From: Prochlorococcus marinus
GTDB lineage: Bacteria; Cyanobacteriota; Cyanobacteriia; PCC-6307; Cyanobiaceae
NCBI RefSeq assembly: GCF_001180265.1
Contig: NZ_CVSW01000073.1
Location: 1 to 64,000, forward strand
Reading direction: 5' to 3'
DNA length: 64,000 nucleotides
Position 1 is the stretch's first letter, and every line of letters starts with the position of its first letter. The notes under the pieces are model-generated. The model saw only the letters and a list, made by a program, of their open reading frames with translations. It was not told the origin of the DNA and made no database searches. The position numbers were made by a program, and so were the translations under genes. This document shows positions 1 through 64,000 of the stretch, piece by piece.

Positions 1-69
1 ATCACTTCTTGGAAAGGCAATTGGTAGGAAATTAAGTACAGTAGAGTGTTGTTTATTAATTGACGAAGC
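1..69 (+). repeat. inverted copy of an internal nrdJ segment
   Basis: Bases 1-63 are identical to the reverse complement of 11017-10955, inside nrdJ; one mismatch at 64 is followed by five further matches to 69, then similarity ends. The copy is in the same reading frame as nrdJ and encodes its GKAIGRKLSTVECCLLIDEA stretch. Homology stops abruptly inside what then reads as a sigma factor, so this is a junction, not a gene family. It may be an amplification or assembly chimera, or a real short duplication. Confidence 0.9.
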
Positions 70-484
70 CAATGATGTAGTACAAATTTCTTTAATTAAA
101 ATTTGGCAATCAGCTCCTCGCTGGGTAAATAAAGGAAGTGTTGAAGGATATGTTTATAAGATAGTGTTTTCAACTTGCATGGATTTCCTAAGAAGACATA
201 AAAGCTTCAATGAATTTAAAGATAATTATTCCAATCTAGAAATTACAAATAACAATAACAGTAATTATGAATTAAGAAAAATGCTATTGAATAATATTCA
301 AAAACTTCCTACACATCAAAAAGAAGCTATTCTGCTACATTATTTTTGTGGTTATAAACAGAAGGAAGTGTCTAATATTTTAAAAAAAACCGAAAAAGCT
401 ACTGAAAGCCTAATTATACGGGCTCGCAAAAAATTAAAAACTATTTTGCCTAAGGATTTATTGGAGGAATTATTGTATGTCTAA
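2..484 (+). CDS. ECF-type RNA polymerase sigma factor, 5' end replaced or missing
   Basis: The frame is open from the window edge. After the nrdJ-derived first ~21 codons it reads as a sigma-70 family factor of ECF type. DEANDVVQISLIKIW resembles region 2 (the usual DAEDVVQE motif), and the second half has a region 4 helix-turn-helix: LPTHQKEAILLHYFCGYKQKEVS, then repeated Arg/Lys. It would bind core RNA polymerase and direct it to specific promoters. The true N-terminus and start are not visible. The stop overlaps the next gene by 8 bases, suggesting translational coupling to a small membrane protein, an arrangement common for ECF sigma/anti-sigma pairs. Family assignment is fairly sure; its regulon is unknown. 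Confidence 0.7.
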   Translation, partial: SLLGKAIGRKLSTVECCLLIDEANDVVQISLIKIWQSAPRWVNKGSVEGYVYKIVFSTCMDFLRRHKSFNEFKDNYSNLEITNNNNSNYELRKMLLNNIQKLPTHQKEAILLHYFCGYKQKEVSNILKKTEKATESLIIRARKKLKTILPKDLLEELLYV

Positions 485-737
485 ATTAAAAAAGGAATGT
501 CTTAATCAAATGATTGAGAATGCACTCTCTTACAAGCAAGAATCAAAAAGATTTAACTCAGATTTTTTACATAAAAGGCTTAAAGGTTTAAGTTTAAAAC
601 CGAAAGTATATGGACTAACTTTTGCTTCATTGATCATAACTTGCGTCTTTATTCCTCAAATTTTTACATCAAGAAATTTAGTTGATGTAGATCAATTAAA
701 TGATTACCTGACTTTAAGTATTATTGATGATTTTTAA
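477..737 (+). CDS. small single-TM protein coupled to the sigma factor (possible anti-sigma)
   Basis: This 86-residue protein has a basic, hydrophilic N-terminal half and one hydrophobic segment at about residues 46-63 (VYGLTFASLIITCVFIPQIF), followed by a short acidic tail. Its ATG lies within the last codons of the upstream sigma factor, so the two are probably co-translated. A cytoplasmic domain, one membrane helix and a tail next to an ECF factor is the layout of many anti-sigma factors, but no zinc-binding HxxxCxxC motif is present and I recognise no family. The anti-sigma role is inference from position only. Confidence 0.6.
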   Translation: MSKLKKECLNQMIENALSYKQESKRFNSDFLHKRLKGLSLKPKVYGLTFASLIITCVFIPQIFTSRNLVDVDQLNDYLTLSIIDDF

Positions 738-946
738 TGGTTATGTTTATGCATACTGCATGGCATCCATTTATCCCCCATTTGATGAGCACCTTCACAA
801 TCAAATTTATAAGCTTCTTTTTCAGCCTGTTCTTTTGTATCAAATAACATTGGCATTTTTATTTGTTTTTCGGCTTGTTTATTGGAACAACCCAAAGTAA
901 GAATCATCATGTAAAGAAAAGAAAGAAAAGAAAGAAAACGTTTCAA
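734..946 (-). CDS. DUF3721-type small lipoprotein
   Basis: This 70-residue protein starts with a lipoprotein signal peptide whose lipobox is LTLGC at about residues 16-20, so it is probably lipid-anchored. The mature part matches the DUF3721 pattern known from marine picocyanobacteria: MLFDTKEQAEKEAYKFDCEG, then GAHQMGDKWMPCSMH. The two cysteines and the His-rich C-terminus (HKHNH) could bind metal, but the function is unknown. It converges on the preceding gene with a 4-base overlap of stop codons. Transcription comes from the AT-rich region to its right. Confidence 0.8.
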   Translation of the reverse strand: MKRFLSFLSFLYMMILTLGCSNKQAEKQIKMPMLFDTKEQAEKEAYKFDCEGAHQMGDKWMPCSMHKHNH

Positions 947-1331
947 AATTAATTTATAAATAATGAGAGTTTAGTATTGAATATCTTTGGGAATATTTAA
1001 AAAGATTATTCCTTTACAAAGTTCATGAAAATTGAAGGTTAACTATTCAATAAGACGCATATAACTTATTTATTAATGGTAATTTCTTTTTAAATGAATC
1101 TCGACTATTAAGAGTTCAAATAAGTAAAGTAGTATCTTGTATTGGTTTTCTATCGCTGGTCCTTGCTAACTATTCGAAAATATTACAAAAAGAAACTTCA
1201 AAAAATTATCTTTGACTTCATGACTGAGATAATTAAGATATAAGCTTATTCTCTCCTTAATCGTAAACTCCTAAAAGCCTAAATTATGATTTTAAGTAGG
1301 TATACCTTGTCCTCACGAGTATGTGGCTGAC
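947..1331. other. intergenic, no gene recognised
   Basis: This AT-rich stretch lies between the DUF3721 lipoprotein and the possible microprotein at 1332. It must hold the promoter of the leftward lipoprotein gene. I found no tRNA, repeat or convincing hairpin. Short open stretches are present but none has a good ribosome binding site. Confidence 0.5.
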
Positions 1332-1403
1332 ATGTTTAGAGATATCGCAGATGCTCTTGAATTTTCTCATCATGAATCTGAAAGTAATTGTTCATGCTGT
1401 TAA
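1332..1403 (+). CDS. possible Cys-rich microprotein (23 aa)
   Basis: The frame 1332-1403 encodes MFRDIADALEF, a His/Glu/Ser stretch and a C-terminal NCSCC. It stays open upstream to 1296, where the residues PCPHEYVAD precede the ATG, and a GTG at 1323 is an alternative start. The composition is more protein-like than expected for random AT-rich DNA, and three clustered cysteines suggest metal binding. It is not a known family. It could also be the remnant of a decayed gene, since no start fits the full open stretch. Confidence 0.3.
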   Translation: MFRDIADALEFSHHESESNCSCC

Positions 1404-1558
1404 ATTCTGAGCTGAATTAAATAATTCCTGTATTACTTCTATACAGAAACTGATAATGATTAGACTTTTTCTGAGATTTTTCTTTGAAATTACTTGTTTT
1501 TATTGATTTTTGTTTATAAAAATGTAGTTATTGGCACAAATTTTGGAACTTTAATATT

Positions 1559-2671
1559 TTGGGATCATATAAAGTAAAAACCTCATATAAGGAAAAATCA
1601 TTTTCTTTTTCAAGAATCGGACCTGATATTTACGGCTCCACTCATCCTCAGAATTTATTATCTGAAATTAAGGAAAGAGCAGAATTTCTATATGAGTTAT
1701 TGGACAGGCATGTAATTTCCATAGACCCCTTCAGTAAAGATTGTCTTCTACAACTTTTCAGGCTGGCGGCAAAATTCGAAAGTAACCCAAACAGATATAT
1801 TTCCCATAACAGTCCCCTCAAGGGAAAGATACTCATAAATGCCTTCTATGAACCAAGCACCAGAACAAGGTTATCGTTTGATAGCGCATGGCACAGGCTG
1901 GGCGGAGATTCAATAAATATCACCGATAAAAGTTCCACTGGAATTGCCAAGGGAGAAACCCATCTGGATATTGCTCATATGTTTAATAATTACGGAGACT
2001 GCGTTGTCCTCAGAGAAAGTGACAATGAGGCGATCTTTGAAATGACAAAATCATTGAGAATTCCAATAATCAATGCCGGTAACGGAATCAATGAACATCC
2101 CACTCAGGCGATGTCTGATCTTTATACGATTTTTAAATGGAGACCGCATCTGGTTAACAAATCAATTGATGATAGTGAAAAAATAACCATTGGTATCATC
2201 GGAGTTCCATCACGTATGAGAACAGTCAGATCTCTTCTGAAATTATTCTGCAAGTTTCCATATTTCATAAAAAAAATTATTGTCATTTATGATGACAAAT
2301 CAATTGATCAGAACGATTTATTTGATGAAGGCCAGCTTGAACAACTTATTGAATCTGATCTGAAGATTGAGCTGGAGACGGATATGCAAAAAGTATTGCC
2401 TTCCCTGGACGTTACCTATATAAATGCAATTGCATGGGTGGGAGAAAATTATGAGGTTCATGGAAGTTCATTTAAATTGCACAGTGAGTTGCCATTTAAA
2501 AAAGATTCCATAATATTGCATCCACTTGCTCGTGGTTCTGAATTATCAACATCATTGGATCAGACCTCGAAAAATTGGTATTTTGCTCAGTCAAGAGGAG
2601 CGGTATTTGTAAGAATGGCATTACTTACCTGTCTGATGGATAGAACAACAAGAGTGATGGATGTCGTTTAA
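1559..2671 (+). CDS. divergent aspartate carbamoyltransferase-like enzyme
   Basis: A 370-residue member of the aspartate/ornithine carbamoyltransferase family. The carbamoyl-phosphate site is intact: FYEPSTRTR at 96-104, Lys131 in AKGETH, Arg152, HPTQ at 180-183 and SRMRTVRSL near 218-226. The second-substrate site is not: E. coli PyrB Arg229 and Gln231 (motif YMTRVQ) align with Ala290 and Ala292 (YINAIA), and HPLPR is HPLAR at 321-325. It therefore probably carbamoylates an amine other than aspartate. An N-terminal extension of about 50 residues precedes the family core. The only plausible start is TTG 1559. It sits 4 bases before an AsnB-like gene and is visibly less AT-rich than the neighbouring core genes, suggesting acquisition. 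Confidence 0.85.
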   Translation: MGSYKVKTSYKEKSFSFSRIGPDIYGSTHPQNLLSEIKERAEFLYELLDRHVISIDPFSKDCLLQLFRLAAKFESNPNRYISHNSPLKGKILINAFYEPSTRTRLSFDSAWHRLGGDSINITDKSSTGIAKGETHLDIAHMFNNYGDCVVLRESDNEAIFEMTKSLRIPIINAGNGINEHPTQAMSDLYTIFKWRPHLVNKSIDDSEKITIGIIGVPSRMRTVRSLLKLFCKFPYFIKKIIVIYDDKSIDQNDLFDEGQLEQLIESDLKIELETDMQKVLPSLDVTYINAIAWVGENYEVHGSSFKLHSELPFKKDSIILHPLARGSELSTSLDQTSKNWYFAQSRGAVFVRMALLTCLMDRTTRVMDVV

Positions 2672-2675
2672 ATAG

Positions 2676-4688
2676 ATGTGTGGAATAGGCGGGGTTTTTA
2701 ATAAATCAAAAGATAAATCTGTTGAACCTCAGATTCTTGTAAATATGGCGGCTATTCAAAGCCATCGTGGACCTGACGGTTTTGGATATAAATTATCAGA
2801 TGATGCTTCTTTAGGATTCTGTCATGCGAGATTATCGATAATAGATTTAAATGAAAATCGAGCCAGACAGCCTTTTGTCGGTGGTGCCGAAAATCATATT
2901 CTGATGGCGCATAATGGTGAATTTTATGACTTTCAGAGAATCAGGGCTGATCTTGTTGCACAGGGCGTAAGCTTTTCTTCAAAAAGCGATTCGGAAATAT
3001 TGCTTAGGCTTTATGAGAAATATGGCATTGATGAATCATTATCTTATCTGCGAGGAGAATTTGCCTTTTCATTGTTTGATGCAGAACAGGATTGTCTTTA
3101 TCTTGTAAGAGATCGTTTTGGGATTAAACCTCAATACTGGATTGAGACCGATGATTCCTTAATATTTGGCTCTGAATTAAAAGTATTATTCGCCCATCCA
3201 TCAGTTGAAAGAAAATTTACAGGTGAAGGACTGGTTCATCAATTGATGCAGGTAATGGTACCTGGCTCTACAGCATTCGCCGGTGTTAAACAAGTTAAAC
3301 CCGGATATATCCTTAAGGTCAAAAGAGTAAATAATAAATTTCAGATAACACAGGAAAAATTCTGGGATATAAATTTCCCTAAGAAAAACACTTATGAAAG
3401 AGATAAAAGTGAAAAATATTTTATTGAAAATATTAGAAAAGAATTGTTGAGAGCCGTTGAATTAAGAATGGTCGCTGATGTTCCTGTCGGCTGTTATTTG
3501 TCCGGTGGAATTGATAGTTGCTCAATTTTGGGATTGGCTTCTGCCATAAGTCAAAAATCAGTAAAGGCATTCACGATTGGCTTCAGTGATGAAAGATATG
3601 ATGAAACTTCGATAGCAAAAGAGATGGCTGATGCCACAAATGCAGATCATGAGATTTTAAAAATAAATGGAGATGATCTGTATGGGAATTTTGAAAAGGT
3701 TCTATGGTTTACTGAAAGATCTATTTATAACACCCTTGCAATTGCAAAGTACCTTATGAGTAAAAGAGTGAATGAGCTCAATTATAAGGTCGTTATGACA
3801 GGAGAGGGCTCAGATGAATTGTTTGGAGGCTATCCCGCTTTTAGAAAAGATATGTATACCTATGGCGTCGGAATTTCTAATTCAGAATCTGAGAATCTTA
3901 AAGAAAACCTGGAAAATTCAAATGATATTTTCAAGGGCGCGATGCTAGCTAATAAAGAAATAAGTAATAAATCTTTCAAGGAATTTTTAGGATTTACGCC
4001 AAGTTGCCTTCAACCTTGGCTTGCATGTGAAACTTATGCGAAAAGTCTAGTCTCAAGTAAATATAAAGAGATAACGGAAACTTATGATCCCGGGGCGGCA
4101 ATTTTTGGGGAACTTGACCTTGAACAGTTAGAAAATAGATATGCAATTGATCAGGCTCAGTACGTTTGGATGAAGACTATGCTTGAGGGCCAAATTCTCA
4201 CATGGGGTGGAGATAGAGTGGATATGTCAAATTCAATGGAAGCCAGACCTGCATTTTTAGATCATCACCTAGCTGAAGCTGCCGTTGCTGTCCCCCCTGA
4301 ATTAAGGATTAAAGACAATGTCGAGAAGTATGTTTTAAGAGAAGCTATGTCAGGATTGTTGCCTGAATCACTATATAAACGTGAAAAATTTCCTTTCATG
4401 GCTCCCCCTTCCCATGCAGATAAAGATAATTTAAGTTCTATGCAGGAAATTGTGAATGAATTTTTAAGTCCTGAAAGGATAAGAGAATTTGGAATCTTGG
4501 ATGAAACAGAAGTAAATGATTTGCTGAATAAATTTTTTAGTTCAGAGCTTGATGCCTCAGAAAAAGTACAATTGGATGCAATAATCAATCATCTTTTAAG
4601 CGTTCAGATCTTGTATAAGATTTTTATAATTGAGGATATCCCTGATAAGGCTCAAAAGATGGCTGATAATTTGGGCTGGAAAGTTTGA
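2676..4688 (+). CDS. asnB: AsnB-like glutamine-dependent amidotransferase
   Basis: 670 residues with the two-domain layout of glutamine-hydrolysing asparagine synthetase. The N-terminus is MCGIGG, so Cys2 is the class II glutaminase nucleophile after Met removal; later come the glutaminase residues SHRGPDG and AHNGEFYD. The C-terminal synthetase domain has the ATP PP-loop SGGIDS at 276-281 and GEGSDELFGGYP further on. AsnB makes asparagine from aspartate, glutamine and ATP, but relatives form other amides in specialised pathways. Here the gene follows the carbamoyltransferase-like gene after 4 bases and precedes a carbamoyl-amino-acid hydrolase, so a dedicated pathway is more likely than housekeeping asparagine supply. 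The symbol denotes the family only. Confidence 0.85.
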   Translation: MCGIGGVFNKSKDKSVEPQILVNMAAIQSHRGPDGFGYKLSDDASLGFCHARLSIIDLNENRARQPFVGGAENHILMAHNGEFYDFQRIRADLVAQGVSFSSKSDSEILLRLYEKYGIDESLSYLRGEFAFSLFDAEQDCLYLVRDRFGIKPQYWIETDDSLIFGSELKVLFAHPSVERKFTGEGLVHQLMQVMVPGSTAFAGVKQVKPGYILKVKRVNNKFQITQEKFWDINFPKKNTYERDKSEKYFIENIRKELLRAVELRMVADVPVGCYLSGGIDSCSILGLASAISQKSVKAFTIGFSDERYDETSIAKEMADATNADHEILKINGDDLYGNFEKVLWFTERSIYNTLAIAKYLMSKRVNELNYKVVMTGEGSDELFGGYPAFRKDMYTYGVGISNSESENLKENLENSNDIFKGAMLANKEISNKSFKEFLGFTPSCLQPWLACETYAKSLVSSKYKEITETYDPGAAIFGELDLEQLENRYAIDQAQYVWMKTMLEGQILTWGGDRVDMSNSMEARPAFLDHHLAEAAVAVPPELRIKDNVEKYVLREAMSGLLPESLYKREKFPFMAPPSHADKDNLSSMQEIVNEFLSPERIREFGILDETEVNDLLNKFFSSELDASEKVQLDAIINHLLSVQILYKIFIIEDIPDKAQKMADNLGWKV

Positions 4689-4782
4689 ATTCGTTTCTTA
4701 AATTAATTTCTGAAAAGGTGTAAACCAATACAGGTTTTATTTGAAAAATAAGAGAACCTAAGCAGGTTTAAGTAATAGAAGT

Positions 4783-6060
4783 ATGAGTTATAGCGCTGGG
4801 TTAAATATCCTAGAGCCACAGGTAATAAATAGGGAGAGAATCCAAGACTTGATAAATTCTTTTTCTTCAATCGGAGCTTCTGAGAAGGGTTCTGTTTCAA
4901 GAAGAGGTTTTTCTGATGAAGATATATATGCAAGAAATTTTTTTATGAAAACCCTTAAGGAATTAGGTTTGAAAATAAGAATTGATACTGCAGGAAATAT
5001 TATTGCAAGATTAGATGGGCATGATAATAATTTACCTCCCATTGTTACTGGATCTCATCTCGACACTGTTCCAAAGGGAGGTAAGTATGACGGAACTTTA
5101 GGAGTGATTGCAGGAATTGAAATTGCTTTTTTTCTTCAGGAAAATGACATTAAATTAAATAGACCATTTGAAATAATTGTCTTTGCTGATGAAGAATCGA
5201 CAATGATTGGTTGTAAAGGCTTTACAGGTAATTTATCTGTTAAAGAAGAAGATTTTGTTACCAGTAATTCTTGCTCAATAATTGATAATCTTTCTCGGAT
5301 TGGTGGAAATTGGCTTGAGATTAAAAGTGCGGCAAGAAGTAAAAAAGATATATTCGCTTTTCTTGAATTACATGTTGAACAGGGAAAGGTCCTTGAAGAT
5401 GGTGGTTTGGATATCGGAATTGTTAATGGAATAGTAGGTCAAAAAAGAATAACCGTTAGGGTTAAAGGTCAGGCAAATCATGCAGGAACTACCCCGATGT
5501 CAAATAGAAATGACGCACTTTTGGCCGCCTCTAAAATTATTGTTGGCATTGAACAGATAGCTAAAACTACTTCTGAAAGTGCAGTAGCAACAGTTGGTAA
5601 ATTGAAATTACATCCCAATGCGGCAAATGTTATTCCAGGAGAGGCAGTATTCACGATAGATATGAGAGATTTGGATGAAGATGTAATTGGGAAAATGAGT
5701 TTAAGAATTAAGAATCTATGTTCAGAAATTCAAGAAGTTACTGGATGCGTGATACAGATAGAACCTCAATTTGAAGTGAATCCAACTAAGTCATGCCCTA
5801 AATTAGTGAGCTCTTCATTTCATGAATCTGAAAAGTTGGGATTTAAAACTGGAATCTTACCAAGCAAAGCAAGTCATGACTCACAAGAAATAGGAAGGAT
5901 CTGTCCTATGGTAATGATCTTTGTCCCAAGTAGGAATGGTCTGAGTCATTCTTACAAGGAATATACTTCTCTTGATCAATGTGCTAATGGTATTGAGGTT
6001 TTATTAAATACAATATTTTCCATTGATAAGAATTTTTTAGACAAGCCTCTAATGATATAA
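4783..6060 (+). CDS. N-carbamoyl-L-amino-acid hydrolase / allantoate amidohydrolase family (M20)
   Basis: 425 residues of the M20 HyuC/AllC/beta-ureidopropionase group. Visible metal-site motifs are GSHLDTVPKGGKYDGTLGV near residues 87-105, DEEST near 143, ELHVEQG near 195 and, near the C-terminus, SHDSQEIGR with GLSHS. The dimerisation-domain motif ANHAGTTPMSNRNDAL is present. These enzymes cleave the carbamoyl group from N-carbamoyl amino acids or ureido compounds, releasing CO2 and ammonia. ATG 4783 is chosen because it starts the family homology. The stop abuts the next ATG (TAA/ATG), so the DUF1028 protein is surely co-expressed. Placement after a carbamoyltransferase suggests reversal or salvage of a carbamoylated product. 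Confidence 0.85.
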   Translation: MSYSAGLNILEPQVINRERIQDLINSFSSIGASEKGSVSRRGFSDEDIYARNFFMKTLKELGLKIRIDTAGNIIARLDGHDNNLPPIVTGSHLDTVPKGGKYDGTLGVIAGIEIAFFLQENDIKLNRPFEIIVFADEESTMIGCKGFTGNLSVKEEDFVTSNSCSIIDNLSRIGGNWLEIKSAARSKKDIFAFLELHVEQGKVLEDGGLDIGIVNGIVGQKRITVRVKGQANHAGTTPMSNRNDALLAASKIIVGIEQIAKTTSESAVATVGKLKLHPNAANVIPGEAVFTIDMRDLDEDVIGKMSLRIKNLCSEIQEVTGCVIQIEPQFEVNPTKSCPKLVSSSFHESEKLGFKTGILPSKASHDSQEIGRICPMVMIFVPSRNGLSHSYKEYTSLDQCANGIEVLLNTIFSIDKNFLDKPLMI

Positions 6061-6747
6061 ATGACATTTTCAATTATTGGTTTTGATCCTTTAAAAAATA
6101 GATTTGGCGTTGCAGTTTCTTCTTGCCATATAGCTGTTGGCTCAACAGTTTCATTCGTTAGATCACAGGTTGGTGCTGTTGCAACTCAAGGGCAAACTAA
6201 TCCTTATTTAGGAATAAGAAGTCTTGAGTCACTCCAATCCTGCTCTGATTCCAAAATTGTTTTGGAAGATTTAATTAAAGAAGATTTTGGCAGGGAAAAA
6301 AGACAGGTTCACTTAATTGATAAGTATGGAAGAAGCGCATGCTGGACAGGTCAAGAATGTTTCCAGACATGCGGACATATAAGTGGAGAAAACTTTTCTG
6401 TAGCTGGCAATTTTCTAGAGAATATTGAAGTTCTTGAGGGGATGGCTGATGTTTTTAAACAAAGTGATCCAAATATTAAATTAGGGAAAAGACTACTTGA
6501 TGCTCTTAATGCAGGAGAAAATATAGGTGGAGATAGACGAAGTCTCCGTTCAACCTCTAGCGCTCTAAAAGTTAGTGGAGAACTGGGCTTTCCTCTTTTA
6601 GATCTGAGAGTTGATTATCATGATTCCTCTGTAGATGAGCTAATTAGAATTTATAGACATAGTCAAAGTGAATGGGCCCAGGAATGGAGAGACTCAATGA
6701 ATGACTTGCCTGAAATGAATATGAAACAGGAATTTAGAGTCGCGTAA
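6061..6747 (+). CDS. DUF1028 Ntn-hydrolase-like protein
   Basis: 228 residues matching DUF1028: N-terminal MTFSIIGFDP, the FGVAVSS strand, VGAVATQGQTNPYLG and later SVAGNFLE. A solved DUF1028 protein has the Ntn-hydrolase fold, in which Thr2 exposed after Met removal could act as nucleophile; this is family knowledge, not shown here. The last ~50 residues have a Trp-containing tail (SEWAQEWR). The gene abuts the M20 hydrolase with no spacer, so they form one unit and may act on the same amide or ureido compound. No terminator is obvious directly after it. Confidence 0.85.
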   Translation: MTFSIIGFDPLKNRFGVAVSSCHIAVGSTVSFVRSQVGAVATQGQTNPYLGIRSLESLQSCSDSKIVLEDLIKEDFGREKRQVHLIDKYGRSACWTGQECFQTCGHISGENFSVAGNFLENIEVLEGMADVFKQSDPNIKLGKRLLDALNAGENIGGDRRSLRSTSSALKVSGELGFPLLDLRVDYHDSSVDELIRIYRHSQSEWAQEWRDSMNDLPEMNMKQEFRVA

Positions 6748-6875
6748 GCTTTAATAAGTTCAGCTTATAGAGAATATGAGAGTAAGTAATTATACTCACA
6801 CTTATAATTTTTAATTATTAGATTTGTTTCAAGATTGCATTAAGAAGCGTCTTAGCTAAACAACCAACCAAACAA

Positions 6876-7010
6876 ATGAACGAAACAAAAGCTGTTGAGA
6901 AGGAAAAAATCGTAGCTGAGAAGCTTAACGGTAGATTTGCGATGATTGGCTTTATTGCGCTTATTGGCGCATATCTAACAACAGGACAAATTATTCCAGG
7001 ATTTGTATAA
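6876..7010 (+). CDS. hli: high-light-inducible protein (44 aa)
   Basis: A 44-residue protein with the chlorophyll-binding helix of the Hlip/ELIP/CAB family: EKIVAEKLNGRFAMIGFIAL, with the Glu-x-x-Asn-x-Arg ligand signature, then ending TTGQIIPGFV. Such proteins protect photosystems under light and nutrient stress in the thylakoid membrane. Prochlorococcus carries many copies, often in islands like this one. The next ORF starts directly after its stop and a terminator follows, so the two form a small operon. A six-frame search limited to long ORFs would miss it, and the longer reverse-strand frame across it is a shadow. Confidence 0.93.
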   Translation: MNETKAVEKEKIVAEKLNGRFAMIGFIALIGAYLTTGQIIPGFV

Positions 7011-7118
7011 ATGGATTTTATATCTAAAAGACAAGGATATGTACCCCTTAAGGTGGTTCCATACATATTCTTTGTTGCAGTTGTTTTAAGCATCACAACA
7101 ACAACTACAATCGTATAG
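7011..7118 (+). CDS. small single-TM protein in hli operon (35 aa)
   Basis: The ATG follows the hli stop codon with no spacer. The protein begins MDFISKRQGYVPLKVVPYIF and continues into a hydrophobic helix ending in a run of threonines. It has one likely membrane segment and no known domain. Juxtaposition with hli and the shared terminator at 7144-7177 indicate co-expression, possibly as an Hli partner; that role is inferred. Confidence 0.65.
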   Translation: MDFISKRQGYVPLKVVPYIFFVAVVLSITTTTTIV

Positions 7119-7143
7119 TTTTTAAAAACTTGCATCGTCATGG

Positions 7144-7177
7144 AAGTCAGCTAGTAGGGATACGGGCTGACTTTTTT
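7144..7177 (+). terminator. intrinsic terminator of the hli operon
   Basis: The 8-bp stem AAGTCAGC (7144-7151) pairs with GCTGACTT (7166-7173), loop of 14 bases, followed by a T run to 7177. It lies 25 bases after the stop of the 35-aa ORF. Confidence 0.8.
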
Positions 7178-7278
7178 AATTTATATTGAATAAGTGATTT
7201 GGAAGAATTAAATCAAAACCAACAATTAAAAAATAGAGAATATATAGTTAAAACTTTACTTTTTGAATCGCTATTAAC

Positions 7279-7419
7279 TTATTTCGAATTAGTATCAAAT
7301 TCAGGCCTAAATTTAGTAAGTTTAGAAATTGCTAATTCAAGTTCCTCTTCGGAATTAAAACCTAGATCTTCAAAAGATTCTAAACCTAATGAGGTTTCTC
7401 TTTTTAAAATTATTTCCAT
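7279..7419 (-). CDS. small acidic hypothetical protein (46 aa)
   Basis: Starts MEIILKRETSLGLESFEDLG, then a strongly acidic stretch (NSEEELELAISKL) and FRPEFDTNSK. ATG at 7419. It overlaps a slightly longer plus-strand frame (TTG 7199 to 7423), but that frame has the Ser-rich composition typical of the antisense of Glu/Asp codons, so the minus-strand ORF is the better gene. No family recognised. Confidence 0.5.
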   Translation of the reverse strand: MEIILKRETSLGLESFEDLGFNSEEELELAISKLTKFRPEFDTNSK

Positions 7420-7552
7420 TTAGTATAAATTAATTACTTAATACTAGATTTTTATAATTTAAAGAAAATACTTAGTTGTTGATTCAACACCTTAAACCCA
7501 TTTAAAGAATTGACAGTAAATATAAAATGAAAAGTAATAAGCTTATTTTAGA

Positions 7553-7959
7553 ATGAAGTTAAAAAATATTTTAAAAACTACTGGGAGTCTTCATATCCTA
7601 TTGGGATTATTAATTATTTTCCTACTAATTTTTTCTGTGGAAACTATCCCAGGCAATGCTTCAAGTGAAACATTGCTTCTTGTAAGAGGGACTGCAGATG
7701 TTGTAGCAGCTAGTAATTTAGGGATAGGATTCTTATTGATTATTTGCAGCTCTATCAAAGATAAAAAATCTTTAAAAAAGTTTTATCAGGTGAACTAGCT
7801 TTAATGGCTTGTTTGTTAGCAGTAGCCTTATTCAATACTTTTAATGCTGGAACAATTGTTGATGGAGGTCCTCCACCTCCCTTTTGGATTGTTTTAATAG
7901 CTAATCCTCTTTTATTTATTTACGGATTAAATAAAGCCAACAAATGGAACGCTTACTAA
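7553..7959 (+). CDS. hydrophobic membrane protein split by a -1 frameshift at A AAA AAG
   Basis: Frame one (7553-7798) encodes 81 residues with two membrane segments and stops at TAG 7796. From 7780 the -1 frame continues with GELALMACLLAVALFNTF, a PPPPFW loop and another helix ending NKANKWNAY at TAA 7957. Joining the frames gives about 135 residues and four helices, a sensible membrane protein. The junction is TTA AAA AAG (7772-7780), the slippery heptamer A_AAA_AAG known from dnaX, in the correct phase for -1 slippage. Either programmed frameshifting or loss of one A from a homopolymer (mutation or sequencing error) fits. The family is unknown. Confidence 0.6.
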
Positions 7960-7989
7960 TTGCATAAAAAAAAGAGGGTAAAGCTGCAC

Positions 7990-8021
7990 CATATAGTGCA
8001 AAAACCGCAGCATATAGTGCA
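7990..8021. repeat. two direct copies of CATATAGTGCA, 21-bp period
   Basis: The 11-base word CATATAGTGCA occurs at 7990-8000 and 8011-8021, each followed by an A-rich or AT-rich stretch. The 21-bp spacing is two helical turns, so both copies face the same side of the DNA, as for a regulator binding site. The rest of 7960-8192 carries no recognisable gene. Confidence 0.7.
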
Positions 8022-8144
8022 GATTTCGTTGAGATAAATAATCATAACCAGCTATGACCATTTGATAGAAAGCCTAGTTTGAGATAGGAATTTTTATTAA
8101 TATTTATGAGTTAAATAGTTATTACAATCTATTATTAGTCAAAT

Positions 8145-8170
8145 TTAGTCCACAAAATTAGTCCACAAAA
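8145..8170. repeat. perfect tandem repeat of TTAGTCCACAAAA
   Basis: Two exact, adjacent 13-base copies occur at 8145-8157 and 8158-8170, preceded by the partial TTAGTCAAAT at 8136. On the other strand the word is TTTTGTGGACTAA. Tandem short repeats of this type can flank recombinase genes or serve as protein sites, but no integrase or tRNA is nearby, so function is undetermined. Confidence 0.75.
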
Positions 8171-8192
8171 AATCTAGTCTGCTTCCAAAAAA

Positions 8193-8342
8193 TCACCCAA
8201 AGTTGACATTTTGTTGAAACAAACCAAATAAGTTATTCCCAACTATGGCAGCGATTATTAAAACGAAGGCAACGATGGCGAAAAGAGCACTAACATCTTT
8301 TATGTCATAAGGTGCTTTAAATAGAGGTTTTTGGTCTGCCAT
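8193..8342 (-). CDS. small single-TM protein (49 aa)
   Basis: Begins MADQKPLFKAPYDIKDVSAL, followed by a clear membrane helix (FAIVAFVLIIAAIVG) and a short NNLFGLFQQNVNFG tail. ATG at 8342, stop TGA at 8193-8195. Shape and length resemble small photosystem or thylakoid-associated subunits of picocyanobacteria, but no family is recognised. The terminator at 8432-8457 separates it from the upstream DUF4278 gene. Confidence 0.65.
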   Translation of the reverse strand: MADQKPLFKAPYDIKDVSALFAIVAFVLIIAAIVGNNLFGLFQQNVNFG

Positions 8343-8431
8343 TGTTATCTAATATATAAATGCAATTGAATCATATTATTTTAATTCTTGTTAGAAGTAT
8401 TAGGTTGTTTTTTAGTCTAAGAATGGATAAT

Positions 8432-8457
8432 AAAAAAGCCACTAAAAGTGGCTTTTT
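8432..8457. terminator. bidirectional intrinsic terminator
   Basis: The perfect 11-bp stem AAAAAGCCACT (8433-8443) / AGTGGCTTTTT (8447-8457) has a 3-base AAA loop and A/T tracts on both sides. It lies just downstream of the leftward DUF4278 gene. Confidence 0.9.
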
Positions 8458-8476
8458 CTTTAAATGGTTAAATAAA

Positions 8477-8578
8477 CTAGCTTGTGTAAGTTTTTCCTCT
8501 ATAAGTTAGTGCATTATGCTGCTTTTTAGCTGCTTCTTTGTTCTGGACGTACTTTTGTCCTCTGTAAATTAGAGTCAT
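8477..8578 (-). CDS. DUF4278-type small protein (33 aa)
   Basis: Two copies of the LxYRGxxY motif are visible: LIYRGQKY at residues 3-10 and LTYRGKTY at 24-31, separated by a basic, Gln/Lys-rich linker. This is the hallmark of DUF4278, a family of short cyanobacterial proteins of unknown function. ATG at 8578; a terminator follows the stop. Its leader carries two GCTTAAGTC words 20 bases apart. Confidence 0.85.
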   Translation of the reverse strand: MTLIYRGQKYVQNKEAAKKQHNALTYRGKTYTS

Positions 8579-8883
8579 TTTTTTAGCTCCGGTTTCGCTT
8601 AAGTCCCCGTTCCATGGCTTAAGTCGATTTGCGGCTTGCTATGTGCAAGTTGAACGTTTTGGTAGCGGTTGCTACAAATTTATAATAACATCCATTAAAA
8701 TTATTTGTCTAGGTTTTTAATAAATAAACTTAATATATTAATGATAGATTAGGTTTCTGAAAAAAATACTTATCAGAATCTTGGCTTAATTGCTTACAGG
8801 TTACATTTTGTTCGTTTTTGAGAAGTATTTTTTATTTAATGAACTTTTAAATGTAAAATTCTTAAGATTATAAAATTTGTTTT
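8579..8883. promoter_or_regulatory. divergent promoter region with duplicated GCTTAAGTC words
   Basis: This 305-base gap separates the leftward DUF4278 gene from the rightward gene at 8884. GCTTAAGTC occurs at 8597-8605 and 8617-8625 (20-bp period) within the DUF4278 leader. A GTAGC/GCTAC inverted repeat lies near 8663-8676, next to a TATAA-like box near 8680 on the leftward strand. The right half is plain AT-rich DNA expected to hold the promoter of the 8884 gene. Confidence 0.4.
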
Positions 8884-9078
8884 ATGTTTTCTAGAAGCAA
8901 AAAACCTACAGTAAAAAAATCTGCAATAGTTGAAGAGACTCCATTATTTGCTCAATTACTACCATTCGCAAACAGAATGAATGATAAGGTCCAATTGGTA
9001 AACGCTTTGGCTTTTACTTTTATTATGGGATTCTCAATTTTTGGAATTGCTCTTTGGAAACTATCAGGGCTGACCTAA
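8884..9078 (+). CDS. small conserved-looking membrane protein (64 aa)
   Basis: The N-terminal ~25 residues are polar and Lys-rich (MFSRSKKPTVKKSAIVEETP). They are followed by an amphipathic LLPFANRMNDKVQLVN segment and one membrane helix (ALAFTFIMGFSIFGIALW) ending in KLSGLT. The single C-terminal helix after a soluble stretch resembles small photosystem-associated or Hli-like proteins, but the Hli Glu-Asn-Arg ligand motif is absent. It converges on the next gene with a 4-base overlap. No function assigned. Confidence 0.75.
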   Translation: MFSRSKKPTVKKSAIVEETPLFAQLLPFANRMNDKVQLVNALAFTFIMGFSIFGIALWKLSGLT

Positions 9079-9341
9079 TTATTTAATTTTCTCAAAGCAT
9101 CAATTTTTGATTCTTTGTTTTCAATTATGGTTATTAACCATCTAGAGGCTAGGCCTCTCGATATTGATCTATTTTTTAGAAATCTACATATATATATGTG
9201 TAGATTTTTTTCGTTTTTGGAGTTAAATTTTTCCTCAAAATCTAAGATATCCTCTTCTGATGTTCTTTTTCTTAGCTCATCCACCAATGCATGACTAGAG
9301 GAATCATTAAAAAAGTTCCCAATATTTAAGCTTAATGTCAT
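9075..9341 (-). CDS. hypothetical soluble protein (88 aa)
   Basis: A charged, helical protein with DELRKRTSEEDILDFEEKF near residues 21-40 and a basic C-terminal half (RFLKNRSISRGLASRWL). No signal peptide, membrane helix or known motif. It lies just downstream of nrdJ on the same strand, with about 90 bases between, and its stop overlaps that of the gene at 8884. Confidence 0.65.
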   Translation of the reverse strand: MTLSLNIGNFFNDSSSHALVDELRKRTSEEDILDFEEKFNSKNEKNLHIYICRFLKNRSISRGLASRWLITIIENKESKIDALRKLNN

Positions 9342-9429
9342 AAATAATTTAAGTCCCTATTTAAGAGGTAGCCATAAATTAAATTTTTAAAAACTAATTT
9401 ATATTTTTTATTTACAAATAATTCAAAAT

Positions 9430-11763
9430 TTAATCTTTTGGTTTAGCGAGAGGAAGCAAGCACTTATCTGAATCACAACCTGCTGGTCCTGCTTCAGATA
9501 GTTCTCCAACATCATATTTATTAAGAGCGTCAAAGAAATCGTTATTGACTTTCCTTTCTATTACTTTATTCTGCAATGATATATATTCCTCTTTACTTAT
9601 TGGTTCAAAGGGTAATCTCGGGAAAGTAGCGTTAGCACTAAATCTAGCCAGCAATGCTGCTGAAATATATCCTTCATTGTTTTCTATTGCATTATGAATA
9701 GCCTTAGCTAAATCCTCGATTTCATTTTCTCTAAATTCTACGGTTGCAGAGGTATTATGCTCTGTGTAAAATTTCTGCACTTGCATGTAAAAATCAAATT
9801 GAGCTAATGCTGAGAAATTATTGATGTCTATTTGGTCTGCGCCGTCTATATTTGCCCAACTAACTTCTGTAGGGATTTCAACTAACCATTCTGTACATCT
9901 TGGATCAAAGGGATTATCGAGCAAGCAACCATTTTCATCTTTATCAGATTGAGATGGAACAACTGAGTACCCATAATCCATGCAAGCTAAAGCGATTGGG
10001 TCATTTTTCCTGAAAGTTATTCTTCTTATAAATCTTTGAGCCTTTGGAGGATGCCAACCTGGAGCTGCTCCAGTAAGAAGACTTTTAGTTCCAGCTGGCT
10101 GAACTGTTGTGCATCTATTTGGTCTCCTTAGATTATGCTTATCACAATATTCCCATACAGTTTCTTTTACTATTTTTCTCCAAGAATCTAAGAATTTAGC
10201 TTCCTTTTCTTTGAAGGCCTTCCCTTCTTCGGTATTTGGCCTTCCTGCTTCCCACCATTTCAACCATGGCGTCCCAAAGGCATGGACACAAAAATCAAAT
10301 AATCCAGTGAAACTTACTCCTACGATAGGATCATATTCCCTACTTTTTCTGTAACGCTCAACTTCAAATTCATGGTTTAGTAAGCATGCTACAGAAAGAG
10401 CGGCTGCTTTAAAAGCTTTTTTTTGCTCTTCAAAATTTCCTGGATCAATCTGATTTAAATGAACTTCAGCTAAATTGCAATGGAAATCATTCCCCAAGAT
10501 CTCGCCACAAGGGTTAAGTCCATATCGGCTCATCCTGTGGTCTAACTCTTCTTCTGAAAAAGGACCATAACTACTATTTATCCAATTTCTCGCTTCATCC
10601 TTGCCTTGTTCTGAGTAGATTTCAATAAATTCCTTTCTCAATTCATCATCTTTGAGAATATCTGCATTTGACCTTGCTATTGCTTCTGGTGCAAATTGAA
10701 TGGCTCCCTCACCTGAATGGAATTGTTTTGTTACTGCATCCAAAACAGTTTGGTAAGTGGGTTTTGTATGGTAAACCCTAGTATGATTGGCCATTCTGAG
10801 GGCATCTTTTTCAGGATCTATTCTCCAATTACCATTCTCATCTTGACTCCATAAATTTTCTTTTGCTGATGCGGCTTCCTTATCATCTGAAGCAAATTGT
10901 CTCATTCCAGCACTTCTTCTTATATTCCCAGCAACTATGGTTACTGCAGCTTCATCAATTAATAAACAACACTCTACTGTACTTAATTTCCTACCAATTG
11001 CCTTTCCAAGAAGTGATGCGACTCTAGAGTAAAGATCTTTCAATTTGATAGGATTTGCCATACCACCAAAACCTTTTAATGATTCTCCCGCAGGCCTAAT
11101 ATCTTCCAAATCAATATAAACATCAATTTCTCTTTCAAAACTCTCGTTACTTGATGCCTCAAGAAGATATTTATAGCTATCTACCCATCCTCTTCTGCTA
11201 TCTCCAACTTTGATATGAAGATCTTTTCCTTTAATTTCCAATGATGACTTTTCTTCTCTTTGATCTTTAGGAGTTATTCCAACTTCACTGACTGATTTAA
11301 TGTTTATTTTGTTAATTACCGTAGGAAGATTATTTATAAAATGAGGCTCAATTATTGCACCTGTTCCACATCCCATCATTGCTAAGTCCATCATTAATGC
11401 GAAGGCTTCCCAATCAATTAAGTTTGTTGAGGTACAGTTGTATGCTCCTGAGAAATTTTGGTTCTTATTAATCCAAGGGGTTCCGCCTATCCACAACCAT
11501 CTTCCTGAAGGTTGAGCTTTTTGGTTACTTTGCATCTCTCTCATTAGGATTAATTCTTCTTCAGAAAGTTTTCCTAATTCTTTTAATCCCGATAAATTCC
11601 TTTCGCCTACTTCGCTCCAGTTCTCCCTTTTGCCAGATGAAGTTTTTCTACTATAAGATCTGAAAAAAACTGGGTAAGCAGCTGGCGCAGTCTTTGGAAA
11701 ATCATCTTTTTTAAGATTATTGGAATTGCTCTCTGAAGAAGCTTTATTTGGTGCAACAGTCAC
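9430..11763 (-). CDS. nrdJ: class II (B12-dependent) ribonucleotide reductase
   Basis: Reduces ribonucleotides to deoxyribonucleotides using adenosylcobalamin, without oxygen or a second subunit. I take GTG 11763 (MTVAPNKASS) as the start, giving 777 residues; an upstream ATG at 11826 would add 21 hydrophobic residues unlike the family. Radical-site and redox cysteines are visible: AYNCTS near residue 110, NPCGEI near 419 and the C-terminal re-reducing pair in CDSDKC near 763-768. This monomeric type is the usual reductase in Prochlorococcus and in its phages. A 63-base inverted copy of codons around 10955-11017 lies at the window start. Confidence 0.95.
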   Translation of the reverse strand: MTVAPNKASSESNSNNLKKDDFPKTAPAAYPVFFRSYSRKTSSGKRENWSEVGERNLSGLKELGKLSEEELILMREMQSNQKAQPSGRWLWIGGTPWINKNQNFSGAYNCTSTNLIDWEAFALMMDLAMMGCGTGAIIEPHFINNLPTVINKINIKSVSEVGITPKDQREEKSSLEIKGKDLHIKVGDSRRGWVDSYKYLLEASSNESFEREIDVYIDLEDIRPAGESLKGFGGMANPIKLKDLYSRVASLLGKAIGRKLSTVECCLLIDEAAVTIVAGNIRRSAGMRQFASDDKEAASAKENLWSQDENGNWRIDPEKDALRMANHTRVYHTKPTYQTVLDAVTKQFHSGEGAIQFAPEAIARSNADILKDDELRKEFIEIYSEQGKDEARNWINSSYGPFSEEELDHRMSRYGLNPCGEILGNDFHCNLAEVHLNQIDPGNFEEQKKAFKAAALSVACLLNHEFEVERYRKSREYDPIVGVSFTGLFDFCVHAFGTPWLKWWEAGRPNTEEGKAFKEKEAKFLDSWRKIVKETVWEYCDKHNLRRPNRCTTVQPAGTKSLLTGAAPGWHPPKAQRFIRRITFRKNDPIALACMDYGYSVVPSQSDKDENGCLLDNPFDPRCTEWLVEIPTEVSWANIDGADQIDINNFSALAQFDFYMQVQKFYTEHNTSATVEFRENEIEDLAKAIHNAIENNEGYISAALLARFSANATFPRLPFEPISKEEYISLQNKVIERKVNNDFFDALNKYDVGELSEAGPAGCDSDKCLLPLAKPKD

Positions 11764-11897
11764 GATAAAAAAAACGTATGTAAATAACCCGTACTGGAAG
11801 AATAACTCTACCTGTGGCGTCTGCAACCATTCTTACCACTATTTAACGGTTTGTGTAGAATTATGTTTAATATGAAATCTTTGTTTCAAGAAAGGAT

Positions 11898-12593
11898 ATG
11901 GAAAGAGTCCCCGAACCTGAATTGATGGAAAAAAAAGAGCAGGTCATTTCTTATGACGAAGCTGATTTTTCAGAAGGGGAAGTTAATCTAATTAATCAAA
12001 TAAATCAATATCTTTTGAAAAAAAATATTTCTTTAGGTGAAAAAGATTTAATAGTTGATTTAGGATGTGGCCCAGGAAATATTTCTGAGAAGTTAGCAAT
12101 AAAATGGCCTAATTCTGCAGTCGTAGGAATAGATGGTTCTAAAGAGATGATTTTGAGAGCAGAATATAATAAAAGTATTTCTAATAATCAAAAAAAATTA
12201 AAAAATTTACGCTACATTTGTTCTGACATCAAAGACATTAAATCAAATAATTTTTTATTTAAAAAAAGAATTAGTTTACTTGTAAGCAACAGTTTGATTC
12301 ATCACATTACCAATCTTGAAGATTTCTTCAACACAATAAGAATTTTATCTAGTAATGTAACTGTAAATTTTCACAAGGACTTAAAAAGGCCATTAGATGA
12401 AAAGTCTGCTTTAGAACTCAAAGCACAATGTTCAATCAAATATAATGAGATTTTAACTAATGATTATTATGCCTCTTTAAGAGCTTCTTATACTTTTAAA
12501 GAGTTAAAAAATTTCATCTCAGAGAATGATCTATCCTCTTTAGATGTGTTCGAGGAAGGTGAAAATTATTTAATAGTCTATGGTAATGTTTAA
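11898..12593 (+). CDS. class I SAM-dependent methyltransferase
   Basis: 231 residues with the Rossmann methyltransferase signature: motif I VDLGCGPGNISEKLA near residues 49-63, then VVGIDGSKEMI (motif II acidic residue) and a post-II segment LLVSNSLIHHI. The substrate cannot be read from the sequence; the fold resembles small-molecule or ubiquinone-type methyltransferases. Divergent from nrdJ and upstream of prfC, with 31 bases between. Confidence 0.8.
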   Translation: MERVPEPELMEKKEQVISYDEADFSEGEVNLINQINQYLLKKNISLGEKDLIVDLGCGPGNISEKLAIKWPNSAVVGIDGSKEMILRAEYNKSISNNQKKLKNLRYICSDIKDIKSNNFLFKKRISLLVSNSLIHHITNLEDFFNTIRILSSNVTVNFHKDLKRPLDEKSALELKAQCSIKYNEILTNDYYASLRASYTFKELKNFISENDLSSLDVFEEGENYLIVYGNV

Positions 12594-12624
12594 GAACTAA
12601 GTGAAAGGCCCTTATATTATATAA

Positions 12625-14262
12625 ATGAGCTTAGGTACTAAAATTCTAAATAATAAAGAAATACTGGATGCGGTAAATAAAAGAAGAAATTTTGCTATTA
12701 TTTCACATCCAGATGCTGGGAAAACGACTCTTACCGAGAAGCTTCTTTTGTATGGAGGTGCCATTCAACAGGCAGGAGCAGTAAAAGCTAGGGGTAATCA
12801 GAGAAAAGCCACCTCAGACTGGATGGAACTTGAGAAACAAAGAGGTATTTCTATTACATCAACTGTATTGCAATTTGAATATGAAAGATCAGTAATTAAT
12901 CTATTAGATACACCAGGACACCAAGATTTCTCCGAAGATACTTATAGAACATTAGCTGCTGCTGATAATGCAGTTATGTTGGAAGATGCTGCTAAAGGAC
13001 TAGAACCTCAAACTAGAAAATTGTTTGAAGTTTGCAAGATGCGAAAAATACCAATATTTACTTTCATAAACAAAATGGATAGACCAGGAAGAGAGCCATT
13101 TTCTTTACTTGATGAAATTGAATCAGAACTTGGATTAAATACCCTACCTATAAATTGGCCAATTGGGAGTGGCGAGGAATTTAGAGGGGTTATTGATAGA
13201 TTTTCGAGAGAGGTGATTTTATTTGATAAAGCGGTGAGAGGAAAACAATCGAATGAGAAAAGATTAAGTCTTGAAGATAAAGAGCTATCAAAATATGTAG
13301 AGAGAGATTTACTTGAAAACTCACTAGAAGAATTGGAGGTTCTTGATGAGGCAGGATCTAAATTTGAAAAAGAAAAAGTTTTTAATGGCTCTTTAACCCC
13401 AGTTTTCTTTGGATCTGCCATGACTAATTTTGGCGTAAGGCCATTTTTAGATAGTTTTTTAAAAATGGCACAAAAACCAACTTCAAGAAATAGTAATAAA
13501 GGGGATATTGAACCTGCAAGCGATGAATTTAGTGGGTTTGTTTTTAAGCTTCAGGCAAATATGGATCCAAAGCACAGAGATAGGGTTGCTTTTATAAGAG
13601 TTTGTAGTGGCAAATTTGAAAAGGATATGTCAGTTAAACATTCCAGAACTGGGAAAACAATTAGATTATCAAGACCACAAAAAATATTTGGGCAAGATAG
13701 AGAAGTAGTTGATGATGCCTATCCTGGAGATGTTATTGGTTTAAATAATCCAGGGATGTTTTCTATTGGAGATACTCTTTATACGGGTGCTCATCTGGAA
13801 TATGAGGGCATACCATCCTTTAGTCCTGAAATATTCAGCTGGCTAAGAAATCCAAATCCCTCAGCATTTAAGAACTTTAGAAAGGGTGTTAATGAACTTC
13901 GAGAAGAAGGAGCTGTTCAGATTCTTTATGATTTTGATGAGAGTAAAAGAGACCCTATACTCGCAGCCGTTGGTCAATTGCAGCTGGAGGTAGTAACTCA
14001 TAGATTAAAAAGTGAATATGGTGTAGATGCAAATCTTGAAGCAATGCCATATCAATTGGCTAGATGGATTTCTGATGGATGGCCAGCTATTGAAAAACTA
14101 GGCAGAATATTCAACTGTAAAATAGTTAAAGATTGTTGGAATAGGCCAGTTATTCTTTTCAAAAATGAGTGGAATCTAAATCAGTTTGTTGAAGACAATA
14201 ATCAATTAAATTTAAACAAAGTTGCGCCCGTTGTTAGTGGAGTCGAACCAATTGTTTTATAA
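12625..14262 (+). CDS. prfC: peptide chain release factor 3
   Basis: A translational GTPase that recycles release factors 1 and 2 from the ribosome after termination. 545 residues, near the usual length for RF3. The GTPase motifs are [14 protein letters not shown] (G1), [10 protein letters not shown] (G2), [14 protein letters not shown] (G3) and FINKMDR (G4). The domain 2 barrel and the C-terminal RF3-specific domain ([14 protein letters not shown]) follow. ATG 12625 fits the family. Stand-alone transcription unit, about 50 bases before the next gene. Confidence 0.95.
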
Positions 14263-14313
14263 AGTCTTAATGGATTATAAAATTAGTTAATCTGTTAGTA
14301 TTGGTAAAAAATT

Positions 14314-14988
14314 TTGGATTCAAACAGTAATAAAAATAATAACGAAAAATCACCTTATGAAATTTTAGGTGTAAAAGAAGGTGCTGCTTTTGAGGATATT
14401 CAGAAGGCTAGAGATATTAAAGTTAAAGAGGCTGGTGAAGACTTAATTTTAAAAGCGAAAATAGAATCTTCCTTTGATCAATTACTCATGGGTAGTTTGA
14501 AAGCCAGGCAATCAGGAAATGTAAGCTATGAAGCTGTGAGTGCCTCAAAAAAAGAAAAACAAATCAATCAATTTACCAATAATAACTTCCCACTTCTTTC
14601 TAAGATAAAAAATTTAAATAATAACCCTAACAATTCAAGTCAGTATAGTTTGCCAAAAATAACTACCCCCTCATTTGATAATCTTTCAATAAAAATATCT
14701 GTTGGGCTATTATTTTTAATTTTGTTATTTATCAGTCCAGACTCTAATAATAGACTTTTACTCTCTATCTCAACATTAATACTTACCTATACTCAAATTA
14801 AATCAGGGAAAAGATTTATAGGTTCTCTGGGTTGGAGTGTTACCTTTCTCTCGATAGGATTAATATTTGGTGGATTGCTTGAAAATAATTCTTTCATTCA
14901 GGAAGTATCAAACAACTCTTTATCAATACAAAAAATTCAAAGTATTCCGGCCATGGTTATTTTATGGCTAGGTGTAATTTTTTTATGA
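14314..14988 (+). CDS. CPP1-like / DnaJ-like membrane protein
   Basis: Residues ~13-60 form a degenerate J-like domain (SPYEILGVKEGAAFEDIQKA, where the HPD motif is absent). A low-complexity Asn-rich linker and three to four C-terminal membrane helices follow from about residue 125. This matches the CPP1-like (DUF3353) family; the plant member is a chaperone-like partner of protochlorophyllide oxidoreductase at the chloroplast membrane. The start is TTG 14314, right before the conserved domain. It converges on hslO with no spacing. Confidence 0.8.
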   Translation: MDSNSNKNNNEKSPYEILGVKEGAAFEDIQKARDIKVKEAGEDLILKAKIESSFDQLLMGSLKARQSGNVSYEAVSASKKEKQINQFTNNNFPLLSKIKNLNNNPNNSSQYSLPKITTPSFDNLSIKISVGLLFLILLFISPDSNNRLLLSISTLILTYTQIKSGKRFIGSLGWSVTFLSIGLIFGGLLENNSFIQEVSNNSLSIQKIQSIPAMVILWLGVIFL

Positions 14989-15891
14989 TTAATTTTCTAT
15001 CATAGATTTAATTTCTTCAAAGTTTATTAGATATTTATTTTTACAAAATTCACAAACCAACTCTGCTTTGCCATCTTTCTTAAGGATGTCCTCTAACTCG
15101 CTCTTATCAAGCATTTTCATAGCATTTAAACTTCTTTGTTTAGAACACTTGCATTTAAAACTCACTTCTTGAGAACGAGCTTTTTCAGAGATTGATTTAT
15201 CGTCAATATCGGGAAATATATTTCTAATTAACTCAAGAAGATTATCTTTTGACTTAAATAGATCTTCGCTGAAAGAATTAATTTCTTTGCATCTTTCTTC
15301 AAGTAGTGAGACTAGCAGAGGGTCAGTATCTTTTTTAGGTAATACTTGAGCTAATAAGCCACCACTACAAATAACACGTTTATTTTGAATTTTTTCTCCA
15401 ATAAATACAGCAGAGGGAGTTTGCTCTGAATGATATAAATATGAAGCTAAGTCTTCAGCAATATTCCCATTTACTAATTCAACAGTGCTTGTAAAGGGTT
15501 CTCCAAATCCACTATCTCTAATTACATTTAAATATCCTGTACCTAATGCTTTTGTAAAATCAAAAGAATATTTATTATTATCTATTTTGACTAGGTCCAA
15601 TTCTAAATTAGGATTCCCTACATAACCCCTAACTTTCCCGTCTCTACCTGCATCAACTAGTAATCCCTTTAAAGGTCCGTCAGATCTAACTCTTAAAGTG
15701 ACTCTCCCATGCATTATTTTCATCGAGCTTGCTAAAAGCAGTGAAGCACTAAATGCTCTGCCTAAGATACAGGTGGTTAAGTAAGAAAGGCCGTGTCTTT
15801 TTTTTGCTTCTAAAGAAGATTCTGTTGTTAAGACCGCAACTAATCTTATTCCTCCATTGGCTGCAGTAGCCCGAACTATCCTATCCTGCAT
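14989..15891 (-). CDS. hslO: Hsp33 redox-regulated chaperone
   Basis: A holdase chaperone activated by oxidative stress through release of zinc from four cysteines. 300 residues beginning [20 protein letters not shown], typical of the family. The C-terminal redox switch is present as CKC near residue 250 and CEFC near 283. The gene overlaps the upstream ABC ATPase by 11 bases, so they share a transcript. Confidence 0.93.
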
Positions 15892-16528
15892 GATTTTCTT
15901 TCATAAAACTTTTGATTTTCCCTTTTTCCAAGGATAATATCCTAGAAGGAATTCCCTCAAATAATGCAGGTTCATGAGTAACAATAATAATTGTATTTTT
16001 ATTTTTTAAATCAAGAATTAAATTCTTCACATCATTTCTCATTGAATAGTCTAATCCAGCAGTTGGTTCATCAAGTAAAAGAATTGATGGGTTTCTAAGT
16101 AGTTGAACTGCTACAGCTAACCGCCTTTGTTGTCCGCCACTTAGCTGTTCTGGTGGTTGAGTCAGATTAATTTTTTTCAAACCAACTTTATTTAAAACTA
16201 TTTCTATATTTTTTTCTCTTAAAGATTTATGGCCTATTTTTAATTCTTTACCAATGGTTGTACCTATAAAGTATCTTTCAGGAAATTGGAATACTACTCC
16301 ACAAAACCATCTTCTTTGTCTAGAAGACAAAATTTTATTCTTCCAAGTAATTTTTCCCTTTTGCGGATTTGTTAATCCGCTTATTATTTCGAGTAGTGTT
16401 GTTTTCCCAGAACCACTATTGCCGCAAATTAAAATGATTTCATTTTCATGAACTTTTAAATTTAAATTGTCTATTATTTTTCTTTCACCAGTTTGGGGTT
16501 GATAAGATATTTCTTTTAAGTCAAGCAT
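15881..16528 (-). CDS. ABC transporter ATP-binding protein (energy-coupling type)
   Basis: 215 residues with Walker [10 protein letters not shown] near 35-43, the signature LSGGQQRR near 128 and Walker [12 protein letters not shown] near 150, followed by the His switch (VTHEP). The QQRR signature and short length resemble the CbiO/EcfA group of energy-coupling-factor ATPases. No permease or substrate-binding gene is adjacent, so the cargo is unknown. Translationally coupled to hslO by overlap. Confidence 0.85.
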
Positions 16529-16611
16529 TATTAATTAAGTTATAGGTATAAATTTTAATCTAGTAATAACTTACTTATAATAGCTGTAGATCTAAAAAGT
16601 TATTAGTCAAT

Positions 16612-17055
16612 ATGAATATTATTTTTAGGGAAGTTGATCCTTTTAATTGTTGGATATGGATCAGGTTTTCAGAATCGCCTACTCAAGATGAAAAAAATTA
16701 TTTAGATGGTGTTTTTGATAGTTGGTACGTCTTAGGAAGGTTAGGTGGATTTAATTCTGAAAATTTGCAAACTCATGAAGAGGGTTCCGATCTAAGTTGG
16801 ATGTCCTACGATAACGATCAAAAAAATGCATCTCTTCCAGCCTTAATGCATAATTTAGGAATTATGGAATATCAAAATCTTTGGGGAAGATGTTGGGTCG
16901 ATTTTGGAACTTCAGACTCCATTTCAATAGATATATTAATTAATTCTTTGAATGAGATATCAAATAATTATGTAAAAATTGAAGAGTTAATTATTGGGGG
17001 TGAAAATAATGATTGGGCAATTGAAGAACATGAAGATTTGGTTTTCAAAGATTAA
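16612..17055 (+). CDS. DUF3531 family protein
   Basis: 147 residues matching the DUF3531 pattern of cyanobacteria and plastids: FREVDPFNCWIWIRF at the start, WYVLGRLGGFN in the middle, and WGRCWVDFGTSD. It is Trp-rich, acidic and soluble, with no signal peptide. Function unknown. It begins a tight three-gene run with rsmE (9 bases later) and the DUF92 gene. Confidence 0.85.
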   Translation: MNIIFREVDPFNCWIWIRFSESPTQDEKNYLDGVFDSWYVLGRLGGFNSENLQTHEEGSDLSWMSYDNDQKNASLPALMHNLGIMEYQNLWGRCWVDFGTSDSISIDILINSLNEISNNYVKIEELIIGGENNDWAIEEHEDLVFKD

Positions 17056-17064
17056 GTGTTTTAG

Positions 17065-17838
17065 ATGGAAGACTTAACAAGATTAATTATTTCCCAAGAA
17101 AGAATTGAAAATATTAAGAATAATAATTTAGAACTTTCTAAAGAAGAGGCTCATTATTTAAATAAAGTAATGAGGATAAAAAATGGTAAAGAAATATTTG
17201 TAACTAATGGAGAGGGTTCATTATGGAAAGCTATAAAAATTAAAAATGATAGTTTAGAAATAATTAAATTAAAAAAACCTTACTTATTTCAAGAACAAGA
17301 AATTTACTTATTAGGAATAGCCGTTGTTATACCAAAAAGTGGTTTTGAGGATATTTTAAAAATGTGTACTGAAATAGGAATCGATTATATACAGCCATTA
17401 TTTTCAGAAAGACAGGTAAACAAAAATTTAAATTTTTCAAGAAAGCTTTTGAGATGGAATTCAATTATCAAAGAAGCAGTTGAGCAAAGTGAGAGATTAT
17501 GGAAACCATCTATTTTAAGTGGTATGGATATTATTAAATGGCTAAAAAGTAGAGATAATCAAGAAAGAGTTTCAATTTCTATAACGAGAGAAGAAACACC
17601 ATATGACTTAAATAAATGGTTAAGAAAAAAACAAGAATTTGCGAATAAAAAAGGAGGTATATTTTGGAATGTAATTGGCCCTGAAGGGGGTTGGTCCTCT
17701 AAAGAAATTGATTTTTTTAATAAAAATAACATTACCTTTGTGAAACTTTCCGACACTATCTTAAGAACTTCGACGGCTAGTATTAACGCATCATCAATCC
17801 TAAATCAGTGGAGAATTGATTTGAAATTAAAGAATTAG
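17065..17838 (+). CDS. rsmE: 16S rRNA m3U1498 methyltransferase
   Basis: RsmE methylates N3 of U1498 in 16S rRNA. 257 residues with an N-terminal PUA-like domain (HYLNKVMRIKNGKEIFVTNG) and a C-terminal SPOUT knot: PLFSERQVNK, KEAVEQSERLW, IGPEGGWSSKE and LRTSTASINA. The last three are the SAM-binding knot motifs. It sits between DUF3531 and DUF92 genes with gaps of 9 and 6 bases, so it is co-transcribed. Confidence 0.92.
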   Translation: MEDLTRLIISQERIENIKNNNLELSKEEAHYLNKVMRIKNGKEIFVTNGEGSLWKAIKIKNDSLEIIKLKKPYLFQEQEIYLLGIAVVIPKSGFEDILKMCTEIGIDYIQPLFSERQVNKNLNFSRKLLRWNSIIKEAVEQSERLWKPSILSGMDIIKWLKSRDNQERVSISITREETPYDLNKWLRKKQEFANKKGGIFWNVIGPEGGWSSKEIDFFNKNNITFVKLSDTILRTSTASINASSILNQWRIDLKLKN

Positions 17839-17844
17839 ATAATT

Positions 17845-18582
17845 ATGGATTTAATTAGAAATCAATTTTTTATAGGTTTTTGCATTAATTTTATTTTGAT
17901 TTATATATTTTGCAGGATTCCTTTGATGACAAAAAGTGGTTGGGTAAGTGCAGGCATATTAGGCACAATTTTGTGGGGATGTTTGTCTTGGCAGGGATGG
18001 ATGTCAGTTGTAATTTATTTATTATTTGGATCCCTCGTTACCAAAATAGGTTTTAAATTTAAAAAAGAACGAGGAATAGCTGAAAAAAGAGGCGGGAGGA
18101 GAGGTCCTGAGAATGTCTGGGGCTCAGCAGCTACAGGATTATTTCTTGCCATTATGACCAAATTTAATGCTGCCAATGTAGTGATGTTTAAAGTAGGTTT
18201 TGCTGCAAGTTTTGCTGCAAAGTTGGCGGATACTTTTGGTAGCGAAATTGGAAAAAGATTTGGTAGAGATACATACTTAATTACTTCACTTAAAAAGGTG
18301 GAGAGAGGAACTGAAGGGGGAATAAGTATAGAAGGAACATTAGCTAGTGTTTTGGGATCAATATTTATGGCTTTTATAATGCTTCGTCTATCAATTATTT
18401 CTACAAAATATCATTTTATAGTTGTTGTAGTTTCTGGATTCTTGGCAACACTTTCCGAAAGTATTATTGGTGCTAAATTTCAAAACAAATATAAATTAAG
18501 TAATGAGTTGGTAAATGCTATTCAGACAAGTATTGCTTCTGTTTTTGCTATCTTTGCGCTTATTTTATATTCATATTTTTAA
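17845..18582 (+). CDS. DUF92 (TIGR00297) membrane protein, phytyl-phosphate kinase type
   Basis: 245 residues, five to six membrane helices. The DUF92 core is visible: RGGRRGPENVWGSAA, then ADTFGSEIGKRFG and VERGTEGGISIEGTLAS. The plant member VTE6 phosphorylates phytyl phosphate to phytyl diphosphate for tocopherol and phylloquinone synthesis, and a related role in reusing chlorophyll phytol is likely here. Third gene of the run beginning with DUF3531. Function is by family only. Confidence 0.82.
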   Translation: MDLIRNQFFIGFCINFILIYIFCRIPLMTKSGWVSAGILGTILWGCLSWQGWMSVVIYLLFGSLVTKIGFKFKKERGIAEKRGGRRGPENVWGSAATGLFLAIMTKFNAANVVMFKVGFAASFAAKLADTFGSEIGKRFGRDTYLITSLKKVERGTEGGISIEGTLASVLGSIFMAFIMLRLSIISTKYHFIVVVVSGFLATLSESIIGAKFQNKYKLSNELVNAIQTSIASVFAIFALILYSYF

Positions 18583-18603
18583 ATTAAAAATATTATGGAA
18601 GAC

Positions 18604-19248
18604 CTAGGATTCACTCCATTTTGTGAGAATCTCCCAGCTTTTAAGTCTTTGGAAAAGCCAGAAATGACCTTCGGAATTTAGATGAATTCCATCATGCGTA
18701 ATCCAATTTTTACTCCTTTTATCAGAGTACATTTCTCTAAAAGTAGGAAGAAATGGGACATTCTGATTGAGGCATACTTCCTCCATTCTCCTTTCATAAG
18801 AATTACAAAAATCATTTGAGTACCATAGGCATCCTGCGAACGGCATTTTGCTTTCGTCAACTGGTGTAAGACCAATAACAAATACGTTTGTTTGAGAGTT
18901 CATTTCATTAATTAGCCTCTCTAATCCATATTCAAATCCATCTATATCTAATTGATGTCTTCCATTTTTCTGACCAATTGCTGCTGTATCGTTAAGACCT
19001 ACATTTAGTAGTATTGCTTTAGGTTTATTTCTTCTCGTTTCTCCTCTAGATGACCATTCTTTTTCCCATCTAGATGAAACTTTTTCTATCCCATCTCCCC
19101 TAACGCCAAGTTGATAAATAACTGGCCCATTGTGGTTATTGCACCAATCTTTTCTAAGCCTCTCACACCATCCACCACCCTCATTATCTCCCCATCCATA
19201 AACTGAGCTATCTCCAATTACAACTAGCTGTTTTGGTAAACTAATCAC
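18604..19248 (-). CDS. SGNH/GDSL hydrolase
   Basis: 214 residues with block I GDSSVYGWGD near 11-20 (Ser nucleophile), block III GLNDTA (Asn) and block V DGIHLN near 192-197 (Asp and His), so the catalytic residues are complete. No signal peptide, so a cytoplasmic esterase or lipase with unknown substrate. It converges on the DUF92 gene. Confidence 0.85.
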   Translation of the reverse strand: MISLPKQLVVIGDSSVYGWGDNEGGGWCERLRKDWCNNHNGPVIYQLGVRGDGIEKVSSRWEKEWSSRGETRRNKPKAILLNVGLNDTAAIGQKNGRHQLDIDGFEYGLERLINEMNSQTNVFVIGLTPVDESKMPFAGCLWYSNDFCNSYERRMEEVCLNQNVPFLPTFREMYSDKRSKNWITHDGIHLNSEGHFWLFQRLKSWEILTKWSES

Positions 19249-19297
19249 TATAACCGGAAAAAAATAATTACTTGATTTAACAAATTATTCTTACAAA

Positions 19298-20800
19298 TCA
19301 AGTTAAACTATTTTTGATTTTACCATTTATTAATTCGCCAACTATTGCGATGGAGCTATAAGCTATCAAAACTAATGTAACTTCTTGCCATGCGAAGGAA
19401 CTTAGTGATTCTTGCAATTGCCAACCTAGACCAACACTTCCAACAACCCCAACAATTGCAGTTTCTCTAATAATAATGTCGGATCTATAAGCGCAATATG
19501 CTAAGTAACTTTTTGCTTGTTGAGAAAATAAACCTAATAACCAACTAGTCTTTTTTGAGATTCCTAGAGATTTAATTGCAATATAATTTCTCTTGTCTTG
19601 GCTATCTAGATTTGTAAAAAGTAATTTGCTAGTAATACCAGCGTTGTGGAGACCTAATGTTAAAGCTGCTAAAGATACAGAAGGATTATTAAAAGTTAAT
19701 AGAGTTAGAAGTATTATAGGGTTAGGTATTAAACGTAATAAAAATGCAAAAATTTTTATAAAAATTCTAGAAGTATTGTTGTTAAAAATTCCTATTACTA
19801 ATGGAGGTAAACTAATTGCGATTCCTGTTGATAAAAGACTTAAAATTATTGTTTCTAATATAAGTTTTAAGAAATCAAATAATCCTAAATCTGAGCTTGA
19901 TTTAAATAGAGAACTAGCGGAATTAAAATTTTCAAAATTATTGTTAAAAATAAAATAAATAAAATATGAAAAAGAAAATAAAATTGTTATGAAAAAAACT
20001 GAAATAAAAAAAATAGAAAGGATTTTATTTGTAGTGTTAAATTTTATTTTTTTGAATATTAATCCAGAAAGAATTATCAAAATTGCTAAGGACCATAAAT
20101 AAGTCCATAACTCTCTAAAATTCAAAGTTTGGAAAGATAAAAAAATACTGGTACCTATTCCTCCAATCCCAAAAAGTCCTAGAATCACCGTACTTCTTAT
20201 TGAACACTCTAATCGATATAAACCAAAGTTTTTAAATGTATTTATTATTGGATTCCATATTAAAGTAAGTAAAGAGGAAAATTTAGGTGCATTTATTTGA
20301 TTTATAGATTCAAAACTTTTGTAGTCAATAGTTTCTAATTGTTCAGCAAAAACTTTTGAATTTACAGCAATATAAGGTATACATATAGCTATTATTCCTA
20401 TCGAAAAATTTATTCCATATATTTGCATTAATAGTATTCCCCAAACCACTTCGTGTATAGATCTAATTATTGTTAGAAAAAACCTTATTATGCGGGAGAA
20501 AAAATTTGGAATATTAAAGATTTTATAAAAAATATTTGAGGAGATTATTCCAAAAATTGCTCCAAAAATAATACTTACTAACCAACTAAAAAAACCAATT
20601 AAAATAGTTTCATTTAATCGCTTAATTACGGTAATAATAATTACATTATCGATCTTGGGATTAAATGCAGAAATTAAGAATTCTTGGAATAATTTAAATC
20701 CTCCAAAATGAATATTGTTTATTAATTGATACCCTAGAGGTATGCATACCAAAATTGGAAGAAAAGATAATGAGGTATAGTTTAATTTTAATTTGTTCAA
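19298..20800 (-). CDS. phnE: phosphonate/phosphite ABC transporter permease, fused two-domain
   Basis: Inner-membrane permease of the phn-type importer. At 500 residues it is about twice a normal PhnE and contains two permease units, each with its own cytoplasmic coupling loop: a degenerate one near residues 170-195 and GLFSQQAKSYLAYCAYRSD near 428-446. Fused permeases are known for this transporter in Prochlorococcus. Very AT-rich and hydrophobic. It follows phnC after 4 bases in the operon phnD-phnC-phnE. The transporter imports phosphite or methylphosphonate in characterised strains; the substrate here is inferred. Confidence 0.85.
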   Translation of the reverse strand: MNKLKLNYTSLSFLPILVCIPLGYQLINNIHFGGFKLFQEFLISAFNPKIDNVIIITVIKRLNETILIGFFSWLVSIIFGAIFGIISSNIFYKIFNIPNFFSRIIRFFLTIIRSIHEVVWGILLMQIYGINFSIGIIAICIPYIAVNSKVFAEQLETIDYKSFESINQINAPKFSSLLTLIWNPIINTFKNFGLYRLECSIRSTVILGLFGIGGIGTSIFLSFQTLNFRELWTYLWSLAILIILSGLIFKKIKFNTTNKILSIFFISVFFITILFSFSYFIYFIFNNNFENFNSASSLFKSSSDLGLFDFLKLILETIILSLLSTGIAISLPPLVIGIFNNNTSRIFIKIFAFLLRLIPNPIILLTLLTFNNPSVSLAALTLGLHNAGITSKLLFTNLDSQDKRNYIAIKSLGISKKTSWLLGLFSQQAKSYLAYCAYRSDIIIRETAIVGVVGSVGLGWQLQESLSSFAWQEVTLVLIAYSSIAIVGELINGKIKNSLT

Positions 20801-20804
20801 CTAA

Positions 20805-21545
20805 TTAATATATTTTCTCTAAATGAATCTTCTTTAAGTTATTTCTTTTGATATTGAAAAAAATTTTACCATCCCTTATTCCAATAACTTTATCGAAATC
20901 GTTCAGCAAATCTAATCTATGTAATGCAATTAATGCCGTCTTTGGAGATTTTTTTGTTTTATTTTTATCTACATTTTCTAGCAGAAGGTTTTTAATTGTT
21001 GTTATCAATTTGGGATCTAGATTATTAAAAGGCTCATCTGCAAGTAATATATTTGATTCTTGAATTAATGATCTAGCTATAGCCACCCTTTGTTTTTGCC
21101 CCCCAGATAGTTTTCTGATTTTTTTGTCGTAAATAGAGTTATGAAGTCTACATAATTTCATATATTTATGCGCCTTCTTAAAAGAACTTATATTTAGTAA
21201 ATTTTTAATAGCGAAATAAAAATTATTTTCCGCTAGTAGTCCACAATTAACATTTTGTTCTGCAGAGAGATCTTCTATTAATCTTAAATCTTGCCATATA
21301 GTTGTTATTTTACTTTTCTGCTTTCTATCTAATTCCTCGAAACTTTCATTGAATAATTTAACCTCACCTTGAGTTGGCTTTATAGTGCCATTAAGTACTG
21401 ATATAAGTGTAGTTTTCCCTGAACCGCTTTTACCTAAAAGTGCAATTTTTTCCCCAGAATTTATTTTTAAATTTATTTTATTTAGAATTAGATCATTTTT
21501 GTATTTATAAGATATATTTTCTAATTCTAAGACAGTATTATTCAT
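20805..21545 (-). CDS. phnC: phosphonate/phosphite ABC transporter ATPase
   Basis: 246 residues: Walker A GKSGSGKTT near 38-46, Q-loop WQDLRLIEDL, signature LSGGQKQR near 146, Walker B ILLADEPFNNLD near 166-177, switch His in ALHRLDLL. It overlaps phnD by 4 bases and is followed by phnE, so the three components are translationally coupled. It hydrolyses ATP to drive import through the fused permease. Confidence 0.88.
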   Translation of the reverse strand: MNNTVLELENISYKYKNDLILNKINLKINSGEKIALLGKSGSGKTTLISVLNGTIKPTQGEVKLFNESFEELDRKQKSKITTIWQDLRLIEDLSAEQNVNCGLLAENNFYFAIKNLLNISSFKKAHKYMKLCRLHNSIYDKKIRKLSGGQKQRVAIARSLIQESNILLADEPFNNLDPKLITTIKNLLLENVDKNKTKKSPKTALIALHRLDLLNDFDKVIGIRDGKIFFNIKRNNLKKIHLEKIY

Positions 21546-22435
21546 CTAATTTTATTTAATTTCCTACCGATTTTCTCTATATTTTTATATTGTTTTGATT
21601 CTGCCTTTATAAATCTTTTTGCATTGAACATATCTAATATCTGTTTATGTGATTTTTGCTTTATATCTAAATTTAGAATTACTGATTTAAGTTCTTTTGT
21701 AAACTCTTCCCCGAATCTATTTTCAAGATCACCTTGAGCTAACCAATGATAGTCAACATATTCTGGTGTGATCCAGAATAATTCTAAATTACTTGTTCTT
21801 TTGGGATTATTTTTAAGATTGTTTTCCCAAACCTGTTTATTTAAAGCTCCAGCATCAAATGCCCCACTATTAACTAAAGCTATAGTGGCATCATGACTCC
21901 CACTAAAACCTGCTTTTTTCCCTTTAAAATGTTTAATTTCTACCCCTGCTTGATTTAAAAAATATTCTGGCATTAATCTTCCAGAAGTTGAGTTTTCAGA
22001 GCCAAAAGTAAATCTTAAATTCTTTAGTTTTTTAAGTCCTTTAATGTTTGAAATTGAGTTAAGTTCTAAATTTTTGTTTACTATAAAAACACTTTTAAAT
22101 TTCTTATCGATATCTCTTTGAGCTATGACAATTGAATTAGGTGTTTGTAATCTTGCTTGAACTCCTGATAAACCTCCAAACCAAACTAAATCTAAATCTT
22201 TAGTTCTAAATCCAGTTACTGCTGCAACATAATTAATAACAGGAATGTATTTAACTTCTACATCAAGTTGGTTGGATAATTCCTTTGAAAATAAATTAAA
22301 TCTTTTGTCCAAAACATCTTGGTTTTGATCAGGTATTGCTCCAACTTTTAAAACTTTGGGATTTGAAAATACAGGTGATGAAAAAACAGAAAATAATAGA
22401 GATGAACTTAGTAGGAAATTCTTTAAATTAAACAT
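21542..22435 (-). CDS. phnD: phosphonate/phosphite-binding protein
   Basis: 297 residues with a signal peptide (hydrophobic FLLSSSLLFSVFSSPVF ending near residue 24) and the PhnD-type periplasmic fold: VGAIPDQNQ at the start, DLVWFGGLSGVQAR, TFGSENSTSGRLMPEYF and FSGSHDATIALVNSGAFDAG. The last two segments line the anion pocket in this family. It is the first gene of the phn operon, starting only 3 bases after the aminotransferase stop, so its promoter may lie upstream of that gene. No PhoB box seen. Confidence 0.88.
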   Translation of the reverse strand: MFNLKNFLLSSSLLFSVFSSPVFSNPKVLKVGAIPDQNQDVLDKRFNLFSKELSNQLDVEVKYIPVINYVAAVTGFRTKDLDLVWFGGLSGVQARLQTPNSIVIAQRDIDKKFKSVFIVNKNLELNSISNIKGLKKLKNLRFTFGSENSTSGRLMPEYFLNQAGVEIKHFKGKKAGFSGSHDATIALVNSGAFDAGALNKQVWENNLKNNPKRTSNLELFWITPEYVDYHWLAQGDLENRFGEEFTKELKSVILNLDIKQKSHKQILDMFNAKRFIKAESKQYKNIEKIGRKLNKIR

Positions 22436-22438
22436 AAC

Positions 22439-23644
22439 TTAGTTGTAGTAATAGTATTCAGATATTGCTTTTTCCAGCCTCTGAAGTCCATCTTTTATTT
22501 TAATTTCTGAAGCTGCACAAGATATTCTTATACATTGATCAGCTCCAAAAGCTTTTCCAGGTACTACAACTAATCCGTAATCTTGAAGAGCTTTATTACA
22601 GAAATCAACAGAAGTAATTGAGGAGTTGGGTAATTTTGGAAATGCGTAAAATGCACCGTTAGGTTCTTCAATATAAATCCCATTTATATTATTAAGGCCC
22701 TCATAGAGAAGTCTCCTTCTTTGATCATAATGGCTATTTATCATTGAGAAAAACTCATTATTAATTTTTAAAGCCTCTAAAGCACCTTTTTGAACAAAAG
22801 AGCAAACATTACTTGTACTTTGACTTTGTAATGCTGAGGATGCTTTGATTACATCTTTGGGACCTACTAAATAACCTATCCTCCAGCCAGTCATAGCCCA
22901 TCCTTTCGCAAACCCATTTATTATAAAAATTCTATCTTTTAAGTCATTTGCTAATGAAGATAAACTGTAGTGTTTAAATTCTTTTTTAAGGATTAGTTCG
23001 TAAATCTCATCAGAAAGAATATTGATATTTGGATTTTCTCTAGCTAAATCGGCAATTTGTAATAATTCTTCCTTTGACATAACTCTTCCAGTAGGGTTAT
23101 TAGGAGAATTGATAATTATAAATTTAGTTTTTGAAGAGATTTTAGACTTCAAATCTTCTATATTTATTTTGAATCCATCTTCTGCAGAAGAATTTGTAAA
23201 AATTGGCTTCCCACCCGCCAATCTAACCATCTGGGGATAACTTAACCAATATGGAGAAGGAATAATAACTTCGTCTCCAGTATTTAACAATACTTGGAAA
23301 AGATTATATATTGCTTGCTTAGCGCCATTTGTGACCATTACATTTTCAAATTCATAATTTAAATCGTTTTGAATTTGAAGTTTATTTGCAATTGCTTTTC
23401 GGAGATCTAAATTCCCCGCTGCGGGCCCGTACTTCGTAAATCCATCAAATATAGCTTTACTTGTAGCCTCTATAACTTCTTTTGGGGCATCAAAATCAGG
23501 TTCACCTGCACTTAAATTGCAAATATCTACACCTTCTGAAGATAATTGATTTGCTTTAGCACTTATCTGCAATGTAAGAGAAGGCTCAATTGAAAGTGCC
23601 CGATCAGATAAATTAACTTGACTCATTGACTTATGACTTTTCAA
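22439..23644 (-). CDS. aspC: class I aspartate aminotransferase
   Basis: A PLP-dependent transaminase; by similarity it interconverts aspartate and oxaloacetate and may use prephenate. 401 residues, with NLSAGEPDFDAP near 42, SPNNPTGRVM near 180, the Schiff-base lysine in NGFAKGWAMTGWRIGY near 245 and the carboxylate-binding Arg in CIRISCA near 375. Start ATG 23644; an in-frame ATG four codons later (MSQVNLSD) is equally possible. Immediately upstream of phnD. Confidence 0.87.
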   Translation of the reverse strand: MKSHKSMSQVNLSDRALSIEPSLTLQISAKANQLSSEGVDICNLSAGEPDFDAPKEVIEATSKAIFDGFTKYGPAAGNLDLRKAIANKLQIQNDLNYEFENVMVTNGAKQAIYNLFQVLLNTGDEVIIPSPYWLSYPQMVRLAGGKPIFTNSSAEDGFKINIEDLKSKISSKTKFIIINSPNNPTGRVMSKEELLQIADLARENPNINILSDEIYELILKKEFKHYSLSSLANDLKDRIFIINGFAKGWAMTGWRIGYLVGPKDVIKASSALQSQSTSNVCSFVQKGALEALKINNEFFSMINSHYDQRRRLLYEGLNNINGIYIEEPNGAFYAFPKLPNSSITSVDFCNKALQDYGLVVVPGKAFGADQCIRISCAASEIKIKDGLQRLEKAISEYYYYN

Positions 23645-23786
23645 ATATGACTTTTAATAATGACAAATGCATAAATTAAGAATAAATAAACTATCACACT
23701 ATGGTTTAATTTAGTTCATTTTCTTAATCTATTTTATTTTCATGTTTTGAGTTCTTAAGATAAAAATATTTAAAGTTTTATTTTCG

Positions 23787-24290
23787 GTGAAAAGGTTAGT
23801 AATTGGGAGAGGAAGTGTATTTGCAGATTTGTTAGTAATTGGTGAGGCACCTGGAGCCCAGGAAGATTTAGAAGGAAAACCTTATGTAGGTAAATCTGGT
23901 AAGTTATTAAACGAATTATTAATACAAGCTGGAATTGATTATAAGAAGGATGTTTATTTTTGTAATGTAATTAAATGTCGTCCACCAAATAATAGAAAAC
24001 CCACTGCTAGAGAAATTAATATTCATAAACCTTGGTTATTGCAGCAAATAAAGTTAGTCGATCCAAAATTTATATTACTTACTGGTTCTACTGCTATGAG
24101 AGCTATTTTAGAAGTTAAAGATCCTATAAGTAATTTAAGAGGTCAATGGATTAAAAAAGATGGGAGAGAAATTATGGTAATTTTTCATCCATCTTATTTG
24201 TTGAGATTTCCTTCAAAAGAAATCAATAAACCTTACCATCTAACTTTGAAAGACCTAGAGAATGTAAGTGGTAAACTAAATGCCGTATAA
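23787..24290 (+). CDS. family 4 uracil-DNA glycosylase lacking Fe-S ligands
   Basis: Removes uracil from DNA by family. Glycosylase motifs are intact: GEAPGAQEDLEGKPYVGKSG near 19-38, NVIKCRPPNNRKPT near 57-70 and HPSYLLR near 143. At 167 residues it is short. Family 4 enzymes bind a [4Fe-4S] cluster with an N-terminal CxxC plus two later cysteines. Here the CxxC segment is absent, since the frame closes at a TGA shortly upstream of GTG 23787, and the fourth ligand, 16 residues after KC, is His instead of Cys. It may be a cluster-free variant. Lies before ispG. Confidence 0.82.
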   Translation: MKRLVIGRGSVFADLLVIGEAPGAQEDLEGKPYVGKSGKLLNELLIQAGIDYKKDVYFCNVIKCRPPNNRKPTAREINIHKPWLLQQIKLVDPKFILLTGSTAMRAILEVKDPISNLRGQWIKKDGREIMVIFHPSYLLRFPSKEINKPYHLTLKDLENVSGKLNAV

Positions 24291-24325
24291 TTTAGTGAAA
24301 TCCTTTTTGAATATCAAGAATTTTA

Positions 24326-25543
24326 ATGTCATTAACTCAATCTAAAGAGGTTAATAGTCTCTCCAAAAGATATTCAACTCATATTGAGAGAAGGATAACT
24401 AGAACAGTAATGGTGGGTGATATAGCTATTGGAAGTGATTATCCAGTAAGAGTTCAATCGATGATAAATGAAGATACTATGGATGTCGAAAATGCTTACT
24501 TAGCTATCAAAAGACTTCATGATGTGGGTTGTGAAATAGTAAGGTTAACTGTCCCTTCCTTAGCACATGCCAAAGCAGTAGGAGATATAAAGGCAAAATT
24601 ACTAGAAAATAATATCAATACCCCCTTGGTGGCTGATGTTCACCATAATGGTATGAAAATTGCAATGGAAGTTGCAAAACATGTTGATAAAGTAAGAATT
24701 AATCCTGGATTGTTTGTTTTTGAAAAATCAGACCCTACAAGAACTGAATATACAGATGAGGAATTTGAAACTATTAAGCAAACAATACTTAAAAGATTTA
24801 CCCCTTTAGTTGAAGTTTTAAAGGCTGAAAACAAAGCTCTAAGGATTGGAGTTAATCATGGGTCTCTATCTGAGAGGATGCTTTTTACTTATGGAGATAC
24901 GCCATTAGGAATGACAGAATCTGCGATGGAGTTCGTCAAAATTTGTGATGAGCTTGATTTTCATAACATAATTATTTCTATGAAAGCTTCTAGGGCTCCG
25001 GTCATGATGGCAGCTTACAGAATGATTGCAGATAGGCTTGACTCAGAAGGATATAACTATCCCTTACATTTGGGAGTGACTGAAGCTGGTGATGGTGATT
25101 ATGGAAGGATTAAAAGTACTGCTGGAATTGGAACGCTTTTAGCAGAGGGATTAGGAGATACCATCAGGGTTTCCTTAACAGAAGCTCCAGAAAAGGAAAT
25201 ACCAGTGTGCTATTCAATTTTGCAATCTTTAGGATTAAGAAAAACAATGGTTGAATACATCAGTTGCCCTAGTTGTGGTAGAACACTTTTCAATTTAGAA
25301 GAAGTTGTAGATAAAGTTAGGAACGCCACTTCACATTTAACTGGTTTAGATATAGCAATAATGGGATGTATAGTAAATGGACCAGGAGAAATGGCAGACG
25401 CTGATTATGGTTATGTTGGTAAAGGTAAAGGAACTATTGCTTTATATAGAAGGAAAGAAGAGATAAAAAGAGTGCCTGAAGATGAAGGGGTTAATGCTTT
25501 AATCCAACTTATTAAGGATGATGGGAAGTGGATTGATCCTTAA
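24326..25543 (+). CDS. ispG: 4-hydroxy-3-methylbut-2-enyl-diphosphate synthase
   Basis: An MEP-pathway enzyme converting MEcPP to HMBPP; cyanobacterial forms use ferredoxin. 405 residues: [13 protein letters not shown] near 39, RINPGLF near 120, [10 protein letters not shown] near 170, then the [4Fe-4S] ligands in CPSCGR near 313 and GCIVNGPGE near 347. Starts at ATG 24326, 35 bases after the UDG gene. Supplies isoprenoids for phytol, carotenoids and quinones. Confidence 0.95.
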
Positions 25544-25605
25544 GGATTTGTCAAATTTTTGAAATTATAAATAAATTCTTTTTATAATAAAAAAAATAGA
25601 ATTCT

Positions 25606-26940
25606 TTGAAGATAAGAAAATTGCTTAAAAAAAAATTTATAATTCTGTTTGCGACATCCTTTTCTGGGCTATTTTTAAATAATTTTGCAGAAGCTACAGT
25701 TTTAAATAATAGTTATAAAGAAGTAATTGATCATGTTTGGCAAATTGTATATAGAGATTTTCTTGATTCAAGCGGTAAATTTCAAAAGTCCAATTGGATT
25801 AATCTAAGAAAAGAAGTTTTATCAAAAACATATTCAGACAGTAATGAAGCATATGATGCGATTAGAGATATGCTTTCTAATTTAGATGATTCTTATACAA
25901 GATTTTTAGAACCTAAGGAATTTAATCAAATGAGAATAGATACTTCTGGAGAATTAACTGGAGTTGGTATCCAAATAGTTAAAGATAAAGAATCTGATGA
26001 TTTAATAATCATTTCTCCTATAGAAGGCACCCCTGCATTTGATGCTGGAATTAAAGCTAGAGATAAAATATTGTCTATAAATGATATTTCTACTGAAGGT
26101 ATGAATATTGAGGAGGCCGTGAAATTAATAAGAGGACAAAGAGGTACTAAAGTAAAGCTTGAAATACTTAGAGGCTCTAATTCCTTTTTTAAAATTTTAT
26201 CAAGAGAAAAAATTGAAATTAAATCTGTATCAAGTAAAGTGAATCAAACCAAAAACGGCTTGTTAATTGGCTATGTAAGGATTAAACAATTTAATGCAAA
26301 TGCATCAAAAGAAACTAGAGATGCTATTAAGGATTTAGAAACAAAAAAAGTCGCAGGATATGTTCTTGATTTAAGAAGTAATCCAGGAGGTTTATTAGAA
26401 TCAAGTATTGATATCTCAAGGCATTTCATTAACAAAGGAGTAATAGTAAGTACAGTAAGTAAAAATGGTTTAAAAGAAACAAAAAGAGGAAACGGTCAAG
26501 CTCTAACAAAAAAGCCCTTAGTTGTGTTAGTTAATGAGGGCTCTGCAAGTGCGAGTGAAATAGTCTCAGGTGCAATAAAAGATAACAAAAGAGGAAAATT
26601 AGTTGGGAAGAAAACGTTTGGTAAAGGTCTAGTTCAATCTATGAGAACTTTAGTTGATGGTTCAGGTCTAACTGTTACAGTCGCTAAGTATTTAACTCCG
26701 AACGGCACTGATATAAATAAATCTGGAATTATTCCAGACATAGAAGTAAAAATGAATATAAACCCTATTCTCCAAAGAGAAATTGGAACTAGAAAAGATA
26801 AACAATATAGAGCTGGTGAAAAAGAGCTAGTAAATATAATTAAAAGAAATAATCAGATAAGTGAATTTAATCCAAACACTACAAACCTTAATGCATTCCT
26901 AAAAATTAATAAGAAAAATAAAGTATTTGCATTAAATTAA
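25606..26940 (+). CDS. ctp: carboxyl-terminal processing protease
   Basis: A periplasmic or lumenal S41 protease; CtpA-type enzymes mature the D1 protein of photosystem II. 444 residues with an N-terminal signal anchor (IILFATSFSGLFLNNFAEA), a PDZ domain near 110-190 (GVGIQIV, GTPAFDAGIKARDKI) and the Ser/Lys catalytic motifs EGSASASEI near 309 and KKTFGKGLVQS near 335. The start is TTG 25606 after a poly-A tract. It converges on nadA with a 4-base overlap. Which of the usual several Ctp paralogs this is cannot be told here. Confidence 0.9.
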   Translation: MKIRKLLKKKFIILFATSFSGLFLNNFAEATVLNNSYKEVIDHVWQIVYRDFLDSSGKFQKSNWINLRKEVLSKTYSDSNEAYDAIRDMLSNLDDSYTRFLEPKEFNQMRIDTSGELTGVGIQIVKDKESDDLIIISPIEGTPAFDAGIKARDKILSINDISTEGMNIEEAVKLIRGQRGTKVKLEILRGSNSFFKILSREKIEIKSVSSKVNQTKNGLLIGYVRIKQFNANASKETRDAIKDLETKKVAGYVLDLRSNPGGLLESSIDISRHFINKGVIVSTVSKNGLKETKRGNGQALTKKPLVVLVNEGSASASEIVSGAIKDNKRGKLVGKKTFGKGLVQSMRTLVDGSGLTVTVAKYLTPNGTDINKSGIIPDIEVKMNINPILQREIGTRKDKQYRAGEKELVNIIKRNNQISEFNPNTTNLNAFLKINKKNKVFALN

Positions 26941-27905
26941 TTACTCATATCCAGCATTCTCTTTATCGGTACATAGGCTCTTCTTATTATTTCTGGGTCA
27001 AGTTCGATAGACGGGGAATTATTTTTTAAACAATCAAGAATTTTTTCTAAGGTATTTAATTTCATATATGGACACTCGTTACATTTACAACCTTCTATGT
27101 CGGGGACTTCAATAAAATTTTTGTTTGGTTCTTTCTTCTTCATTTGGTGGATTATTCCAGGTTCAGTTAATACCATGTAAGTTTTAGATGTATCTTTACT
27201 TACAAAATCAAGCAGCTTACTTGTTGATCCAATAAAGTCTGAGAGAATTAGTAAATTTTGACTACATTCAGGATGAGCAATTACTTTTGATCCTGGATTT
27301 TGATATTTTAATTTAAGAAGTGCTTCTTCACTAAATGATTCATGAACAATGCAGCTGCCAGACCATAATTTAAGATCTCTCCCAGAATTTTTCTGTACCC
27401 ATCTCCCAAGGTTTTGATCTGGTGCAAATATTATCTTTTTATCTTGAGGTATCTTTTTAATTAATGAGACTGCATTACTGCTTGTACATATCAGATCACT
27501 TTGAGCTTTTACTTCTGCAGTACAATTTATATAACTTACGACATAATGGTCTGGATTTTCTTCCCTGAACTTTTGAAATTTATCTGAGGGACAATCATCT
27601 GCTAATGAGCATCCTGCGTCAATATCTGGTAATAGGACTGTTTTATTAGGGCTAAGTATTTTTGCGGTTTCGGCCATGAAGTGCACACCGCAAAAAATTA
27701 TTATATCAGCATCATTATTTGCAGCTTTCCTAGATAGATCTAATGAATCGCCGATAAAATCTGCAATTTCCTGAATCTCTGGAGCTTGATAATAGTGCGC
27801 AAGAATAATTGCATTAGCTTTTTTGCAACGCTCCTTTATTTCAGAAATCAAATCCTCTTCATTTTGAACTGATTTCTGTTTTGCAGTAGAAGTTATACTG
27901 GTCAG
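26937..27905 (-). CDS. nadA: quinolinate synthase A
   Basis: Condenses iminoaspartate with dihydroxyacetone phosphate in NAD synthesis, using a [4Fe-4S] cluster. Motifs: ILAHYYQAPEIQEIADFIGDS, CGVHFMAETAK, YINCTAEVKA, TSSNAV, and the C-terminal EGCKCNECPYM. TTG 27851 is the first standard start, but the frame stays open upstream to CTG 27905, adding 18 residues of family-like sequence (TSITSTAKQKSVQNEED). I extend the gene to that CTG, where an ATG would be expected; TTG 27851 remains the alternative. The neighbouring divergent gene has the same feature. Confidence 0.88.
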   Translation of the reverse strand: MTSITSTAKQKSVQNEEDLISEIKERCKKANAIILAHYYQAPEIQEIADFIGDSLDLSRKAANNDADIIIFCGVHFMAETAKILSPNKTVLLPDIDAGCSLADDCPSDKFQKFREENPDHYVVSYINCTAEVKAQSDLICTSSNAVSLIKKIPQDKKIIFAPDQNLGRWVQKNSGRDLKLWSGSCIVHESFSEEALLKLKYQNPGSKVIAHPECSQNLLILSDFIGSTSKLLDFVSKDTSKTYMVLTEPGIIHQMKKKEPNKNFIEVPDIEGCKCNECPYMKLNTLEKILDCLKNNSPSIELDPEIIRRAYVPIKRMLDMSN

Positions 27906-27954
27906 GATTTAGAATATCTCTAAATAGATTATATGCCTTTAAACAGAAAAAATT

Positions 27955-28788
27955 CTGACAAATTTAAAAATTGCTATTGTTGGTGACTGTCATGGTCAAT
28001 GGTCTGAATTAGACTTGAAAGTTTTATCGATTATAAAACCAAATATTGTTTTGTTTGTTGGTGATATTTCTGATGGGAGTGTCAAAATAATTAAAAAAAT
28101 CAATGAGATCAGAATTCCTACTTTTGTGATTTTAGGAAATCATGATAGAGGGAAAGATTCTACAGGGGAAACTCTCTTAAAGCAGATACGCGTTCTTGGT
28201 GAAAAATATTGTGCATGGGATTTGAAAGTTTTTAATAATCAAATAAATTTATTGTCTGCTAGACCATGCAGTTCTGGCGGCGGCTATTATCTTTCGAAAG
28301 AAGTTAAAGGTGTTTATGGACCTATCACCGAAAAAGATTCAATAAATAAAATTATCAAATGTTCAGAAGAGAGTATCGAAGATATACCTTTAATAATTAT
28401 GTCTCATGCTGGCCCTTCGGGTTTAGGCTCAGAACCTAAAAGCATTTGTGGTAAAGACTGGAAATTACCCTCATTAGATTGGGGAGATAGAGATTTGTCT
28501 GTGGCTATTTCTCAAATACAAAAGAGAAGAAAAGTTGATCTTGTAATTTTTGGTCATATGCACAACCGGCTTAAAAGAAATCTTGGTTTAAGAGAGATGT
28601 TTAAAATTGATAACAAAGGAACAATTTATTTCAACACTGCTGTGGTGCCAAGATATAAAACTGATGAAGATGGGAAATTACTAATTAACTTTTCATGGAT
28701 TGAGTTTGAAAAAAAGAAATTAAGTCATGTTTCTCATCGATGGTATTCAGAGTTTGGTGAAATTCGTGAAGAAGATAAATTTTTTTAG
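27955..28788 (+). CDS. calcineurin-like metallophosphoesterase (TIGR04168 type)
   Basis: A soluble metallophosphoesterase of a cyanobacterial/plant family. The metal ligands require the GDCHGQW motif, encoded at 27985-28005, upstream of the first standard start (TTG 28015). The frame is open back to 27943 and the best family-like start is CTG 27955 (CTG ACA AAT, reading xTNLKIAIVGDCHGQW); ATT 27952 is an alternative. Further motifs: FVGDISDG, LGNHDRG, MSHAGPSGLG and FGHMHNRLK. With the extended start all ligand motifs are complete. Substrate unknown. Divergent from nadA. Confidence 0.8.
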   Translation: MTNLKIAIVGDCHGQWSELDLKVLSIIKPNIVLFVGDISDGSVKIIKKINEIRIPTFVILGNHDRGKDSTGETLLKQIRVLGEKYCAWDLKVFNNQINLLSARPCSSGGGYYLSKEVKGVYGPITEKDSINKIIKCSEESIEDIPLIIMSHAGPSGLGSEPKSICGKDWKLPSLDWGDRDLSVAISQIQKRRKVDLVIFGHMHNRLKRNLGLREMFKIDNKGTIYFNTAVVPRYKTDEDGKLLINFSWIEFEKKKLSHVSHRWYSEFGEIREEDKFF

Positions 28789-28811
28789 GATTAGATATTT
28801 TTATTAATATT

Positions 28812-29609
28812 TTAAGTATTTTTGGGCTTTTCATATCTTGAAAATAATGTTTGAGACAAGATATAACCAGCAATTCCTGCGGCTGTAAAAGCTAAACCAT
28901 TTTTAAATAAAGGTAATAATTCATTCGTTCTGGATATTATCGGTGCCAAACCAAAAATTCCAAATAACATTCCCCATAAAGGAGAAAGAAGAGCTAAAAA
29001 TCCAATTGATATGACTTGACCTTCTTTTCTTGGAGCAGATGCAAAACCTGCTACTAAACCTCCAAGAATCGATGTACATAAAGTCCATATATATTGCTCT
29101 TTGGGTAGGCCAGGGACAACTTGGCATCCTCCTCTTTCGAGGCAAATCTTTACTGAATCAATTGCATCTAATACTGCACCATCCTCACCATGATCTTTAA
29201 CATAGTATTGGTTGCCAAATCTTGTTTGAAGTTCAACCCAAAATAACCTTGGCATAAAATTAAAATAAGCCTCCCCGACGTTAAAGTTCAGCAAATTTCC
29301 CCCTCTAGGATCCGCAACTATCAACAAACTTGTCTCATCTAAATCCCAATAGTCCTTTATTGCGCTACCAGGAGAACTTTCAAACTGAGATAAATATTTA
29401 ATTTTCCACCCACTTTCAATTTCTAGATTATTGAGCTTTTCCTCTAAAGATTTTTTCTGATTAGGGCTTAATGTTTTAGCTAAATCAATTACTGGTGTTT
29501 TTTCTTCTGGTAAGAGATTTGGATTATTTATAGCGAAAACGGGTTTATGTGAAATTAAAACTAATATAGATAGAAATATTCCTAATAAAAAGTTAATCTT
29601 TGAAGGCAT
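28812..29609 (-). CDS. TPM-domain thylakoid protein (Psb32/TLP18.3-like)
   Basis: 265 residues: signal peptide (INFLLGIFLSILVLISHKPVFA), then a TPM domain from VIDLAKTLSPNQKKSLEEKL through SLLIVADPRGG and VGEAYFNFMP to about residue 165, then two or three C-terminal membrane helices. Plant TLP18.3 and cyanobacterial Psb32 act in photosystem II repair on the lumenal side. The position convergent with the phosphoesterase gives no further hint. Confidence 0.82.
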   Translation of the reverse strand: MPSKINFLLGIFLSILVLISHKPVFAINNPNLLPEEKTPVIDLAKTLSPNQKKSLEEKLNNLEIESGWKIKYLSQFESSPGSAIKDYWDLDETSLLIVADPRGGNLLNFNVGEAYFNFMPRLFWVELQTRFGNQYYVKDHGEDGAVLDAIDSVKICLERGGCQVVPGLPKEQYIWTLCTSILGGLVAGFASAPRKEGQVISIGFLALLSPLWGMLFGIFGLAPIISRTNELLPLFKNGLAFTAAGIAGYILSQTLFSRYEKPKNT

Positions 29610-29640
29610 AAATAAGTTCTGTCTTTTTATATTTTCGCCG

Positions 29641-30831
29641 ATGAATAGCTTACCCGCGAATAATCAAGATTGGTTAGTAAAAAAAATAATAAAAATGGGT
29701 GGGACTATAAGTTTTTATGACTTTATGAATTTCGCATTAAATGATCCTATTAGTGGTTATTACGGCAGCGGAAAAGCTGAGTTAGGCGTTCGAGGAGATT
29801 TTGTCACATCACCCTCTTTATCTGATGATTTTGCTTTTTTGGTTGGTAAACAAATAGAAGATTGGTTGATTCAGTTCAAAAATAGTTTTTTATCTAATCA
29901 GAAATTAGCTGTAATTGAATTTGGAGCAGGAGATGGAAGCTTTATGAGTGGATTAATTAAATATTTTTTAGAAAATCACAAGAATCTTTTGGAAGGAGTT
30001 TCTTTTGTAATTATTGAACCTAATGAAGGGATGGTAGAAAAACAAAAAAATAAATTGGAAGAATTTTTAAACTTAGGCATTGATATTTTATGGAAAGGTT
30101 TGGAAGAAGTAGAGGAAAATAATATAAATGGAATAGTCCTTGCCAATGAGGTCTTGGATGCTTTGCCAGTAGAGAGAATAACCTTCTCAAAAGGAAAATT
30201 GCTTCGCCAAGCAGTTTCTATAGACAAAGAATCTCATAAACTATATTTTGATGAAATGCCAATTACAAGTGAATTGAGAAAAAGTATTGAACTTGCTAAA
30301 AGTGAGTTGGGAATTACTATTCCGCCTGAAGATGCTCTTGAAGGATGGACGACAGAATGGCATATAGATAACTCAAAATGGTTAAAAGCTATTTATCAAA
30401 AAATTAATAATGGTATTTTATTGATAATTGATTACGCTAAAGAAGCCAAAAAATACTATACCTCTAAGAATTCTGATGGGACGATAGTTTCTTATGAAAA
30501 TCAAAGAATGACAAATAATGTCCTAGATTCTCCTGGAAATTGCGATTTAACATCTCATGTGTGCATAGAAACTTTAATTAATGATGCTAAGATTCTTGGA
30601 TTTGATACTGTTGGAATAACTAAACAAGGAGAGGCATTGTTGGCACTTGGATTGGCAGAGAGACTTTATGGGATTCAGAAAGAAATTAAAGAGGATTTAT
30701 CAAATGCCCTTCTAAGAAGAGAGGTATTACTTAGACTCGTTGATCCTGTTTGTTTAGGTGATTTTAAGTGGTTTGTTTTTAAAAAGTTTAATGAAAAGAA
30801 AATGAATATAAATTCAACCTGTTTGCGTTAA
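29641..30831 (+). CDS. MidA/NDUFAF7-type SAM methyltransferase
   Basis: 396 residues of the PF02636 family. Seen: [18 protein letters not shown] at the N-terminus, [13 protein letters not shown] near 57, the SAM loop [11 protein letters not shown] near 95-105 and [13 protein letters not shown] near 165. The mitochondrial relative dimethylates an arginine of a complex I subunit during assembly; a similar role toward the NDH complex is plausible but unproven. It converges on aroB with a 4-base overlap. Confidence 0.87.
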
Positions 30832-31919
30832 GAAAAAAACTTTAAAAATAATGAATCTTCTACGTCATCATATATATCAACAGCACCAATTTTTTTCGGT
30901 AATATAAATCTCATTTTGCCATCACGAACTTTTTTATCGCCCATAAGTATTGTTAGAACGTCTTCTTTATTTATTTTGGGGATCTCGGTAGGAAGATCGT
31001 AACTCTTCAAAAGATTCTTCTGTCTCTCTAATTCTTCTTTAGACCATAACCCTTTCTCAATTGCTATTTCCCCCGCAATATTCATACCAATTGATATTGC
31101 CTCACCATGCAGAAATTTGCCGTATCCACATAAATTTTCAATAACGTGACCAAAAGAATGACCATAATTCAATATTGCTCTAACACCATTTTCATGTTCG
31201 TCTTGAGAAACAATATGCGACTTTGTTTTAATTGAACTATTAATTATTTGAATTAGATATTTATTTTTGAGATTTATAAGTTCATTTTTGTTTTTTTCAA
31301 TTTCTAAATATTCGAAAAGTTCTTTATCTCTTATTACTCCGTATTTTATTACTTCGGCCATGCCGGCATTAAATTCTCTTTTGGGCAAACTTTTTAAAGT
31401 TTCTGGATCAATAAAAACTGCTTTAGGTTGATTGAAAGCTCCAATTAAATTCTTACCTTTTGGATGATTTACTCCTGTTTTCCCTCCCACAGATGAATCA
31501 ACCATTGATAACAATGTTGTTGGAATCTGAATATATTCGATACCTCTCAGCCAAGTCGCAGCTGCAAAACCACTTACATCTCCAACAATTCCTCCTCCAA
31601 GGGCAATAATTATTGAATTTCTATCTAAACCAAATTCAAAGGCTACATCATATATTTCACTTAAGGTTTTTAAGTTTTTATATGATTCTCCAGCCTTGAT
31701 AAGGAACATTTTGGCCTGAAATTTATTATCTTTTAAATTATTTAAAAATTTTTCTCCATACAAATTTGATATTTCTTCATTTGAAATCACAAGTATTTTT
31801 CTATTCTTTGTTATTCCAATTTTTAAAAGTTCTTCGCTGATATTATCTAGTATCCCTGCTTCTAGAGTTACTTCGTATGACTTATCACCTAATGGGACTA
31901 ATATTTTTCTCTTATTCAC
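30828..31919 (-). CDS. aroB: 3-dehydroquinate synthase
   Basis: The second step of the shikimate pathway, NAD- and metal-dependent. 363 residues with [16 protein letters not shown] near 105, [16 protein letters not shown] near 147, the metal ligands Glu in AEVIKYG near 190, His in [10 protein letters not shown] near 253 and His in [10 protein letters not shown] near 270. ATG 31919 is right at the conserved start. Confidence 0.94.
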
Positions 31920-32044
31920 AATAGATTACCTAGTTAAAATTTATAAATATTTGGTATTAAATACTTTTCATATTAGCAAAATCTAAGCTCTAGATACTTA
32001 AAAATTCAGTTGTTAAGAATTACAAAAGGGAATAAAATCATGCT

Positions 32045-33235
32045 ATGAGTTTAAAAAAAAATATAAACGATATTAAAAAAAATTATTCCCTAGGAATAAT
32101 TGGAGGTGGTCAACTGGCTTTGATGTTAACGGAGGCAGCAAAAAAAAGAGATTTAGAAGTGTGTGTGCAAACAAAATCTTGTGATGATCCTGCTGGTTCA
32201 AAAGCAGACCATGTGATAGAAGCTGATCCTTTAAAGATAAGAGGTAATAAATCATTAATTAATGAGTGTGAAAAAATAATTTTTGAAAATGAATGGATAA
32301 AAATTGATAAATTAAATTTAATTGACAATAAAGATATTTTTGTTCCAAGCCTTAATGCAATTAAGCCATTAGTAGATAGGTTTTCTCAAAAAAAATTAAT
32401 AGACAAAATGAATATTCCCTGCCCAAAATGGATAAGTATTGAAGATTTTAAAAATCTCTCGGATGAGGAAATCAATAATTGGACTTTTCCTCTAATGGCA
32501 AAATCAAATAAAGGTGGATATGACGGCAAAGGGAACAGAAAAATAAAGACAAAAGAAGATTTAGATTCTTTTTTAACAGAGAATAGTTCTAATGAATGGT
32601 TAATAGAAGAATGGATAGAGTATGAAAAAGAACTGGCTCTTGTTGGCTCGAGAGATAGGACCGGTAAGATAAGATTCTTTCCAATAGTTGAGACGTTCCA
32701 ATCAAACCACGTTTGTGATTGGGTTCTTGCACCTGGAACAAATAAATATGATTTGAACTTATTTGCAATAAATATTTTCTCTTCAATAGTAAATGAACTT
32801 AATTACGTAGGAGTTTTAGCTATTGAATTCTTCTATGGAGATAATGGTCTTTTAATTAATGAAATAGCTCCTAGAACACATAACTCAGCTCATTTCTCTA
32901 TTGAAGCTTGCACTTCAAGTCAGTTTGATCAATATGTTTGTATTTCTTCTGGGATAATGCCACCTGAAATTAAAATGAACTGTGAAGGTGCAATTATGAT
33001 AAATTTACTGGGTTTAAAAAAGAATTTCCCAATCTCAATGGAAACCAGAATTAAAATGTTATCTGAAATTGAGGGTTCTAATATTCATTGTTATGGCAAA
33101 TCTCGCGAAATTCTGGGAAGAAAAATGGCTCACATCACATTTTTATTAAATGGTAAAACGCATTCGGAAAGATATGATGAAGCTCAAATTTTATTAACTA
33201 TGGTAAGAGACATTTGGCCATCTCCAAATGCATAA
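32045..33235 (+). CDS. purK: N5-carboxyaminoimidazole ribonucleotide synthase
   Basis: An ATP-grasp enzyme of purine synthesis that carboxylates AIR with bicarbonate. 396 residues, starting LGIIGGGQLALMLTEAAKKR, with KSNKGGYDGKGNRKI near 155 and INEIAPRTHNSAHFSIEAC near 270-288, typical PurK motifs. The 6S RNA gene follows directly, as in other cyanobacteria, and may be partly read through from purK. Confidence 0.94.
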   Translation: MSLKKNINDIKKNYSLGIIGGGQLALMLTEAAKKRDLEVCVQTKSCDDPAGSKADHVIEADPLKIRGNKSLINECEKIIFENEWIKIDKLNLIDNKDIFVPSLNAIKPLVDRFSQKKLIDKMNIPCPKWISIEDFKNLSDEEINNWTFPLMAKSNKGGYDGKGNRKIKTKEDLDSFLTENSSNEWLIEEWIEYEKELALVGSRDRTGKIRFFPIVETFQSNHVCDWVLAPGTNKYDLNLFAINIFSSIVNELNYVGVLAIEFFYGDNGLLINEIAPRTHNSAHFSIEACTSSQFDQYVCISSGIMPPEIKMNCEGAIMINLLGLKKNFPISMETRIKMLSEIEGSNIHCYGKSREILGRKMAHITFLLNGKTHSERYDEAQILLTMVRDIWPSPNA

Positions 33236-33254
33236 AAAAATAAGTTAGAGTTAG

Positions 33255-33445
33255 ATTACTGGATCTTTGGTTAAGTTCTTCTTTATGTGCTCTGATCTGA
33301 CTCTCTTTCGACATGAGGAAACTGTCGTGATGCGGTAGTAAACCGATCTTGTAATCGGAAACGAAAGCCCACTTTGAATCCTCTTCTGGCATTCCCAGGT
33401 CGATGCAGCAGAGAACTGACGGGGATCCGGTGTTACCTATCAAAA
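33255..33445 (+). ncRNA. ssaA: 6S RNA (SsaA/Yfr7)
   Basis: Located downstream of purK on the same strand, the known position of cyanobacterial 6S RNA. No ORF covers it convincingly. The ends pair: ACTGGATC (33258-33265) with GATCCGGT (33424-33431), as expected for the closing stem. Internal pairs such as CGAC/GTCG near 33309-33333 and CCGAT/ATCGG near 33342-33359 give the long irregular rod around a central bubble. The GC content exceeds the surroundings, typical of a structured RNA. Ends are approximate. 6S RNA binds RNA polymerase holoenzyme and mimics an open promoter. Confidence 0.8.
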
Positions 33446-33543
33446 TGCATGCTAAAACAGGCTTTTGGTGGGTATTTTATTTTTTTGGAATAACTGACCT
33501 GTATTATTCTCTGTCAGAGTAAATAATTTATTTGCCAAAATAC

Positions 33544-33598
33544 TTGACGATCCATTTCTAATGTATTTATATTAGTAGTACACATGTATTACTAAGTA
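33544..33598 (+). promoter_or_regulatory. promoter and operator-like leader of DUF1651 gene 1
   Basis: TTGACG (33544-33549), an 18-base spacer, then TATATT (33568-33573), followed by an AGTACA-CATGTATTA leader up to the ATG. TACA-CA-TGTA forms an inverted repeat around the expected transcription start. The same arrangement is present before the paralog at 36043. Confidence 0.65.
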
Positions 33599-33898
33599 AT
33601 GACTTTAGGAGGAGCTAATGTTTGGACTAATTTTTCTTACGGTTATCGTAATGAGTCCCCAAGTGGTTGGTTGCTTAGCCCAGACCGCAGCAGATTAATT
33701 TTATTTATAAAGAATAAAAAATCTCCAAGAAATAGTATGAGAATTTTTGCTCATACATATTATGCAAATGATCTTGGTGAGCCAATGGCAATTAAATCAT
33801 CCACTCAAATGTATTTGGATAATGCTTGGGATAAATGGCATGACCTTCAATTAGAAGGTTGGACTTTTGAAGAACTTGAATTACCTGAATCTGTATGA
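33599..33898 (+). CDS. DUF1651 protein, copy 1
   Basis: 99 residues with the DUF1651 pattern of marine picocyanobacteria: PSGWLLSPDRSRLILF near 21-36, AHTYYANDLGEPMAIKSST in the middle and WDKWHDLQLEGW near the end. Soluble, no signal peptide, function unknown. It is paralogous to the gene at 36043: both share PxGWL, YANxLGEP and the final W-L-GW. Its last codons overlap the next small ORF (GTATGA), so at least two genes are co-translated. Confidence 0.82.
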   Translation: MTLGGANVWTNFSYGYRNESPSGWLLSPDRSRLILFIKNKKSPRNSMRIFAHTYYANDLGEPMAIKSSTQMYLDNAWDKWHDLQLEGWTFEELELPESV

Positions 33899-34035
33899 CT
33901 AACTTAAATCCAATCAAAAAGAAATTATCAAAAGTAGATAGAAAGATATCTATGCAAGACCCATCAAAATTATTAGCAGAATTTTTTAATGGTGTTGTCA
34001 TTGAACTTGATGAAGAATATAAATATGACTCATAA
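33895..34035 (+). CDS. small hypothetical protein (46 aa)
   Basis: ATG overlaps the DUF1651 stop by 4 bases (ATGA). The N-terminal half is basic (MTNLNPIKKKLSKVDRKISM), the C-terminal half acidic (VVIELDEEYKYDS), with LLAEFFNG between. No known domain. The next gene begins inside its 3' end, so this is the middle of a three-gene overlapping set. Confidence 0.6.
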   Translation: MTNLNPIKKKLSKVDRKISMQDPSKLLAEFFNGVVIELDEEYKYDS

Positions 34036-34177
34036 AGAATTGATAGATCAAGTTTCCGCAAGTTTATTTAAACAAAGTGGGAAGTTAGAAAGCAGAAGGT
34101 CTTGGTTGGCAATGAGAAATTATCTTGAACAATTAGATGCCGAACAACTTAAATCCATGCTTAAGGACCACGGATGA
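34025..34177 (+). CDS. small helical hypothetical protein (50 aa)
   Basis: Begins MTHKELIDQVSASLFKQSGK at ATG 34025, overlapping the end of the preceding ORF by 11 bases. The rest is helical and Leu-rich (SWLAMRNYLEQLDAEQLKSML). The frame is open farther upstream to 33989, but the nearer ATG gives the normal overlap. Soluble, unrecognised. Confidence 0.6.
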   Translation: MTHKELIDQVSASLFKQSGKLESRRSWLAMRNYLEQLDAEQLKSMLKDHG

Positions 34178-34187
34178 TTTAAAAACT

Positions 34188-34301
34188 TTATTTAGTTTTT
34201 ATTTTTTTCTTAATTCTCAGAAAACCGTAGGTTGCAAAGCCAACCAAAAACATATCCAAGTAAATATGCCAAGTAGGAAAAATCTGGTGTATTAATTCCA
34301 T
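34188..34301 (-). CDS. small single-TM protein (37 aa)
   Basis: Starts MELIHQIFPTWHIYLDMFLV, continues GFATYGFLRI and ends in a basic tail KKKIKTK: one membrane helix with positive-inside C-terminus. Its ATG overlaps the stop of the ligase-domain gene (TAATG), implying translational coupling. Similar short helix-plus-tail genes occur at 38159 and 38840. Confidence 0.65.
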   Translation of the reverse strand: MELIHQIFPTWHIYLDMFLVGFATYGFLRIKKKIKTK

Positions 34302-35050
34302 TAACGTTTTATTGCCACTTGCCAATAAGGATAATCTAAATTTGATTTTTCTCTAATCAATTGTAATTTTCTAGAATTTATTTTTACTACTATTCCATCT
34401 GTTGGATATTTACTAAAAAGCTTCCCTTCTAGCCATTGTTTTCTAAATACTTCAACTTGGCTCGTAAAGTTGCATGAAATATCCTGAGGGATCGTGAAGC
34501 CAAGCTTTGAAAGACTCTTTTTGGACTCGTATTGGTTAAGTGTTGAATTAAGTATTTGAAATGCGCAGAAGCTAAGACTTTCAGAAAACCCTTCTTTAGC
34601 TCTTAGAAATCCAGAAGCGATTCTCTGGGAGATATTTGGACTTTGATTGGGTGCATATAATTCACCTCTAACTTGAAGAACTTCTCGTAAAGGGAGATTA
34701 TTGGGAATGTCTTGGACTTTAATAAGTTTACTAGTAACGTCTACCCCTTTTCTTGAAATTGCTTTCTCCAAGGTCCCATCCCTATATTGCAAAGCAACAG
34801 CACAACCATCAATTTTTGGTTCAATTAGTAATCTGGTATCTATTAATAATCCTTTCAAAAATTCATCTATTGAATCCTTTTCTAATGAAGGTAAAACTAG
34901 TTTATTTTTCTTTTTAAAGTAATCACAATTAGGGTTTGTTCTTAATAAATTTTTTTCAAGTTGGTCGAACTGCTTATCAGAGATTAAAGCATTACCATTT
35001 CTATAATTATCGTCATACCATTCAATTCGTTCTTCTAAATAAGTTTTCAT
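34301..35050 (-). CDS. stand-alone NAD-dependent DNA ligase adenylation domain
   Basis: 249 residues corresponding to the N-terminal Ia and adenylation domains of LigA. The catalytic lysine motif is present as IEPKIDGCAVALQYRDG near 77-93; VRGELYAP near 127 and YPTDGIVVKIN near 217 are the later nucleotide-binding motifs, and WQVAIKR at the very end is the last adenylation motif. OB-fold, zinc finger, HhH and BRCT domains are missing because the protein simply ends there; no continuation is seen in other frames. It could self-adenylate but may not seal nicks alone. Followed by a coupled 37-aa membrane protein, preceded directly by a 64-aa membrane protein. Confidence 0.82.
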   Translation of the reverse strand: MKTYLEERIEWYDDNYRNGNALISDKQFDQLEKNLLRTNPNCDYFKKKNKLVLPSLEKDSIDEFLKGLLIDTRLLIEPKIDGCAVALQYRDGTLEKAISRKGVDVTSKLIKVQDIPNNLPLREVLQVRGELYAPNQSPNISQRIASGFLRAKEGFSESLSFCAFQILNSTLNQYESKKSLSKLGFTIPQDISCNFTSQVEVFRKQWLEGKLFSKYPTDGIVVKINSRKLQLIREKSNLDYPYWQVAIKR

Positions 35051-35245
35051 TTAATACGATGGCTTAAGTTTTTGGTCAGGTATCCAACTTGGTTTATCTA
35101 TAATCCATTTTTCTCTATCTTCATATTTAACAGTCCAAAAAAGAAATGAAGAAATTTCTTTTAGAGTTATGCCAACCAAATATCTTGTTTTTGGACTTAT
35201 TGATAAAAATCCAAATAATAATATTAATAAAATAAGTTTAAACAT
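35051..35245 (-). CDS. small membrane protein upstream of ligase domain (64 aa)
   Basis: Very hydrophobic N-terminus (MFKLILLILLFGFLSI), a second hydrophobic stretch near 30-40 and a polar C-terminal tail with EDREKWIIDKPSWIPDQ. Stop and the next gene's ATG are adjacent (TAA/ATG), so it is co-expressed with the ligase-domain protein. No family recognised. Confidence 0.65.
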   Translation of the reverse strand: MFKLILLILLFGFLSISPKTRYLVGITLKEISSFLFWTVKYEDREKWIIDKPSWIPDQKLKPSY

Positions 35246-35288
35246 ACCTTTAATAATTTAAAAACTCAGCGTAATTTTTGCGAACTTT

Positions 35289-35546
35289 TTAATTAATGCA
35301 ATTCTTATAACCCTCAATCTTTGCTAGTTCATCAATATTCAAACCTGTTTCTTCTAGTAAAGTTTCTCCTATATCGTCCTTATTAAATTTAGTTAAAGCT
35401 CCTTTAGTAGAGTACTTTATACATTGGTTTTTGTATTTTGCTTCTTTGACAACAGGAGATAAATAAAAACCAAACAAGATAATAAAAGCCCCATAGGTTA
35501 CAACTTTTCTATGGTTTTTCCACCATTCATAAAATTTATTGGACAC
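35289..35546 (-). CDS. hypothetical single-TM protein (85 aa)
   Basis: One membrane helix near residues 16-31 (VVTYGAFIILFGFYLSPV) followed by a soluble, charged domain with two cysteines (NQCIKYSTKG and GYKNCIN at the end). The cysteines could form a disulfide outside the cytoplasm. Not recognised. Same strand as the ligase-domain run, 43 bases upstream of it. Confidence 0.65.
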   Translation of the reverse strand: MSNKFYEWWKNHRKVVTYGAFIILFGFYLSPVVKEAKYKNQCIKYSTKGALTKFNKDDIGETLLEETGLNIDELAKIEGYKNCIN

Positions 35547-35619
35547 GAAAAATAAATGACTTTTTCTATTTTAAATTGACTGTCAACAAGTTACTTTAGT
35601 AATTCAAGGATTGTTTAAT

Positions 35620-35922
35620 TTATTGTTTTTTATTAATAGATTTAACCCAAGAATAATATCTTGATTTTCTAATCCTTTGTTCTTTCGAGACTAATCTATC
35701 CGCAGATTCTAGGGGTGATTCTCCTTTCTCAACTTTTGTTGTAATAGAAATACCAAAACCTTTTGCTTCAATTTTTGCAATGCCACCCTCTAAAAAAAAT
35801 AAAAAAGACCAACCTTTGTTCCATCCTAAATAGAAGGGATTTCGATACATTGCATTCTTTTGGAGATATTCTTTAAATGATATTTTCCTTTTCAAGGAGT
35901 TACCTGTATTCACTATTACCAA
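35620..35922 (-). CDS. hypothetical basic protein (100 aa)
   Basis: Basic protein with KRKISFKEYLQKNAMYRNPF near the start, WSFLFFLEGGIAKIEAKGFG in the middle and a Lys/Arg-rich C-terminus. No reliable membrane span. The start is TTG 35922 or GTG 35913; there is no ATG before residue 25. Function unknown. Confidence 0.6.
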   Translation of the reverse strand: MVIVNTGNSLKRKISFKEYLQKNAMYRNPFYLGWNKGWSFLFFLEGGIAKIEAKGFGISITTKVEKGESPLESADRLVSKEQRIRKSRYYSWVKSINKKQ

Positions 35923-35990
35923 ATAAGAAGTTTACGGCTGAATATTTTTGAAAAGTGATTTTAGTATTTGAATAATTACCAAAGGAATAC

Positions 35991-36042
35991 TTGACGCCAG
36001 CGAGTAGTACATTTATATTAATAGTACAAATGTATTATCTTA
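35991..36042 (+). promoter_or_regulatory. promoter and operator-like leader of DUF1651 gene 2
   Basis: TTGACG (35991-35996), 17-base spacer, TATATT (36014-36019), then TAGTACA-AATGTATTA leading to the ATG. The inverted repeat TACA-AA-TGTA matches the site before the copy at 33599, although the coding regions have diverged strongly. Confidence 0.65.
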
Positions 36043-36333
36043 ATGACTTCAGGAGCCGCTTATGTTCGGACTTATTTTTATCGTGGCAGCCTTATTGACC
36101 CCCCAACTGGCTGGTTGTTTAACAAAAAAAGTGGTTTATTAATTTTTTTTGAGAGTTATAAGAAATCTGTATCTAATAACTTAAAAGTATATACTCATCT
36201 TTTCTACGCAAATGAATTAGGTGAACCAGCCCAAATTAAAAATTCAAGACTTCATTCTATTGAGGGTGCTTGTGAAACATGGAATGAATTAATTTCAGGA
36301 GGTTGGCAAATTGTTACTAATAAATTCCAGTAA
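36043..36333 (+). CDS. DUF1651 protein, copy 2
   Basis: 96 residues: PPTGWLFNKKSGLLIFF near 20-36, YTHLFYANELGEPAQIKNS and CETWNELISGGW. Clearly homologous to the 33599 protein, although identity is concentrated in these three blocks. Unknown function. It is followed after 2 bases by a cysteine-rich protein, a different partner from copy 1. Confidence 0.82.
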   Translation: MTSGAAYVRTYFYRGSLIDPPTGWLFNKKSGLLIFFESYKKSVSNNLKVYTHLFYANELGEPAQIKNSRLHSIEGACETWNELISGGWQIVTNKFQ

Positions 36334-36335
36334 TC

Positions 36336-36569
36336 ATGATCAAGTTAAATCCGTCAAAATGGGAATATCTAAAAGAATCTACCCTAAAACGAAAACGAAC
36401 AAAGATTTGTATTACTTGCAATCACTTTCGCTACAGTACTACAGAAACTTTTGCTACTATCTTGATCTGTCCAAAATACGAAAAACGCATACCACAGGGT
36501 GATCATTTACTTAAAGGATGTGAGTATTGGCAAAAAAATAGGACGATATTTACTCCTGAAGCATCTTAA
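36336..36569 (+). CDS. cysteine-rich, zinc-ribbon-like protein (77 aa)
   Basis: Contains CITCNHF near residues 25-31, then CPKYEKRIPQGDHLLKGCEYW; the CxxC...C...C spacing and the two His suggest a small zinc or Fe-S site. Basic N-terminus (LKRKRTKI). Starts 2 bases after the DUF1651 stop, so the two are co-translated. Family not recognised. Confidence 0.7.
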   Translation: MIKLNPSKWEYLKESTLKRKRTKICITCNHFRYSTTETFATILICPKYEKRIPQGDHLLKGCEYWQKNRTIFTPEAS

Positions 36570-36669
36570 TTATTTTCAAAATAAACTTCTCTAGATATAG
36601 ATATTGAATTATGTAAACAAAGCATTATTTTATACAACTTAAAAAATTCTTTTTAAGTAATTTTGAAAC

Positions 36670-36771
36670 ATGATTCAATTCTACTTTTCCATATTTTTAT
36701 TAGTTGTGCTTACATTTTTTGCACTTTTATTAGATGCACCAGAATTGGCATCTTTAATTCAAACATTTTAG
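36670..36771 (+). CDS. single-TM microprotein (33 aa)
   Basis: Begins MIQFYFSIFLLVVLTFFALL and ends LDAPELASLIQTF: one membrane helix and a short acidic tail. Length and shape resemble small photosynthetic complex subunits, but no sequence match is recognised. A weak hairpin follows the stop. Confidence 0.55.
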   Translation: MIQFYFSIFLLVVLTFFALLLDAPELASLIQTF

Positions 36772-36779
36772 AAACTAAT

Positions 36780-36810
36780 AAATCAGCATTTTTACTGATT
36801 TACTTTCTTT
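36780..36810 (+). terminator. hairpin after the 33-aa microprotein
   Basis: AAATCAG (36780-36786) pairs with CTGATTT (36795-36801), followed by the T-rich ACTTTCTTT. Moderate terminator. Confidence 0.6.
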
Positions 36811-36818
36811 ATAAGTAA

Positions 36819-36957
36819 GGCCTAGGTTTAACTTGTTGAATAGGAGGGATCCAATGATTGACAGTCCACCAGAGGAGTTAAATTAAAAAATTTAAATCTA
36901 GATAAAACTAATGCTAAATCTGGAATGAATCTTCTATTTGAGATTCATTCCTTTTTA
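36819..36957 (+). ncRNA. candidate short transcript with strong SD, 10-codon ORF and intrinsic terminator
   Basis: A TATAAG box (36810-36815) precedes AGGAGGG (36842-36848), an ATG at 36854 with ideal spacing and a 10-codon ORF (MIDSPPEELN, 36854-36886). A perfect 11-bp terminator hairpin follows, GGAATGAATCT/AGATTCATTCC (36922-36932/36941-36951), with a T run. This is a complete small transcription unit of about 135 bases. It could be a microprotein mRNA, a regulatory RNA, or both. Ends are estimates. Confidence 0.5.
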
Positions 36958-37064
36958 ATTTCATACTAAAAAATGTAAATTATAAATATTAAATTTTAAA
37001 ATTAAAAAACTGTTCATATTAAGATGATTTGATGCTTAAATCTCTTCTTAGATAGTGGCTAACT

Positions 37065-37247
37065 TTACCTGAATCCAAAACCAGTTTTTTGTTCTTCTTT
37101 TTCTTCCAGTTCATTAATAATTAGTTTTAGTAAACTTTTAAGTTCTGAATTCGAAGCATCAGTATCTTTTTGAAGATTTATACAAATGTTTTTTATTTCC
37201 TCAAAAGCATTATCAATTAATATTGTTTTTTGATCCGGATTAGCCAT
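37065..37247 (-). CDS. small acidic helical protein (60 aa)
   Basis: MANPDQKTILIDNAFEEIKN at the start, an amphipathic Leu-rich helix (ELKSLLKLIINELEEKEEQ), ends TGFGFR. Soluble, possible coiled coil or dimer. Six bases after the gene at 37254 on the same strand. Unrecognised. Confidence 0.6.
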   Translation of the reverse strand: MANPDQKTILIDNAFEEIKNICINLQKDTDASNSELKSLLKLIINELEEKEEQKTGFGFR

Positions 37248-37253
37248 AGAATT

Positions 37254-37451
37254 TTAAAATGCTCCATTACAGTTGAACCCACTGCAGTTAATAACCCTGA
37301 AAATATTCATTACAAAGTTGTGGAATCTTTCATCATAAAAAAATGCCCAGATCGTAAATATAGCAAAACCAGAGACAGCAAAAGCAGCATATTGAAGCCA
37401 GTGTATTCCATAGCTGTCCAATCCATTTTTATCAAAATCAGAATTACTCAA
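37254..37451 (-). CDS. small membrane protein (65 aa)
   Basis: Polar N-terminus (MSNSDFDKNGLDSYGIHW), one strong helix (LQYAAFAVSGFAIFTIWAFF), then an aromatic/basic segment and a short Cys-containing tail (NCSGFNCNGAF). Resembles short thylakoid proteins but no family is assigned. Forms a pair with the acidic 60-aa protein downstream. Confidence 0.65.
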   Translation of the reverse strand: MSNSDFDKNGLDSYGIHWLQYAAFAVSGFAIFTIWAFFYDERFHNFVMNIFRVINCSGFNCNGAF

Positions 37452-37550
37452 TTGCTTTTTTTCTTATAATATAAATTTTTTTTTAAAAAGGAGAGTTTTT
37501 TTTGAGCGAGAGATTTATTTTTTTCTTTAGGATTTTAATATATTGATTGT

Positions 37551-37805
37551 TTAAATAAATCCAGGTATTATCCACCCAAAAAAACCGTAGTTTATTATCA
37601 AAGCTAAAAAACCAATCATAGCTAATCTCCCATTTGTTATTTCGGCATTTTTCCAAAATTTCCCCATGTAGTTTTTACTTTTTTTCGAATTTTTGTTAAT
37701 CAAATAATTTGGTTCTAAAGGTTCCTGCAACCTTTTTATTGCGTATAAAGAGAATTGAATTGTAATTGCGATGATAACAACTATAAAACTAGTAAGTGCA
37801 TCCAT
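37551..37805 (-). CDS. hli: two-helix high-light-inducible-like protein
   Basis: 84 residues. The C-terminal third is a clear Hli helix, NAEITNGRLAMIGFLALI, with the Glu, Asn and Arg chlorophyll-binding signature, ending in FGWIIPGFI. Unlike the short Hli at 6876 it has an extra N-terminal membrane helix (LTSFIVVIIAITIQFSLYAI) and a basic linker. It probably sits in thylakoids binding chlorophyll; the added helix may fix it to a partner. Single gene with its own AT-rich promoter region. Confidence 0.9.
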   Translation of the reverse strand: MDALTSFIVVIIAITIQFSLYAIKRLQEPLEPNYLINKNSKKSKNYMGKFWKNAEITNGRLAMIGFLALIINYGFFGWIIPGFI

Positions 37806-38158
37806 TTTTTGATTTCATATGTGATCAATTAGTAAGCCAAAGAGTAAATGACATTTTATACATCAAACATTTCCTCAATTTTGCTTTATTGACAGAGGAA
37901 ACCTTAACTTGAATTATTAAAGAATGTAACATATTTAAAAATAATTAGTATGAAATCTTACTTTTTCTTTGGATTTAACATTTTTAAGGACTTTACTGTT
38001 ACATTTATGTGTCAGTGACATCCTAAGACTAGTCTTAATTGAATTACAGAATTACTTTTAAGGTTTTTACCTTAAATCAGTAAAAATCTTGAAAAATTTT
38101 TATAAGGATTATATTTTCAATGTTATTTATCTAAAATATTTTTAATAACTAGAAATTA
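37806..38158. other. intergenic with a 14-bp perfect palindrome
   Basis: No gene seen. TAAGACTAGTCTTA (38024-38037) is a perfect palindrome, preceded by the imperfect inverted repeat ATGTGTCAGTGACAT (38008-38022). Both could be operators for the leftward Hli gene at 37805, although they lie more than 200 bases from its start. A long AT-rich stretch makes up the rest. Confidence 0.4.
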
Positions 38159-38278
38159 TTATTTTTGTTTGATTTCTGGAAGGTAGAATTTATTGCCTAA
38201 TGTGTAACCAATTGACATCAGTACGAAACCAATAAGTTGAGGTAAATGAGAATTTGCTAAAGAGATTTTTTCAATCAT
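38159..38278 (-). CDS. small single-TM protein (39 aa)
   Basis: MIEKISLANSHLPQLIGFVL, then MSIGYTLGNKFYLPEIKQK: one helix and a short basic tail. ATG 38278, TAA at 38159-38161. Similar in plan to the proteins at 34188 and 41601. No family assigned. Confidence 0.55.
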   Translation of the reverse strand: MIEKISLANSHLPQLIGFVLMSIGYTLGNKFYLPEIKQK

Positions 38279-38329
38279 TTCTCAATCTATAAATTTATAT
38301 AATAATAAAAAATATTAAATACTGTAAGT

Positions 38330-38503
38330 CTATTTTCTTTTTGATTCTTTAATCTCCCCAGATTTTTTTAGTGAATTAACAAGTCTTTCATTTTCTGTTT
38401 TTAAATTTTCTAATGCAGATTTTGTGAATTGTTCTTTAGCCTCAAATTTTGCTGAACTTATAACTTTTTTATTAGGGAGTTTTTTCTTCGGTTCTGACTT
38501 CAT
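38330..38503 (-). CDS. small charged, coiled-coil-like protein (57 aa)
   Basis: ATG 38503 gives MKSEPKKKLPNKKVISSAKF, followed by a heptad-like segment SALENLKTENERLVNSLKKSG and a basic tail. Highly charged, no membrane segment; may bind nucleic acid or pair through the coiled coil. A TTG four codons upstream is unlikely to be used. Confidence 0.55.
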   Translation of the reverse strand: MKSEPKKKLPNKKVISSAKFEAKEQFTKSALENLKTENERLVNSLKKSGEIKESKRK

Positions 38504-38602
38504 ATTTAACAGCAATTTAAAAAATTTTAGAAGTTATTTTTTTTGAGTTAGGTATTATTTTTTACAGTTTCCTGGTTAATAATATTTGTTTACATAGACA
38601 AA

Positions 38603-38815
38603 TTAATCTTTATCTTTTGGGAGCCTTAACCATCCAGTAGTCCATTCTGATTTTAGTTTTGACCATGAGATCCTTTTAATATCTTTTTTATTTTTGGTAG
38701 GAAAAATATCCACCCATCTACCTTCATTTTTACCACCATAAGCTTTAACTTGAAAATGCCTATTACCATTAATAGTTTTTGGTGCTGTCCAACACAAAGT
38801 AGGAGGCCATTTCAT
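38603..38815 (-). CDS. small Trp-rich protein (TIGR02450-like)
   Basis: 70 residues with a regular Trp pattern: MKWPPTLCWTAPKTINGNRH, then FQVKAYGGKNEGRWVDIFP, SWSKLKSEW and TTGWLRLPKD. The WTA...G.RHF...W...GW pattern resembles the TIGR02450 Trp-rich family common in picocyanobacteria; the match is by eye. Soluble, function unknown. Confidence 0.65.
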   Translation of the reverse strand: MKWPPTLCWTAPKTINGNRHFQVKAYGGKNEGRWVDIFPTKNKKDIKRISWSKLKSEWTTGWLRLPKDKD

Positions 38816-38839
38816 GAGAACTTTTTAAAAGTAAAAAAA

Positions 38840-38926
38840 CTAAAGGTTGCTTTGCCCAGTTAAAACTAAACCATAATAAGCAATCGTACCAAGGATAAGT
38901 ACGATTCCTAATATTCTAATAATCAC
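38840..38926 (-). CDS. single-TM microprotein (28 aa)
   Basis: GTG start at 38926; MIIRILGIVLILGTIAYYGL followed by VLTGQSNL. Nearly all of it is one membrane helix. Coding assignment is uncertain because of length, but the helix is clean and the position within a run of same-strand small genes is consistent. Confidence 0.45.
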   Translation of the reverse strand: MIIRILGIVLILGTIAYYGLVLTGQSNL

Positions 38927-38996
38927 GATTTAATATTTTTAAATTGAAATTATATTAGAGAAATTTTATAAATTTGAGAAGGAGATTTAATATTTC

Positions 38997-39206
38997 CTAA
39001 TTTTTCCTTTTTTTATTTCTAACCATGGAGTGGCAAGACTCAGGATGCCATTCATTCTGAATCTTACCAATAAAATCATAAATAAATGAATCTGGACATC
39101 CAGTTTTTTTTTGAAGTTCTGAAAGTTCTTCTTTAATGAATTCATATACACTCGTTATTACCCCTGAATTTTCTTCTTGGGAGGGAGCCCATTTCTTATT
39201 CTCCAT
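38997..39206 (-). CDS. hypothetical soluble protein (69 aa)
   Basis: Charged protein: MENKKWAPSQEENSGVITSV, then an acidic helix (YEFIKEELSELQKKTG), CPDSFIYDFIGKIQNEWHP and a basic tail RNKKRKN. Two cysteines and two histidines in the second half. Its start overlaps the end of the upstream 63-aa gene by 11 bases, so they are co-translated. Confidence 0.65.
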   Translation of the reverse strand: MENKKWAPSQEENSGVITSVYEFIKEELSELQKKTGCPDSFIYDFIGKIQNEWHPESCHSMVRNKKRKN

Positions 39207-39387
39207 TAATATTTTTTAAATTATTTTCCACAATATCGTAATAGGTTATGTCTCCATAATCAGCATCTGAACAACATAAATCTCCATATAGTTCCTCTAA
39301 CAAATCGTACGCATCTGAATACTTATCAAAACTTTGAACTGTCAATTCGTCATCTTTCCCATCAATTCTAATTATTTTGTAGGTCAT
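39196..39387 (-). CDS. hypothetical acidic protein (63 aa)
   Basis: MTYKIIRIDGKDDELTVQSF, then DKYSDAYDLLEELYGDLCCSD, an acidic protein with an adjacent Cys pair and a predicted beta-beta-alpha start. No family recognised. First gene of an overlapping pair with the 69-aa protein. Confidence 0.65.
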   Translation of the reverse strand: MTYKIIRIDGKDDELTVQSFDKYSDAYDLLEELYGDLCCSDADYGDITYYDIVENNLKNINGE

Positions 39388-39448
39388 ATCTTACTTAGAT
39401 TCAAAAAGTTTTTTTTTAATTCATTAGATCATCTTATAAATAAAAATC

Positions 39449-39655
39449 TTATTTAGGAGTATTAGTTGGGTAAAGCTTCTGAATTTTATTTTTCTGAATT
39501 TCTATTTTTCTTCTTTCATATTTTTTTGCCATTATTTTTCTGATAAATAATTGTGGGATAAGCCAAACTAAAGCAATAGTTATAGCCATGAAAGCAGGAT
39601 TTCTCCAAGTTAACCTAATAATCTCTTGTATAAATTCTTGATTGAAAATTTCCAT
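39449..39655 (-). CDS. small membrane protein with basic C-terminus (68 aa)
   Basis: One membrane helix near residues 20-37 (PAFMAITIALVWLIPQLFI), preceded by an amphipathic N-terminus and followed by a strongly basic cytoplasmic tail (KKYERRKIEIQKNKIQKLYP). Function unknown. Confidence 0.65.
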   Translation of the reverse strand: MEIFNQEFIQEIIRLTWRNPAFMAITIALVWLIPQLFIRKIMAKKYERRKIEIQKNKIQKLYPTNTPK

Positions 39656-39825
39656 ACACTAAATTTTGATGATAAAAATATCTTTGCTTTCTTTTATAAA
39701 AACTTTTAAATTTCATATTCCATCATAACCTTAAAAAATCTAATAAGGAGTTTTATAAATTTTTTCTTTTTCTGGTTTGTTTTTTTTATATTTGGATTTA
39801 GATTGATTTTTTATTTTTTAGTTTA

Positions 39826-40494
39826 ATGATGCCGACTTATCTAATTACAGGATCAAATAGAGGTATTGGATTAGAATTATGTAGGCAAATTCATAAGAGG
39901 GGAGATAATGTAATTGCTACGTGTAGGAAAGCTTCAAAAGAACTTAGAGATTTAGGAGTGAGAGTTGAAGAGAATGTAGAAATTTCTTCTGATGAGTCGA
40001 TAACAAATTTGTGTAAACAATTATCCGGAGTTAATTTAGATTGCTTAATTCATAATGCAGGAATTTATGAATTTAATTCTTTCGAAAACTTAGATAAAAA
40101 AAGTATTTTGCGTCAATTTGAAGTTAATGCATTGAGCTCAATATGTATGACTCAATCACTTAAACACCTTTTAAAAAGATTTTCTAAAGTTGCTTTTATC
40201 ACAAGCAGAATGGGATCTATTGAAGATAATACATCTGGAAGTTCTTATGGTTACAGGATGTCTAAGGTAGCCTTATCCATGGCAGCAAAATCACTTTCAA
40301 TAGATTTATCAAATGAAGATATTTATGTAGCTATCTTGCATCCTGGGTTAGTGAGTACAAGAATGACTGGATTTACAAGAAATGGAATTAGTCCCGAAGA
40401 ATCAGCAAATGGCCTTTTAAAACGTATAGATTCTTTAAATAAAAATAACTCGGGTACGTTTTGGCATGCCAATGGAGAAGTTTTGCCTTGGTAA
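39826..40494 (+). CDS. short-chain dehydrogenase/reductase
   Basis: 222 residues, SDR fold: cofactor motif TGSNRGIGLELC near 7-18, HNAGIYEF (NNAG equivalent) near 75-82, catalytic Ser in AFITSRMGSIE and YxxxK as YRMSK near 143-147. The cofactor loop TCRK suggests NADP(H). It resembles the C-factor/carbonyl-reductase-like SDRs. It is the only ordinary enzyme-sized gene in this nursery of small ORFs. Substrate unknown. Start ATG 39826; the next codon but one is also ATG-compatible. Confidence 0.85.
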   Translation: MMPTYLITGSNRGIGLELCRQIHKRGDNVIATCRKASKELRDLGVRVEENVEISSDESITNLCKQLSGVNLDCLIHNAGIYEFNSFENLDKKSILRQFEVNALSSICMTQSLKHLLKRFSKVAFITSRMGSIEDNTSGSSYGYRMSKVALSMAAKSLSIDLSNEDIYVAILHPGLVSTRMTGFTRNGISPEESANGLLKRIDSLNKNNSGTFWHANGEVLPW

Positions 40495-40611
40495 AATCTA
40501 TAATTTTATTCTTAAGACATTTATATCGTTAAGTTGTTAAAAAACTTTTAAATTTTTAACGAATTTCTTTCCTTGTTTAATTCTTTTAGTTATCTTTAGT
40601 AAAACATTAGT

Positions 40612-40749
40612 AAAGGAGGTGATTCATTGTCGTATCTACCGAAAAATACGGTTATAAAAGGGACCGTGAATCCAGTATCTTCATCACATTCATCGGTCTC
40701 TTTTTCTTTGATTAAGAAAAAAGGTTTTATAATCAACAGATTTATATAA
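40612..40749 (+). CDS. short ORF (40 codons) behind a 12-base perfect anti-SD complement
   Basis: AAAGGAGGTGAT (40612-40623) is the full complement of the canonical 16S rRNA 3' end, followed with ideal spacing by TTG 40627. The ORF would start MSYLPKNTVIKGTVNP and run to TAA 40747. A strong terminator hairpin lies inside it: AGGGACCGTGAAT (40659-40671) with ATTCATCGGTCTCT (40688-40701), then TTTTT. Most transcripts should therefore end before the ORF does, leaving a non-stop message or a regulatory RNA. The coding status is uncertain; the SD and hairpin are certain. Confidence 0.5.
   Translation, partial: KGGDSLSYLPKNTVIKGTVNPVSSSHSSVSFSLIKKKGFIINRFI
40659..40705 (+). terminator. strong intrinsic terminator inside the 40-codon ORF
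   Basis: A 13-bp stem with one bulged T: AGGGACCG-TGAAT pairs with ATTCA-T-CGGTCTCT, loop 40672-40687, then five or more T. Much stronger than neighbouring hairpins. Confidence 0.85.
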
Positions 40750-40767
40750 ATCAGTTACTTAATAATT

Positions 40768-40805
40768 AAAAGCTCTGCATTTCATGAAGTTGCAGAGCTT
40801 TTTTT
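40768..40805. terminator. bidirectional intrinsic terminator
   Basis: AAAAGCTCTGCA (40768-40779) pairs perfectly with TGCAGAGCTTTT (40791-40802), loop of 11, followed by T run. Serves the rightward short transcript and the leftward four-gene operon ending at 40836. Confidence 0.9.
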
Positions 40806-40835
40806 ATGACTTTAAATAGTCTTTCAAAATTTACT

Positions 40836-40937
40836 CTATCTTTTTTGGCCAAAGTAAATTAAGGCTAAAAAAGATAAAGTGCTTACCAAAGCAATTAAGT
40901 ACCACCCAGTTGAGGAGTTGCTTGTTACTTCTGTCAT
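40836..40937 (-). CDS. single-TM microprotein, last gene of a tight operon (33 aa)
   Basis: MTEVTSNSSTGWYLIALVST, then LSFLALIYFGQKR: short polar lead, one helix, basic end. The ATG follows the stop of the next gene upstream with no spacer, strong support for real translation. The bidirectional terminator lies 30 bases beyond its stop. Confidence 0.6.
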   Translation of the reverse strand: MTEVTSNSSTGWYLIALVSTLSFLALIYFGQKR

Positions 40938-41027
40938 TTATTTTGATTTATCGGAGGAATTGATTATTTGAGTGAAAATCACAATTGATATCATTAAAAA
41001 AACTAAAAGGATGTAAGTTACGTTCAT
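40938..41027 (-). CDS. single-TM microprotein (29 aa)
   Basis: MNVTYILLVFLMISIVIFTQ followed by IINSSDKSK. A single helix with a short polar tail. Start and stop are exactly adjacent to its neighbours on both sides (TAA/ATG), so it lies in a translationally coupled run of four. Confidence 0.6.
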   Translation of the reverse strand: MNVTYILLVFLMISIVIFTQIINSSDKSK

Positions 41028-41282
41028 TTATAGAAAAATGCTAATTATCAAAAAGATTATTCCAAGAACTACTGTGACAATTGCTCCATCTACTAATAAG
41101 TCTTTCCATGTATAACTTTTAAGCATCCTTGTTTTATCTTCTTCACTCATAAGGTTCTTTAACCACGTCCAATCTAAAAGCTGTGTCAATGCAACACCAA
41201 AAATTAAATGACCAAACAAAATACCAATTAGATCAATTCTAGAAATATCTCTAGTGAGACTTGTAATAATAAAAAAGTTCAC
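41028..41282 (-). CDS. two-TM hypothetical protein (84 aa)
   Basis: Helices near 17-36 (IDLIGILFGHLIFGVALTQL) and at the C-terminus (VDGAIVTVVLGIIFLIISIF), with an acidic/basic connecting loop (MSEEDKTRMLKSYTWKDLL). It overlaps the gene upstream by one base (TAATG type). Unrecognised. Confidence 0.68.
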   Translation of the reverse strand: MNFFIITSLTRDISRIDLIGILFGHLIFGVALTQLLDWTWLKNLMSEEDKTRMLKSYTWKDLLVDGAIVTVVLGIIFLIISIFL

Positions 41283-41509
41283 TAGCTTTTTTCTTTATTA
41301 GATAAGGCACCACCTTCTTCTTTATATTTTTCCCAAGCTTCGCTTATTTTTGCTTTAGAAAAGTTTTGTTTCCCCTCAGAGAATTTATTTTTGAGGTTAT
41401 TAAAACTATTAGTCAGTTCTTTTTTTGTTGGTTCATCAAGAAAGTTTGATGTTAATTTCCATAAGTACCAGCTACTTGCTAGAAGAAGAATTAATCCCAG
41501 TAGTTGCAT
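41282..41509 (-). CDS. membrane-anchored helical protein (75 aa)
   Basis: An N-terminal helix (LLGLILLLASSWYLWKL) anchors a charged, largely helical domain rich in Lys/Glu/Asn (LTNSFNNLKNKFSEGKQNF, AWEKYKEEGG). First gene of the 41509-40836 operon of four small membrane proteins. Confidence 0.68.
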   Translation of the reverse strand: MQLLGLILLLASSWYLWKLTSNFLDEPTKKELTNSFNNLKNKFSEGKQNFSKAKISEAWEKYKEEGGALSNKEKS

Positions 41510-41600
41510 ATTGTTTTTTTTACTATGCTACAACTTTTTACATGGTTTCGATAAATTAATTTATTTAATACCCGCAGAATTTTTTTGAAATAAATAAAAT

Positions 41601-41756
41601 TTAAAACTTCAACCAGTGGAAAAATATTCTATCCAGTAACCATATAGTTAAACCCCCTTCCATAAAAGCCAACCAGTACATCCCATAATCAGAAAATCCC
41701 ATTTGTTCTTTTACTGTTTTAATTAATTTTTTATGAGCTTGAATGAGATCTTTCAT
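41601..41756 (-). CDS. small membrane protein (51 aa)
   Basis: MKDLIQAHKKLIKTVKEQMG, then FSDYGMYWLAFMEGGLTIWLLDRIFFHWLKF. Basic amphipathic N-terminus and one Trp-rich helix. It lies 14 bases after the zinc-finger gene, on the same strand. Not listed among known families. Confidence 0.6.
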   Translation of the reverse strand: MKDLIQAHKKLIKTVKEQMGFSDYGMYWLAFMEGGLTIWLLDRIFFHWLKF

Positions 41757-41770
41757 GAATAATCAAATTT

Positions 41771-42022
41771 TTAAACCTGCTGGATTTCTTTAATCAAAAA
41801 ACCCTTCCCATAGCAAGATAGACATGTCTTAGTCTCATCTAAAGAAATTCTTAAAAAACCTGCTCCATTACATCTAAAACAATTTACTTTAGTGTTTGAG
41901 TAGATTTTTGATTTAATTTTAGCAGCACGATTTAAGTAAGAAACAGTTTCTTTACGACCGTTTGCCTTGGCAGCTTTGTTTAAAAGCTTTTTGTAGTTGA
42001 CTTTAAGTTCTTGGATATTCAT
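41771..42022 (-). CDS. DnaJ-type zinc-finger protein (83 aa)
   Basis: The N-terminal half is a basic helical region (ELKVNYKKLLNKAAKANGRK). The C-terminal half holds two CxxCxGxG-like knuckles, CFRCNGAGF near 48-56 and CLSCYGKGF near 67-75, which together bind one zinc ion in DnaJ-like proteins. Such stand-alone domains assist assembly or reduction of photosynthetic proteins in cyanobacteria and plants; the specific role here is unknown. Confidence 0.8.
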   Translation of the reverse strand: MNIQELKVNYKKLLNKAAKANGRKETVSYLNRAAKIKSKIYSNTKVNCFRCNGAGFLRISLDETKTCLSCYGKGFLIKEIQQV

Positions 42023-42311
42023 CTTTTATTGAGACAATGATACAAATACGGGAAATCTGGATCTTTAAATGAATTAAAAACTTTGAATTTACCGTTTATA
42101 TTTCTAATCTGATCTCTTACTGAGATTTTGATAATATAACTAGGATTTTTTTTATATGTTTGGTGTCCTGAGTATTAATTTGTATATTTAATAGAAATTT
42201 TATATTTGATAAACTTAAACGTTTTAGTGATCATTCACGAAAATATTATTTTGTTTTAGAAAGGCAGTTTAGAAAAATTGTTGTTTAAAAATATTTTTAA
42301 GCTCTAGTAGA

Positions 42312-42437
42312 TTATCCAGCCTTTTTGAGGTTTTTAACTAAAAAATCATTTTCATTAGTAAGAACTTTAAACTTAGATTTTTCCAACTCTTTTTTGATTT
42401 CGGTATTTAAATCTTTTTTTGTCTCATTTGGATTCAT
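42312..42437 (-). CDS. small charged hypothetical protein (41 aa)
   Basis: MNPNETKKDLNTEIKKELEK followed by SKFKVLTNENDFLVKNLKKAG. Lys/Glu/Asn-rich, soluble. The minus-strand frame is preferred to the plus-strand frame over the same bases, which has the Ser/Phe-rich pattern of an antisense shadow. Confidence 0.5.
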   Translation of the reverse strand: MNPNETKKDLNTEIKKELEKSKFKVLTNENDFLVKNLKKAG

Positions 42438-42909
42438 AGGATTTGAACTTAGAATTATTCAAAAGGCAAATGCAATCATAGTGATCCCCAAAAAAAAATG
42501 TGGATAGTCTTATTTTTAAAGAAGATAATATTTTATTTTGCACATAGAAATTCAAATTTAATCAACACATTGTGGAAAACCCTGTTGAAAAACGCTTAAA
42601 AAGTGGATAACTCTTCGGGAGCATTCCCAAAACAAGCTTTTCTGGAAAATTTTTTAAGTATTAATACTTCATCAAAAAAAAAAAAATATAGTTTAAAAAG
42701 TATCATAATCTGTTGTTATAACTGTGGGATCATTACTTTTAAAAAAAGATAAAATATCTATACCAGAAGTTCATGTTGATAAAAAATCAAAAAGGTTTTT
42801 TCTTAATTATGTATCAAATTGAAAATTAAAGTGAAGAAAAATCAATCTAAACTTGAAATTTTTAATTTTTGTCATAGCTGATTAAAAATTGTTTAATTCG
42901 GTTTTCTCT
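42438..42909. other. gene-poor gap with three DnaA-box-like words
   Basis: TGTGGATAG (42499-42507), TGTGGAAAA (42571-42579, the complement of TTTTCCACA) and AGTGGATAA (42602-42610, complement TTATCCACT) all resemble DnaA boxes in one orientation. A CTTCGGGAGCATTCCC stretch (42613-42628) may fold, and a poly-A run lies near 42674-42688. A GTG-started 32-codon frame at 42724-42822 is weak. I see no definite gene here. Confidence 0.4.
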
Positions 42910-42969
42910 ATGGCAACACTTCCCAAATGCGAGATTAATCAAATAGGTTTGTATGAGTTAATTATTTAA
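42910..42969 (+). CDS. possible leader peptide (19 aa)
   Basis: MATLPKCEINQIGLYELII ends at a TAA one base before the ATG of the next gene. The position suggests a leader or translational coupler for the 78-aa membrane protein. No strong ribosome site and too short for a composition test. Confidence 0.25.
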   Translation: MATLPKCEINQIGLYELII

Positions 42970-42970
42970 A

Positions 42971-43207
42971 ATGACAGAAGAAAAAAAGGATTCAAAAACA
43001 TGTTCTGGAAAGAAAAACATTATGTTTGCCTATGGTTTTATACAACTTGGTTCTAGTTTCGTATCGGCAATAGCTTTAGCTGCAATAGCTTTTGGATTCT
43101 GTTCAGTAAAAAAGGAATCTAAACTTTTTAATAAATGTGTTGCAGAAATAATTGAAGACGGTGGCACCAATTCTGAGGCCGTAAGGTATTGCAATGGGGG
43201 CAATTAA
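42971..43207 (+). CDS. hypothetical membrane protein with four cysteines (78 aa)
   Basis: Polar, basic N-terminus (MTEEKKDSKTCSGKKN), one long helix near 20-43 (YGFIQLGSSFVSAIALAAIA), then a soluble tail with Cys residues (FNKCVAEIIEDGGTNSEAV, RYCNGGN). Not recognised. 21 bases before the next gene on the same strand. Confidence 0.65.
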   Translation: MTEEKKDSKTCSGKKNIMFAYGFIQLGSSFVSAIALAAIAFGFCSVKKESKLFNKCVAEIIEDGGTNSEAVRYCNGGN

Positions 43208-43228
43208 AACTCCTCTCAGATTAATGAA

Positions 43229-43471
43229 ATGGATTCAACTTGTGATTTGATTATTGATTCTTTAAACGAAGAGCCAATTGGAGAAACTGATCATTTTATT
43301 TGGTTCATAACAGATATTGGCATTGTTGCCCTATTCAAAAGAGAGGAAAACTTTGATACTTATAGTTCGAATGTCGAAATTGAGGCAAATAAAATTGCTT
43401 TAGATATAACTAAAGAAGAAAAAGAGTACCTCAAAATAAAAGAGAGACAGCTTTTTTTGTTTTATTCATAA
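43229..43471 (+). CDS. hypothetical acidic soluble protein (80 aa)
   Basis: Starts MDSTCDLIIDSLNEEPIGET, with HFIWFITDIGIVALFKREEN in the middle, then an acidic helix (ALDITKEEKEYLKIKERQ). Probably a compact alpha/beta fold. Unrecognised; likely in a unit with the preceding membrane protein. Confidence 0.6.
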   Translation: MDSTCDLIIDSLNEEPIGETDHFIWFITDIGIVALFKREENFDTYSSNVEIEANKIALDITKEEKEYLKIKERQLFLFYS

Positions 43472-43491
43472 TCTAGGATTTAGTTCTTAAT

Positions 43492-43686
43492 TTAGTAAGA
43501 TGGCTCAAGGTTAAAGGCCGGCTCCATAATATTGTTTTCGCTAATTAGTTCGTAGGTGAGCTCTTTATTTAGTGCATTTATATAAGACGTATAAAGTTTT
43601 CCCCAAACAAATTCAAATTCATCTTTACTTAAATTCTTGAAAAGAATTTCTCCTTTGAAGTAAATGTGATAAGAATCATTCATCAT
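43492..43686 (-). CDS. hypothetical soluble protein (64 aa)
   Basis: MMNDSYHIYFKGEILFKNLS, then DEFEFVWGKLYTSYINALNK and a Pro-containing tail. The pattern YHIYFKGEILFKNLSKDEF looks like a small beta-beta-alpha domain. Start ATG 43686 or the adjacent ATG 43683. Function unknown. Confidence 0.62.
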   Translation of the reverse strand: MMNDSYHIYFKGEILFKNLSKDEFEFVWGKLYTSYINALNKELTYELISENNIMEPAFNLEPSY

Positions 43687-43779
43687 GGAAAATTAATCTT
43701 ATCCTTTTTAACGCAGTGAAATATGTATGTAGTATTAGGTGCTACTAAAAAGAAATTTATATTTGGAAGTCAAATACTT

Positions 43780-44091
43780 TTAAACTATACGTGTATTCAT
43801 TTTTTGTTTTTTGAATAATCCGACTGTCTCATCAAGATCCATACACGGCTGAATACTTATATCCATTAACCTTCTCCAGGGATGCCATTGCTTCCAAATT
43901 GTCTCAAGAGAATCTGCACTCACTACAGAATGTCCAATCCCATTTTGAACCATAAAAATCCAAGAATGAACCTCATAGTTTTCAGGTCTGTTTTGGGGAC
44001 CACCTGATTCGTACCAATTAATTAGCATTTCTGCCCCTTCTTCTTGATCCTCGCCATCAGTAAATTCGTAGGAAATCAAATACCTTTGCAT
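43780..44091 (-). CDS. DUF3303-like protein (103 aa)
   Basis: MQRYLISYEFTDGEDQEEGA, a GGPQNRPENYEVHSWIFMVQ segment, then SLETIWKQWHPWRRLMDISI. The W-I-F...L...W..W...DI-P plan resembles DUF3303, small ferredoxin-like-fold proteins of cyanobacteria; matched by eye only. Cytoplasmic, function unknown. Confidence 0.6.
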   Translation of the reverse strand: MQRYLISYEFTDGEDQEEGAEMLINWYESGGPQNRPENYEVHSWIFMVQNGIGHSVVSADSLETIWKQWHPWRRLMDISIQPCMDLDETVGLFKKQKMNTRIV

Positions 44092-44362
44092 ATAGATTAT
44101 TATTAAAATCTCTAAACTATTTTAACTCTAGATTTAGATATTGCCTCCCAATTTAATTAATGCTATCAAGTTTATAGAAGTGATTTTTTTAAATGACCGA
44201 AAGATTTTGGAAAATTAAAAAGAATATTTTGACTAATTTATCTTTTATAAATAAGACAATCTTGAAGTATTTTCAAAACCATGATCTGTTCGTATAGCTC
44301 CAGTTAACAGATAAAATTTGATACTTTTTAAAATACCTTAAATTAGTTACCATATTTGTACT

Positions 44363-44758
44363 GTGTTGATACCAATGATAAATAAAAAGGATAGTAGTGA
44401 TCCAATTGATAATTTAGAGTATGAAAAAGTTCTAGAAGAAGAAATAATTAATTCGTACGAAAGTAAATTTCAAAAAGATACTGAAGAAGATAGTAAGAAG
44501 ATTAAATTTTACAGACTTAAAAGAACTCCATTAGAAATATTAAATAGGTCATTTTTCTTTTTCTTTATTGGAAGTTTTCTTTTCTCTTTGTTTTTAGCTT
44601 ATTCAGAAAGTAAGTTATGGTTCATTCTTTATGTAATAAGTGCATTGTCATGTGTTTTTTATACTCCTAATAGAAAAGCACTTAAAGAATTAATAGCAGC
44701 TTGGCCAAATATAGAGGATCTCATAAAAGGGAGGAGTTTGTGGAGAAAAGGCAAGTAA
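44363..44758 (+). CDS. two-TM hypothetical protein (131 aa)
   Basis: Acidic N-terminal ~55 residues (NLEYEKVLEEEIINSYESKF), then a tight helical hairpin in the membrane (FFFFFIGSFLFSLFLAYSES and LWFILYVISALSCVFYTP), then KALKELIAAWPNIEDLIKG. An in-frame ATG at residue 5 is an alternative to the start TTG/ATG region. Seven bases before another membrane gene. Confidence 0.65.
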   Translation: MLIPMINKKDSSDPIDNLEYEKVLEEEIINSYESKFQKDTEEDSKKIKFYRLKRTPLEILNRSFFFFFIGSFLFSLFLAYSESKLWFILYVISALSCVFYTPNRKALKELIAAWPNIEDLIKGRSLWRKGK

Positions 44759-44765
44759 ATAGATT

Positions 44766-44993
44766 ATGAAACCTCTAAATTCATTTAAAAAGTGGTTGTT
44801 AAATATTCTTGTGCCATACATAGAAGGCACCAACAAGAAAAAAGAGGATAAAAAAATGAGTTTAATAAAGGTTGGAATTATTGTTGAAATATTTTTGTTT
44901 GTTGGATTTTTTTTATGGGTTAGGAAACTAAATAGAAAACAATCCAGGCAACCATCTCTATCAAAAAAAACAATAAAAAATCTCAAATTTTAG
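44766..44993 (+). CDS. basic single-TM protein (75 aa)
   Basis: Basic N-terminus (GTNKKKEDKKMS), one helix near 35-51 (VGIIVEIFLFVGFFLWV) and a very basic tail (RKLNRKQSRQPSLSKKT). It follows the 131-aa membrane protein closely and is probably co-transcribed. Unrecognised. Confidence 0.6.
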   Translation: MKPLNSFKKWLLNILVPYIEGTNKKKEDKKMSLIKVGIIVEIFLFVGFFLWVRKLNRKQSRQPSLSKKTIKNLKF

Positions 44994-45075
44994 AATTTTG
45001 ATCACAAAATAAGGAATCTTTATAAAGACATCAAATTTATGGGAAAATTCTTTACTTTTTTCTCTCACTTTGTAT

Positions 45076-45468
45076 ATGAAATCGGTTAGAACATCTACAT
45101 CGTTCTTAAAAAATATGGTTTCTTCCATCCAAGGTCTTGCTCCAATAACTAATCCATTAAATAGTGTCTTAGTAGAAAAGAAACTAATAAATGTTGATCA
45201 AAAGTTTATTCAACTTGTTTCTCTAGCAGAAGGTTTACCTCGTACAGAAGTTATTGAAAGTGGTAGAAATTATTGGAGGGGTGTTTGTAGAAGCTTAATT
45301 TTTAGATTTCCAGATGACCTCGAAATTTTAAAGCTTGATGTGAGAAGTTATGTAGATAGATCTAAAGGAATTATTCAGATAAGATCTGCAGCAAGATTAG
45401 GGCAATCAGATTTAGGTGTAAATCTAAGAAGAGTGGAATACTTGTTTAATCAATTAGAGAAATTTTAA
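45076..45468 (+). CDS. DUF1499-like protein
   Basis: About 130 residues. The C-terminal block IIQIRSAARLGQSDLGVNLRRVEYL matches the end of DUF1499 proteins in spirit (RSASR.G.SDLGVN..R), and FPDDLEILKLD resembles the core. The N-terminal half (SSIQGLAPITNPLNSVLVEK) is divergent. ATG 45076 is preferred over the TTG two codons earlier. Function unknown. Confidence 0.7.
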   Translation: MKSVRTSTSFLKNMVSSIQGLAPITNPLNSVLVEKKLINVDQKFIQLVSLAEGLPRTEVIESGRNYWRGVCRSLIFRFPDDLEILKLDVRSYVDRSKGIIQIRSAARLGQSDLGVNLRRVEYLFNQLEKF

Positions 45469-45545
45469 TTAATCTATTTTTTATAAATTTAAGGTTCTTT
45501 TTACCAAATAGTTGTGCTTTAATTCATAAGAATATTTGAATTGCC

Positions 45546-45677
45546 ATGGTGAAGATAATTTTAGTTGGGATTATAGTCGCGCTTGTATATTCTCAACCTG
45601 ACCTCCGTCTTACAGTCGCTGATTGGTTAAAAGCAGCGTCTGATTTTCTTATAGAATCAGTACAAGTAAAACCATAA
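45546..45677 (+). CDS. small membrane protein (43 aa)
   Basis: Begins MVKIILVGIIVALVYSQPDL and continues RLTVADWLKAASDFLIESVQ. A membrane or signal helix followed by an amphipathic helix. Its composition (Ala, Trp, Arg) is less AT-driven than chance ORFs here, supporting it as real. Confidence 0.6.
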   Translation: MVKIILVGIIVALVYSQPDLRLTVADWLKAASDFLIESVQVKP

Positions 45678-45860
45678 ATTAATTTTTAATCAAGCATTAA
45701 ATAAGACCTGAGACAGTAATCATTTGTTTAATGCATACAGCTACGAAAATAAATATTATTAATCTGCTTAATATGTATTTCACTTAATCAAATAAATAGT
45801 TTTAGGAACATAATAGAAAATTTTTTTGAAATTTTTGAATAGTTAACGATAATAAGGGAT

Positions 45861-46916
45861 ATGAAGCTTAGATTATTTGAGTTCTATTTTATTAAAGACT
45901 ATTTAAGGCCTTGGTTTGGTCTTATTTATTCTTTATTCTTTCTGTTTTTTTTAGGTGCAATTGGCTATCGAATAACAGAGGGCTGGGAATGGAGTGATTG
46001 CTTATGGATGGTTCTGATCACAATAACCACTATTGGTTTTGGAGAAGTTCAACCTTTAAGTCCTGAAGGCAGGATCGTAACTGTTTTAGTAATCGTAGGC
46101 GGATTGATCTTTATTCAATTTACCTTTCAAAAAGCTGTTAGATTATTCGAATCCGGCTATTTTCAAAGAGTAAACGAATTACGTTTTAAAAGACTTCTTA
46201 GAAAAATGGAAAATCATGTAATTTTGTGCGGATATGGGAGGGTTGGTCAGGAAATATCTAACCAAATAAAAACGCAAAATATTCCAATTATTGTTGTTGA
46301 GAGTGATGAAGATAGAAAAAAGATTGCTGAAGAAAATGGTTTAGAAGTGCTTTGTGCTGATGCGACTCTTGATGAGACTTTAAAACTGGCAGGGTTAGAA
46401 AAATGTAAGAGTTTGGTTGTTACTTTGCCTAATGACGCTGCAAATTTATATGTGGTTTTAAGTGCTAAGGGGATAAGAAGTTCTATAAGAGTAATAGCAA
46501 GAGCGGGAACTGAAGAAGCAGCAAGTAAGTTGAGATTAGCCGGGGCAAGTATAGTTGTAAGCCCTTATATAGCTGCAGGTAGAGCAATGGCCTCAATGGC
46601 TTTAAGACCAATAGCCATTGATTTTCTAGATCTTTTAGCAGGAAGTGAATGTGAAATTGAAGAATTTGAATTAAGTAATGATATTAGTCTTTTTGAAACT
46701 TCGGAGAAAAGATCACTTTCTGAACTTGGAATAGGCAAAAAGAGTGGTGCAAAAATATTAGCCATTAAAGAAAATGAAAAGTTGTTCACTAATCCTGGAG
46801 GTAATTTCATACTTCAACCAGGTCAGGTATTAATAGCCTTTGGTAGTAAAGAACAGCTAAATATTTTGAACGGATTATTAGGAAATCTTGTCGTAGCAGT
46901 AGAACTATTAAAGTAG
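45861..46916 (+). CDS. ion channel with RCK (TrkA) domain, potassium-channel type
   Basis: 351 residues. Two membrane helices flank a pore loop whose selectivity filter reads TITTIGFGE near residues 54-62 (canonical TVGYGD). Then comes a cytoplasmic RCK domain with the NAD-binding motif ILCGYGRVGQEIS near 115-127, and a TrkA-C part (ILQPGQVLIAFGSKEQL). Probably a ligand-gated potassium channel for osmotic or pH balance. The filter variation might shift selectivity. Not in an operon with transporters. Confidence 0.87.
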   Translation: MKLRLFEFYFIKDYLRPWFGLIYSLFFLFFLGAIGYRITEGWEWSDCLWMVLITITTIGFGEVQPLSPEGRIVTVLVIVGGLIFIQFTFQKAVRLFESGYFQRVNELRFKRLLRKMENHVILCGYGRVGQEISNQIKTQNIPIIVVESDEDRKKIAEENGLEVLCADATLDETLKLAGLEKCKSLVVTLPNDAANLYVVLSAKGIRSSIRVIARAGTEEAASKLRLAGASIVVSPYIAAGRAMASMALRPIAIDFLDLLAGSECEIEEFELSNDISLFETSEKRSLSELGIGKKSGAKILAIKENEKLFTNPGGNFILQPGQVLIAFGSKEQLNILNGLLGNLVVAVELLK

Positions 46917-46970
46917 TTAGATTGAGATTCAGAATTAATTGCTAAATTGATAGTGGGTGGAATAAATCAA

Positions 46971-47324
46971 ATGAAAATATTTAAATTTCTATTTGTAATT
47001 CCTGTAATAACTTTAATAATTATTCTTCAAACCTCTTTGCAAAATAGATATCTTATGGCTTCGGACATTAGAGATGGAGAAACAATTTTTAGAAATGTTT
47101 GTGCTGGCTGCCATGTAAGAGGTGGATCAATCGTTCTTAAAGGTTCTAAATCATTAAAACTTTCCGACCTTGATAAAAGAGGAATAGCAGATGTAAATTC
47201 AATAACAATAATTGCGAATGAAGGGATTGGTTTTATGAAAGGTTATAAAAATAAATTGAATGATGGAGAAGATAAGGTTCTTGCACAATGGATTATTCAA
47301 AATGCAGAAAAGGGTTGGAAGTAA
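46971..47324 (+). CDS. cytochrome c6-like protein
   Basis: Signal peptide (FKFLFVIPVITLIIILQTSL) then a small class I cytochrome c: heme motif CAGCH near residue 45 and the distal ligand Met in GIGFMKGY near 85. Ends AQWIIQNAEKGWK, like c6. It would carry electrons in the lumen. ATG 46971 is chosen because the signal peptide begins there; an upstream GTG frame adds eight residues. It abuts the next gene (TAA/ATG). It may be canonical petJ or one of the c6-like paralogs. Confidence 0.85.
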   Translation: MKIFKFLFVIPVITLIIILQTSLQNRYLMASDIRDGETIFRNVCAGCHVRGGSIVLKGSKSLKLSDLDKRGIADVNSITIIANEGIGFMKGYKNKLNDGEDKVLAQWIIQNAEKGWK

Positions 47325-47693
47325 ATGAAAAGAATACTTCTTGCATCGTTTTTATTTCTATTAGCTGAATATTCTTTTGCTGAGGAATTAATTAATTACA
47401 CAATTACATCTGATTCTCAAACAAATACTTTAGAAGGTGATTTAGAGGCCAAGGGAAATGTAGTTATTAAGAGTAGTAATGGAAATTTTGAGGCTTATTC
47501 GGACAAGCTTTCTTATGATAAGGATGGAAAATTTCTAAAACTTACAGGAAATGTATCTGTAAAAAACTTAGAATCTGAAGGAATATCAATTGAAGAAACA
47601 TCTGGAGATGAGCTGACCATATTTACTGATAAAGGACTTTTTGAATTCAAATCTCAAAATAAAAACAGAGTAACAACAAAAATTAAATTCTAA
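47325..47693 (+). CDS. LptA/OstA-like periplasmic protein
   Basis: 122 residues: signal peptide (ILLASFLFLLAEYSFA), then the repeated beta pattern of the OstA/LptA superfamily: LEGDLEAKGNVVIKSSNGNF, AYSDKLSYDKDGKFLKLTGN, VSVKN. In LptA these strands bridge the periplasm for lipopolysaccharide transport. Shorter than E. coli LptA. It directly follows the c6-like gene. Confidence 0.72.
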   Translation: MKRILLASFLFLLAEYSFAEELINYTITSDSQTNTLEGDLEAKGNVVIKSSNGNFEAYSDKLSYDKDGKFLKLTGNVSVKNLESEGISIEETSGDELTIFTDKGLFEFKSQNKNRVTTKIKF

Positions 47694-47771
47694 ATAAAGA
47701 GTCAATATTTAATTGAAATTTAAATTGCTAGCTGAGCTATTAAAATTGATATATCAAGAATTATTGATTAT

Positions 47772-47812
47772 ATCAAAATATTTTGATGTATTTCTTAATC
47801 TTTGCTTTTGGC
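47772..47812 (+). promoter_or_regulatory. pstS control region: ATCAAAA palindrome and Pho-box-like repeats
   Basis: ATCAAAATATTTTGAT (47772-47787) is a perfect 16-bp palindrome close to the sites at 51114 and 51530. Immediately after come CTTAATCT (47794-47801) and CTTTTGGC (47805-47812), 11 bases apart, resembling the 8+3 periodic Pho box of cyanobacteria (CTTAACCT repeats) but degenerate. pstS starts 47 bases downstream. Confidence 0.5.
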
Positions 47813-47859
47813 TTTATGTTTGATGCTATAAATGAATTGTCTTCAACCATAACGATGTC

Positions 47860-48831
47860 ATGAGCATTTTTAAGAAAGCTCTCATTATTTCTTCTGCTAT
47901 CTCATTAGTTTTCTCTCCAGCAGCGATTGCTTCAAAAAGATTGAGCGGAGCTGGTGCTTCATTTCCCTCAAAAATTTATACCAGGTGGTTTTTTGACTTA
48001 GCTAAATCTGGAGGCCCAAGAGTTAATTATCAAGCAGTTGGTTCTGGGTCTGGCAGAAAGGCCTTTATAGATGAAACTGTAAATTTTGGTGCATCAGATG
48101 ATCCTATGAAAGATTCTGATATAGAGAAAGTTACAAGAGGGCTTGTTCAAATACCTATGGTAGGAGGCACAATTGCATTCGGATATAACTATAACTGCGA
48201 CTTGAAACTAACACAAGAACAAGCTGTTCAAGTTGCATTGGGAATGATAAAAAATTGGAAGGAATTAGGATGCAAGTCAGGTAAATTAACTTGGGCTCAT
48301 CGTTCTGATGGCTCAGGTACTACTAAAGCTTTTACAAATTCTATGGAGGCTTTTTCTAAAACTTGGAACCTTGGTACTGGTAAATCTGTTAAATGGCCTG
48401 CAGGAGTAGGAGCTAAAGGCAATTCTGGTGTGGCTGGTGTTATACAAAATACTCCAGGTGCAATTGGTTATGTAAACCAGTCATATATTAAAGGTAATGT
48501 TAAGGCTGCTGCACTTCAAAATCTTTCTGGTGAATTCGTTACTCCCAATACTGAGTCAGGAGCAATAGCTTTAAATGGAATAAATCTTGATGAAAACTTG
48601 GCTGGTAAAAATCCGAATCCTACTGCTAAAGGAGCTTATCCAATAGCAACCTTGACTTGGATACTCGCTTATGAAAAAGGTAACGGCAGGAATACTAAGG
48701 CAATTCAAGATACGTTCTATAAATTGCTAAGTGATGAATACCAATCAAAAGCTCCTGCTTTAGGCTTCGTTCCTTTAAAAGGGGAAATTCTAAAAAAATC
48801 AATCGATGCTGTTGGAAGAATAGGAAGGTAA
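47860..48831 (+). CDS. pstS: phosphate-binding protein PstS
   Basis: 323 residues with a signal peptide (ALIISSAISLVFSPAAIASK). Phosphate-pocket motifs follow: LSGAGASFPSKIYTRWF, AVGSGSGRKAF, FGASDDPMKDSD and RSDGSGTTKAFT. It binds phosphate (and can bind arsenate) in the periplasm for import through PstCAB, encoded 2.8 kb downstream. Ends by overlapping the converging arsJ gene by 33 bases. Normally induced by phosphate starvation. Confidence 0.94.
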   Translation: MSIFKKALIISSAISLVFSPAAIASKRLSGAGASFPSKIYTRWFFDLAKSGGPRVNYQAVGSGSGRKAFIDETVNFGASDDPMKDSDIEKVTRGLVQIPMVGGTIAFGYNYNCDLKLTQEQAVQVALGMIKNWKELGCKSGKLTWAHRSDGSGTTKAFTNSMEAFSKTWNLGTGKSVKWPAGVGAKGNSGVAGVIQNTPGAIGYVNQSYIKGNVKAAALQNLSGEFVTPNTESGAIALNGINLDENLAGKNPNPTAKGAYPIATLTWILAYEKGNGRNTKAIQDTFYKLLSDEYQSKAPALGFVPLKGEILKKSIDAVGRIGR

Positions 48832-50055
48832 TTTAGAACTAGTAAGCCATGCAATAAAAATCAAGGCAGTTGAAGCATATAAACAATATTGAAGACCAAG
48901 AGTGGCATTTCTGCCTAGCATAAATAATAAGCCAGATAGTAAGGTTCCTAACAATCTTCCAGCTGCATTAGCCATATAGTAATAACCAACATTTAAACTT
49001 ACTTTTTCATTATCTGAATAAGCCAAAATTAAGTACGAATGAGTAGAAGAATTCATTGCAAAAATAAAGCCAAATATTATTAATCCAATTACAATTACAG
49101 GTCCTAATGATTTATCACCGTTTAAAGCTAAAGCAATAAATAATGGAATAACTGTCAAGATAAATCCCCAAAATTGGACGGTTGTTTTTGTTGGGCTAGT
49201 TTTTTTTCTCCATACTTTTCTAAGTAATGGAGCTAATACTTGAAAAAATCCGTAGATTATTATCCACCCACCCAAGAAAAGACCAATTTTTAAATAATCC
49301 CATCCAAAAGAAATATCTAAAAACACAGGAAGTGCAACTACAAACCAGACATCTCTTGCTCCAAATAAGAAAAATCTAGCGCTTGAGAGAATATTTATAC
49401 CTTGAGACTTGGAAAAAAGGTCTTTAAAAACAGGTTTTCTTTTCATTTTCCCTGAATCTTTAGGAAGACACAAAGTTAAAAAGAATGCGAGACACAGACC
49501 TAAACCCATTATTTCAACAGCATTATTAAAGCCTAATATCTTATATAAAAGTCCACCTAAGAAGAAACCAACCCCCTTAAGCGCATTTTTAGATCCTGTT
49601 AAAATTGAAACCCACTTAAATAATTGTTTTTGACTATTTTGATTATTTTCTTCTGAACTGGTAACTATTGATTTAACTGCACTTTTTGCACTCATTTTAT
49701 TTAGATCTTTTGCTACCCCGCTGAGCGCTTGAGCCAACATTACGTATGCGACGCTAAAGATTACTGGCCAATTATCTTTGACAGGAATCAACATGAAAAG
49801 AGCAATAATTTGCAGAATTGTTCCTATCCATAAAGTAAGCCTTAAACCATATCTTGCTCCTATCCAGCCACCATAAAGGTTTGTAATTATTCCAAAAAAC
49901 TCATAGAAAAGAAAAAGTAAAGCAATTTGCAGGGTTGAATAACCTAGTTCATGAAAGTGGCCAACAACTAATATTCTTAATGCCCCATCAGTAAGCGTAA
50001 ATGCCCAATAGTTCGCTGTGACGACACTATATTGTTGAAGACTAGATAATTTCAT
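48799..50055 (-). CDS. arsJ: ArsJ-type MFS organoarsenical exporter
   Basis: 418 residues, about 11-12 membrane helices, major facilitator family. ArsJ proteins export 1-arseno-3-phosphoglycerate made by a partner GAPDH, which gives arsenate resistance. The assignment rests on the adjacent gap gene (5 bases upstream, same strand), the neighbouring arsR and the pst cluster, plus ArsJ-like segments FYEFFGIITNLYGGWIGARYG and DLNKMSAKSAVKSIV. The C-terminal end overlaps pstS by 33 bases, a tail-to-tail arrangement. Confidence 0.88.
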   Translation of the reverse strand: MKLSSLQQYSVVTANYWAFTLTDGALRILVVGHFHELGYSTLQIALLFLFYEFFGIITNLYGGWIGARYGLRLTLWIGTILQIIALFMLIPVKDNWPVIFSVAYVMLAQALSGVAKDLNKMSAKSAVKSIVTSSEENNQNSQKQLFKWVSILTGSKNALKGVGFFLGGLLYKILGFNNAVEIMGLGLCLAFFLTLCLPKDSGKMKRKPVFKDLFSKSQGINILSSARFFLFGARDVWFVVALPVFLDISFGWDYLKIGLFLGGWIIIYGFFQVLAPLLRKVWRKKTSPTKTTVQFWGFILTVIPLFIALALNGDKSLGPVIVIGLIIFGFIFAMNSSTHSYLILAYSDNEKVSLNVGYYYMANAAGRLLGTLLSGLLFMLGRNATLGLQYCLYASTALIFIAWLTSSKLPSYSSNSID

Positions 50056-50060
50056 AAAAA

Positions 50061-51089
50061 CTAAAATTTTTTTTCTTTTTCAATTACAAAAGAAGTCAAA
50101 TCTGCAAGTCTGCAACTATATCCCCACTCATTGTCATACCAAGCATAAACCTTTAATAAATTTGAATTCACAACCATCGTTGATAGTCCATCTATTATGC
50201 AACTTCTAGAGTCATTTAAGTAATCTGCAGATACTAAAGGCTTCTCCTCATACCCAAGAATTCCTTTTAAGTATGTTTCTGATGCTTTTTTAAAAGCATT
50301 ATTTACTTGCTTTTCAGTTACTTCATTATTCAATTCAAAAACTGCATCGGTTAAAGAGGCGTTTAAAAGAGGAACCCTTACTGCATGTCCATTTAGTTTG
50401 CCTTTTAGTTCAGGAAAAATTTCGGCAATTGCTTTGGCCGATCCAGTCGTAGTTGGAATTAAGCTTTGTATGCATCCTCTTGCTCTTCTTAAGTCACCTT
50501 TGTATAAATCTACTGGAACTTGCGTATTTGTAACATCATGAATAGTTGTAATAGCTCCATGTTTAATTGAAAAATTTTCATTAACAACTTTTACGATGGG
50601 AGCTAAGCAATTAGTAGTACATGATGCTGCGGTAATTAACTTATGTTTATCAGCTTTATAAAGTGAATGATTAATTCCATAAACAATATTAAGTGCTTGT
50701 TCACTTCCCACAATGCCTTTGACAGGGCAGGCAACAATGACTTTTTTTACTCCAAGAGAATCAAAATATGGATTTAAGTCTTGTGGAGTTTTGTTTTTCC
50801 CCGTGCATTCCAAAATAAGATCAACCGAAGATTTATCCCATGGAACATCAAGATAGTCCTTTTTTGATGTAAAGGAAATTTTTTTTCCTTCAATTATTAT
50901 TTCGTCTTTATTCGAAATAATATTTTTATTCCATCTGCCATGAATAGAATCAAATTCTAATAAGTGAGATGCGGCTAAGGAATCTCCTCCTGTTTCATTT
51001 ATATGAGTTATTTCTATATCTTTCCTTTGCCACAAGATTCTTAAAGCCAGCCTCCCAATTCGCCCAAATCCGTTAATTCCAATTTTCAT
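50061..51089 (-). CDS. gap: glyceraldehyde-3-phosphate dehydrogenase (arsenate-detoxifying partner)
   Basis: 342 residues, NAD-binding [17 protein letters not shown], active-site Cys in [12 protein letters not shown]-like [13 protein letters not shown] near 155 and the catalytic His in [11 protein letters not shown] region. In arsJ-linked systems this enzyme forms 1-arseno-3-phosphoglycerate, which ArsJ exports. It is co-directional with arsJ (5-base gap) and divergent from arsR, with the operator between. It is probably distinct from the Calvin-cycle Gap. Confidence 0.92.
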
Positions 51090-51113
51090 GAAACATCTTA
51101 AACCTGACTAATT

Positions 51114-51137
51114 ATATATCAAAAATATTTGATATAT
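51114..51137. promoter_or_regulatory. ArsR operator-like inverted repeat between gap and arsR
   Basis: ATATATCAAA (51114-51123) and TTTGATATAT (51128-51137) form perfect 10-bp arms with a 4-base spacer, between the divergent gap-arsJ and arsR promoters. A further half-site TTTGATAT lies at 51146-51153. ATCAA...TTGAT is typical of ArsR/SmtB-family operators. Confidence 0.7.
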
Positions 51138-51205
51138 CAATAAAGTTTGATATGTGAAATTATATTTTTTTAGGTTAATATTAAAAAATCAATTATCTCT
51201 AGGCC

Positions 51206-51523
51206 TTGTTAGAGCAACTTAAAAAGATTAATAGTGCGCAGTTTGTTGGGATAATGGAATCTCTTTCTGATCCAATTAGAATAAATATTCTTGAATTAAT
51301 GATGAATGGAGAGATATGTGTTTGCGACATAGTAAAAGTTACTGGATTGTCCCAATCGAAAATTTCTTATCATATAAAAATTCTTAAAGATTCAGGCCTG
51401 ATCAGTGACAGACAAGAAGGTAGATGGGTCTATTACAAATTAGATTTAGAAGTATTATCAGATATTCAAAATTGGATGGGTAACTTAATTCAGTCATCCA
51501 AGAATAAGAGGAATTGTAAATAA
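51206..51523 (+). CDS. arsR: ArsR/SmtB-family arsenic-responsive repressor
   Basis: 105 residues with a winged helix: FVGIMESLSDPIRINILELM, recognition helix GLSQSKISYHIKILKDSGL and the wing RQEGRWVYYKL. The trivalent arsenic ligands of classical ArsR are present as CVC in GEICVCDIV near residues 38-40; another Cys lies in the tail (RNCK). Binding of As(III) would release it from operators. Start TTG 51206. It lies between gap-arsJ (divergent) and pstCAB (downstream). Confidence 0.9.
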   Translation: MLEQLKKINSAQFVGIMESLSDPIRINILELMMNGEICVCDIVKVTGLSQSKISYHIKILKDSGLISDRQEGRWVYYKLDLEVLSDIQNWMGNLIQSSKNKRNCK

Positions 51524-51529
51524 TCAAAT

Positions 51530-51545
51530 ATCAAAATTTTTTGAT
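51530..51545. promoter_or_regulatory. third ATCAAAA/TTTTGAT site, before pstC
   Basis: ATCAAAA-TT-TTTTGAT (51530-51545) lies between arsR and pstC, only 6 bases after the arsR stop and about 58 before the pstC start. It closely matches the sites before pstS and arsR. The overlapping TAATCAAATATC word may extend it. Confidence 0.55.
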
Positions 51546-51603
51546 TTTTTTGAAAGTCTTTTTGCTCATTTAGTAGTAGATTTATAGAGATATTCTTTTT
51601 TTA

Positions 51604-52551
51604 ATGGAAGAGAAATTAACTCTTTTCAAGAATCGTAAAAGATTCGGTATCGAAAAAAATATAGATATTATCTTCAAGAATACCGCTCTAGTCTTGTCTA
51701 GTTTTGTAGCAATAATACTTTTAGGAATTATTTTAGTAGTCTTTTTCCAGTCATTTGAATCATTTTCAAGGTATGGCTTGAAGTTTCTTGTAACCTCTGA
51801 ATGGAATCCAGTCAAAGATGAATACGGAGCTTTTACTGCAATATATGGCACATTGGTAACCTCATTTCTTTCGTTATTAATAACTATTCCTTTGGGCGTT
51901 GGAACTGCAATATTTATTACCGAAGACTTTGTCCCGAAAGTTGTTAGAGAAATAATAGGTTCCTTTGTTGAATTATTAGCAGCAATACCATCAGTTGTAT
52001 TGGGACTTTGGGCAATATTTGTAATGGAACCTTTTTTCAGAGCTTTTTTTGTCTTTTTACATAATTTCTTTGGTTGGATACCTTTATTCAGTACAGAACC
52101 TACAGGCAGGAATTCTTTGTTAGCAATATTGATTTTAGTAGTAATGCTTTTGCCAATAGTGACTGCTATTGCAAGGGATTCACTTAATCAGGTTCCTAAA
52201 AAGCTACGAAATGCGGCTTATGGAATTGGAGCAAGTAGATGGAAAACAATATTTTCAGTAATTTTGCCGGCAGCATTATCAGGAATTATGGCAGGTGTTT
52301 TATTGGCTTTAGGCAGGGCAATGGGAGAAACAATGGCTGTCACAATGATTATTGGTAATTCCAATGCATTTAGTTGGTCTCTATTATCTCCTGGATATAC
52401 CATTTCCTCCATGCTTGCAAACCAGTTTGGTGAAGCCGATGGAAGTCAGGTTTCATCACTTTTTTATGCAGCTTTTGTACTGATGATCCTATCTTTAGTG
52501 GTCAATATCTTTGCGCAATGGCTAGTTAAGAAATTCAGTCTCAAATATTAG
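51604..52551 (+). CDS. pstC: phosphate ABC transporter permease PstC
   Basis: 315 residues, six helices. Inner-membrane permease partner of PstA. Coupling motif RNAAYGIGASRWKTIFSVILPAA near 200-222, preceded by PIVTAIARDSL; typical PstC N-terminal FFQSFESFSRYGLKFL. Six bases before pstA and same operon as pstB. Confidence 0.93.
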   Translation: MEEKLTLFKNRKRFGIEKNIDIIFKNTALVLSSFVAIILLGIILVVFFQSFESFSRYGLKFLVTSEWNPVKDEYGAFTAIYGTLVTSFLSLLITIPLGVGTAIFITEDFVPKVVREIIGSFVELLAAIPSVVLGLWAIFVMEPFFRAFFVFLHNFFGWIPLFSTEPTGRNSLLAILILVVMLLPIVTAIARDSLNQVPKKLRNAAYGIGASRWKTIFSVILPAALSGIMAGVLLALGRAMGETMAVTMIIGNSNAFSWSLLSPGYTISSMLANQFGEADGSQVSSLFYAAFVLMILSLVVNIFAQWLVKKFSLKY

Positions 52552-52557
52552 ATAATT

Positions 52558-53451
52558 ATGAATTCGCTTTATTATCAGAAAAGATTATCAAGAAATATAG
52601 GAGATAAATTCTTTACTTCTTTATCAGTAATTTGTGCATTGATAGCAATACTTCCTTTGATTTTTCTAGTGACTTATATCCTTTACAAAGGTGGATCTCA
52701 AATTACACCGGAATTATTTACTTTAGAACCAAATCCCCCTGGAGATGATTTAGATGCAGGAGGTATTAACCCTGCATTAATAGGGACATTAATAATAACT
52801 ACCATTGCTTCAATTATTGCGATACCAGTAGGTGTTGGTGGGGGAATATATCTTGCTGAATATTCTAAAGGCGGAGCTTTTTCAAGATTTATTAGATTTG
52901 GGGTCAATGTTTTAGCGGGGGTCCCCTCAATAATTGCAGGTGTATTTATTTATGCCTTAATTGTTTCTACAAAGATCTTGTTTGGGAGTATGTACAGCGG
53001 TTTGGCTGGAGGCATGGCGCTTTCAATATTGATGTTGCCTACTGTGATTAAGACCACTGACGAAGGTTTAAAGTTAGTTCCTAACGAATTAAGATATGCG
53101 TCTCTTGGTGTTGGAGCAAGTATGTATACAACCATATTGAAAGTTACTTTGCCCTCTGCCTTTAGGTCTATTGCTACTGGCGTTGTACTTGGAATCGCAA
53201 GAGCTGCAGGTGAAACAGCACCTTTGATATTTACGGCTTTATTCTCTTACTACTACATAACAGGCTTTGGAGACTTGTTTTATGAGATGGGTTCTTTGGC
53301 TGTATTGATATACAACTTTGCTCTAGAACCATACGATGCACAGAACAAATTAGCTTGGGCCGCTTCCTTTATTCTTGTTTTGACGATACTATCAGTAAAT
53401 ATATTTTCAAGGATATTAGCCGCTTTTACTGAGAAAACTAAGAGAGTATAA
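52558..53451 (+). CDS. pstA: phosphate ABC transporter permease PstA
   Basis: 297 residues, six helices. Motifs: IPVGVGGGIYLAEYS near 88, LMLPTVIKTTDEGLKLVP near 160 and the coupling loop RYASLGVGASMYTTILKVTLPSA near 180-202. Its stop TAA immediately precedes the pstB ATG. Confidence 0.93.
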   Translation: MNSLYYQKRLSRNIGDKFFTSLSVICALIAILPLIFLVTYILYKGGSQITPELFTLEPNPPGDDLDAGGINPALIGTLIITTIASIIAIPVGVGGGIYLAEYSKGGAFSRFIRFGVNVLAGVPSIIAGVFIYALIVSTKILFGSMYSGLAGGMALSILMLPTVIKTTDEGLKLVPNELRYASLGVGASMYTTILKVTLPSAFRSIATGVVLGIARAAGETAPLIFTALFSYYYITGFGDLFYEMGSLAVLIYNFALEPYDAQNKLAWAASFILVLTILSVNIFSRILAAFTEKTKRV

Positions 53452-54261
53452 ATGATTAAAACTAATAAAAAAATATCTAAGAATATCATTTTATCTCTAG
53501 AGAATGTTTCTATTAGCTATGGAACTTTTGAAGCAGTAAGAAATGTTTTTTGTAATTTTAAAAAAGGAAATATAACCTCTCTTATTGGACCTTCAGGATG
53601 TGGTAAATCTACTGTTCTTAGATCTTTAAATAGGATGAACGATTTAATTCCTAATTGTTCGTTAAAAGGGACTGTCCTGTTTGATGGAACTAATATTTAT
53701 GACAAAAGAGTAGATCCAGTTGAAGTAAGAAGAAGAATTGGAATGGTTTTTCAACAACCAAATCCTTTCCCAAAATCTATCTACGAAAATATTGCATTTG
53801 GGGCAAGAATTAATGGCTTTACTGGAGATATGGATGAATTGGTCGAAAGTTCACTAAGAAAAGCTGCCTTGTGGGACGAATGTAAGGATAAATTAAATGA
53901 CAGTGGTTACTCTTTATCTGGAGGACAACAACAAAGATTATGTATTGCTCGAACTATTGCAATTGAGCCTGAAATAATTCTAATGGATGAGCCATGCTCA
54001 GCATTAGATCCAATCTCTACCTTAAAAATAGAAGAGACGATGCATGAACTTAAGAAAAATTACACAATAATAATCGTTACTCATAATATGCAACAGGCAT
54101 TAAGAGTAAGTGATATGACTGCATTTTTTAATGCTATTGAATATGAAGACGGTGATGGAGGAAAGGTTGGTTATCTAGCCGAATTTAATTCGACAAAGAA
54201 AATTTTTAACTCTCCAAAAGAAAAAACTACTCAGGAATACATATCAGGTAAATTTGGCTGA
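53452..54261 (+). CDS. pstB: phosphate ABC transporter ATPase PstB
   Basis: 269 residues: Walker [20 protein letters not shown] near 47-65, Q-loop [15 protein letters not shown], signature [13 protein letters not shown] near 160 and Walker [13 protein letters not shown] near 180, as in PstB. Completes pstCAB, while pstS is transcribed separately 2.8 kb upstream with the ars genes between. Confidence 0.95.
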
Positions 54262-54368
54262 TGTTAAATTTTTACTTATAAAAGAGAGATTTTTACCTTA
54301 AAGACAAGTAAGGGGTAGACAAACAGTATAAATACCTATATAGTTATTTCGAATTAGTAAGTTTATCT

Positions 54369-54458
54369 TTGAAAAACTATCCTTTTCTACCTTTCTTGAT
54401 TTTTGCAGGCGCTCTAATAACAACTGCAACAATAGGATTGCCTGTATTTACTTCATAA
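54369..54458 (+). CDS. single-TM microprotein (29 aa)
   Basis: TTG start; MKNYPFLPFLIFAGALITTA then TIGLPVFTS, one membrane helix. Hydrophobic throughout, like minor subunits of photosynthetic complexes. Unconfirmed. Confidence 0.4.
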   Translation: MKNYPFLPFLIFAGALITTATIGLPVFTS

Positions 54459-54488
54459 TTTAAGAGTATTTCTATTCCAAGTAATCTT

Positions 54489-54644
54489 ATGTTTTCAATA
54501 ATAAATAAAGAATTAATTGGATGTCCTCATAAAACCTCAATAAAGGGAAATTTATTTGACTTTATAAAAAAAAGAGAGAATATGAATCTGTGTGGGAGTG
54601 AAAAATCTGTATTAAAACCATCCTTAAAAGTGGTTAATTTCTAA
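54489..54644 (+). CDS. small hypothetical protein (51 aa)
   Basis: Begins MFSIINKELIGCPHKTSIKG, continues with a basic helix (NLFDFIKKRENMNLCG) and ends LKPSLKVVNF. Two cysteines, soluble. ATG 54489. Not recognised, coding status moderate. Confidence 0.4.
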   Translation: MFSIINKELIGCPHKTSIKGNLFDFIKKRENMNLCGSEKSVLKPSLKVVNF

Positions 54645-54654
54645 TTTATTTATC

Positions 54655-54801
54655 ATGGATAAAACTAAAGAACAGTTAGAAAAATTAAGAGAAGTAGCAG
54701 AAGCCTCTCTTACAAAAACCGATGAACTTCAAAAAGTTCTTGCTCAAATCGAAGCTTTGATGTCTAGAGAAGAATCAAAAACATTATCAAAGAAGAAATA
54801 A
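54655..54801 (+). CDS. small coiled-coil protein (48 aa)
   Basis: MDKTKEQLEKLREVAEASLT then KTDELQKVLAQIEALMSREE: a clear heptad-rich helix with Leu/Ala core and charged flanks, basic end LSKKK. The regular amphipathic pattern makes it a likely real gene. Function unknown. Confidence 0.65.
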   Translation: MDKTKEQLEKLREVAEASLTKTDELQKVLAQIEALMSREESKTLSKKK

Positions 54802-54984
54802 TTAATTAAAAAATAATTTTAGGTTTTGTACTTTTAATTACACCTCTACAAATCCATTGTAGTTATTAATTAGTTATGCAGAACCCGTTCCAAAGTTTTC
54901 TGTTAGGTCTCGAGGTCTTACCTTCTTTAAGTAAAAGACCTCTTTAAATTGTATGTTTTTATTATATTTTTATAACCTGCTTCT

Positions 54985-55287
54985 TTAGTTGATTACTTTA
55001 TAGATTTCTTTCAAGCAGACATTTACATCGAAATATTCAGTATTTACAACTTCTAATCCTGTTTTTTCTGTAACTTCAACAGTGGCATTGCATTCGTCTT
55101 GTTTAAGAGCCATATAACTTGGCTTTTTATTTTCCATATCTAACTCAACACTTGATTCAGTTTTTTCCTTGTATTGCTCCATTACTAGAGTAAGTGCTTC
55201 TATTTCAACGGAAAAATTATCATTTGCTTTTGCCCCACATGGGATAACAAGAAATGGAAATAAAATCAATGCTATTAATTTTTTCAT
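54985..55287 (-). CDS. secreted hypothetical protein with three cysteines (100 aa)
   Basis: Signal peptide MKKLIALILFPFLVIPCGAK with cleavage near residue 21, or lipoprotein-like since a Cys lies in the hydrophobic end. The mature part is acidic (FSVEIEALTLVMEQYKEK) with Cys in DECNATVEVTEK and VNVCLKEIYK that may pair. Unknown function, exported. Confidence 0.68.
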   Translation of the reverse strand: MKKLIALILFPFLVIPCGAKANDNFSVEIEALTLVMEQYKEKTESSVELDMENKKPSYMALKQDECNATVEVTEKTGLEVVNTEYFDVNVCLKEIYKVIN

Positions 55288-55492
55288 TTCTATAAAATGT
55301 GTTTATTTTTTTTATAACGTGTATTGTCTGCTAAAGAAAGGGTCATCAGCTGTATAAATTTTTTATTTTCTATTTTTGCTATTAGAAAATAAACTAATAT
55401 ATGTAATTTAATTGATAAAAAAACTTAAAGAGACTTTAAGTATAAATTGGTATATCTAAATGAAAAATTTAAATCACTTGAATAGGATTTTC

Positions 55493-56143
55493 TTAAGATT
55501 TTATTTCGATAATTTCCTTTTCAGAAACAATTGCCCATTTTTTAAATGACTTTTTGCAGGGATATCCTCCTGTTAAGTCCCCAAATGCAGGTAGATATAA
55601 AACATTTTTATTCATATCCATCGCAAAGCACCTAAATGATAATTTATCTGCATTGTTTTTTATATAGATTTTTGGATGATAATGTCCACAAATATTCAGG
55701 GATTTTTTGTTTTCTGAATTAACTGGCTCATGGCTAAAAGTAATATTTTTAGTTTTTCTAATATCAAAAATTTTTATATTTTTAAGATCGCAACCTACAT
55801 CGTGATTTCCTAGGACTAGTTCAATGTTGGTTTTTAGTAGTTCAGGAAGATACTCAACTTTTTTTTGAAGAGTTTTATCTATTGAATATTTGCTGTGGAA
55901 TAAATCTCCCAAGATTATTAACTTTTCAGGACTATATTTTTTTACTATTTTTTTTATTCTTGAGAAATTGTTTTTATCTGAATTATTAGTGAGAGGTATA
56001 CCATTTTGCTGAAAATACTCAGCTTTCCCAAGATGAATATCGCATATTAACAATTCTTTTGTTTCCGGAAGAAATAAAGCTCTTGAAGGAAGCATCTCTA
56101 ACAATGTATCTTCCCAGCAAAATTTAAAAGAACTTTTTTTCAT
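55493..56143 (-). CDS. ligase-associated metallophosphoesterase (PdeM type)
   Basis: 216 residues with the calcineurin metal ligands: CDIHLGKAEYFQ near 34-45, ILGDLFHS near 76-83, LVLGNHDVG near 109 and ICGHYHPKIY near 150. This is the TIGR04123-type protein that accompanies an ATP ligase, an Lhr-like helicase and an MBL exonuclease in bacterial DNA damage response operons. Starts right where the helicase gene ends. Confidence 0.88.
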   Translation of the reverse strand: MKKSSFKFCWEDTLLEMLPSRALFLPETKELLICDIHLGKAEYFQQNGIPLTNNSDKNNFSRIKKIVKKYSPEKLIILGDLFHSKYSIDKTLQKKVEYLPELLKTNIELVLGNHDVGCDLKNIKIFDIRKTKNITFSHEPVNSENKKSLNICGHYHPKIYIKNNADKLSFRCFAMDMNKNVLYLPAFGDLTGGYPCKKSFKKWAIVSEKEIIEIKS

Positions 56144-58630
56144 TTAATCACTATATTTTTTTATAAGTTTTTCTACTCTTTTTTCTATTGGTTCATTGCT
56201 TAAAGTATTTTTAAGTCTTTCAACTAATAAAGGGAAAGCAAAAGGAGTTGGAGTTTTTATCTCGTTTAATAGAATTTTTAAATTTTTTAATCTCTCTAAT
56301 GATCTAGATATTCTTTTATTTTCTAATTGATATTCTTTAACTTCTTGATGCGATTGTTTTATCAAAAGATGGCCTTCTTCATATTTAGTAAAGACATCGT
56401 AGAAAAGACTTGAACTTATTTGAAGTTGAGAGGAGGTTTTTGTTTTGGTTGGATTATTTTGATTTACAAGTCCACTTATTTGGGCAATATTTTTAAATCT
56501 ACGTTTTGTTAATTCTGAAAAATTAATCGCATTTTCTAGATCTTCTTCTAATTTTTTGTTATTCAAAAAGTAATCAGCTTCTTTTTTTATTATGGAAAAA
56601 TCATAATCTTCTGAGGTGGTTAAGCTGAATCCAAAATCATTAGCAGTAATACTAAATGTAGATTGTTCTAGTTTTGCCAATCTTAAAGCCCATAAAAATG
56701 CAATTCCTTCATTTACAAATTTGCCATCAAGTGTAAAAACAAAAAGATTTGATAAATCCTTGGTTTTATATATTTCTATAAGGAATTCATCTTTCTTTGG
56801 AATATTTGACAGAACTTTTTGTTTCTTCAATATTGGGCGTAATGAATTGAGTTCAGGATTTAAGCAATCATAATTTTCTAGTTCGTTACATATATCTATT
56901 TCTTTTCTCAAACTTTCACAAAGTAAATCAGAAATTGCCATTTGACCTCCAACCCATGCAGGAATTAGGGAACTTTTTTTTGTTGATTTTTTAACGTATA
57001 AAATCATATCTCTTATTCTTACAAATTGAAGCATTTTGCCGGCAAAGTAAAATGTATCTCCGGGATTTAATTTTGAAGCAAAATTCTCCTCTAAATTACC
57101 TAATGATTTACCTTTCATATATTTGACATTAACAAATTTGTCACTTGTAATTGTCCCAATATTGAACTTATGCGTTCTTATTAACGATTTATCTTTTACA
57201 AAATATTTAAAGTTTTCATTATTATTTTGTGATTGTTCTTTAACTATTTTTTTATATTTTGGGTATGCTTTAAGACATTTTCCTCCATATTCTAAAAAGT
57301 CAAGACACCAATTCCAATCTTGATCTTTTAAGTTTCTAAAACTCCAGCAATTTTTAATTCTTTCTTTCTCAATTTTCGGATCAAAGCCATTTCCGCATGC
57401 CAAACTTATTAAATGTTGTAGAAGCACATCATAAGATAATTCAGGAAGTCTAATTTCCTCAGATATACCACTTTTTATTATTCTTCTCATTGCACTAATC
57501 TCTAATAACTCCAAAGAATTAGTAGGCATAAAAATTATTTTTGATTTTCCGCCTGGTCTATGAGCACTTCTTCCAGCTCTTTGGATAAGTCTAGCTAAAT
57601 TCTTTGCACTGCCAATTTGAACTATTTGATCTACAGGTTGGAAGTCAACTCCCAAATCTAACGAGCTGGTGCAGACTACCCATTTTATTAATCCGTCTTT
57701 AACCCCTTCTTCAACTCTTTTTCTATCTTCTTTATCTAGGGATCCGTGATGAAGTGCGATTTTGTCTTCCATCTCTGGCAGAAAAAATTTAAGACATTGA
57801 TACCATCTTTCAGATTGGTTTCTTGTATTGGTGAATAATAAAGTGCTTTTATTTTTATCTAGGATTTTTAAAAGTGAAGAATGACTTCTGATGCCTAGAT
57901 GGCCACTCCATGGAAAGGTCGTTTCCTCCTCTGGCAAAACGCTAATAATTTCTATCTCTTTTTGTATATTTGTACTTATAATTTTGGGTTTAATAGCGCT
58001 CATCCCAACTATTGCTCTTGCTGCTTCTTCAATATTTCCAATAGTTGCAGACATTGCCCAAATTTGTAAATTTTTTATGTTACCTCTTAGCCAACTTAAA
58101 GATAACTCGCACTGGTTTCCTCTTTTACTACCCATCAATTCATGCCATTCGTCAATAATTATTGATGACAACTCCTTGAACAGATTATTAGATTCTTTAT
58201 TAGAAAGTAAAAGAGATAAAGATTCTGGAGTGGTAATAAGAATATTAGGTGGATTAGCTAGTTGCTTTTTCTTTTCATATGGGGTTGTATCCCCATTTCT
58301 AATTTCAACAGTGATTTCTTTATTAAAATGTAAAGCTGCTAATTGTATGGAATTTTTTAAGTCTCTACTTAGTGCTTTTAAAGGCGTTATTAGTAATATT
58401 TGCACACTTTTATTATTTTTGGGATCTTCTATCTGTGATAAAGGTCCCATTAATGCAGCGTAAGTTTTGCCGCATCCAGTAGGAACTTGTATTATTCCAT
58501 TTTCCCCATTTAAAAATGCTTTCCAAGATTCTACTTGGTAGGATAATGGCTCCCATCCATTTGAGAAGAAAAACTGTTTAATTTTAGAAATTAAATAATT
58601 TTGCTTACTATTTTGCGAAATATTTTTCAT
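56144..58630 (-). CDS. ligase-associated Lhr-like DEXH helicase
   Basis: 828 residues. Motif I PTGCGKTYAA near 52-61, Ia TPLKALSRDL, motif II DEWHEL near 166 (DEXH), III SATIGNI, V SSLDLGVDFQPVD, VI QRAGRSAHRPGGKS near 355. The long C-terminal half includes an Lhr-like winged-helix region. Matches the TIGR04121 helicase of the ligase-associated cluster. It overlaps the ligase gene by 4 bases (ATGA) and abuts the phosphoesterase gene. Confidence 0.9.
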   Translation of the reverse strand: MKNISQNSKQNYLISKIKQFFFSNGWEPLSYQVESWKAFLNGENGIIQVPTGCGKTYAALMGPLSQIEDPKNNKSVQILLITPLKALSRDLKNSIQLAALHFNKEITVEIRNGDTTPYEKKKQLANPPNILITTPESLSLLLSNKESNNLFKELSSIIIDEWHELMGSKRGNQCELSLSWLRGNIKNLQIWAMSATIGNIEEAARAIVGMSAIKPKIISTNIQKEIEIISVLPEEETTFPWSGHLGIRSHSSLLKILDKNKSTLLFTNTRNQSERWYQCLKFFLPEMEDKIALHHGSLDKEDRKRVEEGVKDGLIKWVVCTSSLDLGVDFQPVDQIVQIGSAKNLARLIQRAGRSAHRPGGKSKIIFMPTNSLELLEISAMRRIIKSGISEEIRLPELSYDVLLQHLISLACGNGFDPKIEKERIKNCWSFRNLKDQDWNWCLDFLEYGGKCLKAYPKYKKIVKEQSQNNNENFKYFVKDKSLIRTHKFNIGTITSDKFVNVKYMKGKSLGNLEENFASKLNPGDTFYFAGKMLQFVRIRDMILYVKKSTKKSSLIPAWVGGQMAISDLLCESLRKEIDICNELENYDCLNPELNSLRPILKKQKVLSNIPKKDEFLIEIYKTKDLSNLFVFTLDGKFVNEGIAFLWALRLAKLEQSTFSITANDFGFSLTTSEDYDFSIIKKEADYFLNNKKLEEDLENAINFSELTKRRFKNIAQISGLVNQNNPTKTKTSSQLQISSSLFYDVFTKYEEGHLLIKQSHQEVKEYQLENKRISRSLERLKNLKILLNEIKTPTPFAFPLLVERLKNTLSNEPIEKRVEKLIKKYSD

Positions 58631-60267
58631 GATATTTTTTTCATAAGTTTATAAGCATTCTCTAGGCTATCTGCATCATTAATTTTTTTATCTTTTCTCC
58701 ATTTTGTTATCCTTGGAAATCTTACTGCTATGCCGGACTTATGACGTTTTGAAAATTGTATTTTCTCAAAAGATATTTCGAATACCATTTCTGGTTTTAA
58801 CGATCGAACAGGACCAAATTTTTCTATTGTATTTTTTCTTATCCATTTATCTAGTTCTTTAATCTCAACATTTGTTAAACCAGAATATGCACTTGCAAAT
58901 TTTATTAATTCTTGGTCTTTCCATAATGCAAAACTGTAATCTGTATACAGACCAGCTCTTCTACCGCTACCGCCCTTAGCGTAAATTAGAACAGCATCCA
59001 GTTGCATAGGATCAACTTTATATTTCCACCAAATACCTTTTTTTCTACCAGAGGAGTAAATAGTAGTCTTTTTCTTAATTATTAATCCTTCAGTATTATT
59101 TTCTCGAGATTTTTCTTTATAAGTTAAAGCATCAGGCCAATCTTTAGGAAAGATTAAATCACATATTTTGAAAATATCAGAGATATTATTCTCAGTTTTA
59201 TTTTGCCATTTTGAAAAATATTTTTCTAACTCAATTCTTCTATTTTCTAATTTAATTTCTCTTATATCTCTTCCATTAATCTCTAAAAGATCATAAGCAA
59301 TAAAAATAATTGGATATCTTTTTTGGATTGATCTAGTAGGAGACTTTCTATTTATTCTTTTTTGAAGTAATGAAAAATCAAAGGCAATTTGTTCTTTAAA
59401 ATTCCAAACTAATAATTCCCCATCAAGAACAAAATCATCATTTATAAATGACATTTTCTCTACTAATTCTGGGAATGATTCATTGACTAATTCTTGCCCT
59501 CTTGTCCATAACGAAACATGTCCTGATCTTTTAATTAATTGCATCCTTATACCGTCGTATTTCCATTCAAATTGAAAATCATTTATTGAGTGTTTGAAGA
59601 TTTTATCTTCAATATTATTCGCTAGAAGAAATGGAAATGGTTTGGAATTTAACTCTTCAAGATTGATATTTTTATTAATTAAAAATTCATATGAATCAAT
59701 TGAAGGCTTTAAATTACCCATCAACCTATGAGAAATAATTTCTTCATCAATATTAATTAGTTTTGATATTGATTTTGTAATTAATCCGATAGAGACTCCT
59801 ACTCTAAAAGTGCCTGTAAGAATTTTATTGAAAATTAAATGGTTATCTTCAGGTAATCTTTCCCAAATATTTTTAATTTGTAAATTTTTCTCCTCCTCAT
59901 TAAGTTTTGATAACTCAGGTATTGTTTTGCCTAGTAATTCATTGAGACTTATATTTGATAATTTTTTATTTCTGGAAGTAGTTTTATTTTTAAGTAATAA
60001 CGTTATTACCTCAGCAGAATCACCAACTTTTAAATAACAGGTATCAATTAACCATTGAGGATATTCATATATTTGAGAAAAAAGATTTTTTAAATATCTT
60101 CCACTAATAAATCTCTTATTACTTTTTCCGGTTAGTAAATATATTGCCCATGAATTATCTATTGGTTCATTTGATAAAAAAAATCTTTTTAAAACTTCAA
60201 TTTTATTATTTGTACTGTTAATTGAATCTAGATCGCTAAATAATTCTGAAAACTTTTTTAAGCTCAT
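58627..60267 (-). CDS. ATP-dependent DNA ligase of the damage-response cluster
   Basis: 546 residues: an N-terminal DNA-binding domain, then the adenylation domain with catalytic lysine motif EWKYDGIRMQLI near 228-239, DGELLVW near 283, PEGLIIKKK-like NTEGLIIKKKT near 400 and WWKYKVDP, and a C-terminal OB domain. ATP-type ligases are unusual in bacteria; this group (TIGR04120) always travels with the helicase, exonuclease and phosphoesterase. The stop overlaps the helicase ATG. Confidence 0.9.
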   Translation of the reverse strand: MSLKKFSELFSDLDSINSTNNKIEVLKRFFLSNEPIDNSWAIYLLTGKSNKRFISGRYLKNLFSQIYEYPQWLIDTCYLKVGDSAEVITLLLKNKTTSRNKKLSNISLNELLGKTIPELSKLNEEEKNLQIKNIWERLPEDNHLIFNKILTGTFRVGVSIGLITKSISKLINIDEEIISHRLMGNLKPSIDSYEFLINKNINLEELNSKPFPFLLANNIEDKIFKHSINDFQFEWKYDGIRMQLIKRSGHVSLWTRGQELVNESFPELVEKMSFINDDFVLDGELLVWNFKEQIAFDFSLLQKRINRKSPTRSIQKRYPIIFIAYDLLEINGRDIREIKLENRRIELEKYFSKWQNKTENNISDIFKICDLIFPKDWPDALTYKEKSRENNTEGLIIKKKTTIYSSGRKKGIWWKYKVDPMQLDAVLIYAKGGSGRRAGLYTDYSFALWKDQELIKFASAYSGLTNVEIKELDKWIRKNTIEKFGPVRSLKPEMVFEISFEKIQFSKRHKSGIAVRFPRITKWRKDKKINDADSLENAYKLMKKIS

Positions 60268-60269
60268 AT

Positions 60270-61256
60270 TTATTTACTGAATAAAAGGACATTTATTGAT
60301 TCCTTTTCAACTAAATATTTGCTTAAGGCTTCACTATCTCCATGATGAAAAAATACATTTTTTGCTTCAGACTTTTTTACTACTTCCAGAATTCCATCCC
60401 AATCCGCATGGTCAGAGATTGCGAATCCTTTATCATATCCAGATCTTTTTCTTAGAGCTCTTATTGACATCCATCCACTAGCGAAAGCCGTTTGAATATT
60501 TTTGAAATTTTTCAGATAAGAGCCCTTACTTAAAGATGGTGGTAATAGTATTAGACTTCCTTTAAGTTCATCTATCTTTTTTTTATTTTCAATTTTTATA
60601 GTATCTCTAATATCAATCCCAAGTTCCCTATAACGATTGTTCATTTTGTAAATACTGTCATGTGAATAAATATTGCCTTTAAAATTTGTTTGACTAATTT
60701 CTTTTAACAATCTCTGAGCTTTTCCAAGTGAATAGCAGAAAAGTAAAGAAGTTTTTTCTGGTGAACTAGTTATCCATTTCGAAATATCATTTGCTATTTT
60801 ATTTGATTCATCCCACTTAAATATTGGCAAACCAAAAGTACATTCGCTTATTAAATAATCAGTTTTTACTATTTCATATTGTTTGCAAGTTTCATCTTTT
60901 TGAAGCTTAAAGTCACCTGAAATTAGCCATTTTTCTTCAGCAAAAATAAACCTTATTTGACTAGATCCAAGGATGTGACCTGATGGATGAAAAGAAATAT
61001 TAATGCCATTTATCTTAAATTCTTCTCCATATTCAAAAGTCTTAATTTTGATATTATCTCCAAATCTTTCTTTAAGAAGTATCGCAGTTTCCTTGGTAGA
61101 AATGTATTCTTCACAGCCAAATGTAAAGTGATCAAAATGAGCATGAGTTATTAATGCCTTTTTTACTGGCTTGCTTGGATCAATCCAAATGTCAGCAAGT
61201 TCACAATAAAGATTCCCATTTTTATATCTAATTAAATATTCTTTTTTAGTTCTCAA
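60270..61256 (-). CDS. ligase-associated MBL-fold exonuclease
   Basis: 328 residues of metallo-beta-lactamase/beta-CASP type: ALITHAHFDHFTFG near 35-48 (HxHxDH form), SGDFKLQKDE near 115, ISDHADWDGI near 280 and FFHHGDSEAL near 300. TIGR04122-type exonuclease, first gene of the four-gene operon, ending 2 bases before the ligase start. Confidence 0.9.
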   Translation of the reverse strand: MRTKKEYLIRYKNGNLYCELADIWIDPSKPVKKALITHAHFDHFTFGCEEYISTKETAILLKERFGDNIKIKTFEYGEEFKINGINISFHPSGHILGSSQIRFIFAEEKWLISGDFKLQKDETCKQYEIVKTDYLISECTFGLPIFKWDESNKIANDISKWITSSPEKTSLLFCYSLGKAQRLLKEISQTNFKGNIYSHDSIYKMNNRYRELGIDIRDTIKIENKKKIDELKGSLILLPPSLSKGSYLKNFKNIQTAFASGWMSIRALRKRSGYDKGFAISDHADWDGILEVVKKSEAKNVFFHHGDSEALSKYLVEKESINVLLFSK

Positions 61257-61291
61257 AACTACATCTCTTTCAATGGATATAATTTAGCTAA

Positions 61292-61705
61292 TTATGCCCA
61301 AGCTTGTTTTGATAAAGCTATAGCTGAAATCGTTAGTAAAGCAATAACTACAAATTTGTTACTCCAATTAATAATGAATGAACTAATTTTGTTAGAAGAA
61401 ATTATATAAGATGGCACAATATTTTTCTGATTCAGAATGTGATGATTATCATTATTTTTTAAGTAATTAAAATTTTTAATCTCATTTATTAATTTAGATT
61501 CGCAATTTGAGAGTTGCTCTACTTGATTTAATAAATCAATATCTTCTGGTCTTAACAAAGAATTTAATTCTTTAATTTGACTTTCGTTTTTCATAAGAAA
61601 TTCATTAACTATCTCATCTGTTCCTAATCCCTTCTTTAAATTTAAAAGAATATCATCTCTTTCCCAGGATTTTTCAAGAGAATTTAAAATTTTTTTTATG
61701 CTCAT
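61292..61705 (-). CDS. hypothetical C-terminally membrane-anchored protein (137 aa)
   Basis: A soluble, acidic and helical N-terminal ~100 residues (SLEKSWERDDILLNLKKGLG, NSLLRPEDIDLLNQVEQL), then a single C-terminal helix (NKFVVIALLTISAIALSKQ). The tail-anchor layout is clear, the family is not. It is 35 bases upstream of the exonuclease gene on the same strand, so it may be part of the damage-response operon. Confidence 0.7.
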   Translation of the reverse strand: MSIKKILNSLEKSWERDDILLNLKKGLGTDEIVNEFLMKNESQIKELNSLLRPEDIDLLNQVEQLSNCESKLINEIKNFNYLKNNDNHHILNQKNIVPSYIISSNKISSFIINWSNKFVVIALLTISAIALSKQAWA

Positions 61706-61789
61706 ATTAAGTATTTTTACTTATGATAAATTATTATTTTTTTATTCTGTGGCTTATTCCTTTAAGTAATTAGAAAAAATTATTTTTAT

Positions 61790-62071
61790 TTAAGATTTAC
61801 GAATAAGTCTGTTTGGAAAATATTTTATTTTAACCTTTTCTGCAATTTTTTTAGAACTGCTTTTGGTTTTAACTTTATTTAAATTGATCACTTCATCTGA
61901 GACATTTTTGCCCATTTCAAAATAACTTTTAATTTTTTCTAATTCTTCTTCATTTAATCTTTTTGTCGCACCTTTTGCGTTTATTCCAAGTTTCTTGCAC
62001 GCTAGTAATATTCTATTACTTTCGACATTAAGAACTTTAGCAATACTGAAAATAGGAGTGTTGATAGACAT
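61790..62071 (-). CDS. stand-alone IF-2 N-terminal-like domain protein (93 aa)
   Basis: IFSIAKVLNVESNRILLACK near 7-26 and KLGINAKGATKRLNEEELEKIKSYF are the helix pattern of the IF-2 N-terminal domain (IF2_N). Nothing of the GTPase part follows; the rest is a Lys-rich basic tail (KTKSSSKKIAEKVKIKYFP). It could bind nucleic acid or the ribosome. Full-length infB must be elsewhere. Confidence 0.8.
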   Translation of the reverse strand: MSINTPIFSIAKVLNVESNRILLACKKLGINAKGATKRLNEEELEKIKSYFEMGKNVSDEVINLNKVKTKSSSKKIAEKVKIKYFPNRLIRKS

Positions 62072-62169
62072 TATTTTCTTTACTATGAAATTTATTATTA
62101 ATAGTATATTTATAAGTTAGAAATATAATATATTTTTAACTATTATTAATTTGAAAAACATTTTTTTAA

Positions 62170-63489
62170 TTAGGCTACTTCATCTTCGAAATTATTTAAA
62201 TCATTAAACTTTTTCTTCATGGTTGGGTTATTTTTAGTTAATTTCTTTACTGTCAAATCTTGAGATTTGCTGTCAGCAGATAAAAGATGTTTTTTTGAGA
62301 GAACTAAAGCCTCTTTAGTTTTTTGTAAATGGGTTATTGATTTATCAATTTCTAAAATTGCATCATTAAATCTATCTTGGGCAAGTGAAACATTTTTACC
62401 AACTGCATTTTTGAATTGCTGAAGAGTACTTTCGAAATTAGTTATGTCGAAATTCTCACGTTTCATTAAATCAATTTGTGATTTGTATTTTAAGGTTTCC
62501 ATAGATGCATTTCTTAGCAGAGAAATAATGGGCAAGAAAAATTGAGGTCTTATGACATACATTTTTGGGAATCTATGAGAAACATCTACTATGCCAGCAT
62601 TATATAGTTCACTATCTGGTTCTAGAAGGGATACGAGAACTGCATATTCACAAGATTTTTGTCTTCTATCTTTATCTAATTCTTTTAAAAAATCTTCGTT
62701 TTTTCTTTTATTAGTTCCATTTAAACTTTCATTCTTCATCTCGAACATTATAGATACGACTTCAGTTTTATTTTCATCAAATTCTCTAAATATATAATCA
62801 CCTTTACTTCCAGAAGTGGCATCATTATCCTTTTCGAAATATGAGTTTTTAAACGCAGAGGCACGATTCAGATTAAATTGGGTTTCGCAATGGATTTCTA
62901 ATGTTTCTCCTATCATCTTTGAAGATAATCTGGATTTCATTTCTCTTAACTCTTGAATAGTCAGATCCCTTTCACTAATTTTGCTTTTAAATTTTTCTTC
63001 AATTAATTTTTGATTAATTGAATGTTCAAGCTTCATCTTTTCAATGGAATTTGTTAATGATGAGTTTTCTTTTTCTAAATTAGTAACTGCTTCACTAACT
63101 TTGTTTTTTAAAGATAATTCTGAAATTAAAGACTGGTTTTTGATTTCATCTTTTAACTTGATTAATTCATTATTCAGTGAATTAATTTTATTTGTTGCTT
63201 GATTTTTTAAATCATTAAGAGCGTTTGTTTTCTTTTCTTCAGCTATTTTTAATTTAGATTCAAGAGTTTGGATCTCAGACTCTTTAATACGATTTTGCTC
63301 TATTAATTGTATTTTTAACTCTCGTTTCAAAATTTCCAAAGCTTTTTTATTATCTTCTTCAGCAAGAATAAGTCTTTCTTTTATTTGTTTGTTAAATTCC
63401 TCGTCTTTTATCTGAAGAAGTATTTCTTCAAAGCTGCTGGGATCAATTCGGAAGGTTTTGCCGCATGAAGGACATTTAATATCTTTCAT
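62170..63489 (-). CDS. DUF2130 protein (coiled coil plus nuclease-like domain)
   Basis: 439 residues. N-terminal zinc knuckle CPSCGKTF, then a long coiled coil (about residues 30-185, dense Lys/Glu/Leu), then the DUF2130 core: CETQFNLNRASAFKNSYFEK, SKGDYIF, FEMKNES, RRQKSCEYAVLVSLLEPDSE and MYVIRPQFFLPII. The DY...EMK pattern resembles a restriction-endonuclease-like active site. Function unknown. Confidence 0.85.
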   Translation of the reverse strand: MKDIKCPSCGKTFRIDPSSFEEILLQIKDEEFNKQIKERLILAEEDNKKALEILKRELKIQLIEQNRIKESEIQTLESKLKIAEEKKTNALNDLKNQATNKINSLNNELIKLKDEIKNQSLISELSLKNKVSEAVTNLEKENSSLTNSIEKMKLEHSINQKLIEEKFKSKISERDLTIQELREMKSRLSSKMIGETLEIHCETQFNLNRASAFKNSYFEKDNDATSGSKGDYIFREFDENKTEVVSIMFEMKNESLNGTNKRKNEDFLKELDKDRRQKSCEYAVLVSLLEPDSELYNAGIVDVSHRFPKMYVIRPQFFLPIISLLRNASMETLKYKSQIDLMKRENFDITNFESTLQQFKNAVGKNVSLAQDRFNDAILEIDKSITHLQKTKEALVLSKKHLLSADSKSQDLTVKKLTKNNPTMKKKFNDLNNFEDEVA

Positions 63490-63619
63490 TTTTTAATTAA
63501 CAATTAATTTAAGAAAGGATTTAATATTCGAATTATGTAAAAAGAATATTCTTCTTGATTAAGAATAAACAATGATTCAATGTTATGCATTAAAAAATAA
63601 AATAATTACTCAATAAAAG

Positions 63620-63988
63620 TCATATTAATCCTGATTCTTTAAGAATATTTATTTTATTTGCTAATTCAATATCTGCAGAAGATATTGAGCGGTCTAAAGT
63701 TTTGTGACTTGAAACTGTGTATCCACTATCATCAACAAATTCGTCTTCAGTATCTTTTAAGTGGGCATTCTCATTGTGGAGATCTTTAAAATTATCTGAC
63801 TTGAATTTATTTGACTTACTGATATTACTATATCCAAAATTGGCAATTCCTCTGGCATCTAATGCTTCCTCAACTAATATTCCAACTACCTTAGATCTAC
63901 TTATAGATTCACTCTTAGATATTTCATCAATAATTTCAAGTACTCTTTTTCTAGGGAGATATCCTATTCTTTTAACTTTATTTTCCAT
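63620..63988 (-). CDS. possible ribbon-helix-helix DNA-binding protein (122 aa)
   Basis: The N-terminus reads KRIGYLPRKRVLEIIDEISK then SESISRSKVVGILVEEAL, the strand-helix-helix order of MetJ/Arc-type proteins. The remainder is polar, Ser/Asp/Lys-rich, with a helical end (ADIELANKINILKESGLI). A regulator or DNA-binding role is inferred from the N-terminus only. Its promoter lies at the window edge. Confidence 0.6.
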   Translation of the reverse strand: MENKVKRIGYLPRKRVLEIIDEISKSESISRSKVVGILVEEALDARGIANFGYSNISKSNKFKSDNFKDLHNENAHLKDTEDEFVDDSGYTVSSHKTLDRSISSADIELANKINILKESGLI

Positions 63989-64000
63989 AAGTCTTTACGT

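Follow-up and report, generated by a model that had tools for sequence, protein, structure and literature searches.

A conserved candidate micro-gene of Prochlorococcus with an extended Shine-Dalgarno sequence and apparent constraint on both RNA and peptide

Introduction

Whether a short stretch of DNA with an exceptionally strong predicted ribosome-binding site should be read as the message of a small protein, as an RNA acting on ribosomes, as both, or as an accident of sequence is the question raised by a locus at 40612–40749 of the Prochlorococcus marinus DNA analyzed here (contig NZ_CVSW01000073.1, positions 1–64,000; this whole stretch of 64,000 nt is hereafter called the window). The portions of PMC5607370 available to us describe Prochlorococcus as probably not reliant on Shine-Dalgarno (SD) sites. 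The low SD use among the ORFs of the window agrees with that account, as GGAG, GAGG or AGGA precedes the first ATG with the usual spacing in only 1 of 48 ORFs, the starts of which were assigned mechanically and not taken from annotation. What makes the locus of interest is that a near-maximal SD is kept almost unchanged across Prochlorococcus lineages, though the genus reportedly does not rely on such sites (PMC5607370). If the RNA binds the 30S subunit as predicted, it would offer a natural test case for a full-length SD in vivo and for how a streamlined genome might sense translation capacity by RNA. Judged from sequence comparison, the element is a conserved micro-gene with apparent constraint on both its RNA and its peptide, and it is unmodelled in the libraries that were searched.

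Pairing with the 16S rRNA Tail

The 12-mer AAAGGAGGTGAT, which the preliminary description had presented as a perfect 12-base complement of the 16S rRNA 3′ tail, is present at 40612–40623. All 12 bases fit the textbook tail; however, the 3′ end of this organism's own 16S rRNA, as read from its genome, is GGATCACCTCCTAACA, so that the first two As of AAAGGAGGTGAT are left unpaired and Watson-Crick pairing is confined to the 10 bases AGGAGGTGAT (40614–40623). Counting one G-U pair, the super-Shine-Dalgarno AGGAGGTGATTCA (40614–40626, plus strand) has the potential to form a 13-bp helix with the tail, and the predicted helix reaches up to the TTG start codon of the ORF described below. The single-stranded tail of 16S rRNA is thereby complementary to the SD over nearly its whole length. 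Over-long SD pairing can slow the clearance of ribosomes, and slow clearance of this kind would suit a weak TTG start.

The predicted pairing energy of this SD with the 16S tail is −21.9 kcal/mol, whereas the values at the first ATGs of the 48 window ORFs have a best of −9.8 kcal/mol and a median of −2.95; this bears out the earlier statement that the site lies far beyond normal SD strength. When alternative starts of the window ORFs were considered, one long ORF attained −19.2 kcal/mol. A scan of the window in 22-base stretches taken every 4 bases on both strands ranked the element first for 16S-tail pairing and an element at 36.8 kb second (−21.1 kcal/mol).

The 10-mer AGGAGGTGAT occurs in the genome at five sites, one of which is the 16S antisense, as against four for the reversed control; this count is not above chance, and the argument consequently rests on conservation and placement. 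The count is the one observation in keeping with the suggestion that a random SD-like 12-mer happens to lie next to a random hairpin. That suggestion is refuted by the conservation reported below, namely 26 near-invariant nucleotides and the retention of both ORF and hairpin across 14 genera, and we give it practically no credence.

Distribution and the Near-Invariant Start Region

By BLASTN, 72 of the 101 genomes of the same genus contain the element; among the 29 with a completeness of 90% or more, 26 do. Allowing up to three mismatches, a search with the pattern GGAGGTGATYCATTGTCGYATCTACC found it in 120 of 400 genomes of the family, representing 15 of 59 genera with one copy each, and the reversed-pattern control gave zero matches in every genome listed. 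The match in genome G269 (locus L169), the sole match of its genus, looks like chance and was set aside; 14 genera remain, that is, 13 further genera of the family besides the element's own. A protein profile gave matches in 60 of the 68 genomes of the same genus and in 120 of all 400, from 16 of 59 genera; three of these genera have the peptide tail alone. Among 194 genomes sampled across the class, the 11 matches all fell within the same family and none outside it, and a scan of public genomes confirmed at least 111 relatives, the 80 named loci that were kept being either Prochlorococcus or uncultured Synechococcaceae. Viral contigs yielded no relative to either the profile or the exact pattern, nor did phage records yield a match to one 33-residue form of the protein; a phage origin was dropped on the strength of these empty searches.

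In what follows, the forms of the element's own genus are called high-light and those of the other genera low-light or simply other-genera forms, labels that we presume from a few strains. The conservation set comprised 170 distinct elements, 122 of the high-light form and 48 from other genera, with L169 dropped. DNA similarity and peptide patterns were used to collect the high-light loci, and the DNA pattern and the profile to collect the others; samples collected in this way are not random, and the DNA pattern favors conserved starts. Read with that bias in mind, the 26-nt start region GGAGGTGATYCATTGTCGYATCTACC (40615–40640, plus strand), delimited by the pattern search and base tallies, hardly varies across the 170 elements. 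Positions 40615–40626 are near-invariant in the base tallies, and the start codon is TTG in 170 of 170. Position 40624 differs between the high-light form and the others as T or C, both of which pair with the G read in this organism's own 16S rRNA. The preliminary description had made its interpretation depend on conservation of the SD and of the hairpin across relatives, and both were found to be conserved.

Open Reading Frame and Peptide Tail

The 40-codon ORF MSYLPKNTVIKGTVNPVSSSHSSVSFSLIKKKGFIINRFI, identified from the ORF list, occupies 40627–40749 (plus strand), with its TTG located 7 nt behind GGAGG and its stop codon TAA at 40747–40749; the N-terminus reads MSYLPK. The frame is open in the relatives, where its length ranges from 26 to 40 codons. 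An alternative reading from an ATT one base earlier was discarded by eye from the alignments, as it gave ORFs of varying length and no fixed end.

The distribution of variable sites among 102 distinct high-light ORFs differs along the frame. In codons 28–40, third positions account for 11 of the 15 variable sites, and the C-terminal nonapeptide KGFIINRFI (codons at 40720–40746, plus strand), which is common to otherwise different small ORFs, varies only silently. Codons 12–27 carry no codon signal (third positions account for 8 of 31 variable sites), and codons 2–6 have two variable sites altogether. The tail NRFI, or a close version of it, terminates 166 of the 170 ORFs. In the other genera, mostly 33-residue forms of the type MS[YH]LPIGQESM...LKGFIINRFI were found and the tail is looser, 3 of 41 sequences having L or Y in place of F27 and 9 of 41 another residue in place of I28. 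The earlier proposal of a stalled, non-stop message does not hold as the general case, since a peptide tail showing mainly silent variation follows the hairpin in 166 of the 170 elements. No match in Pfam, NCBIfam or PHROGs was obtained for three members at E-values up to 1, and a profile search found no relative among solved structures.

At L168, L182, L208, and L209, each in a different genus, a T6–T8 tract directly follows the hairpin and the tail is missing. Two of these genera also hold tail-bearing members, which points to probable loss of the tail on more than one occasion. These four loci resemble the design that the preliminary description had put forward, an RNA ending at the hairpin; with the tail present in 166 of 170 elements, that design does not describe the set as a whole. 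In other genera, loci L081–L084 have a different N-terminus (MLxxL...) with an identical KGFIINRFI end, and without the SD motif. Genome G126 contains both an ORF of this MLxxL type with the tail and a tail-less element.

KGFIINRFI immediately precedes the stop codon, which places the conserved residues next to a possible arrest point. The nonapeptide could be imagined to stall the ribosome and thereby control the decay of, or read-through on, its own message, and a constraint concentrated at the C-terminus beside the stop, a variable middle and an identical tail on different small ORFs would all be in accord with this. Known arrest peptides, however, usually act on a downstream gene, and the window has no same-strand gene directly downstream, nor is there a constant neighbor across genera; a C-terminal binding motif accounts for the pattern equally well. 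We therefore regard ribosome arrest as very improbable.

The conservation of the first codons is of another kind. In the high-light form, codons 2 and 4 are fixed as TCG and CTA, and codon 5 is CCG in 120 of 121 sequences (15 of 41 in the other genera); these codons are rare, making up 3.4%, 10.3%, and 4.4%, respectively, of the codons used for their amino acids in the window. The idea that they form a local hairpin masking the SD was not supported: the native codons took rank 49 of 72 for the high-light form, and rank 33 of 72 for two others. No second site for the fixed stretch TTGTCGYATCTACC / TTGTCGTATCTACCG was found in the genome on either strand with two mismatches allowed, and a run of 12 between TTGTCGTATCTACCG and another region of 16S rRNA, which includes three G-U pairs, was taken as chance. 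The near-invariance of TTGTCGYATCTACC is thus not explained by local SD masking or by a second genomic site.

Predicted Hairpins within the ORF

The preliminary description had placed a strong terminator inside the ORF. A hairpin followed by a T-rich stretch does lie within the frame (40657–40703, plus strand; codons 11–26), but the reading frame passes through it without interruption as far as the TAA. Its loop of approximately 16 nt is long for a terminator. After the stem, the 122 high-light sequences read TTTTTCTTT in 93 cases and TTATTCTTT in 19; among the 48 other-genera sequences, a T6–T8 tract follows the hairpin in 4, and most of the loci read there have no tract. A terminator scan, which allows loops of 3–8 nt only, reported neither this hairpin nor the structure at 40770–40807 described below. 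A short hairpin ACCG/CGGT is predicted in addition at 40638–40652 (plus strand; codons 4–9), the pairs of which are invariant in a 34-sequence high-light alignment and hence provide no covariation for or against it.

All 78 distinct high-light sequences in the set form the 10 core pairs of the in-ORF hairpin; L031, with a 3-nt deletion, was left out of it. Six of these pairs vary, one being seen as G-C, G-U, and A-U, and the changes GGG/GAG, GCC/ACC, and TCG/TTG within the hairpin alter the encoded amino acids (G12E, A13T, and S23L). In the 34-sequence alignment, three predicted helices taken jointly had 97.6% of their cells paired (95.7% for the in-ORF hairpin) versus 40.6–58.5% when the helices were slid. 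The shuffle control was exceeded on no measure for this high-light structure, and covariation proper is accordingly weak for its hairpin.

Stability relative to synonymous recodings was also evaluated on 18 mutually related sequences (7 high-light and 11 others) hand-picked from the 170. The native hairpin region was more stable than usage-weighted recodings at the 0.05 level in 17 of the 18, the exception being L198, and more stable than GC-matched recodings in 16 of the 18, with L199 and L207 as exceptions.

The other genera possess a different hairpin, CAGGAG/CTCCTG, in a comparable place, and across the 48 sequences 83.0% of its cells are paired; none of 500 shuffles scored as high, and the counts of changes on both sides were not unusual. 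Consensus folding of the same sequences favors, over this hairpin, a pairing of the SD with CTCC together with CCATTG:CAATGG (97.7% of cells paired, without covariation), such that the other-genera set backs a fold in which ORF sequence pairs with the SD and the start codon about as well as it backs the hairpin.

Putative Transcription Unit and Genomic Neighborhood

Inspection of the alignment by eye revealed a −10-like hexamer, TATCTT (TATGTT in other high-light sequences), at 40591–40596 on the plus strand, approximately 18 nt before GGAGG; a consensus scan found no sigma-70 pair on this strand. By analogy with Yfr8, Yfr11, and Yfr16, transcription would start near 40602. The unit would end at a terminator read from the sequence, AAGCTCTGCA ... 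TTGCAGAGCT followed by Ts (40770–40807, plus strand), the stem of which, judged by eye in the high-light alignment, appears to be kept via matching changes on both sides.

The downstream ORFs taken for genes are on the opposite strand, and the upstream SDR ORF ends at 40494. Across genera, no gene was constant in place among the 41 loci compared. With opposite-strand ORFs downstream, a terminator following and flanks that differ between genera, the locus is unlike the leader of a normal gene, an explanation that the preliminary description had held against its own interpretation. An SDR gene or its kin lies within approximately 2 kb, on differing sides, at five high-light loci, in genus g56, and at L170 and L206. 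A linkage of the element to the SDR gene was rejected, as SDR genes are present in 290 of 400 genomes, including element-less genera, and genome G470 has the element without SDR. Eight same-genus genomes that are at least 95% complete (G276, G002, G451, G462, G023, G463, G072, and G471) are without both the element and SDR, a joint absence that possibly reflects the loss of a block in one clade.

Proposed Function

The start region, the hairpin and the tail are constrained in different ways, which suggests, as far as sequence comparison can tell, a message that serves both as RNA and as a template for protein. The comparison of relatives supports the pairing potential, the near-invariant start, the ORF and its tail, and selection on the hairpin. 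On this basis we find it just about probable that the element is a stand-alone, dual-purpose small mRNA of approximately 200 nt, in which a super-SD start is followed by a hairpin within the ORF, and which encodes a small protein whose C-terminus is functional. In this model the element would be transcribed from the putative 5′ end, translated from its TTG, subject to early termination and regulatory in role. A short 5′ leader would present an SD complementary to nearly the whole 16S tail and so capture 30S subunits, and UUG, a weak, conserved codon, would initiate a protein of 33–40 residues in which the C-terminal KGFIINRFI is the likely functional part. The in-ORF hairpin would be kept for RNA structure, and ribosomes trailing RNA polymerase would melt it; when ribosomes are missing, the hairpin would favor early termination or processing and leave an RNA of approximately 100 nt that retains the 30S-docking site. 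The terminator would close the unit.

A simpler reading sees here an ordinary message for a small protein, the translation of which begins at a very strong ribosome-binding site; the hairpin would merely tune stability or the speed of translation, and the RNA would have no separate role. Such a message would have the open ORF, the peptide-level selection on the tail and the stand-alone unit with its own terminator that are seen here. It would not lead one to expect rare codons fixed at positions 2, 4, and 5 of the high-light form (TCG, CTA, and CCG), a hairpin retained despite amino-acid changes, or four loci that retain the start region and hairpin and not the tail, and we consider it rather unlikely.

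Comparison with Known RNAs and Initiation Sites

The element is present in strain MED4 at 661,996 (plus strand), and it is missing from Table 1 of PMC2518516, in which MED4 sRNAs are given. No Rfam match above the cut-off was obtained for the window locus or for nine other-genera loci, one of which is a tail-only ORF, and the element's letter strings were not found in the open-licence literature. The RNAs that it most invites comparison with are Yfr8, Yfr11, and Yfr16 of MED4, seen by Northern blot and 5′ RACE (PMC2518516, Table 1). Like the element, Yfr8 and the Yfr11/Yfr16 family (RF02363) are short, stand-alone, structured RNAs with an SD followed by a small ORF; their published 5′ ends lie 8–9 nt before GGAGG (PMC2518516), and behind GGAGG we read ORFs of 8–13 codons (MIDSPPE...) at all three loci (L302, L304, and L310), that of Yfr16 by eye. 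An SD and a micro-ORF are thus suggested at the 5′ end of three RNAs that were published as non-coding, and Yfr8, Yfr11, and Yfr16 may be micro-mRNAs, a proposal drawn from their sequences.

The best 16S pairing was −19.6 for Yfr8, −15.0 for Yfr11, and −14.5 for Yfr16, where the best site is not the SD, so that only Yfr8 is comparable to the element in this respect. No sequence relation to these RNAs was seen beyond the SD: the ORF of the element has 26–40 codons and encodes an unrelated peptide, starting MSYLPK, and the MIDSPPE micro-ORF of the Yfr11/Yfr16 type is missing behind its SD. Against the curated RF02363 cut-off of 44 bits, MED4 Yfr11 and Yfr16 match at 151.4 and 95.1 bits, and there was no Yfr11 match at 40560–40830 up to E = 1. 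Homologs of Yfr8, Yfr11, and Yfr16 are reported in the available text of PMC2518516 from high-light strains only.

These RNAs bear on a further alternative, in which the element is a regulatory RNA that docks on free 30S subunits and captures or delays them (titration), the peptide being a by-product or an optional addition. Pairing that extends to the start codon, the T and C at 40624 that both pair with a 16S G, a weak TTG start that is never replaced, tail-less forms ending soon after the hairpin with T6–T8, and Yfr8, Yfr11, and Yfr16, RNAs published as non-coding, beginning with GGAGG and ORFs of 8–13 codons would all agree with such a function. It would, however, require RNA levels comparable to those of free 30S, the high-light sequences show clear selection on the peptide tail, and the best 16S-pairing site of Yfr16 is not its SD; we judge titration as the sole function to be distinctly unlikely and retain the dual-purpose message as the preferred reading.

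Initiation sites of a related kind have been described in Staphylococcus aureus, where infC, cvfC1, and ccpN combine an extended SD–anti-SD helix with a conserved non-AUG start, and where one product, CvfC1, is a small protein of 61 residues (available parts of PMC13009471). The element shares with these sites a predicted helix extended towards the start and a conserved non-AUG start codon. It differs from them in its UUG, where the S. aureus sites have AUU or AUA, in its in-ORF hairpin and in forming a stand-alone unit.

Yfr6/glutamine-II is likewise a short RNA of Prochlorococcus, in which a conserved element precedes a peptide of approximately 33 aa, according to the accessible portions of PMC1242208 and PMC2864571. 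It is a riboswitch aptamer (Downstream-peptide) whose sequence is unlike that of the element, and identity with RF01704 was rejected, as the only match of that family in the window lies at 8598–8659, with none at the locus up to E = 1. The dual-function RNAs SgrS/SgrT, RNAIII, and VcdRP, in the accounts available to us, resemble the element in being short RNAs with a small ORF and structured parts; they differ from it in that the ORF of the element spans the structured part and that no base-pairing target is known for the element.

The 36.8-kb Site and Other Strong SD Sites

A similar plan had been noted in the preliminary description for a site near 36819, and this was corroborated by its rank as the second-strongest 16S-tail site of the window. 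At 36835–36955 (plus strand), the site (−21.1 kcal/mol) is followed by a 10-codon ORF, MIDSPPEELN, and then by a terminator-like hairpin; it was matched in 19 of 20 high-light regions that were fetched. Its match to the Yfr11 family is weak (35.1 bits, cut-off 44), from which we take it to be probably a diverged relative of Yfr11/Yfr16.

A survey of strong sites covered 464 kb, consisting of 20 stretches of MED4 (400 kb) and the window; the MED4 copy of the element lies outside the sampled stretches. Sites at −21 kcal/mol or better were limited to the two window elements. At −17.5 kcal/mol or better, 26 sites were recorded: 17 lie within long ORFs, 4 are antisense to such ORFs, and 5 are intergenic, with a start codon behind 4 of the 5 intergenic ones. 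It could be supposed that the element, the 36.8-kb micro-ORF, Yfr8, and perhaps Yfr11 and Yfr16 form a class of super-SD RNAs that dock on free 30S subunits and so gauge or buffer ribosome availability, translation of the ORF deciding the state of the hairpin and hence the choice between a 30S-bound form of approximately 100 nt and a message for the tail peptide. We attach little probability to this idea, and slightly less in view of the 16S pairing of Yfr8, Yfr11, and Yfr16, which is weaker than that of the element. With 17 of the 26 strong sites inside long ORFs, micro-ORFs are not the only setting of strong 16S pairing, and the class is speculative.

Two other strong sites were observed in the course of this survey. 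At L297:8821 (plus strand; MED4 ~1,208,820), an intergenic 16S-tail site of −20.7 kcal/mol is followed by a possible 14-codon ORF. At 32092–32122 of the window (plus strand), an SD-like site of −19.2 kcal/mol lies inside a long ORF and is also present in MED4; it may be compared with the Gly-Gly motifs and internal SD sites that are treated in the available text of PMC5607370. The Rfam matches of the window comprise Yfr17 (42468–42726) and 6S RNA (33253–33437) on the plus strand, and the glutamine-II riboswitch mentioned above, which is encoded on the minus strand.
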